Shown here one piece after another: positions 1-35,903 of a DNA stretch of 35,903 nt. Made by a program: the position numbers and the translations under genes. Position 1 is the first letter of the stretch. Each line of letters begins with the position of its first letter. The notes under the pieces are model-generated. The model was not told where the DNA came from. It worked only from the letters and a program-made list of their open reading frames with translations, and searched no databases. This DNA comes from an uncultured Methylophilaceae bacterium (GTDB lineage: Bacteria > Pseudomonadota > Gammaproteobacteria > Burkholderiales > Methylophilaceae): positions 1 to 35,903 of the forward strand of contig CAJBIA010000094.1 of assembly GCA_903953055.1 (NCBI GenBank), in the 5' to 3' direction.

Positions 1-2178
1 CTTCAAATTGCATTGGATGTCCCTTTAGACCGACTATTCGACTATCTCGATGGTGGTTTTGATGTTCAAGTTGGTCAACGTGTTGTTGTGCCTTTTGGTC
101 CACGCAAAGTCGTTCGTGTGGTCGTTGGTATTTCGGATACCAGTGATTTTGCCATTGAAAAACTAAAATCGATTGCGCAGGTGTTTGATGGCGAGCCCAC
201 CCTTGATGCCGATACATTTGGACTGCTGAGATTTTGTGCAGATTATTATCAATATCCATTTGGTCAGGCCTTATTAGCAAGCTTGCCCACAAGACTAAGA
301 CAGACAGAGCCAGCGGTCTCCCGAAAACAGTTTTTATATACATTTTCTCCAGAAGGATTGCAGGCGAGCTTAGATCAAATTCCTGCCAGGCAAGTGGTGC
401 AACGTAAGATTTTTGTCGCCCTTCAACAAGGGCCCTTGACCGAAGCTGCGCTTAAAAACATCTCTGGTGGGTGGCGGTCTGCGATGGAAGCTTTTCAAGT
501 AAAAGGCTGGGTATACGCTGAACAAGTTTTGGTTGGATTCAAGTCAGCATTACCCGCTGTTCCTCCACCCCCACTCAATGAGGAGCAAACATTCGCGGTT
601 AATCAAGTCGTTGAAAGTGCGCAGGGTTTTAAACCATTTTTATTACACGGCATTACAGGTAGCGGTAAAACAGAAGTTTATATGCAGATCTTGCAGCAAG
701 TGTTAACAGATGAACTCAGTCAAGCCTTGGTGCTCGTCCCAGAGATTAATCTGACCCCGCAGCTAGAAGCGCGCTTTAGAAATCGATTGCCTCATTTGCC
801 TCTAGTCTCTCTGCATAGTAATCTTGGAGAGAGTGAGCGCTTACAAAATTGGCGGCTGGCACAATCAGGACAGGCCAGAATTATCATTGGTACCCGCTTG
901 GCGGTATTCACACCCATTCCAAATCTAAAAATAGTGTTGGTGGATGAAGAGCACGACGGTTCCTATAAACAGCAAGATAGTATGCGTTACCATGCGCGTG
1001 ATGTTGCCATGGTCCGAGCGCAGCGCAATAAAGTCCCCATTATGATGGGGAGCGCAACCCCAGCACTTGAAACTTGGCAGAATGCAAAAATCGGTAAGTA
1101 CAGCTTACTGACTTTGAATAATCGGGCGGTTGCTCAATCCGATTTACCTAATATTCGTTGTATCGATACCACAAAACAAGAGAGCACGAATGGGCTCACG
1201 CCAGTTCTAGTGAATGCGATGCGGGAGCGGCTTGAGAAAGGCGAACAAAGCCTACTGTTCATTAACCGGCGTGGTTATTCTCCAGTTTTGCTTTGCAGCG
1301 CTTGTCATTGGATCGCGCCATGTACGCGTTGTAGTAGTCGATTGGTTGTACATCTAAAACAAGGCCGTCTGCGATGCCATCATTGTGGCCATGAGCAGAA
1401 AATTGTTCGCCAATGTCCGAGTTGCGGCAATGCAGATCTTCATCCAACAGGCCATGGCACCCAGCGTTTGGAAGAGACGTTAAAACAACTATTTCCAAGC
1501 GCCAGAATACAGCGTGTTGATCGAGATAGCACCAGTCGCAAAGAAGCCTTAAATGAGATTTTGACGGCAGTCCATTCGAATGAGATTGATATTTTAATTG
1601 GCACTCAAATGCTAGCCAAAGGGCATGACTTTCCGAATCTTACTTTAGTTGGCGTGATTGATACCGACAGCGCATTGTTTAGTCCAGACTTTAGAGCTTC
1701 AGAACGTTTATTTGCTCAATTGATGCAAGTTTCTGGACGTGCGGGACGTGCAGAAAAAGCCGGAGAAGTCTTAATACAAACTGCGTTTCCAAGTCACCAT
1801 TTATTCAATGCCCTGCGAAGCCAAGATTACCCTGCCTATGCACAAACTTTACTGGAAGAACGAGAAGCAGCAAACTTCCCACCCTATTGTTATTTGGCCT
1901 TATTGCGCGCTGAGTCGAGCAATTATCGAGACGTGGAAAACTTCTTAAATTTTGCTTTTGAATTAGCAAGAGCGTCGAGTAAGCAAGTGCTTACTTATGA
2001 TCCGATGCCTGCACAAATGGAAAGGTTAAAAGGGATGGATCGCGGTCAGGTGTTGATGCAAGCTAGCCAACGGGGTGCTCTACAAAAACTGCTTGCCACC
2101 ATTACGCCGCAATTAAGGGCAAGTAAATTAGCCGCTAAAGTGCGTTGGAGTGTGGACGTGGATCCAATGGAGTTTTAA
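1..2178 (+). CDS. priA: Primosomal replication protein N' (PriA helicase), 5' end outside window
   Basis: PriA is a 3'-to-5' superfamily 2 DNA helicase that recognises stalled replication forks and reloads the replisome. The reading frame is open from base 1, so the start codon lies just to the left; 725 residues are visible, close to the family's usual 730 or so. An N-terminal DNA-binding domain opens the protein. The Walker A motif GITGSGKTE is near residue 215 and the DEEH box ([12 protein letters not shown]) near 314. Two clusters of paired cysteines near 430-475 (CSAC, CTRC, CHHC, CPSC) form the zinc-binding region, and a helicase C-terminal half with [12 protein letters not shown] follows. 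The stop overlaps the stop of the convergent hemE at a shared TTAA. The identity is certain; only the first few residues are missing. Confidence 0.97.
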
Positions 2179-3239
2179 GCTTGATGATATTGCTTGCTGT
2201 GTTCACGCACCGCTGACAAAAATGCTGCAGCATTTTCCGGTGGGGTCCACTGCGTAATGCCGTGACCAAGATTAAAGACGTGACCATGACCTTTGCCGTA
2301 ACTCGCTAAAATCGTTGCGACTTCTTTTTCGATCGCTTCAGGCGTGGATAGTAAAATGGCTGGATCCATGTTGCCCTGCAATGCGACTTTATCACCCACA
2401 CGTTGACGCGCTTCGCCTAGGCTTACCGCCCAATCTAAACCTAAAGCATCTGCACCAATAGCGGCTTGCGCTTCAAGCCATAATGCCCCCCCTTTAGTGA
2501 AGACAATGCTAGGTACTTTTTTGCCTTCTGAGGTTTTGGTGAGCCCATTCACGATTTTTTGCATATAAGCTAATGAAAATTCTTGGTAAGCATTATGTGA
2601 AAGTGCCCCGCCCCAAGAATCAAAAATCATTACGGCTTGTGCGCCCGCGGCAATTTGCGCATTGAGGTACAGAATAACCGTTTGGGCGGTCGTTTCTAGA
2701 ATGTGATGCAATAAATCCGGGCGTGCATAAGCCATTTTTTTAATGGTTAAAAAGTCTGTTCCACCCTTACCCTCGACCATATAGGTTGCAAGTGTCCAAG
2801 GGCTGCCAGAAAAACCAATCAAAGGAACGCGGCCATTTAATGTGTTGCGGATTTGGCTGACAGCATCAAATACATATTGAAGTTTTGCCATGTCAGGCAC
2901 TTCGAGCTTATTAATATCTGCTTCTAGTTGCAGTGTACGTTCAAACTTTGGGCCTTCACCTTCTTCAAAATAAAGCCCTAAACCCATCGCGTCAGGTACA
3001 GTCAAAATGTCTGAGAAAAGAATGGAAGCATCCAATAATGGATAGCGATCTAAAGGCTGAATGGTGACTTCCGTCGCAAAATTAGGGTTCTTGCAAAGCT
3101 GTAAAAAACTACCGGCTGTTTTACGACTTTCACGATACTCTGGTAAATAGCGGCCTGCTTGGCGCATCATCCAAACCGGGGTGTATTCGGTGGGTTCGCG
3201 CATCAGGGCTTTTAGGAAAGTATCGTTTTTTAACATCAT
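2175..3239 (-). CDS. hemE: Uroporphyrinogen decarboxylase
   Basis: HemE removes four acetate carboxyl groups from uroporphyrinogen III to give coproporphyrinogen III in cytosolic haem synthesis. The 354 residues match the family length. The N-terminal signature [11 protein letters not shown] is near residue 26, the FSDIL active-site aspartate segment near 85, and [16 protein letters not shown] near 143-158. Two consecutive ATG codons (3239 and 3236) could start it; the second gives the more usual MLKND beginning. No Shine-Dalgarno sequence is visible. The gene follows gltD on the same strand but sits behind a strong terminator, so it probably has its own promoter; a TATAGA hexamer lies only 7 nt before the first ATG. 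Its 3' end overlaps the end of priA. Confidence 0.97.
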
Positions 3240-3273
3240 TTTTTCTATCTATAAAAAGAATTGCAATCATGAA

Positions 3274-3296
3274 AAAAGGGTGCTTCGCACCCTTTT
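3274..3296 (-). terminator. Intrinsic terminator after gltD
   Basis: Nine-base-pair inverted repeat (AAAAGGGTG / CACCCTTTT) with a 5-nt loop, followed on the minus strand by a run of T. It lies 14 nt past the gltD stop codon and about 35 nt before hemE, separating the gltBD operon from hemE. Confidence 0.85.
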
Positions 3297-3309
3297 CTAT
3301 TCGGCTAAA

Positions 3310-4737
3310 TTACCGAGGTAAGGTCGAAGCACCCATTAAGAATTCATCAACGGCACGTGCACATTGACGACCTTCGCGAATGGCCCAAACCACCAGTGAT
3401 TGACCACGACGAATATCACCAGCAGCGAATACCTTGGCTTTGGATGTGGCATAGCAACCTACGCCGTCGGTGGTCGCCTTTGCATTGCCGCGCGCATCTT
3501 TTTCAATCCCAAAGGCATCTAGTACTTTTTGGATGGGGCTCACAAAACCCATGGCCAACAACACTAAATCTGCCTGAATGATAAATTCTGAGCCTGGCAC
3601 TTCTACCATTTTGCCATCGACCCACTCAACTTTAGCGCCTTTGAGTCCGGTGACTTTTCCATTTTCACCAATTAACTCCTTGGTTGTAATGGACCAATCA
3701 CGGTCACACCCTTCTTCGTGTGAACTTGAAGTGCGCAGTTTTAGGGGCCAGTTTGGCCAAACCAAATTCTTATTTTCTTTCTCAGGTGGTTGAGGCATCA
3801 CTTCAAACTGTGTGATTGAAACTGCACCATGACGGTTAGAAGTTCCTACGCAGTCAGAGCCTGTGTCACCCCCACCAATCACAACAACATGCTTATTGGT
3901 GGCCATGATTTGGTTGGGTACAGTATCGCCAGCAACCACTTTATTTTGTGGGCGTAAGAAATCCATCGCGAAATGCACACCATCAAGCTCTCGGCCTGTA
4001 ACTGGTAAATCACGTGGATGTTCAGCGCCACCCGCTAAAATCACCGCATCGAAGTCTTTGCTTAAATCTTCCGCACTGACGTTTTCACCAACAATATGAT
4101 TCACGCGGAACTCAACCCCTTCAGCTTCCATTTGCGCAATACGGCGGTCGATATGACTCTTCTCAAACTTGAAATCAGGAATGCCATAACGCAGCAATCC
4201 GCCAACGCGTGTTTCTTTTTCAAATACCACGACATTATGACCAGCACGGGCCAATTGTTGAGCTGCCGCCATTCCTGCAGGACCTGAGCCTACAATGGCG
4301 ACTTTCTTGCCGGTTTTGTGTTGAGGGGGCTGAGGAACAACCCAATTATTTTCCCAAGCCTTATCAATGATGGCATGTTCAATTGATTTAATACCGACAG
4401 CATCATCATTGATATTGAGTGTACAGGCAGCTTCACAAGGCGCTGGACAAATACGGCCTGTAAACTCAGGGAAATTGTTTGTTGAATGCAATACATCAAT
4501 TGCTGCACGCCAATCTTGCTGATAAACCAAATCATTCCAATCAGGAATAATATTGTTAATTGGACAACCTGTAGTACAAAAAGGAATGCCGCAGTCCATG
4601 CAACGAGCGCCTTGGACTTTTGCTTGTTCATCCGTTAAATGGAGAACAAATTCTTTGTAATTTTTAAGACGATCTGTGACGGGAAGATTTGCTTCTGAAA
4701 GACGCTTAAATTCCATAAATCCAGTGACTTTACCCAT
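3310..4737 (-). CDS. gltD: Glutamate synthase [NADPH] small (beta) subunit
   Basis: GltD passes electrons from NADPH through FAD and iron-sulfur centres to the large subunit, which makes two glutamates from glutamine and 2-oxoglutarate. The 475 residues are typical. Cysteines 46, 49, 54 and 58 and a second group at 97, 101 and 105 form the N-terminal [4Fe-4S] sites. The FAD dinucleotide fold starts at [10 protein letters not shown] (146-155), and the NADPH fold carries [10 protein letters not shown] near 286. The start ATG lies 2 nt after the gltB stop. A strong AGGAGG ribosome-binding site is built into the last codons of gltB, so the two subunits are translationally linked. A terminator follows the gene. 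Confidence 0.97.
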
Positions 4738-4739
4738 GA

Positions 4740-7700
4740 TTATGCAGCCTCCTTCTTGGCAGCAGCGAGCTCTTTGAGCGCACGTTTGTACTCATTTGGC
4801 ATGACTTTTATAAACTTACTTCTAGCATTTTCCCAATCAGCACGAATGGCTTTGGCACGCTCACTGTCTGTGTAAGTGATGTGCTTATCGATTAATGCTA
4901 AGAGTGTTTTTTCATCAGCTTGGTTCAGATGATTGATGCTATCTGCTGTGAATCCGGAAGCTGGTTCTACTTTTTCAAGAGAAACCATCGCCATATTGCA
5001 ACGCTTGTTGAACATGCCGTCTTCATCATAGACGTAGGCCACACCACCAGACATCCCAGCAGCGAAGTTAAGCCCAGTTTGACCTAAAACAACTACTGTA
5101 CCGCCGGTCATGTATTCACAGCCGTGATTGCCGACCCCCTCCACTACAGCGCTTGCACCAGAGTTTCTTACACAGAAACGTTCACCTGCTACGCCACGGA
5201 AATAACTTTCGCCTGTCGTTGCACCATACATCACAGTATTACCAGCAATAATGTTTTCATGGGCTACCCCACGGAATGCAACAGGCGGTTTGATGACAAT
5301 TCGGCCACCACATAGGCCCTTGCCCACATAATCATTGCCTTCGCCAGTTAGCTCAATACTAATGCCATGGGCTAAGAATGCCGCAAAACTTTGCCCGGCA
5401 GTTCCTTTAAGCTTAATGCTGATGGTGTCATCTGGTAGGCCTTTATTTCCATAAAGGGTTGCCACTTGATTAGAAAGCATGGTCCCGCAAGTACGATTTG
5501 TATTCGTAATAGGTAAGTCAATCGTGACTTTTTGGCCTTTTTCTAATGCTGGTTTTGCAAGTGTGATTAATTGATTATCAAGCGCATTTTTCAAGCCGTG
5601 GTCCTGAACATCGTTATTAAACAATGAAACAGATTGGTCAACTTTTGGTTGATGGAAGACTTTGCTGAAATCAAGACCAGATAGTTTCCAATGATCGATC
5701 CCTTTTTGCATATCGAGCAAATCAGCACGACCAATTAAATCATTAAATTTACGGATGCCAATACTCGCCATTAATTCACGCACTTCTTCAGCAATAAAGA
5801 AAAAGTAATTTACAACGTGTTCAGGTTGACCAGTGAAGCGCTTACGTAATTCAGGATCTTGTGTTGCTACGCCGACAGGGCAGGTGTTGAGATGGCATTT
5901 GCGCATCATGATGCATCCCTCAACAACCAGAGGTGCAGTTGCAAAACCAAATTCATCTGCGCCTAACAATGCACCAATCAGCACATCGCGGCCGGTTTTC
6001 ATTTGGCCATCTACCTGCAAAATCACGCGACCACGCAATTGGTTGAGGACAAGTGTTTGTTGAGTTTCAGCTAAACCAAGTTCCCAAGGCGTGCCTGCAT
6101 GTTTAATTGATGAAATAGGCGATGCTCCTGTACCACCGTCATGTCCTGCGACAACGATGTGGTCAGATTTCGCTTTCGCTACGCCAGCAGCCACCGTACC
6201 AATACCAGTTTCAGAAACTAATTTGACTGAGATATCTGCTTTAGGATTGGCATTTTTCAAATCGTGAATCAATTGAGCCAAATCTTCAATTGAGTAAATA
6301 TCATGATGAGGCGGTGGTGAAATCAAGCCCACCCCCGGCACAGAGAAACGTAATTGTGCGATATATGGGCTGACTTTGTGTCCTGGCAGTTGACCGCCTT
6401 CACCAGGCTTCGCGCCTTGGGCCATTTTGATTTGGATCTGGTCTGCGTTAGCCAAGTATTCAGCAGTCACGCCAAAACGGCCTGAAGCGACTTGCTTAAT
6501 TTTTGAGCGCATTGAATCGCCAGCTTTAAGCGGAATGTCTCTTTCAATTAAAGTTTCGCCGATGACTTCAGCCATTGAACTAGCTTTAGCCACGGGAATA
6601 AAGCGTTTAGGATCTTCGCCGCCCTCGCCAGTATTGGATTTTCCGCCAATGCGGTTCATCGCAATCGCTAAGGTCGCATGCGCTTCTGTTGAGATAGAAC
6701 CTAAGGACATCGCCCCGGTTGCAAAGCGTTTAACGATTTCTTTTGCTGATTCCACTTCTTCCAAAGGCACCGGAGCGCCTGCAGATTTAATTTCAAATAA
6801 ACTGCGCAGAGTCATATGACGACGGCTTTGGTCATTAATGAGTTTTGCGTATTCTTTATAAGTGCTAGTTTGCCCGGTGCGTGTTGCATGTTGCAATTTC
6901 GCAATAGAGTCTGGTGTCCACATGTGCTCTTCACCACGAATGCGATAAGCATACTCTCCGCCAGCATCTAGGGCATTTGCTAATACAGGATCGTTTCCGA
7001 ATGCAGCAGAATGAAGATTAAAGCTTTCTTGTGAAACTTCATCTAGACCAATCCCTTCGATATGGGTAGCGGTGCCAGTGAAGTATTTCTCAATAAACGC
7101 AGTGTTGAGGCCAATGGCTTCAAAAATCTGTGCGCCACAGTAAGATTGGTAAGTTGAAATTCCCATCTTAGACATGACTTTATGTAAGCCCTTGCTAATG
7201 GCTTTTATGAAGTTCTTGTTGGCTTCGTATGTGTCGCCTTTCACCATATCAGCAATCGTTTGGAATGCGAGCCAAGGACAAACTGCCTCAGCGCCAAAAC
7301 CAGCAAGCAATGCAAAGTGATGCACTTCACGAGCTGACCCAGTATCAATGACTAAGCCAGCACTAGTCCGTAAGCCAGCGCGAACTAATGATTGATGTGT
7401 CGCTGAACAGGCAAGCAATGCTGGAATCGCCAAGCGGTCCTTGCTAATGCTACGGTCTGAAAGAATTAAAATATTAAAGCCATCTCGTACGGCCTTGCTT
7501 GCGGCAGAACAGAGGGCTTCAACAGCCGCGGCCATCCCTGCTTTTCCTTGTGAAGCTTGATACGTGATATCGAGCGTTAAAGCACGATATTGTTTTTTCG
7601 TGAGCGTGTCGATGGCCTTAAGTTGCTCTAATTCATCTAGCGTTAGCACCGGCTGACTTGCTTCTAGGCGGACTGGAGGATTGGTCTCATCAAGGCCTAA

Positions 7701-9365
7701 AAGGTTTGGTTTTGGTCCAATAAAGGTCACCAAAGACATCACTAACTCTTCACGGATAGGGTCGATTGGCGGATTGGTGACTTGTGCAAACAGCTGTTTG
7801 AAATAGTGATACAAAACTTTTGGTTTGTTTGAAAGCACAGATAAAGCGCTATCGTTACCCATCGAACCGGATGCTTCTTCGCCGTTTGCAATCATTGGCT
7901 GCATCACAAACTTGATATCCTCTTGGGAATATCCAAATGCTTGTTGAGAGTCTAACAAGCTCGCAGCCATGACTTGTTTAGCTTCTATTTTTGGTAAGTC
8001 AGCTAAGGTATAGCGTGATTGATCAATCCAAGCTTTATACGGTTTTGCTTGTGCCAAACTTTGCTTGATTTCAGCATCATCAATGATGCGACCTTCTTCT
8101 AGGTTAATCAGTAACATTTTGCCTGGCTGCAAACGCCATTTTTTGATGATTTTTTCTTCAGGGAATGTAAGCACGCCCATTTCTGATGCCATCATCACAT
8201 GATCATCATCAGTGATTAAATAACGCGCTGGACGAAGGCCATTGCGATCTAGTGTTGCACCGATCGTTGTGCCGTCAGTAAATGCAACAGCAGCAGGGCC
8301 ATCCCAAGGTTCCATTAAAGCCGCATGGTATTCATAGAAAGCGCGGCGATCTTCGCTCATTAATTTGCTAGCGCTTTCGTTGGACCAAGCTTCAGGAATT
8401 AACATCATCATGGCGTGAGGTAATGAATAACCACCAGCCACTAACAATTCAAGCGCATTATCAAAGGCTGCTGAATCAGATTGACCATCAATAATCAGCG
8501 GCCATAGTTTTTCTAAATCTTCACCCATTAATGCAGAGCGCATTGATTCATGACGAGCAGCCATCCAATTAATATTGCCTTGAACAGTGTTAATTTCACC
8601 GTTATGCGCAATCATTCGGAATGGATGCGCCAAATCCCATTTTGGGAAAGTATTAGTGGAGAAGCGTTGGTGGACTAATGCAAGTCCTGAAATCATCTCT
8701 TCATCTTGTAAGTCTTTGTAATAAATACCGACTTCGTTGGCGAGCAACATGCCCTTGTAGATAATGGTTTTTGATGACAAAGATGGAAAGTAAAATTGCG
8801 CAGAATCGTCTAATTTAAGTGCGCGCACTTCATGTTCAATTCGTTTGCGTATAACAAATAATTTACGCTCAAAAGCATTTTGGTCTACAACATTTTCACC
8901 GCGCCCAATAAATACTTGGCGCATCACCGGTTCAACGTCCTTGGCTGCTTGAGCAATATTGCTGTTGTCGCGAGGAACATCACGCCAACCTAGTAAAGTT
9001 TGAGCTTCTTCATGAATGATACGCGCGACAATCGATTCACAGGCTTCGCGGCCATTTTTAGTTTGTGGGAGAAACGCAGTACCACAAGCGTAGCTGCCAT
9101 GTGCAGGAAGGTTAATACCAAGCTTGGTTGCCTCTTTACGCATGAATGCGTCTGGCATTTGAATCAAAATTCCAGCGCCGTCACCCAATTTTGGGTCGTA
9201 TCCGGTTGCACCACGGTGGGTCAGGTTTGCAAGTATTTGCAAACCTTGTTGCACGATCAAATGGCTTTTATTGCCTTTAATGTGTGCAACAAAGCCAAGA
9301 CCACAGGCGTCACGCTCGTTAGATGGACTATATAAACCTTGCTGCTCTGGCATTCCGCTGCCCAT
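4740..9365 (-). CDS. gltB: Glutamate synthase [NADPH] large (alpha) subunit
   Basis: GltB is the catalytic subunit of bacterial glutamate synthase, 1541 residues. The propeptide is 20 residues; Cys21 in ERDACGLGF becomes the N-terminal nucleophile of the class II glutamine amidotransferase domain (about 21-430). A central domain follows, then the FMN-binding synthase domain (about 830-1200) with the [13 protein letters not shown] segment. Cysteines near 1147, 1153 and 1158 (CIMMRKC, CPVG) hold the [3Fe-4S] cluster. The C-terminal beta-helix has repeated G-x-x-G turns. The first ATG is chosen because GAGG lies 8 nt upstream; a second ATG four codons later is possible. A leader of about 190 nt with its own promoter and a terminator-like hairpin precedes it. 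gltD follows after 2 nt. Confidence 0.98.
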
Positions 9366-9557
9366 TTCCTATCCCTCGTCAGTACTGATAAAAACGGACA
9401 CCAAATCGAGGGTTTTGGTGTCCGCAAACCCCGTATTGCAAGCCTTTTTAGTCAAGGCTTAAGCACACGGGAAAATATAAATTAATCCGCATTGTTAAAA
9501 TGTCATGGTCATTTATTTAAACCTAAGCGACTCAATGACATATGTTTGCGGTGAAAC
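9366..9557 (-). ncRNA. Candidate structured leader RNA of gltB (riboswitch- or attenuator-like)
   Basis: What the sequence shows, reading the minus strand: a sigma-70-type promoter places the transcript start near 9557. An 8-nt segment CCGCAAAC (9551-9544), only a few nt from the 5' end, is perfectly complementary to GTTTGCGG (9429-9422). Between them lie an imperfect hairpin with arms TGTCAT (9540-9535) and ATGACA (9506-9501), and a 7-bp hairpin AAGCCTT/AAGGCTT (9460-9440). The 3' strand of the closing stem shares its final CGG with the 5' arm of an 11-bp hairpin plus five T (9424-9390), and GGGTTT (9431-9426) can also pair with AAACCC (9415-9410) in that hairpin's arm and loop. This nested, mutually exclusive pairing is how riboswitches and attenuators are built. 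The ligand or trigger is unknown, and I recognise no known RNA family. It could instead be a small RNA ending at the terminator. Confidence 0.5.
9390..9424 (-). terminator. Intrinsic terminator hairpin inside the gltB leader
   Basis: Perfect 11-bp stem (CGGACACCAAA / TTTGGTGTCCG) with an 8-nt loop, followed on the minus strand by TTTTT. It ends about 25 nt before the gltB start codon. It could end transcripts arriving from hemL, but it lies downstream of gltB's own promoter, so transcription of gltB must pass it. That placement suggests conditional termination. Confidence 0.75.
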
Positions 9558-9563
9558 CTTGTA

Positions 9564-9592
9564 ATTCTATATATATTAGTGCCTTGCTTCAA
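9564..9592 (-). promoter_or_regulatory. Sigma-70-type promoter for gltBD
   Basis: On the minus strand TTGAAG (9592-9587) and TAGAAT (9569-9564) are separated by exactly 17 nt, a good match to the housekeeping -35/-10 pattern. Predicted transcript start near 9557. It lies just after the end of hemL, so gltBD has its own promoter. Confidence 0.6.
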
Positions 9593-9625
9593 CCTACAAA
9601 TGCATGCAAGGCGTGGCTTTTGCGA

Positions 9626-10918
9626 TTATTTTCCAGTTTTCATCGCAACAAAAACTTTTTTGGCTGCTGCAATCGTTGCATCTATATCTGAATCACTGTG
9701 CGCTGCTGAGACAAAACCAGCTTCAAATGCTGATGGTGCAAGGTAAATACCCTCATCGAGCATGGCATGAAAGAAGTGATTAAACGCTTCTTTGTCTGAT
9801 TTCATGACTTCTTCAAAGCTTGTCGGTGCTTTTTCACTAAAGTAAATGCCAATCATCCCACCTACGGATTGCGCACTAAATGCGATTCCTTCATCTTTAG
9901 CAGCCTGCGTTAAACCATTTACTAAGCGCTCCGCGCTTTTTGCTAATCGCTCATGAAAGCCGGGTGCTTGAATTAGCGTTAAGGTTTTCATGCCTGCCGC
10001 AACCGCTACTGGATTGCCTGATAATGTACCTGCTTGATATACCGGTCCGACAGGCGCCAAGCATTGCATAATATCTGCCCGACCACCAAAAGCCCCAACT
10101 GGCAATCCACCGCCAATGATTTTGCCTAACGTGGTTAGATCCGGTTTGATGTTATAAAGCGCTTGCGCGCCACCTAATGCAACACGAAAGCCTGTCATTA
10201 CTTCATCAAATATTAATACTGATCCATATTTTGTACATTGTTCACGTAAAGACTCTAAAAAGCCTTTGCTTGGTTTAATTAAATTCATGTTGCCAGCTAC
10301 TGGTTCAACAATGACACAAGCAATTTCGTTGCCAATTTCTTTGAAGAGTGCTTCAACCCCAGAAATGTCGTTGTAATTAAGGGTAAGCGTATGGGCTGCC
10401 ACTTCAGGAGGCACGCCAGCAGAGCTAGGGGTGCCAAAAGTGAGCAATCCAGAACCTGCTTTAACCAATAGTGCATCAGCGTGGCCGTGGTAACACCCCT
10501 CAAATTTTACGATCTTGCTTCGCCCCGTAAAGCCGCGTGCTAAACGGATCGCACTCATGGTTGCTTCAGTACCAGAGCTCACTAAGCGCAACTGTTCCAT
10601 GCTTGGCACAATCTTGCTCACCATTTCAGCCATGTCTAGTTCGCGTGCTGTTGGTGCGCCAAATGAAAGGCTATGGGTAGCAACTTCTTGCACAGTTTTG
10701 ATGACTTCAGGATGGGCGTGCCCTAATATCATTGGACCCCAAGATCCAACGTAATCGATATATTCTTTGTCATCCTCATCCCATAGTTTTGAGCCTAATC
10801 CGCGTTTAAAAAACACTGGCGTTCCGCCTACGGATCGGAAAGCACGCACTGGAGAATTCACTCCGCCGGGAATAAGTTTTTGTGATTTTTCGAAAAGTTG
10901 TTGATTACGTGATGTCAT
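9626..10918 (-). CDS. hemL: Glutamate-1-semialdehyde 2,1-aminomutase
   Basis: HemL is a PLP enzyme that converts glutamate-1-semialdehyde to 5-aminolevulinate, the second step of the glutamate-tRNA (C5) route to haem. I start it at the ATG at 10918 (430 residues, family-typical), where the usual opening [20 protein letters not shown] begins; a longer frame reaching 11008 adds 30 unrelated residues overlapping thiE. The substrate-binding [16 protein letters not shown] is near 114-129, the PLP-stacking GCYHGH near 141, FDEV near 237-240, and the PLP lysine is K266 in [10 protein letters not shown]. It lies 19 nt after thiE on the same strand and is probably co-transcribed with thiD–thiE. hemE, later in the same pathway, lies in the same window. 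Confidence 0.96.
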
Positions 10919-10937
10919 GATGAATATGCTCAATGGC

Positions 10938-11567
10938 TTAAAAAAATGATGAAAATTGTTTTGCGCAAGGCGTGATTTCTTGAATATCTCGGTTAAATAG
11001 TTCGCCAATCACCGCAATAGCGTTGGCGCCAGCATTCACTGCAGTGCTGACATTTTCTAGTGTAATGCCCCCAATGGCAACACATGGCACATTTAATATT
11101 TTGGCCTGAGTAAATAAATGGAGTTCGGCACGCGGGGCATGGGGCTTGGTATTGGATGGAAAACAAGCGCCAAATGCGACGTAATCCGCACCCTGTTGAA
11201 CTGCATTTTTTGCACGTTCAAAATCCCCATAACAGGAGACCCCTAAGATTTTATTTGCTCCAAGGCGCTTTTTAGTTGCGGCAATATCACCATCGTCACT
11301 GCCAATGTGCACACCATCCGCATCAAGGGCCAAGCAAAGTTTAACGTGGTCATTAATAATCAAAGGAATTTGATGGCTTCGGCAAAGCTTTAGTAATGCC
11401 CGGGCCTGAGTAGTAAGCTGAGGATGCTTAGCCGATTTATTACGGTACTGTATGATATTTGCACCGCCTTTAATGCTGGCTTCAACCATATTACAAAGCA
11501 GTTCGGTGTCTTCTAAATCTGGCGTAATGGCATAAAGCCCTTGGATTTTAGAGGGGTTCAATTGCAT
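10938..11567 (-). CDS. thiE: Thiamine-phosphate synthase
   Basis: ThiE joins HMP diphosphate and the thiazole phosphate carboxylate to make thiamine phosphate. The 209-residue frame is a TIM barrel with the signatures GLYAITPD at the N-terminus, IIQYRNKS (diphosphate and Mg binding), [16 protein letters not shown], and VAIGGI followed by AIAVIGELF at the phosphate-binding end. The ATG at 11567, 4 nt after the thiD stop, gives the standard start; an ATG at 11594 inside thiD would add nine residues (KKSRRHKT-type, unusual for the family). [13 protein letters not shown] replaces the more common GPVFPTxTK, a mild divergence at the substrate loop. The gene lies between thiD and hemL, and its product acts directly after ThiD. 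Confidence 0.93.
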
Positions 11568-11571
11568 GGTC

Positions 11572-12408
11572 TTATGACGACGACTCTTCTTCATCCTCGC
11601 GCGCCCAGAACATTCGGTCCGGGATATATTGGCCCATCCCTGGGCGGAAGCCGGCTTTTAGTGTTTGCCAAGTGTATTCTTGTGCTTCAAGAATAGCCTC
11701 TTCCATGCTCAATCCATGGGCAATGCAAGCGGCAATGGCAGAGGTGAGTGTGCAACCAGAGCCATGATAGCTTCCTGGGAGGCGCTCCCAATTATAAGCT
11801 TTGATTAGACCGCTTTCTCCATAAAGCGTATTTACAACATCATGCGAACGTTCATGAGTGCCAGTGATTAAAACGTACTCACATCCTATATCTAATAATC
11901 GTTTAGCGCTCTCGTCTAGCGAAGCGTTCTCTGCTTCATCTGAGTCGTCATTATAAAAAGCCAAACGTCGAGCTTCTATACTGTTCGGGGTAATCAAAGT
12001 TGCTTGCGGAAAGAGTAAGTCAATCATTGCGGCTTGTACTTCATCATTCGCGAGTTCATCGCCACGCCCAGAGGAGAGTATTGGGTCAATAAGCAGAGGT
12101 GTGTCAGGGTAATCAGCCATGATTTCTGCTATGACAGCGACGTTTTCTACACTTCCTACCATGCCAATTTTGAAAGCCATCACTTGCATATCTTCTAGAA
12201 TTGTTCGCGCTTGTTCGTTAATCCAATCGGCGTCAAAAAACATGACGTTTTCTACGCCAACTGTATCTTGCACAGTAATGCCAGTTACAACTGAAAGGGG
12301 GTGGCAGCCGATGCTTGCGAAAGTCAAAATATCTGCTTGTAATCCTGCTCCGCTACTTGGGTCTGTGGCGGCGAAAGTCATTACTGAAGGAGGCATGAGG
12401 TTTTTCAT
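11572..12408 (-). CDS. thiD: Hydroxymethylpyrimidine / phosphomethylpyrimidine kinase
   Basis: ThiD is a ribokinase-fold enzyme that phosphorylates HMP and then HMP-P to the diphosphate used by ThiE. The ATG at 12408 gives 278 residues; a GTG at 12435 would add nine. Characteristic segments are AATDPSSGAGLQADI near residue 14, where the family usually has GxDPSGGAGIQAD, then GITVQDTVGV, FKIGMVGS, IDPILSSGRGD, TLITPNSIEA, and the anion-hole/catalytic motif GSGCTLTSAIAA near 220. The C-terminus is unusually acidic and ends in serines (REDEEESSS). No Shine-Dalgarno sequence is evident and no TPP riboswitch consensus is seen upstream. A tRNA-Gly gene lies 110 nt upstream on the same strand. Confidence 0.94.
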   Translation of the reverse strand: MKNLMPPSVMTFAATDPSSGAGLQADILTFASIGCHPLSVVTGITVQDTVGVENVMFFDADWINEQARTILEDMQVMAFKIGMVGSVENVAVIAEIMADYPDTPLLIDPILSSGRGDELANDEVQAAMIDLLFPQATLITPNSIEARRLAFYNDDSDEAENASLDESAKRLLDIGCEYVLITGTHERSHDVVNTLYGESGLIKAYNWERLPGSYHGSGCTLTSAIAACIAHGLSMEEAILEAQEYTWQTLKAGFRPGMGQYIPDRMFWAREDEEESSS

Positions 12409-12518
12409 GGTGTGTAATTTAGGCGTAGAACGCACGTAAAACTTAATATCGTATTCTAACTTAAAACAGGATATTCAATTTAAGAAAGGCTTATTTTCAA
12501 ATTGATTGAAAAAGGATT

Positions 12519-12592
12519 TGGAGCGGGTGACGGGAATCGAACCCGCGTATCGAGCTTGGGAAGCTAGCGTTCTACCATTGAACTACACCCGC
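12519..12592 (-). tRNA. glyU: tRNA-Gly (anticodon CCC), CCA encoded
   Basis: Reading the minus strand, a 74-nt cloverleaf: acceptor GCGGGTG pairs with CACCCGC, D arm GTTC/GAAC, anticodon loop TTCCCAA (anticodon CCC), T arm with TTCGATT loop, discriminator T, then encoded CCA (12521-12519). It reads the GGG glycine codon and resembles Escherichia coli glyU. One oddity is a T–C mismatch at the second pair of the anticodon stem (CTAGC against GCTCG). It has a promoter immediately upstream. Confidence 0.95.
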
Positions 12593-12608
12593 ATGATGCG
12601 AGACCCCT

Positions 12609-12638
12609 ATTCTACGCAAGCCAGCTTGTTCCATGCAA
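12609..12638 (-). promoter_or_regulatory. Promoter of the tRNA-Gly gene
   Basis: Minus-strand TTGCAT (12638-12633) and TAGAAT (12614-12609) with an 18-nt spacer; predicted start about 10 nt before the mature tRNA 5' end. As no strong terminator follows the tRNA, this promoter could also serve thiD–thiE–hemL. Confidence 0.55.
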
Positions 12639-12805
12639 ATGCTATTCCTAAAAACTTTATTCTTTGCTTTAAGTCATTCAAAAATGGCCGACAGCGAAGC
12701 ATTGATTGGGTTTGCCAAATGGTGTGCAACCTACGTAAAATAGGTCCATTAATTATTGAAAATATGGTCCGTTTTTCTTTCGGACACTTTCGGGCACATA
12801 TCCAA

Positions 12806-13012
12806 TTGATTCAAATTACAATTAACGGAAATCCTAGAACTTTTGAAGTAGACTCGATGACGATTGGCGCATTGGTTGAGAAGCTCGGCCTTGTCGGAAA
12901 GCGTTTAGCAATTGAATGTAACGGTGAAATTGTGCCTAAAAGCACGTTTGCTGAAGTGGCTCTGCAAAATGGGGATAGATTAGAAATTGTTGGTGCAGTT
13001 GGTGGTGGTTAA
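12806..13012 (+). CDS. thiS: Sulfur-carrier protein ThiS
   Basis: ThiS is a small ubiquitin-fold protein whose C-terminal glycine is turned into a thiocarboxylate that donates sulfur to the thiamine thiazole ring on ThiG. The frame ends in the required GAVGGG. I choose the TTG at 12806, giving 68 residues that open with IQITINGN, as ThiS proteins usually begin. The only nearby in-frame ATG (12764) would add 14 unconserved residues, and neither has a clear Shine-Dalgarno sequence. The frame stays open back to 12506, but that extension crosses the tRNA on the other strand and is not coding. thiG follows after 8 nt, a standard pair. Confidence 0.9.
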
Positions 13013-13020
13013 AGGCAAAA

Positions 13021-13800
13021 ATGAATACTTTAAATATTGCAGGTAAATCTTATAAATCTCGCTTGCTGGTTGGAACAGGTAAGTACAAAGACTTCACAGA
13101 AACGCGAGCTGCCATTGATGCGAGTGGCGCAGAAATTGTGACGGTTGCAATCCGTCGCACCAATATTGGCCAAAATGCTGGCGAACCCTCTTTGCTTGAA
13201 TATTTACCGCCTGAGGAGTTTACTTATTTGCCTAATACCGCCGGCTGTTATTCTGCCGATGATGCAGTGCGGACTTTGCGTTTAGCGCGTGAATTATTAG
13301 ATGGGCATCGATTGGTAAAGCTTGAAGTCCTTGGGGATCCAAACACCTTATATCCAAATGTGATTGAAACAATTAAAGCGGCTGAAGTTTTAGTTAAAGA
13401 TGGATTTGATGTCATGGTTTATACCTCAGATGATCCTATCATCGCTAAGCAACTAGAAGAGATCGGCTGTTGTGCAGTGATGCCACTTGCGTCACTGATT
13501 GGCTCTGGCATGGGTATTTTAAATCCTTGGAATCTTCAAATTATTATTGAGAATGCTAAAGTGCCTGTGCTAGTTGATGCGGGGGTTGGTACCGCTTCCG
13601 ATGCAGCGATTGCCATGGAGCTTGGTTGTGAAGGCATTCTCATGAACACTGCAATTGCAGGTGCAAATAATCCTATTTTAATGGCATCAGCGATGAAGAA
13701 AGCTGTTGAGGCAGGCCGTGAAGCTTTCCTAGCCGGAAGAATGGCTAAAAAACTATATTCAGCGACACCGAGTTCACCTACTTCTGGTTTGATTTCCTAG
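13021..13800 (+). CDS. thiG: Thiazole synthase
   Basis: ThiG makes the thiazole phosphate half of thiamine from 1-deoxy-xylulose 5-phosphate, dehydroglycine and ThiS thiocarboxylate. The 259 residues form a TIM barrel: [10 protein letters not shown] near the N-terminus, [23 protein letters not shown], the Schiff-base lysine at K100 in [41 protein letters not shown] and [11 protein letters not shown] at the phosphate site. An AAAGG ribosome-binding site precedes the ATG. It follows thiS by 8 nt, and apaG starts 6 nt after its stop. The dehydroglycine-forming enzyme (ThiO or ThiH) is not in this window. Confidence 0.97.
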
Positions 13801-13806
13801 GCTTGC

Positions 13807-14190
13807 ATGACATCTGATAAACACTATGAATGTTTGGTTACTGTAAAAACAGAATTTTTACCTGATCAATCTGATGTTCAAGCTGGCCGTTATGCTTTTT
13901 CATATCACGTTACGATTACAAACACCGGTAGTGTTGCCGCTCAGTTAATAAGCCGTCATTGGGTCATTACTGATGCTGAAAAGCAAGTTCAAGAGGTTCG
14001 TGGTTTGGGCGTTGTTGGGGAGCAGCCCTTGCTCCAGCCAGCGGCATTTTTTGAATATACGAGTGGTACAGTTTTAAATACAGCCGTGGGTACGATGCAT
14101 GGCAGTTATCAATTTACTGCTGTGGATGGGACGCAATTTGATGTGTCCATTCCTTCTTTTACTTTATCTATGCCCAGGGTTTTGCATTGA
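13807..14190 (+). CDS. apaG: ApaG (Co2+/Mg2+ efflux-associated) protein
   Basis: A 127-residue protein that is a single fibronectin-type-III-like beta-sandwich of the ApaG family. Recognisable segments are YAFSYHVTITNTG (25-40), LISRHWVITDAEKQVQEVRGLGVVGEQP (residues 46-73) with its glycine-rich turn, FEYTSGT, and MHGSYQF near 98. ApaG was linked to divalent-cation efflux by genetics in enterobacteria; its molecular role remains unclear. The stop TGA overlaps the ATG of mltA by one base, so the two are probably translationally coupled. No strong ribosome-binding site is seen. Here it lies between thiamine and cell-wall genes, with no functional link evident. Confidence 0.94.
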   Translation: MTSDKHYECLVTVKTEFLPDQSDVQAGRYAFSYHVTITNTGSVAAQLISRHWVITDAEKQVQEVRGLGVVGEQPLLQPAAFFEYTSGTVLNTAVGTMHGSYQFTAVDGTQFDVSIPSFTLSMPRVLH

Positions 14191-15443
14191 TGCGCTATAA
14201 AAAATTGATGCGTTTTTTGTTTTTGTTTTCATGCTTTTTGCTGCTTAACGCTTGTGCAAAAATTCAAGTCAAGCCAACTCAGACAGCAATTTCGACGCCT
14301 CCCCCAGTATGCACTTGCCCATCCGTCGCTTTGCCGCCACCTGAACCTTCTAAGCCCGCGGAACTAAAACCTGAAATAGCCAAAGTGCCAGACTACGGCT
14401 TGTTAAAACCAGCAGATTGGCAAGACTTAGAAGCACTTTCTAAAGACGATGTCACTAAAGCGTGGCCAGCATGGCAACTTGGATGTGCTGTTTTAAAAGT
14501 AAAACCTGCCTGGCAGGCCGTATGTAATGAAGCGGACAAATTGAATAATCCTTCTTCAATGGCGATTGTCGATTATTTTAAAAAGAACTTTGCCGTATAT
14601 CGTACCTCGAATTTAGATGGTTCAACTTCGGGTTTGATTACTGGATATTACGAACCAGTCATTGAGGGGAGTCGCAATAAAAACGATAAATATCGCTTCC
14701 CGGTTTATGCCCGTCCAGATGATTTAATTACCGTTGAGTTGGCGAGCATTTATCCTGAGCTTGCAAATAAAAGGGTGCGTGGGCGTGTTGTTGGTACGAA
14801 ATTAATTCCTTATTACAACCGTAGTGAGATTGAAGCAGACACTTCGCCGCTTCAAGGTAGAGAATTTCTTTGGGTGGATGACCAAATTGATTTGTTCTTT
14901 TTGCAGATTCAAGGATCGGGGATGGTGCATCTTGAGAATGGTGAAAAGATGCACATTGGATATGCTGATCAGAATGGCCAGGCTTATCAATCTATTGGGC
15001 GTTTGTTAATTGATAAAGGTGAATTAACGGCAGATAAAGCCTCCATGCAGGGCATTAAAGATTGGGCACGAAATAATACTGGTAAGTTACGGGAGCTATT
15101 AAATGCTAATCCAAGTTATGTGTTTTTCCGTGAATTACCACCAGGTTTGCCTGGTCCAATAGGTGCATTAGGTTCTCCAATATTGGCGGAGCGCGTGGTG
15201 GCGATTGATCCTCGTTTTGTGCCACTGGGGGCGCCAATTTTCATGTCAACCAATTTACCTAATTCTAATAAACCATTAAATCGATTGATGATGGCGCAAG
15301 ACACTGGGGGTGCAATTAAAGGCGGTGTTCGTGCAGATTTTTTTTGGGGATCAGGGCCAGATGCAGGGAAGATGGCTGGATCGATGAAACAATCGGGAAG
15401 GATTTGGGTGTTGTTACCCAAGGATTTCCCTTTGCCTAAGTAA
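14190..15443 (+). CDS. mltA: Membrane-bound lytic murein transglycosylase A
   Basis: MltA cleaves peptidoglycan glycan strands, forming 1,6-anhydro-muramyl ends, and is an outer-membrane lipoprotein facing the periplasm. The 417-residue protein has a short basic N-terminus, a hydrophobic segment and a lipobox LNAC with Cys22 as the lipid-bearing residue, then a proline-rich linker (about 30-60). The MltA insert domain includes TGYYEPVIEGSR near 150. The C-terminal 3D double-psi barrel has the AQDTGGAIKG and RADFFWG motifs with the catalytic aspartate. The start ATG overlaps the apaG stop (TGATG); a TTG one codon earlier is less likely. A shared terminator lies just downstream. Confidence 0.96.
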   Translation: MRYKKLMRFLFLFSCFLLLNACAKIQVKPTQTAISTPPPVCTCPSVALPPPEPSKPAELKPEIAKVPDYGLLKPADWQDLEALSKDDVTKAWPAWQLGCAVLKVKPAWQAVCNEADKLNNPSSMAIVDYFKKNFAVYRTSNLDGSTSGLITGYYEPVIEGSRNKNDKYRFPVYARPDDLITVELASIYPELANKRVRGRVVGTKLIPYYNRSEIEADTSPLQGREFLWVDDQIDLFFLQIQGSGMVHLENGEKMHIGYADQNGQAYQSIGRLLIDKGELTADKASMQGIKDWARNNTGKLRELLNANPSYVFFRELPPGLPGPIGALGSPILAERVVAIDPRFVPLGAPIFMSTNLPNSNKPLNRLMMAQDTGGAIKGGVRADFFWGSGPDAGKMAGSMKQSGRIWVLLPKDFPLPK

Positions 15444-15467
15444 AGTAAGTCTTGAATAAAAGACAAT

Positions 15468-15495
15468 AAAAAAGGGAGCCAAGGCTCCCTTTTTT
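15468..15495. terminator. Bidirectional terminator between mltA and pqqA
   Basis: Inverted repeat with GGGAGC and GCTCCC arms, an A run on one side and a T run on the other, so it can end both the plus-strand mltA transcript and the minus-strand pqqA transcript. It makes pqqA a single-gene unit. Confidence 0.88.
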
Positions 15496-15508
15496 GAATC
15501 TTTAAAAA

Positions 15509-15580
15509 TTACTTGTTCATTACGTACATAGTAACTTCAAAGCCAAAACGCATTTCAGTAGCAGCTGGTTTAGTCCACAT
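15509..15580 (-). CDS. pqqA: Coenzyme PQQ precursor peptide PqqA
   Basis: A 23-codon gene. The peptide begins [10 protein letters not shown] and contains EVTMY, matching the PqqA pattern E-x3-Y: Glu15 and Tyr19 are the residues cross-linked by the radical-SAM enzyme PqqE (with PqqD) and processed to pyrroloquinoline quinone. Its length equals that of the classical Klebsiella peptide. A strong AGGAG ribosome-binding site lies 8 nt before the ATG. The terminator 14 nt past the stop shows that pqqB-E do not follow, so this copy is monocistronic. Its upstream neighbour on the same strand is ntrC, with a hairpin between. Whether it is the only pqqA or an extra copy cannot be told from this window. 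I see no convincing promoter hexamers. Confidence 0.93.
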
Positions 15581-15685
15581 AGTAATTCTCCTAATATTAT
15601 TTTGATTCGCTTAGTCTTAGTGACTTAACGTATGGATGAATATTACGCTTCTTTAAAAACTAAGCACTACCCGTAGTCATTAAAG

Positions 15686-15710
15686 ATGCCTAATGATTTT
15701 CATTAGGCAT
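15686..15710 (-). terminator. Hairpin after ntrC, upstream of pqqA
   Basis: Perfect 10-bp inverted repeat (ATGCCTAATG / CATTAGGCAT) with a 5-nt loop, starting 10 nt past the ntrC stop. The T run on the minus strand is poor (CTTTAAT), so it may be a leaky terminator or a transcript-stabilising 3' hairpin that lets some ntrBC transcripts reach pqqA. Confidence 0.5.
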
Positions 15711-15719
15711 CACAGGGAG

Positions 15720-17108
15720 TTATTCATCAATATCGAGTTCTTGAATTTTGCGTGTTAGGGTATTTCGACCCATACCAAGCTGTGTGGCCGCTTCAATTCT
15801 TCTGCCACCAGTATGCTGTAGGGCTTTTGTAATAAGAATTTTTTCAAATTCATTAGCGCGTGTTTCGAGAATATTTTGTTCGCCTCGATTTAATGCACCA
15901 GCAACCTCAGCCGCTAATGCATCTTGCCATGAAGCTTCATTGACTGATCTAGCAGAGTCTTCTTTCAGCTCGGGTGGTAAGTCTGCCACGTCAATATTCT
16001 GGCCTGGCGCCATGACGGTTAACCAATGGCATACATTTTCAAGTTGGCGAACGTTGCCGCTCCAATTTAAGCTTGATAAGTATTTCAATGCAGCCACAGT
16101 TGGTTGTTTTGGATCTACGTTGAGCTCATTGGCGCTGTGTTGTAAAAAATGCTTCACTAACAAAGGGATGTCTTCAGAGCGTTCTCTTAGTGCTGGTAGG
16201 CGAAGACGAATCACATTTAAACGATGGAATAAATCTTCACGAAATAGACCCGCTTTGACTCTATCTTCAAGGTCTTGATGGGTAGCCGCAATAATCCGGA
16301 CATTGACTTTAACGGGCTGGTGGCCGCCTACACGATAAAACTGCCCATCGGAAAGTACGCGTAATAGGCGTGTTTGTAGTTCAGCAGGCATGTCGCCAAT
16401 TTCATCTAAAAATAAGGTACCGCCGTCAGCTTGTTCAAAACGACCTCGTCTGGCGGCCTGAGCCCCAGTAAACGCACCACGCTCATGGCCAAATAATTCT
16501 GATTCCAATAAATCTTTCGGAATGGCGGCAGTATTAATTGCGATAAATGGCTTATCCGCACGTGGGCTATGGCGATGTAATGCGCTTGCGACTAGCTCCT
16601 TACCGGTACCAGATTCGCCATTAATTAAGACAGTCGCGTGTGAGCGACTTAATCGGCCTATGGCCCGAAAAACTTCTTGCATAGAGGCTGCTTGGCCAAT
16701 AATTTCAGGGGTTTCTTCAACAATTGAAGTATCACTGGTTTTGTATTGACTTTCTTCTACCGCGCGGCGAATGACTTCAATTGCCTGGTCAACGTCAAAG
16801 GGCTTTGCTAGATATTCAAAAGCGCCACCTTGAAATGCCGCAACGGCACTTTCTAGATCAGAATAAGCGGTCATGATGATCACGGGAACATCTGGCAAGC
16901 GTTGTTTGATGACCTGTAAAAAGTCTAAGCCTGAGCCATTCGGCATCCGAATATCACTGACGATCACTTGTGGTGTTTCATCTTCAAGGGCGTTTAATGC
17001 TTCTGGTGTGGATGAGAATGTTTTAAATTCCATTTCTGTCCGAGCCAATGCTTTTTCAAATACCCAGCGTATTGATTTGTCGTCGTCGATAATCCAAATT
17101 GGTTTCAT
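15720..17108 (-). CDS. ntrC: Nitrogen regulation response regulator NtrC (GlnG)
   Basis: NtrC is a sigma-54-dependent activator that, when phosphorylated by NtrB under nitrogen shortage, drives glnA and other nitrogen genes. The 462 residues are in the order receiver, AAA+ and helix-turn-helix. The receiver has the acidic pocket IIDDD, phospho-acceptor D52 in VSDIRMP and K102 in AKPF. The AAA+ domain has Walker A GESGTGKE (164-171), the sigma-54 contact loop GAFTGA (211-216), and Walker B LFLDE (232-236). The C-terminal Fis-type DNA-binding domain covers about 415-460 (AATQLGMGRNTLTRKI). It lies 35 nt after ntrB. A sigma-54 promoter before ntrB and an NtrC-like site before glnA fit autoregulation and control of its neighbours. 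Confidence 0.97.
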   Translation of the reverse strand: MKPIWIIDDDKSIRWVFEKALARTEMEFKTFSSTPEALNALEDETPQVIVSDIRMPNGSGLDFLQVIKQRLPDVPVIIMTAYSDLESAVAAFQGGAFEYLAKPFDVDQAIEVIRRAVEESQYKTSDTSIVEETPEIIGQAASMQEVFRAIGRLSRSHATVLINGESGTGKELVASALHRHSPRADKPFIAINTAAIPKDLLESELFGHERGAFTGAQAARRGRFEQADGGTLFLDEIGDMPAELQTRLLRVLSDGQFYRVGGHQPVKVNVRIIAATHQDLEDRVKAGLFREDLFHRLNVIRLRLPALRERSEDIPLLVKHFLQHSANELNVDPKQPTVAALKYLSSLNWSGNVRQLENVCHWLTVMAPGQNIDVADLPPELKEDSARSVNEASWQDALAAEVAGALNRGEQNILETRANEFEKILITKALQHTGGRRIEAATQLGMGRNTLTRKIQELDIDE

Positions 17109-17143
17109 GGGGGCACCTATTAATTAATATCTATTCTTAATGA

Positions 17144-18259
17144 CTATTGTTTTACTTCAAAACCTTTGATTACAGAGGCTTCAATTGGAAGCAAAATCGT
17201 AAAACAGGTTTGACCTGGTTCGCTATCACATTCAATCATTCCGTGGTGCTGTGTAATAAAGGTTTGGGCAAGCGTTAATCCTAATCCTGAACCGCCTTCT
17301 CGCCCCGAAACTAGAGGGAAGAAAATGCGTTCACGGATATTGGCTGGGATGCCTGGACCGTTATCGATAATTTGCAATTTAATTGCCACTCGATAGCGTT
17401 TTTTAGCGAGCGTTACTTGTCGCTCAGCTCTGGTTCTTAAAATAATTTGGCAGTCTGTTTGGCCAACGGATTGCATGGCTTGCGCAGCGTTGCGTGCAAT
17501 ATTAAGCACGGCTTGGATGAGCTTTTCTCTGTCGCCGATGATCTCTGGAAGGCTGGTGTCATAATCGCGGCGCACCGTAATTTTGGGTGAATTTTTTGAA
17601 AAACCAGAAGGAGATTCAGCCAATAATAAACTTCTAACACGCTCTAGCACTTCATGAATATTGGTTGGTTCATATTTTGGTACGCGGTGTGGAACTAACA
17701 ATCTATCCATTAATAGCTGAAGTCGATCAGCCTCTTTAATAATGACTTGTGTATATTCCCTCAAACTGGCTTGCGGAAGTTCATGTTCAAGCAATTGCGC
17801 CGCGCCACGTAAACCACCAAGTGGATTACGAATTTCATGCGCTAAATTTCTTAACAATTCAGCGTTGGCTTGTTGTTGAACTAGCATCCGCTCTTCACGT
17901 GCTATCCGCAATTGCTGATCCATTTGCTGAAATTCAAGCATGAGGCAAATATCTTGTTGATCTACAGGCGTCACCGTGCAGGTGACTGCCAAAGAATTTT
18001 GCCTCGTCGCGGTGATTACAAACTCATGTTCACGGAATGGACTATTTGTACTAATCGCATTTTCAACAGCAGAAAGAAGAAGTTCGCAGCCAGGAAATAC
18101 CTGCGAAATTGTTGATCCATTAATTTTTTTAGCGCTAAATGCAAACAATATTTCTGCGCCAGGATTGGCATAGACCACATGGCGTGTTTTGTTGAGCAAA
18201 ATAACTGCTGTTGCAAGATGTTCAAGTCCCGCAAATGATGAAGGTATTTGTTGTTCCAT
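17144..18259 (-). CDS. ntrB: Nitrogen regulation sensor histidine kinase NtrB (GlnL)
   Basis: NtrB is the cytoplasmic kinase and phosphatase of NtrC, controlled by the PII protein. It has 371 residues and no membrane segment. A PAS domain covers about 8-110 (VVYANPGAEILF). The dimerisation/phosphotransfer domain has H141 in NLAHEIRNPLGGLRGAAQLL, the canonical NtrB H-box. The ATP-binding domain shows an N-box (LNIARNAAQAM), DNGPGIP and GSGLGL. The ATG at 18259 gives a PAS alignment of normal length. No Shine-Dalgarno sequence precedes it. A perfect sigma-54 promoter predicts transcription starting at or within a couple of bases of this ATG. ntrC follows after 35 nt. Confidence 0.97.
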   Translation of the reverse strand: MEQQIPSSFAGLEHLATAVILLNKTRHVVYANPGAEILFAFSAKKINGSTISQVFPGCELLLSAVENAISTNSPFREHEFVITATRQNSLAVTCTVTPVDQQDICLMLEFQQMDQQLRIAREERMLVQQQANAELLRNLAHEIRNPLGGLRGAAQLLEHELPQASLREYTQVIIKEADRLQLLMDRLLVPHRVPKYEPTNIHEVLERVRSLLLAESPSGFSKNSPKITVRRDYDTSLPEIIGDREKLIQAVLNIARNAAQAMQSVGQTDCQIILRTRAERQVTLAKKRYRVAIKLQIIDNGPGIPANIRERIFFPLVSGREGGSGLGLTLAQTFITQHHGMIECDSEPGQTCFTILLPIEASVIKGFEVKQ

Positions 18260-18269
18260 ATTTAACTAT

Positions 18270-18286
18270 AAGCAACCTGCGTGCCA
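18270..18286 (-). promoter_or_regulatory. Sigma-54 (-24/-12) promoter of ntrBC
   Basis: On the minus strand TGGCACGCAGGTTGCTT matches the consensus YTGGCACG-N4-TTGCW at every conserved position, with GG and GC exactly 11 nt apart and a C before the TGG. The -12 C is at 18272, so +1 is expected near 18260, next to the ntrB ATG at 18259. Confidence 0.75.
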
Positions 18287-18384
18287 GAATGAAATGGCAA
18301 TACCCCTATTGTGCGCTTAAATTCCTGCTGAGGATGCTATTAATATCGCTATATTAGTAAATTGCTAATGAGTTTGCTAGGCAT

Positions 18385-18414
18385 AAAAAAAGGCGGGTTA
18401 CCCCGCCTTTTTTT
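18385..18414. terminator. Terminator after glnA
   Basis: GGCGGG / CCCGCC stem with a 4-nt loop flanked by seven A and seven T. It lies about 20 nt past the glnA stop and isolates glnA from ntrBC, so the three genes do not form one simple operon. The sequence can act in both directions. Confidence 0.9.
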
Positions 18415-18435
18415 AGGTGCTGATTTAAAAACGCA

Positions 18436-19845
18436 TTAGCAACTGTAGTACATACTAAACTCAATAGGATGAGGTGTCATACGTACGTTATTAACTTCAC
18501 CCATTTTCAAGTCGATATATGAATCAATCCAGTCATCGCTGAATACACCGCCACGAGTTAAGAACTCACGGTCTTTATCGAGGTATTCAAGCGCTTGCTC
18601 TAATGAAGAGCAGACTGTTGGGATCAAAGCATCTTCCTCTGGTGGAAGATGGTACAAGTCTTTAGTTGCAGCTTCACCTGGGTGAATCTTGTTTTGAACG
18701 CCATCTAAACCAGCCATCATTAATGCACTAAATGCCAAATATGGGTTAGCTGTTGGATCTGGGAAACGTGCTTCAACACGACGTGCATTGTCTGAGTGCA
18801 CAAATGGGATACGGATTGAAGCTGAGCGGTTTTTAGCTGAATAGGCTAATTTCACAGGCGCTTCAAAGCCAGGTACTAAACGTTTGTATGAGTTAGTACT
18901 TGGGTTAGTAATCGCATTCAATGCGCGAGCGTGTTTGATAATGCCGCCAATGTAGTAAAGCGCAAAATCACTCAAGCCTGCATAGCCGTTACCAGCGAAT
19001 AAGTTTTTGCCATCTTTCCAGATGGATTGGTGAACGTGCATACCTGAACCATTATCACCCGCATATGGTTTTGGCATGAAAGTCGCTGTTTTTCCATAAG
19101 CGTGGGCTGTATTTAGTACCACATATTTCAATACTTGAGTCCAGTCAGCACGTTGAACTAATGTGCTGAATTTCGTACCGATTTCACATTGACCAGCACC
19201 AGCCACTTCGTGGTGATGCACTTCTACTGGAATGCCTAACTCTTCAAGCGCAATACACATTGCAGAACGTACGTCTTGTAAAGAATCAACAGGAGGCACT
19301 GGGAAGTAGCCACCTTTAACCGTTGGACGGTGACCAATGTTTCCGCCTTCGAATTTATCATTTGAAGACCATGGCGCTTCTTCAGAGTTGATTCGAACTG
19401 AGCTACCGCTCATGCTCACGTCCCATTGGACTGAGTCAAAAATGAAGAATTCTGGTTCTGGACCAAAGTAAGCGGTATCGCCGATACCGCTTGATTTTAA
19501 GTAAGCTTCAGCGCGTTTTGCCAAACTACGTGGGCAGCGGTCATAGCCTTTGCCGTCGGTAGGATCAACAACGTCACAGGTTAAAATCAATGTTGGCTCG
19601 TCCATAAATGGATCAATGTTTGCAGTATCTGGGTCAGGCATCAATTGCATGTCAGAGGCTTGAATGCCTTTCCAGCCAGCAATTGAAGAACCGTCAAATG
19701 CATGGCCTTCAGTAAATTTTTCTTCATTAAATGCTGAAACAGGCACAGTAACATGCTGTTCTTTACCACGAGTGTCTGTGAACCGGAAATCAACAAACTT
19801 GATATCATTGTCCTTGACTAATTTCATTACGTCGGCGATTGCCAT
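18436..19845 (-). CDS. glnA: Glutamine synthetase, type I
   Basis: GlnA makes glutamine from glutamate, ammonia and ATP as a dodecamer in the cytosol. The 469 residues match the proteobacterial GSI-beta form. Seen in order are the beta-grasp N-terminus with the Asp50 region ([12 protein letters not shown]51), [11 protein letters not shown] with metal-binding glutamates (130-132), [14 protein letters not shown] (210-223), [10 protein letters not shown] (265-274), RIPF, and the adenylylation loop [10 protein letters not shown] with Tyr398 as the expected AMP acceptor. An AGGAG ribosome-binding site lies 6 nt before the ATG. A sigma-54 promoter and an NtrC-type site upstream, with ntrBC just beyond its terminator, indicate NtrC control and post-translational control by adenylylation. 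Confidence 0.98.
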
Positions 19846-19898
19846 TTGATTCTCCTAGATTACGCTTGTAAATAAACAAAAACTTGACATGATTCACT

Positions 19899-19915
19899 AG
19901 CAGAATCCATGCCAA
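19899..19915 (-). promoter_or_regulatory. Sigma-54 promoter of glnA
   Basis: On the minus strand TTGGCATGGATTCTGCT fits the -24/-12 pattern with GG and GC 11 nt apart; it departs from consensus at two positions (T for C after TGGCA, and CTGC for TTGC). Predicted start near 19888, about 42 nt before the glnA ATG. Confidence 0.65.
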
Positions 19916-20007
19916 TCGAGTATTTGGATACCCGCTTATTTTTACACAGATAGATGGAAAAGAGAATAACAACAACTCGCACTATGCTTGTGCTTCACAA
20001 TAAAAGG

Positions 20008-20024
20008 CGCACTAATATGGTGCA
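20008..20024 (-). promoter_or_regulatory. NtrC-type enhancer site upstream of glnA
   Basis: On the minus strand TGCACC-ATATT-AGTGCG against the NtrC dyad TGCACC-N5-GGTGCA: 10 of 12 conserved positions match. Its centre is about 128 bp upstream of the predicted glnA start, within the enhancer distances known for glnAp2 of enterobacteria. I found only one clear site. Confidence 0.6.
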
Positions 20025-20093
20025 TATGTGTGATTCATCTCAAATGCCGCTATACTTTCCAAGTGCTGTTAAGATTTTAATAAAGGAATTGTT

Positions 20094-20549
20094 ATGGAAA
20101 CGCTCTCACCTATTTTAGAAAAAGCAAAACAACGTGCTATAGATTTAAATCTCCCTTATGCGGGTGCATTAACCCCTCAGGAGGCTTTCCAAGTTTTGCA
20201 GTTAACCAAGAATGCTAAGCTCGTGGATGTACGTACTAGGGCTGAATTGGAATTGGTGGGCCGAGTGCCGCAAGCAAGCCATATTGAATGGGCGTTTTAT
20301 CCTGGTATGGTGGCTAATCCAGATTTTGCTGCGCAAATTAAGTCGCAACTTGATCCAGAATTATTGACTATTTTTATGTGCCGCACGGGTGGTCGTTCTC
20401 ATAATGCTGCAGTACTAGCGGCGCAACTTGGCTTTACAGAAGCCTACAATATGCTTGAAGGTTTTGAGGGTGAAGCAACGCCAGATAATAAACAACGTTG
20501 CAAACTTAACGGTTGGAAAGTCGCCGACTTGCCTTGGACTAACGCTTAA
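20094..20549 (+). CDS. Rhodanese-like domain protein
   Basis: A 151-residue single-domain rhodanese. The active-site loop CRTGGRS places the sulfur-carrying cysteine at residue 96, and LVDVRTRAELELVGRVPQASHI is the usual CH2A-like N-terminal segment. There is no signal peptide, so it is cytosolic. Its sulfur donor and acceptor are unknown. The active loop resembles those of thiosulfate sulfurtransferases but substrate cannot be read from it. AAGGA lies 7 nt before the ATG. It diverges from glnA and heads a run with aroE (22 nt gap) and mtgA. A TATACT hexamer at 20051-20056 may be its -10 box, with a poor -35. Confidence 0.88.
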   Translation: METLSPILEKAKQRAIDLNLPYAGALTPQEAFQVLQLTKNAKLVDVRTRAELELVGRVPQASHIEWAFYPGMVANPDFAAQIKSQLDPELLTIFMCRTGGRSHNAAVLAAQLGFTEAYNMLEGFEGEATPDNKQRCKLNGWKVADLPWTNA

Positions 20550-20571
20550 TTTTAATAGTTAAGTGGTTCAA

Positions 20572-21405
20572 ATGACCGACTTTTACGCCGTTATTGGAAA
20601 TCCAATAGAACACAGCAAGTCACCTGTGATTCATCATGCATTCGCGCAATTAACGCATCAAGATATCCAGTACGAGCGGGTTCTTGCTCCATTAGATGGT
20701 TTCGCCCATACCGTTCATGGCTTGATTGCACAGGGGTTTAAAGGTGCAAATGTTACCGTCCCTTTTAAGCTGGAAGCGTTTGCAATGGCAAACCGATTAA
20801 CTGAGCGAGCTCAAGACGCCGGTGCGGTGAATACATTGATCTTTGATGCGCAAGGCATCATTGGGGATAACACGGATGGCATTGGATTGGTGCGTGACAT
20901 CACTAAAAATATCGGAGTGTCGTTTTCAGGTAAGCGAGTCTTGCTCATTGGTGCAGGTGGTGCATCGGAAGGCGTGCTTCATCCGATTCTAGCGGCCCAG
21001 CCTGAACTGCTGATTATTACGAACCGCACCTTGGATAAAGCCCTCAATATGGTCAAACGTGTCGAAGCGCGTGGTGAATTGCTTTATGTTTCTGTTAGCG
21101 CTTATGCTTTTGATGATTTGCATGGGCAACAGTTTGATATCGTGATTAATGCCACTTCCGCAGGGCTAAGTGATAGTCAATTGCCACTTCCGAGCGGCAT
21201 CTTTGCATCCAATGCTTTAGCTTACGATATGATGTACGGACGCATAACGCCGTTCATGATATTTGCGAAGCAACAGGGCGCAATTGTTTTTGATGGTCTA
21301 GGCATGCTTATTGAGCAGGCGGCAGAAGCATTTTTTGTATGGCGAGGTGTTCACCCTCCAACTGCACCAGTGATTGAGATGTTTAAACAACAGGCCAAAG
21401 CTTAG
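20572..21405 (+). CDS. aroE: Shikimate dehydrogenase (NADP+)
   Basis: AroE reduces 3-dehydroshikimate to shikimate in the aromatic amino-acid pathway. From the ATG at 20572 it has 277 residues; a GTG three codons earlier is possible but the ATG gives the standard MTDFYAVIGNPIEHSKSP opening. NVTVPFK carries the catalytic K66 and NTDG contains D102. The nucleotide-binding loop is LIGAGGASEGVL near 128, where the usual GAGGAARGV is slightly altered, followed by TNRT. The C-terminal segment DGLGMLIEQAAEAF is typical. It lies in the rhodanese–aroE–mtgA run and mtgA starts 3 nt after its stop. Confidence 0.96.
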   Translation: MTDFYAVIGNPIEHSKSPVIHHAFAQLTHQDIQYERVLAPLDGFAHTVHGLIAQGFKGANVTVPFKLEAFAMANRLTERAQDAGAVNTLIFDAQGIIGDNTDGIGLVRDITKNIGVSFSGKRVLLIGAGGASEGVLHPILAAQPELLIITNRTLDKALNMVKRVEARGELLYVSVSAYAFDDLHGQQFDIVINATSAGLSDSQLPLPSGIFASNALAYDMMYGRITPFMIFAKQQGAIVFDGLGMLIEQAAEAFFVWRGVHPPTAPVIEMFKQQAKA

Positions 21406-21408
21406 CGC

Positions 21409-22101
21409 ATGAATTCTCTCCCTACTTTTTGGCGTGTGCTTAAGTGGTTAGCAATCGTTATTGTGTTTTATCAGATCTGGATTTTTTCTCACATATATTG
21501 GTGGGTCCACCATAATCCTTCAACCAGTGCTTTCATGGAAGATCGACTAGAGGTCTTGCAAGAAGACAACCCTGGTGCTGTTCTAAAACATCGTTGGGTC
21601 GACTATCAAAACATTTCTCCCAATTTAAAACGTGCCTTAATCGCTGCCGAAGATGCTAAATTTGTTGACCATGAAGGTTTTGATTGGGACGGCATTCAAA
21701 AAGCGTATGAAAAAAATATAAAGAAAGGCAAGGTGGTGGCTGGAGGATCAACCATTAGTCAACAACTGGCCAAGAATTTGTTTTTATCTACAAAGCGCAC
21801 ACCGTGGCGTAAATTAGAAGAAGCTATGATTACGGTGATGCTTGAAGCCACAATGAGCAAACGTCGCATCTTTGAGATTTATTTGAATGTGATTGAATGG
21901 GGGAATGGAATTTTTGGGGCAGAAGCGGCCGCAAAATATTATTACCATACCAGCGCTAAAAATCTTGATGCTGAGCAGGCTGCAAAGTTAGCGGCGATGG
22001 TTCCAAATCCAAGGTACTACGATAAGCATCGTCAAGCTAGGGGATTAATGCGAAAAACGGGGATCATTCAGGCACGTATGAATAGTGCCGAAATCCCATA
22101 G
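21409..22101 (+). CDS. mtgA: Monofunctional biosynthetic peptidoglycan transglycosylase
   Basis: MtgA is a GT51 glycosyltransferase that polymerises lipid II into glycan strands at the periplasmic face of the inner membrane. It has 230 residues, with one membrane anchor at about 10-31. The GT51 motifs follow in order: AAEDAKFVDHEGFDWDGI with catalytic Glu81, GGSTISQQLAKNLFLS, RKLEEAMITVMLE, SKRRIFEIYLNVIEWG, and GAEAAAKYYY. There is no penicillin-binding domain. It is tightly spaced after aroE, a pairing common in betaproteobacteria, and converges with uvrA with only 13 nt between the stops. Confidence 0.96.
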   Translation: MNSLPTFWRVLKWLAIVIVFYQIWIFSHIYWWVHHNPSTSAFMEDRLEVLQEDNPGAVLKHRWVDYQNISPNLKRALIAAEDAKFVDHEGFDWDGIQKAYEKNIKKGKVVAGGSTISQQLAKNLFLSTKRTPWRKLEEAMITVMLEATMSKRRIFEIYLNVIEWGNGIFGAEAAAKYYYHTSAKNLDAEQAAKLAAMVPNPRYYDKHRQARGLMRKTGIIQARMNSAEIP

Positions 22102-22114
22102 ATTTAAATTCGCA

Positions 22115-24931
22115 TTAGTTCAACATCGTCTTTAGATATTTTCCAGTGTAACTGTCTGCACATTCAGCTACTTTCTCTGGCGAGCCTTCCACTAAAATCG
22201 TGCCACCGCCATCGCCCCCTTCTGGTCCCATATCAATTAACCAATCCGCAGTTTTGATGACATCTAAATTGTGCTCAATAATGACCACGGTATTCCCAGC
22301 ATCACGTAATCGATGAATGACATCTAGTAGCAACTGAATGTCTGCAAAATGAAGCCCAGTTGTTGGTTCATCGAGAATGTATAAAGTGCGACCAGTATCT
22401 CGCTTTGAAAGCTCGAGTGCGAGTTTTACCCGCTGCGCTTCACCGCCTGAAAGTGTTGTCGCCGATTGGCCAAGGGTGATGTAGCCCAAACCAACATCTA
22501 AGAGAGTTTTAAGTTTACGTTGTACCACGGGGACTGCGCTAAAAAATACGTGGGCTTGTTCCACGGTCATTTCCAACACTTCGCGGATATTCTTACCTTT
22601 ATAATTAATCTCTAACGTTTCCCGATTGTATCGTTGGCCCTTACATACATCGCAAGGCACATAAACATCTGGTAAGAAGTGCATTTCTACACGCAAAACG
22701 CCATCCCCTTGGCAAGCTTCACAACGACCACCTTTTACGTTAAATGAGTAACGGCCAGGGCCATACCCACGTACTCGACTTTCTGGAACGCCAGCGAATA
22801 AATCCCGAATCGGTGTAAATAAGCCGGTGTAAGTCGCAGGATTTGATCGTGGCGTGCGACCAATTGGACTCTGATCTACGTCAACCACTTTGTCGAAAAA
22901 CTCTAATCCTTCAATGCCGTCAAAAGGCGCTGGCTCAGTAGAGCTTCCATATAAATGTTGCGCGACAACGCGATAAAGGGTGTCATTAATGAGGGTGGAT
23001 TTCCCAGAACCTGATACCCCAGTTACGCAGGTAAGTAATCCAACAGGCAATTTAAGTGTGACGTCTCTTAAGTTGTTCCCTGTAGCGTGTGAGAGTGATA
23101 ACCAGCGAGTTGGATCAGGCTGGTGACGTTTGTGATTATAGGTAATTTGTTTTTTGCCGCTGAGATATTGGCCGGTCAGAGAATTTGGATTGCTTTGAAT
23201 TTCTGCTGGCGTACCTTCCGCGACAATTTGGCCACCATGTTCCCCAGCGCCTGGGCCGATATCGACTACGTAATCTGCCGCCATAATTGCGTCTTGATCG
23301 TGTTCAACCACAATCACGCTGTTGCCAATATCGCGCAAACGTTTCAGCGTTTCCAACAATCGGTCATTGTCACGTTGATGCAAACCGATAGAAGGTTCGT
23401 CAAGAACGTACATCACTCCGGTTAAGCCAGATCCAATTTGAGAGGCTAATCGAATGCGTTGCGCTTCCCCCCCTGATAGGGTTTCAGCAGAGCGAGAAAG
23501 TGATAGATATTCTAGGCCTACATTGGTTAAAAACTTTAATCGACTGCTAATTTCTTTAACAATTTTATCGGCAATGGCAAGCTTTTGCCCTTGCAGTTTA
23601 ATTGTTTCGAAGAATGTGAGTGCTTGCTTCAAAGGCACCTCACAAACTTCATGGATGTTTTTACCACCCACCTTTACGTGTCTCGCTTCAGTGCGCAACC
23701 TTGTTCCTGCACAACTAGGACATGTTTGTGAATTAAGATATTTCGCCAGTTCTTCGCGAACGGTTGTGGAGTCGGTTTCGTGATAGCGGCGTTGAAGGTT
23801 ATTCAGAATGCCTTCAAAGCTGTGACGCTTTTCAAAGAATGAGCCACGCTCATTGAGATACTTGAAGGCGATTTCTTCTTTACCGCTACCATTTAGCAAA
23901 ATTTGCTGAATATACGCAGGCAATTCTTCAAAGGTTGTTTCAAGATCAAATTTGTAATGAGTTGCAAGACTCGTAAGCAATTGGAAGTAGAACTGATTGC
24001 GTTTATCCCATCCTTTGATTGCACCTGCTGCGAGCGATAAATGTGGGAATGCCACCACGCGTTTGGGGTCGAAAAAACTCATTTGCCCTAAGCCATCACA
24101 TTTTGGACAAGCGCCCATCGGGTTGTTGAATGAAAATAAACGAGGCTCAAGTTCAGCCAATGAGTAATCGCAAGATGGACATGAAAATTTAGCTGAAAAC
24201 AGATGTTCTTTGTTGCTATCCATTTCCATCCCGATGGCTTTGCCATCAGCTAAACGAAGTGCAGTTTCAAATGACTCAGCAATCCGTTGCTTCATGTCAG
24301 CACGTACTTTTAATCTGTCGACGACAACGTCCACGGAGTGCTTGGTCGTTTTAGTGAGTGCAGGGGGAGCATCTAGCTCATAAATCTCACCATCTACACG
24401 AATTCTTACAAACCCTTGCGCTTTAAGTTCATTAAATAGATCGACTTGTTCGCCTTTGCGTTCTCGTACCACTGGCGCCAAAATCATTAACTTGGTGTCT
24501 TCGGGAAGCGCTAAAACGCTATCAACCATTTGCGAAACAGTTTGCGCTTCTAGTTTGATGTGATGTTCAGGACATTCTGGGTCGCCTGCCCGGGCATAAA
24601 GCAAACGTAAATAATCGTGAATTTCTGTCACTGTCCCAACGGTTGAACGCGGGTTGTGAGATGTCGATTTTTGTTCGATAGAGATCGCTGGAGATAAGCC
24701 CTCAATCAAGTCGACATCAGGCTTATCCATGCGAGCCAAGAATTGACGGGCATAAGCTGAAAGAGATTCTACATAGCGGCGTTGACCTTCAGCATAAAGC
24801 GTGTCGAATGCGAGTGAAGATTTACCTGAACCAGAAAGGCCGGTGATCACAATCATTTTGTTTCTTGGTAAATCTAACGAAACATTTTTAAGATTGTGCG
24901 TGCGGGCACCGCGAATACGAATGAAATCCAT
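22115..24931 (-). CDS. uvrA: Excinuclease ABC subunit A
   Basis: UvrA is the damage-recognition ATPase of nucleotide excision repair. From the ATG at 24931 it has 938 residues (the frame also opens with a TTG one codon earlier). There are two ABC ATPase modules: Walker [10 protein letters not shown] near residue 31 and GVSGSGKST near 640, signatures [12 protein letters not shown] and [12 protein letters not shown], and Walker [14 protein letters not shown] and [13 protein letters not shown]. Zinc-binding cysteines occur as CPSC/CPKC, CPSC, and CEAC/CDVC. I see no LexA-type box upstream. A TATACA hexamer lies about 8 nt before the ATG and no Shine-Dalgarno sequence is present. It diverges from an MFS gene that is followed by ssb, a common arrangement. 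Confidence 0.98.
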
Positions 24932-25089
24932 CAATTTATGTATAGCCTAAAATAATTTATTAAAACAGAAAGTTGCCTAAGGATGATGCAAAAAACACGC
25001 TATCGCTATTAACTCTTTTTATGAGCACATCAAATAAAGTGGGCAACCTGTTAATATACGCAAGTTAAAAGATAAAGTTAATCAATTTC

Positions 25090-26475
25090 ATGTCATCCAA
25101 TCCTTCAATAGACAAAATGAATTCTACAGAGTTGCGTGCCAGCATTAGTTTGGCTTCAATTTATGGATTGCGCATGCTCGGCATGTTTCTTATTTTGCCG
25201 ATCTTTGCCATTTATGCTGAAACGCTTCCGGGTGGTAAAAGTCATCTAATGATTGGCCTTGCACTTGGTGCATACGGCCTGACACAAGCCATTTTTCAAT
25301 TACCTTTTGGCATCGCTTCTGATCGGTTTGGTCGAAAACGGGTCATTTATGTTGGATTAATCTTATTTGTCATAGGAAGTTTGGTCGCGGGCTTTGCGCA
25401 GGATTTGCCGATGATTATTTTAGGGCGAAGTATACAAGGTGCTGGTGCAGTATCTGCCGCGGTGACTGCACTCGTCGCCGATCTGACAAGAGAAGAACAT
25501 CGCACTAAAGCCATGGCAATGATAGGTGGCACCATTGGAATTACGTTTGCGATGTCCTTAATTATGGGCCCAGTGCTTAATCAATGGATAGGCATACCAG
25601 GGATCTTTTTGATGACAGCAGTCTTGGCCACCACTGCGATTTTTGTGGTGAAGTTTGTGGTGCCGGATCCTGTAACGAGCAGCTTTCACTCTGATGCGCA
25701 GGCCAAAACAGGCAAGCTCAAAGAAGTCCTCAAAGACGTTCAATTACTGCGATTGAATTACGGAATTTTTGCCCTACATGCGGCCCAAATGGCGATGTTT
25801 GTTGTGGTGCCATTCGCGATTAAAAAAACGAGCGGGATGGGTGCAAATGACCATTGGTTGATTTACTTGCCGGTCTTGGTTATTTCATTCGTGCTTATGG
25901 TGCCTGCAATTATCTATGGCGAGAAAAAGGCTAAGTTAAAGCAAGTTTTTGTTGGAGCGATTGCCGTGATGCTGGCAGCGCAGTTGGCATTTGCCTTTTC
26001 GATTGAACATTTCTGGGGGATCGTCTTTTCCCTTGGAGCTTATTTTGTGGCATTTAATGTGCTCGAGGCATCTTTGCCTTCAATTATTACTAAAATTGCC
26101 CCTGCTGCATCCAAAGGAACTGCAATAGGTGTTTACAATACAACGCAATCGTTAGGCGTGTTTGTAGGCGGAACCGTTGGCGGTTACTTATCCCACTATT
26201 ATGGCTATGCATCAGTATTTGTTTTTTGTAGTGTTTTAATGGCATTATGGTTGCTACTAGGGTTAAGCATGAAGGCACCGCCAGCAGTAAAAAGTAGGAT
26301 GTTTCACATCAAAGAAATGAGCGAGGCTAATGCCAAGACATTAGCAAAAAAACTCGCAGCATTGTCAGGGGTTCGTGAAACAGTCGTATTAGCCGATGAA
26401 GGCATGGTGATTTTAAAAGTGGATTTGCAGCAAAATTGGGATGAAGCTGCCGCGCTGAAATTAATAGGAGAGTAA
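25090..26475 (+). CDS. MFS transporter with C-terminal ferredoxin-like (YAM-type) domain, YajR-like
   Basis: An inner-membrane transporter of 461 residues with about 12 hydrophobic helices and the major-facilitator motif A, GIASDRFGRKRV (about 77-88), between helices 2 and 3. RSIQGAGAVSAAVTALVADLTREEHR is the motif B/C region of drug-proton antiporters. After helix 12, residues about 395-461 form a soluble tail (KEMSEANAKTLAKKLAAL, then GVRETVVLADEGMVILKVDL) that looks like the beta-alpha-beta YAM domain of Escherichia coli YajR. The substrate cannot be inferred; proton-coupled efflux is likely from motif A. It is divergent from uvrA and only 3 nt before ssb, an arrangement that recurs in betaproteobacteria. 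Confidence 0.88.
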   Translation: MSSNPSIDKMNSTELRASISLASIYGLRMLGMFLILPIFAIYAETLPGGKSHLMIGLALGAYGLTQAIFQLPFGIASDRFGRKRVIYVGLILFVIGSLVAGFAQDLPMIILGRSIQGAGAVSAAVTALVADLTREEHRTKAMAMIGGTIGITFAMSLIMGPVLNQWIGIPGIFLMTAVLATTAIFVVKFVVPDPVTSSFHSDAQAKTGKLKEVLKDVQLLRLNYGIFALHAAQMAMFVVVPFAIKKTSGMGANDHWLIYLPVLVISFVLMVPAIIYGEKKAKLKQVFVGAIAVMLAAQLAFAFSIEHFWGIVFSLGAYFVAFNVLEASLPSIITKIAPAASKGTAIGVYNTTQSLGVFVGGTVGGYLSHYYGYASVFVFCSVLMALWLLLGLSMKAPPAVKSRMFHIKEMSEANAKTLAKKLAALSGVRETVVLADEGMVILKVDLQQNWDEAAALKLIGE

Positions 26476-26478
26476 AAT

Positions 26479-26967
26479 ATGGCATCAGTAAATAAAGTAA
26501 TTTTGGTAGGCAATTTGGGTCGTGATCCAGAAGTGCGTTTCATGCCAAATGGAGAAGCGGTTTGTAACTTCAGTATTGCTACCACGGATAGTTGGAAAGA
26601 TAAAAGTGGCCAAAAACAAGAGCGCACGGAATGGCACAATATTGTGATGTATCGCAAGTTGGCTGAAATTGCTGGTGAATACCTAAAAAAAGGGCGCCCT
26701 GTTTATGTAGAAGGTCGTTTGCAAACTCGTAAGTGGCAAACTAAAGAAGGCCAAGATCGTTATACAACAGAAATTATTGCTGACCAAATGCAAATGTTAG
26801 GCGGTCGTGATGGTGGCGGTAGTAACACTTATGAAGCGATGGATGAAGATCAAAGCATGCCATCACCTTCACAACAAAGTGCTGCACGTCCAACACAAAC
26901 AGCGCCAGCAAGTGCGCCTGCCAGTGGTGGAGACTTCGATGCTTTTGAGGACGACATTCCATTTTAG
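26479..26967 (+). CDS. ssb: Single-stranded DNA-binding protein
   Basis: SSB coats single-stranded DNA during replication, repair and recombination and recruits partners, including PriA, by its acidic tip. It has 162 residues. An N-terminal OB fold (about 1-110) opens with [19 protein letters not shown] and includes [21 protein letters not shown] and [12 protein letters not shown] flexible Gln/Pro/Ala/Ser-rich linker follows, and the tip is DDIPF. AGGAG lies 7 nt before the ATG. It sits 3 nt after the MFS gene, and a strong terminator follows within 20 nt. Confidence 0.98.
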
Positions 26968-26984
26968 GCATAAAGTTTAGTTAT

Positions 26985-27012
26985 AAAAAAGCCCGCATCA
27001 GCGGGCTTTTTT
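26985..27012. terminator. Bidirectional terminator between ssb and xthA
   Basis: GCCCGC / GCGGGC stem with a 4-nt ATCA loop flanked by six A and six T. It serves both convergent genes and ends one base before the xthA stop codon. Confidence 0.92.
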
Positions 27013-27013
27013 G

Positions 27014-27805
27014 TTAAATGGAGTAATCAATAATAAGCGGAGCGTGGTCACTGAATCGCTCCGTTTTATAAATTTCGCACTGTTTTGCTGAGCTGCCAAT
27101 ATCAGGGGTTGTCACTTGATAGTCAATGCGCCATCCGACGTTTTTATCCCAGGCTTGGCCTCGGTTGCTCCACCATGTGTAGCATGCATCTGTGGTGTCA
27201 GGGTGGACTTTTCGGTAAGCATCTATCCAGCCTAGCTTACTAAATATGTCCGTCATCCAAGCGCGTTCCTCGGGTAAAAAGCCGGAGTTCTTTTTATTCC
27301 CTTTCCAGTTCTTCAGGTCAGCTTCTTGGTGGGCAATGTTCCAGTCACCACATACAACCACTTCACGCCCGCTGGTCTTGAGGGCTTCTAAGTGAGGATA
27401 AAAGCGCTCCATCACGCTAAATTTCACTTGCTGTCTATCTTCACCGCTAGAACCTGATGGCAGGTAGAGCGAAACAATACTCATTTTTTTGCCATGAAGA
27501 TTTTCAAATTGCAATTCAATATAACGCCCTTCGGCATCAATGTCTTCATAGCCTAAACCAACAATTACCTTGTCTGGTTTATGTTGGCTGTAGATACCAA
27601 CACCGCTATAACCTTTTTTTTCTGCATAATGAAAGTAGCCTTGATAACCAGTTGGTGCGTGCATTTCTGGGGTCATGTCTGCTTCTTGGGCTTTCAATTC
27701 TTGTAGGCAAATGAAGTCGGCATTTTGTTTTTGCATCCAAGGGAAAAAACCTTTATTCACAGCGGAGCGGATACCGTTAAGATTTGCAGATATAATTCTA
27801 AGCAA
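27014..27805 (-). CDS. xthA: Exodeoxyribonuclease III
   Basis: ExoIII is an AP endonuclease and 3'-repair exonuclease of base excision repair. The 263 residues follow the exonuclease/endonuclease/phosphatase fold: ISANLNGIRSA with the metal-binding Asn near 8, CLQELKAQ with the metal-binding Glu, GYSGVGIYS, SLYLPSGS, VCGDWNIAH with the catalytic Asp-Asn pair, WWSNRGQAWDKNVGWRIDY, and FSDHAPLI with the catalytic Asp-His near the end. The start codon is TTG, supported by an AAGGA site 6-7 nt upstream and the family's standard LRIISANLNG opening; no ATG is in reach. The start is only 31 nt from the divergent pyrE start. Confidence 0.95.
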   Translation of the reverse strand: MLRIISANLNGIRSAVNKGFFPWMQKQNADFICLQELKAQEADMTPEMHAPTGYQGYFHYAEKKGYSGVGIYSQHKPDKVIVGLGYEDIDAEGRYIELQFENLHGKKMSIVSLYLPSGSSGEDRQQVKFSVMERFYPHLEALKTSGREVVVCGDWNIAHQEADLKNWKGNKKNSGFLPEERAWMTDIFSKLGWIDAYRKVHPDTTDACYTWWSNRGQAWDKNVGWRIDYQVTTPDIGSSAKQCEIYKTERFSDHAPLIIDYSI

Positions 27806-27836
27806 GATGATTCCTTAAAGATTTTAGAAGACGGAT

Positions 27837-28487
27837 ATGCCAGCAGAACAGACAGATTTTACCGCGCAGTTTATCGATTTTGCTATTAAAAAAGAGGTGC
27901 TACGCTTTGGTGAGTTTAAAACAAAAGCGGGTCGCTTAAGCCCTTATTTTTTTAATGCAGGCTTGTTTAACGATGGCGAAAGTTTGATGAAGCTTGGCGA
28001 ATTTTATGCTGCAGCGATTTTGAAATCAGGCGTCAAGTTTGATATGGTGTTTGGTCCGGCCTATAAGGGGATCACCTTGGCGGCCACCATCTCGATTGCG
28101 CTGGCAAGGGTCGGTCACAACTTACCCTATGCTTACAATCGCAAAGAAGAGAAAGACCACGGCGAAGGCGGTATGATTGTTGGTGCAGCATTGCAAGGCC
28201 GTGTATTAATTGTAGATGATGTCATTTCAGCGGGTACCTCAGTGCGTGAATCTGTCGATATGATCAAAGCTGCAGGGGCTATTCCAGCCGGTGTTGTGAT
28301 TGCAATTGACCGACAAGAGCGAGGTTTGAGTGACTTATCTGCTGTGCAAGAAGTCGAAAAAGATTATGGTATGCCGGTGATTAAAATTGCCAGCTTGGCC
28401 GACTTGATTACCTTTTTGGATGGTGCGACAGATTTGGCGGCGTTTAAACCCGCGGTGCAAGCTTATCGCAACACCTATGGGATTTAG
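27837..28487 (+). CDS. pyrE: Orotate phosphoribosyltransferase
   Basis: PyrE joins orotate and PRPP to orotidine 5'-phosphate in pyrimidine synthesis. It has 216 residues. LRFGEFKTKAGRLSPYFFNAG (residues 22-42) holds substrate-binding Lys and Phe residues. FGPAYKGITLA and AYNRKEEKDHGEGG (the flexible catalytic loop) follow. The PRPP-binding motif VLIVDDVISAGTS is at about 123-135. It is divergent from xthA with a very short spacer. A terminator follows within 16 nt. Its regulation is not visible in the sequence; there is no room for a long attenuator leader as in enterobacteria. Confidence 0.97.
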   Translation: MPAEQTDFTAQFIDFAIKKEVLRFGEFKTKAGRLSPYFFNAGLFNDGESLMKLGEFYAAAILKSGVKFDMVFGPAYKGITLAATISIALARVGHNLPYAYNRKEEKDHGEGGMIVGAALQGRVLIVDDVISAGTSVRESVDMIKAAGAIPAGVVIAIDRQERGLSDLSAVQEVEKDYGMPVIKIASLADLITFLDGATDLAAFKPAVQAYRNTYGI

Positions 28488-28502
28488 TTTTATTTAAATA
28501 AT

Positions 28503-28531
28503 AAAAAAGGGCGATTTAATCGCCCTTTTTT
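28503..28531. terminator. Bidirectional terminator between pyrE and gatB
   Basis: GGGCGAT / ATCGCCC stem with a 3-nt loop flanked by A and T runs, serving the convergent pyrE and gatCAB transcription units. Confidence 0.92.
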
Positions 28532-28534
28532 GTA

Positions 28535-29977
28535 TTACGCACCAAGTTTCTTTTTCAGTATTTCATTGACTTGTGCTGGGTTGGCTTTGCCCTTGGAAGC
28601 CTTCATGGCTTGACCAACAAGTGCGTTAAAAGCCTTTTCTTTTCCGGCTTTAAATTCTTCAACCATTGATGCGTTTGCTGCAAGTACTTCATCGACAATC
28701 GCCTCAATTGCGCCGGTATCAGAAACTTGTTTTAGACCTTTGCTTTCGATGATTTGATCTGCATCACCTTCACCGGCCCACATAGCCTCAAAAACTTGTT
28801 TGGCAGCATTGTTAGAAATGGTACCGTCTTGAATGCGTTTGATGAGGCTTGCTAATCCGCTTGGGGAAATTGGGGACGCTGAAATGTCTTTGTCTTCGGC
28901 ATTGAGTTTTGCTGAAATACTGCCCATTACCCAGTTAGCCACCAATTTAGCATCACTGCCTTCGTTTACAGTGGCAACAAAATAATCGGCTGTTCCTCGT
29001 GATCCAGTAAGCGCATTTGCATCGTAATGTGCTAAACCGAATTGCGCTTCAAAGCGAGCTTTCATGGCTTCTGGCAATTCAGGCATCTGAGCTTTAACTG
29101 TATTAATGTCGTTTTCTGATATCGCTAAGGGCAATAAGTCAGGGTCTGGGAAGTAGCGATAATCGTTTGCTTCTTCTTTGCTTCGCATGGCACGCGTTTC
29201 GCCTGTATCAGGGTTAAAGAGCACAGTGGCTTGGTGAATCGAACCGCCATCTTCTAGTGTTTCAATTTGCCATCGGGTCTCAAACTCAATGGCTTGTTGC
29301 ATAAACTTGAATGAGTTTAAGTTCTTAATTTCGCGACGTGTGCCGAGCTTGTCTGACCCTTTTGGGCGCACTGAAACGTTCACGTCACAACGGAAGCTGC
29401 CTTCTTGCATGTTTCCGTCACAAATCCCTATCCATTGCACTAAATCATGCAGTTTTTTAGCATAAGCCACTGCTTCTGCAGCTGAGCGCATGTCTGGTTC
29501 CGTCACAATTTCGAGTAGTGGTGTCCCTGCTCGGTTTAGGTCAATTCCTGACATGCCTTCTTGTGCGCCGTGCACGGATTTGCCTGCATCCTCTTCTAGG
29601 TGAGCACGGGTAATGCGGATGGTTTTTTCGTAAGCGTTGTCGCCAGAGCCCACTTGAATGGTCATGCTGCCCTTACCCACAACCGGTAATTCGTATTGGC
29701 TAATTTGATAGCCTTTAGGCAAGTCTGGATAAAAATAATTTTTTCGTGCGAATACTGATCGAGGCGCAATTTCCGCATTCACGGCCAAGCCAAATTTAAT
29801 TGCGCATTTCACTGCTTCTTGATTCAGCACTGGCAATACACCTGGAAAAGCTAAACTCACGACGCAGGCTTGGGTATTTGGCTCAGAGCCGAAAGCAGTA
29901 GAGGCGCCACTAAAAATTTTAGTTTTGGTTTGTAACTGGGTGTGGGTTTCTAGCCCAATAACGACTTCCCATTCCAT
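28535..29977 (-). CDS. gatB: Aspartyl/glutamyl-tRNA(Asn/Gln) amidotransferase subunit B
   Basis: GatB binds misacylated Glu-tRNA(Gln) or Asp-tRNA(Asn), phosphorylates the carboxyl group with ATP and aminates it with ammonia from GatA. It has 480 residues. The N-terminal catalytic cradle carries [54 protein letters not shown] and [14 protein letters not shown]. The C-terminal YqeY-like tRNA-binding tail ends with [15 protein letters not shown]. The start codon shares one base with the gatA stop (TAATG), which implies coupled translation. It is the last gene of gatC–gatA–gatB. Confidence 0.98.
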
Positions 29978-31446
29978 TATTCAATTCCCTCTGGCATTTG
30001 TGTGTGCCAATCTGTGACTTGTTGATAAGCATGGCCAACGTTAAGCATCCGTGCTTCATCAAAATAATTGCCGATAATTTGTAAGCCAACAGGCAAGCGT
30101 TTGCCATCTTCACTAGGGGCAAATCCAGCAGGGATACTCATGCCAGGTAACCCAGCCAAATTCACGGCAATGGTGTAAATGTCCTGTAGGTACATCGCAA
30201 CAGGGTCATCAGCTTTTTCACCAGTTTTGAAAGCGGTGGACGGTGCAGTTGGTCCCATGATGATGTCGCATTGCTTAAATGCATTCTCAAAATCCTGTGC
30301 GATTAAACGGCGAATTTGTTGGGCTTTTAAGTAATAAGCATCATAGTAGCCAGCGCTCAATACATAAGTCCCAATTAAAATCCTGCGTTTAACTTCAGCG
30401 CCAAAGCCTTCAGCACGGCTCTTACAGTACATGTCCATTAAGTCGCCATATTCTTTAGCGCGATGGCCATAACGTACCCCGTCATAACGAGATAAATTAC
30501 TTGAAGCCTCAGCTGGTGCAAGGACGTAGTAGACCGGAATAGAAAGTTGGGTGTTCGGTAAGCTGATATCGACAATTTGAGCGCCGAGTTTTTTGTATTC
30601 AACAATCGCTTCTTGGACTACTTTAGCAACCTCTGGACCTAGTCCTTCAGCAAAATACTCTTTCGGTAAGCCAACCTTTAAGCCAGCAAGCGGTTTATTT
30701 AACGCTCTTGTGTAATCTTCTTTTTCGCGATTTAAGCTGGTGGAGTCGCGTTTATCAAAGCCAGTGATGACGTTCATCATTAACGCCATGTCTTCGCATG
30801 ATTTTGCCATCGGCCCTGATTGGTCTAATGAGGACGCAAAGGCAATCATGCCAAAACGAGACGCTAAACCATACGTTGGTTTAAGGCCAGAAAGGCCGCA
30901 TAAAGATGCTGGTTGCCGTATGGATCCGCCGGTGTCGGTGCCAGTTGCGGCCGCACATAATCTTGCTGCAACAGCTGCTGCGCTCCCGCCAGAACTGCCA
31001 CCAGGGACTCGATTCCTATCCCATGGGTTTTGTACTTTGCCAAAATAGCTGGTCTCGTTAGATGACCCCATCGCAAATTCATCCATATTGGTTTTACCCA
31101 AATTGACTGCGCCGGCGGCATCAAAACGTTCGATAATGTCAGCGTCGTATGGTCCGATAAAGGTTTCGAGCATTTTTGAGCCGCAGGTTGTTCGCCAGCC
31201 TTTAGCTACAAAAATATCTTTTTGGCCGATAGGTAATCCAGTTAAGGCCGTGCCTTTGCCAGCAGATAACATTTCATCGGCGCGTCTTGCTTGGGAAAGC
31301 GTTCTGTCTTTATCTAAGGTAATGAACGCATTAATCTCGGGATTAAGACGGTCAATCCTGTTTAAAAACTCTTGCGTTAATTCGACGCTAGAAATTTCTT
31401 TACCTTGGAGCATCGCTCCAAGTTGTTTAAGGCTTTTATTAATCAT
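29977..31446 (-). CDS. gatA: Aspartyl/glutamyl-tRNA amidotransferase subunit A (amidase)
   Basis: GatA hydrolyses glutamine (or asparagine) and channels ammonia to GatB. It has 489 residues of the amidase-signature family. The Ser-cisSer-Lys triad is visible: K76 in PIGQKDIF, S151 in [14 protein letters not shown], and S175 in [11 protein letters not shown]. The second half contains the usual glutamine-pocket segments such as [11 protein letters not shown] and GPTAPSTAF. No Shine-Dalgarno sequence is seen before the ATG, and gatC ends 9 nt upstream, so translation probably follows from gatC. The stop overlaps the gatB start by one base. Confidence 0.98.
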
Positions 31447-31455
31447 TTGTATTTT

Positions 31456-31743
31456 TTATTCGATAACTTTAGGAACAAGATATAGGCCTTCTTCAACAGC
31501 TGGGGCTATAGATTGGAACAGTTCACGTTGGTTGCTTTCGGTGACAATATCCTCACGAAGCCGTTGTGTGACGTCTTGTGAATGCGACATTGGGACAATG
31601 CCTGTTGTATCGACCGCTTGCATTTGTTCAATTAAGCCGAGAATCCCTGTTAATTTGCTTAAAGTGGCTTCAGCTTCTATGTCGTTGACTTCAATGCGCG
31701 CTAAATGAGCGATACGTTTAATATCTGCACTTTTAAGTGACAT
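31456..31743 (-). CDS. gatC: Aspartyl/glutamyl-tRNA amidotransferase subunit C
   Basis: GatC is a small belt-like protein that holds GatA and GatB together. From the ATG at 31743 it has 95 residues and the family's opening [18 protein letters not shown]; a start four codons earlier is possible but less typical. The [13 protein letters not shown] segment and the C-terminal LYLVPKVIE are characteristic. GAGAG lies about 6 nt upstream. It is the first gene of gatCAB and diverges from mreB. Confidence 0.96.
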
Positions 31744-31782
31744 TTGTACTCTCAAATCTTAAATTTTTGTTATATATGAGGT

Positions 31783-31812
31783 ATTATAGCTTGATTTTAC
31801 AGATAACTTCAG
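31783..31812 (-). promoter_or_regulatory. Promoter of gatCAB
   Basis: A perfect -10 hexamer TATAAT on the minus strand (31788-31783), with CTGAAG (31812-31807) as a -35 box at an 18-nt spacing. Predicted start about 30 nt before the gatC ATG. Confidence 0.55.
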
Positions 31813-31850
31813 CCGCGAAACATTCGCCCCCATACTGTCGCTAATGTTAG

Positions 31851-32918
<1,068 letters not shown>

Positions 32919-32935
32919 TCAACTTTAATGTTTTT

Positions 32936-32958
32936 GAAGGCTGCTTAGGGCAGCCTTC
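32936..32958 (+). terminator. Hairpin between mreB and mreC (attenuator-like)
   Basis: Perfect 9-bp stem (GAAGGCTGC / GCAGCCTTC) with a 5-nt loop, 18 nt past the mreB stop and followed by ATTGTTT, a poor U run. It may act as a leaky terminator that lets MreB be made in excess over MreC, MreD and PBP2, or as an mRNA 3' stabiliser. Confidence 0.55.
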
Positions 32959-33004
32959 ATTGTTTCACTTCTCCCACTTTTCGGGTTAGACGATATAGCG
33001 CTTA

Positions 33005-33949
33005 ATGGATCAACAACAAGCAACTCGTTTCTTTGTACATGGCCCTAGCCCATTCACACGGCTTATCGTTTTTTCTACTCTTTCTTTATTGCTAATGGCA
33101 TCGGATTCCAAATTCGAATATCTATCTAGCTTGAGACAGACCCTGATGGCGGCTATCCAGCCCTTGCAGGCCGTCGCAAATAGTCCATTTAGGCTTTATG
33201 ACAATATTTCAAAATACTTTGTTTCCCAGCAATCCTTACGTCAAGAACTTGATACATTAAAAAAACAGACTTTAGTTTACGGCGTGCAATTGCAAGCATT
33301 TGCTTCACTTAAAAGTGAAAATGAAGATTTACGCAACTTGCTGGATGCAACAAAGGCGAGCGTTCATTCAGCCAATTTGGCTGAGATTGTCTATACGGGG
33401 CGTGACCCCTTTACCCAGAAAGTGATTGTAGATCGTGGCACCACAAAAAATGTGTTACTCGGCCAAGTGGTCGTTGATGGTGCTGGCGTTTTAGGCCAAG
33501 TGACTCGAGTTTTTTCTTATACAAGTGAAGTCACTTTGATCACGGATAAAGAGCTTGCGATTCCTATTCAAATTGAACGTAATTCGTTGCGAGCTATTGC
33601 TTTTGGCCATGGTCGTGACAATAAACTTAACTTGCCCTATTTGCCAGTCAATGTGGATATTCAAAAAGGGGATAAATTGGTGACATCAGGGATTGATGGT
33701 GTTTACCCAACCGGCCTAGCCGTTGCTGTTGTTGATAGTGTCAAAACAAACGCAAACTCTCCATTTGCTCAAATTATCGCTAAGCCGGTTGCCGGCATCC
33801 AGAATCACCGCCAAGTATTAATTCTTTCTAGCGAGCTTAATGAGTTGGTGGCTAAAGAGATTCATCAAGTGCTTGAGGCGGATGTTAATAATCAGTCAAA
33901 TGAAGCGAAGAAAAATAGTTCGTTGAGAAAGCGCCATGGAACGCTTTAG
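33005..33949 (+). CDS. mreC: Rod shape-determining protein MreC
   Basis: MreC is a bitopic inner-membrane protein that links MreB and MreD to PBP2 on the periplasmic side. It has 314 residues: a short cytoplasmic N-terminus, a membrane segment at about 18-34, a coiled coil at about 68-115 (LRQELDTLKKQT, LKSENEDLRNLLD), and a periplasmic double beta-barrel containing KVIVDRGTTKNVLLGQVVVDGAGVLGQV and GDKLVTSGIDGVYPTGLAVAVV. The last residues are lysine- and asparagine-rich. It overlaps mreD by 14 nt in another frame, implying translational coupling. Confidence 0.95.
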   Translation: MDQQQATRFFVHGPSPFTRLIVFSTLSLLLMASDSKFEYLSSLRQTLMAAIQPLQAVANSPFRLYDNISKYFVSQQSLRQELDTLKKQTLVYGVQLQAFASLKSENEDLRNLLDATKASVHSANLAEIVYTGRDPFTQKVIVDRGTTKNVLLGQVVVDGAGVLGQVTRVFSYTSEVTLITDKELAIPIQIERNSLRAIAFGHGRDNKLNLPYLPVNVDIQKGDKLVTSGIDGVYPTGLAVAVVDSVKTNANSPFAQIIAKPVAGIQNHRQVLILSSELNELVAKEIHQVLEADVNNQSNEAKKNSSLRKRHGTL

Positions 33950-34415
33950 TCGACGTTATTTTTACGTTAGTTTACTAGCGGGGCTTTTTTTGCAATTACT
34001 TCCTTGGTCAGGGCTATTGCTGCAAATTAAGCCGGACTTCCTGATTCTGGTTTTGTTATTTTGGATATTACGTGCACCCCATATTTGTAATATTGGTATT
34101 GCTTGGAGTGCTGGGATTCTGATGGACTTAATCACTGGCGATTTGTTTGGACAAAATGCGCTTGCTTATGCACTGACAGCATTTTTGGCGCTAATGTATC
34201 AACGGCGCCTAATCTTATTTACCGTATTGCAGCAATCGGGATACGTGTTTCTTTTGTTATTCGTCAATCAACTGATTCTGTTGCTGCTGAAGTTATTCTC
34301 AGGTAGTGATTATTTTGGCTGGACTTACTTCACGCCATCCTTTACGGGGATTTTGTTGTGGCATTTCGTCCTTGACTCTCGCTTTTCTTTAAAAACGTTA
34401 TTTCGTAAGCAATAA
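33936..34415 (+). CDS. mreD: Rod shape-determining protein MreD
   Basis: MreD is a small polytopic inner-membrane protein of the rod complex. The 159 residues contain about five hydrophobic helices and the family hallmarks LLLQIKPDFLILVLLFWILRAP near residues 26-47 and the SAGILMDLITGDLFGQNALAYAL segment (residues 58-80). It starts inside the end of mreC and ends 5 nt before mrdA. Confidence 0.94.
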   Translation: MERFSRRYFYVSLLAGLFLQLLPWSGLLLQIKPDFLILVLLFWILRAPHICNIGIAWSAGILMDLITGDLFGQNALAYALTAFLALMYQRRLILFTVLQQSGYVFLLLFVNQLILLLLKLFSGSDYFGWTYFTPSFTGILLWHFVLDSRFSLKTLFRKQ

Positions 34416-34420
34416 TTTCT

Positions 34421-35903
34421 ATGCGCTTGCGTTTTGAGGTTAAAAATCACTCCCTTGAGCATTACCAATTTGGTTTGCGACTCAGTGTATTAAGCGCGTT
34501 AATTCTGATCTGTTTTTCAGTGTTATTGGGACGCTTTTTTTATTTGCAGATTACGAAGTATGATTATTTTCAGACGCTCGCTGAAAATAATCGCGTTTCT
34601 TTGGTGCCAATTGTTCCAAATCGTGGGCTCATTCTCGATAGAAATGGCGTGATATTGGCGCAAAATTTCTTTGTTTATACCTTAGAAATCACCCCTTCAA
34701 AAACACCTAATGTTGAAGAAACCATTAGTAAAATTAGTGAGTTGGTAGAAGTTAGCCCAGAAGATCGTAAACGATTTAATAAATTACGTGCACAAAGTCA
34801 TAATTTTGAGAGTGTACCAATCAGAACGCATTTGAATGAAGTGGAAGCAGCCAAATTTGCTGCAAATCATTATCAGTTCCCAGGCGTAGAAATTCGTTCT
34901 CGTCTCTTCAGGCACTATCCATTAGGGAATCTTGGCGTGCATATGATTGGGTATATTGGCCGGATTAACGAGGCTGATGTAAGGGCTTTAGAAAAGTCTG
35001 AGGATCTCTCTAACTATAAGGGGTCTGACCACATCGGAAAGGGAGGCGTCGAGCAATACTACGAGAAACAACTCCATGGAACCACCGGGTTTCAGCAAAT
35101 CGAAATGGATGCGGATGGAGAAGCGGTTCGTGTCTTATCAAGTACCCCGCCAGTTCCAGGGGACAATTTGATACTGTCGATAGATTCTAAAATGCAGGAA
35201 ATTGGGGAGCAGGCTTTTGGAAACCATCGCGGAGCGATGGTGGCAATCAATCCCAAGAATGGTGAAATTCTATCCTATGTCAGCATGCCAACATTCGACC
35301 CTAACCTTTTCGTGGATGGCATTGATAAAGATACTTGGAAAACTCTCAATGAGTCTCTTGATCGGCCATTAATTAATCGGCCAATACGAGGGATCTATCC
35401 GCCGGGGTCTACTTTTAAGCCATTTGTTGCGATGGCGGGATTGCAAGAAGGTCGGCGATCACCCCCATTTAGTATTAGTGATCCAGGGTTTTATACGTTA
35501 AATGGAAGTTCACACCAGTACCGCGATTGGAAGCCAGGCGGCCATGGTCAGGTCGATATACAAAAAGCCATTACCGTTTCATGTGATACTTTTTTCTATG
35601 GCCTAGCATTAGATTTAGGGATTGATAGGCTTACTTCATTTGTTAGCCACTTTGGTTTTGGTAAAAAAACAGGGGTAGATTTAGCGTCTGAAACAGCCGG
35701 TATATTGCCAACGCCTGAATGGAAGTGGCGGCGCTGGAAACAGCGATGGTATCCAGGTGAAACCGTCATTGTCGGGATTGGTCAAGGCTACACCCTTGTC
35801 ACGCCGATGCAGCTTGCGCAAGCAACGGCGGTACTTGCAAATAACGGTGTTGCAATGCGGCCGCATTTGGTGAGTAGCATTCAAAAAAATAATGGACTTG
35901 AAA
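34421..35903 (+). CDS. mrdA: Penicillin-binding protein 2 (peptidoglycan transpeptidase), 3' end outside window
   Basis: PBP2 is the monofunctional class B transpeptidase that cross-links lateral wall during elongation, working with RodA and MreBCD. The frame opens at an ATG 5 nt after mreD and runs to the right edge without a stop; 494 residues are visible. A membrane anchor lies at about 26-47 (VLSALILICFSVLLGRFFYL). The pedestal domain begins with VPNRGLILDRNGVILAQN near 66. The transpeptidase domain has the SxxK motif S330-T-F-K333 in PPGSTFKPF and the second motif S387-C-D389 in TVSCDTFFYG; the family more often has SSD, so Cys388 is slightly unusual. GIGQGYTLVTPMQLAQA follows. The third motif (KTG/KSG) lies beyond the window, so completeness cannot be confirmed. 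Confidence 0.95.
   Translation, partial: MRLRFEVKNHSLEHYQFGLRLSVLSALILICFSVLLGRFFYLQITKYDYFQTLAENNRVSLVPIVPNRGLILDRNGVILAQNFFVYTLEITPSKTPNVEETISKISELVEVSPEDRKRFNKLRAQSHNFESVPIRTHLNEVEAAKFAANHYQFPGVEIRSRLFRHYPLGNLGVHMIGYIGRINEADVRALEKSEDLSNYKGSDHIGKGGVEQYYEKQLHGTTGFQQIEMDADGEAVRVLSSTPPVPGDNLILSIDSKMQEIGEQAFGNHRGAMVAINPKNGEILSYVSMPTFDPNLFVDGIDKDTWKTLNESLDRPLINRPIRGIYPPGSTFKPFVAMAGLQEGRRSPPFSISDPGFYTLNGSSHQYRDWKPGGHGQVDIQKAITVSCDTFFYGLALDLGIDRLTSFVSHFGFGKKTGVDLASETAGILPTPEWKWRRWKQRWYPGETVIVGIGQGYTLVTPMQLAQATAVLANNGVAMRPHLVSSIQKNNGLE

Follow-up and report, generated by a model that had tools for sequence, protein, structure and literature searches.

Glutamate synthase genes and the RNA ahead of them

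The stretch of DNA analysed here (the window; 35,903 nt from an uncultured Methylophilaceae bacterium) carries the genes of glutamate synthase behind an RNA leader, and this locus raises a question: is the leader a control device, and if so, which of its parts exerts the control? Both genes lie on the minus strand, gltB (large subunit) at 4740–9353 and gltD (small subunit) at 3310–4737. The gltB reading frame is also open from 9365, and the initial annotation, which correctly recognized a leader before gltB, had placed the start codon there. The start is most likely the ATG at 9353–9351 instead, because the upstream ATG is absent in two relatives (G180 and G039) while the downstream ATG is kept; this would place the 3′ end of the leader at 9354. 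A sigma70-like promoter pattern, TTGAAG-17-TAGAAT, lies on the minus strand at 9592–9564, just as annotated, and with a putative transcript start near 9557 the leader RNA would span 9354–9557 of the same strand. A single site of this pattern is not above chance (shuffle mean 2.0), but the pattern is kept in 9/9 leaders of the window genus and in G039, and was sought and not found in G180. Directly 3′ of the −10 element we noted the motif GGTTYCRC (9551–9558). Of 79 named loci, 50 have it in the 300 nt ahead of gltB, and it is also seen in many loci that lack the conserved core described below.

For comparison we used gltB upstream regions from 80 named loci, from loci recovered in family and order searches, and from 60 places taken by coordinate; the family is represented by a sample, with 20 places besides the named and searched loci. 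Nine members of the window genus, including the window itself, carry the whole leader, and the search gave no gltB match in the tenth genome of the genus (G099).

A hairpin loop and its complement near the start codon

The comparison across genera revealed a common core: a hairpin with loop ACCCUCG, followed downstream by CGAGGG. In the window, the core hairpin has 12 pairs and the loop ACCCUCGA (9394–9425, minus strand); the loop strand CCCUCG is at 9407–9412 and its complement CGAGGG at 9373–9378, 19 nt before the start codon, both on the minus strand. Across 153 distinct gltB upstream regions, the loop and CGAGGG occur together in 26, the loop occurs by itself in one (L155), CGAGGG by itself in none, and neither in 126. 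CGAGGG stands 18–20 nt upstream of an in-frame start in all 25 members (three of these starts are GTG or TTG), whereas its spacing from the loop varies between 23 and 36 nt across members and exceeds 100 nt in L056. Because the distance to the start codon is fixed and that to the loop is variable, CGAGGG seems to be positioned relative to the start codon.

To evaluate the pairing quantitatively, we used the part of alignment A4 that consists of ten members outside the window genus; L049, L055 and L190 were left out of A4 as misaligned or poor in the stem (by eye the core stem is poor in L055 and L190), and L056, L057 and L114 for their long linker. In these ten members the core stem shows two-sided changes in 4 of 7 pairs (1/500 shuffles), and 93.8% of the cells in stem and loop are paired (0/500 shuffles), compared with 34–57% in slid versions; within the window genus the stem shows one compensatory change (L004). 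For the loop pairing, five of the six pairs are invariant in the ten members and one changes from C-G to U-G, and a two-sided change was found in none of the six, either in the window genus or in the ten others. What supports the loop pairing is thus that both strands are conserved together, not that they covary, so that the loop and CGAGGG could also be conserved for some other reason. We infer that the two strands form an H-type pseudoknot. Judged by sequence comparison, the most conserved part of the leader is this core and not the features stressed in the initial annotation, which had missed that the loop is complementary to CGAGGG close to the start of gltB, the element that other genera share.

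The core was also recovered independently of the window genus. A model built from the ten members outside that genus (R1) matches the window leader at 9371–9422 on the minus strand (23.6 bits, E 1.9e-4), which is its best match in 399 genomes of the order. Under strict filters, with 15 candidates scored per genome, R1 gave E ≤0.1 in 85 of these genomes; of 30 such matches that were retrieved, two lie at gltB, that of the window and a degenerate match in G179, and on this count we rejected the idea that the core is widespread in the order. In all 187 genomes of the family, R1 gave 20 matches at E ≤0.01, of which 19 lie just upstream of gltB, in nine genera (6 from training genomes and 13 from others), and the twentieth, in G107, lies elsewhere. 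The 80 genomes of a second family gave five matches at E 0.001, all five already known. A second match in G579 was discarded as a further copy on account of its position inside an open reading frame. On a GltB tree of 105 rows, 23 of them with the core, the distribution requires at least 6 changes (2 forced by well-supported branches), as against 21.1 with shuffled labels. A history of one gain and several losses would fit this pattern, which does not prove it. The loop and CGAGGG vary together in presence on the tree, with two well-supported independent pairs in an underpowered comparison (p 0.5).

Terminator-like hairpin and 5′ domain in the window genus

Within the window genus, the core is embedded in a larger structure. 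The initial annotation had proposed a structured leader RNA, and the fold bears this out: it is better than 200 of 200 shuffles in the window (z −4.60; −4.86 with the terminator removed), z ranges from −2.43 to −5.41 over the nine genus leaders, and their alignment shows two-sided changes in five pairs. In the nine species, 91.7% of the cells are paired in the structure made up of stems P1′, P2 and P3, the terminator hairpin and the pseudoknot, compared with 35–48% when it is slid. At the sequence level, columns 142–222 of the leader are 94% invariant in the nine species, whereas the figure for gltB third codon positions is 23%; the leader has an invariant run of up to 28, as against 17 in 600 coding bases of gltB. 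The leaders of 15 core members outside the genus (L011 included) are not unusually stable, with z from +2.07 to −2.65.

The 5′ hairpin (9479–9559, minus strand) comprises P0 (AGGUU/AAUUU), which is seen in 8 of 9 free folds, P1′ (CCGC at 9551–9548 with GCGG at 9490–9487) and P2 (9541–9535 with 9506–9500). In the nine species, 88.9% of cells are paired in P1′ and 84.1% in P2; P1′ shows one two-sided change (L006) and one broken pair (L008), its fifth pair is unpaired in 4/9, and the last pair of P2 fails in 6/9. It is followed by hairpin P3 (CCCGU...ACGGG; 9429–9472, minus strand), whose base is invariant and whose apical pairs covary, with two mostly unpaired pairs in its middle that fail in 8/9 and 5/9; by eye, 13 of the 15 other core members have a hairpin in this position. 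The RNAalifold consensus, calculated without pseudoknots, likewise contains P2, P3 and the terminator. It differs in pairing the U-tract with GAUAGGAAA, taking in the last base of CGAGGG, and in pairing the 5′ CCGC, which has three possible GCGG partners, with the CAGCGG before the start codon instead of its P1′ partner. When the leaders are compared by eye, the P1′–P2 part appears to have been inserted, in the window genus, into a small 5′ hairpin. The linker between the U-tract and CGAGGG holds a palindrome, TCAGTACTGA (9379–9388), kept in 8/9 genus members and shortened in L010.

The core hairpin doubles as the stem of a putative terminator. The hairpin with five T of the initial annotation is found as a 12-pair terminator-like hairpin (9425–9394) followed by the U-tract UUUUU (9390–9394, minus strand), and it is present between promoter and gene in all nine genus leaders. 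The region holds 4 terminator-like sites where 1.5 are expected, and the scan is unspecific in the window genus, flagging the other strand in 7/9 and a shuffle in 1/9. A T5 run behind the core stem occurs in 10 of 25 members, namely in G180 and all nine of the window genus; in L045 a T4 run, flagged as a weak terminator, lies further on. Both G180 and G039 have the terminator-like hairpin and lack the 5′ domain. In a sample of 62 regions from the order, terminator-like sites upstream of gltB number 14/62, compared with 4/62 on the other strand and 3/62 in shuffled sequence. Outside Methylophilaceae, we also noted hairpins followed directly by at least 6 T upstream of gltB in L077 (not part of the 62-region sample), L116, L125, L146, L159, L164, L166, L169 and L173; these nine lack the ACCCUCG loop and, by eye, come soon after a promoter-like site.

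Does the terminator compete with other folds? The initial annotation had described a switch in which the start of the leader, CCGCAAAC (9551–9544), pairs with its perfect complement 114 nt further on, GTTTGCGG (9429–9422, minus strand), closing a domain, and a GGGTTT/AAACCC pairing acts as antiterminator. The perfect complement is there in the window, and its eight perfect pairs are found in the window only: in the nine species, six pairs of the closing stem are kept in 9/9, three of them with one G-U change (equalled by 447 of 500 shuffles), position 14 is unpaired in 7/9, the eighth pair is missing everywhere but in the window, and we detected no covariation signal in this stem. Pairing is nearly equal in the closing stem (89.1% of cells) and in the competing P1′ (88.9%), so that the choice between them is made not by the alignment but by energies. 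When the whole terminator is present, the fold with the closing stem is worse by 3.8–12.6 kcal/mol in 9/9 species. The antiterminator pairing exists in the sequence and is not the favoured fold, being 12.2–17.8 kcal/mol worse (GGGUU/AACCC) with a complete terminator. Before the 3′ arm of the terminator is made, the closing stem dominates in 4/9 species: for RNA extending up to the loop, its probability is >0.7 in four and <0.5 in five. Dominance at this early stage in four species makes a transient antiterminator possible, not a favoured fold in all species. Taken together, the interpretation in the initial annotation is partly supported, in its structured leader with a terminator-like hairpin, and weakened in its closing stem; the observation from which it started is confirmed.

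Possible modes of action

How, then, could such a leader act? The explanation that we favour, and consider somewhat probable, is a cis-acting gltBD leader in which the core pseudoknot gates gltB translation and partial termination has been added in the window genus. The loop ACCCUCG would pair with CGAGGG at the upstream border of the site where the ribosome lands, and this pairing would most likely gate the initiation of gltB translation; in the window genus, the U-tract behind the same hairpin would probably end some transcripts before gltB, and the 5′ hairpin would have been added by insertion. The pairing would have to form in the cell and repress, and termination would be partial and regulated. 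The reading draws on a complementarity that is conserved, on the constant spacing from the start codon, on the covariation of the stem, on the association with gltB and on the U-tract. Since the site matched by the loop lies shortly ahead of the start codon, the leader probably controls the amount of glutamate synthase made.

The trigger may be a metabolite, a protein or the ribosome itself. A metabolite riboswitch and an RNA-binding protein are both possible triggers of the same leader device, so that their odds overlap with those of the favoured explanation. Glutamine, glutamate or 2-oxoglutarate might stabilize one of the folds open to the 5′ domain or the core and thereby shift the terminator or the pseudoknot; the position before glutamate synthase, the 5′ domain structured in nine species, the three alternative GCGG partners of the 5′ CCGC, the early dominance of the closing stem in four species and the proposal (PMC8632094) that RNA before gltD senses glutamine elsewhere all speak for such a riboswitch. 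We nevertheless consider it unlikely: the 5′ domain is found only in the window genus while G180 and G039 keep the core without it, the closing-stem fold loses in all nine species once the terminator is complete, no Rfam family reached threshold, and the genus has PII (10/10), sigma54 (8/10) and NtrC over the cut-off (8/10). Given these regulators and the glnA, ntrB and ntrC genes in the window (15720–19845, minus strand), the RNA would supplement a normal nitrogen circuit. More doubtful still is the idea that these RNAs of Methylophilaceae and Hydrogenophilales relatives form a new class of riboswitch, sensing a nitrogen metabolite through the ACCCUCG/CGAGGG pseudoknot before gltB, which acted on translation ancestrally and was turned into a transcription terminator with an inserted 5′ domain in the window genus; were this true, a single RNA core would have passed from control of translation to control of transcription. 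A serious alternative trigger is an RNA-binding protein, CsrA for example, though by itself we give it the same low probability as a metabolite riboswitch. Its candidate site would be CGAGGGAU(A/G)G, masked by the loop; CGAGGGAUGG, which we take to resemble the CsrA consensus, and a loop complement kept by sequence rather than covariation count in its favour, and L059, where no GGA adjoins CGAGGG, counts against it. In Vibrio alginolyticus, CsrA binds gltB mRNA, and both gltB and gltD are up in a csrA mutant (PMC12298160).

Two further explanations were considered. The leader might be constitutive, a plain terminator or RNA-stabilizing hairpin that fixes the expression level with no regulation, as the stability of the terminator fold in 9/9 genus species and the terminator-like hairpins upstream of gltB in other Burkholderiales (14/62) would suggest; however, this leaves unexplained why a complement of the loop keeps its distance from the start codon and why the linker behind the U-tract is conserved, and we judge it less likely than either trigger or the new class. 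Attenuation coupled to translation of a short leader ORF is very improbable. The window leader does contain a 10-codon ATG ORF (MSLSRLGLNK), with similar starts in L003 and L004, but this ORF has no Shine-Dalgarno sequence, its peptide is not kept and it is absent in L006, while L010 does not retain a second short ORF, VSVFISTDEG, which spans the invariant linker; with a conserved peptide absent across the genus leaders, a leader peptide is largely refuted.

It is instructive to compare the leader with RNA classes that have been described. The suspicion in the initial annotation that it lies outside known classes agrees with our covariance-model search of Rfam 15 (4227 families): at the gathering score no family was found in the leader, and the sole match in the window was a tRNA (12522–12592). 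Lax searches gave four chance-level matches in 9340–9640 (E 3.4–8.7) and, in 14 related loci, 8 matches (E 0.78–3.5), none of them in a leader. Among the matches listed in a literature search, none describes a gltB leader RNA of Betaproteobacteria. H-type pseudoknots of the SAM-II, preQ1-II and rpsO type lie at ribosome binding sites. Like the gltB leader, they have a hairpin loop whose sequence is the complement of a stretch close to the start codon, but the 3′ strand at gltB ends 18–20 nt before the start, upstream of the usual Shine-Dalgarno position, and the leader matched no Rfam family. Intrinsic-terminator attenuators likewise place a terminator-like hairpin and U-tract between promoter and gene; here, in contrast, the T5 run is confined to the window genus and G180, no antiterminator is favoured in 9/9 species, and there is no conserved leader peptide. 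Glutamine riboswitches contain a pseudoknot, a likeness to the gltB leader. They also precede nitrogen-metabolism genes including glutamate synthase (the glnA and Downstream-peptide motifs; PMC2864571), but the window and the 14 related loci gave no match to their models. The nearest published system found is the gltD motif (SRC-18-1), which PMC8632094 describes as a riboswitch candidate before gltD in Selenomonadales and Veillonellales, with glutamine suggested as ligand. As here, a structured leader precedes a glutamate synthase gene and is followed by a hairpin that possibly hides the ribosome site; what sets it apart, with descriptions and not consensus structures compared, is another phylum and another first gene. 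Sequenced representatives of the motif belong to those two orders and always stand directly before gltD. Membership was rejected, since the leader here comes before gltB, and among named relatives the nearest belong to Methylophilaceae.

In Methylophilaceae and some of their relatives, a central operon of nitrogen assimilation is preceded by a conserved RNA leader. Should the pseudoknot function as we infer, it would add control of glutamate synthase at the RNA level on top of the PII/NtrBC circuit. The members form a natural series for leader evolution: core alone, core with U-tract, and core with U-tract and inserted hairpin. In E. coli, gltBDF is reportedly controlled by Lrp, IHF, Crp and ArgR. 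In Methylotenera and nearby loci (L063, L070, L091, L094 and L107), we noted that the promoter-like region of gltB lies within an inverted repeat, for example CATTTAGCGG ... CCGCTAAATG, which is possibly an operator.
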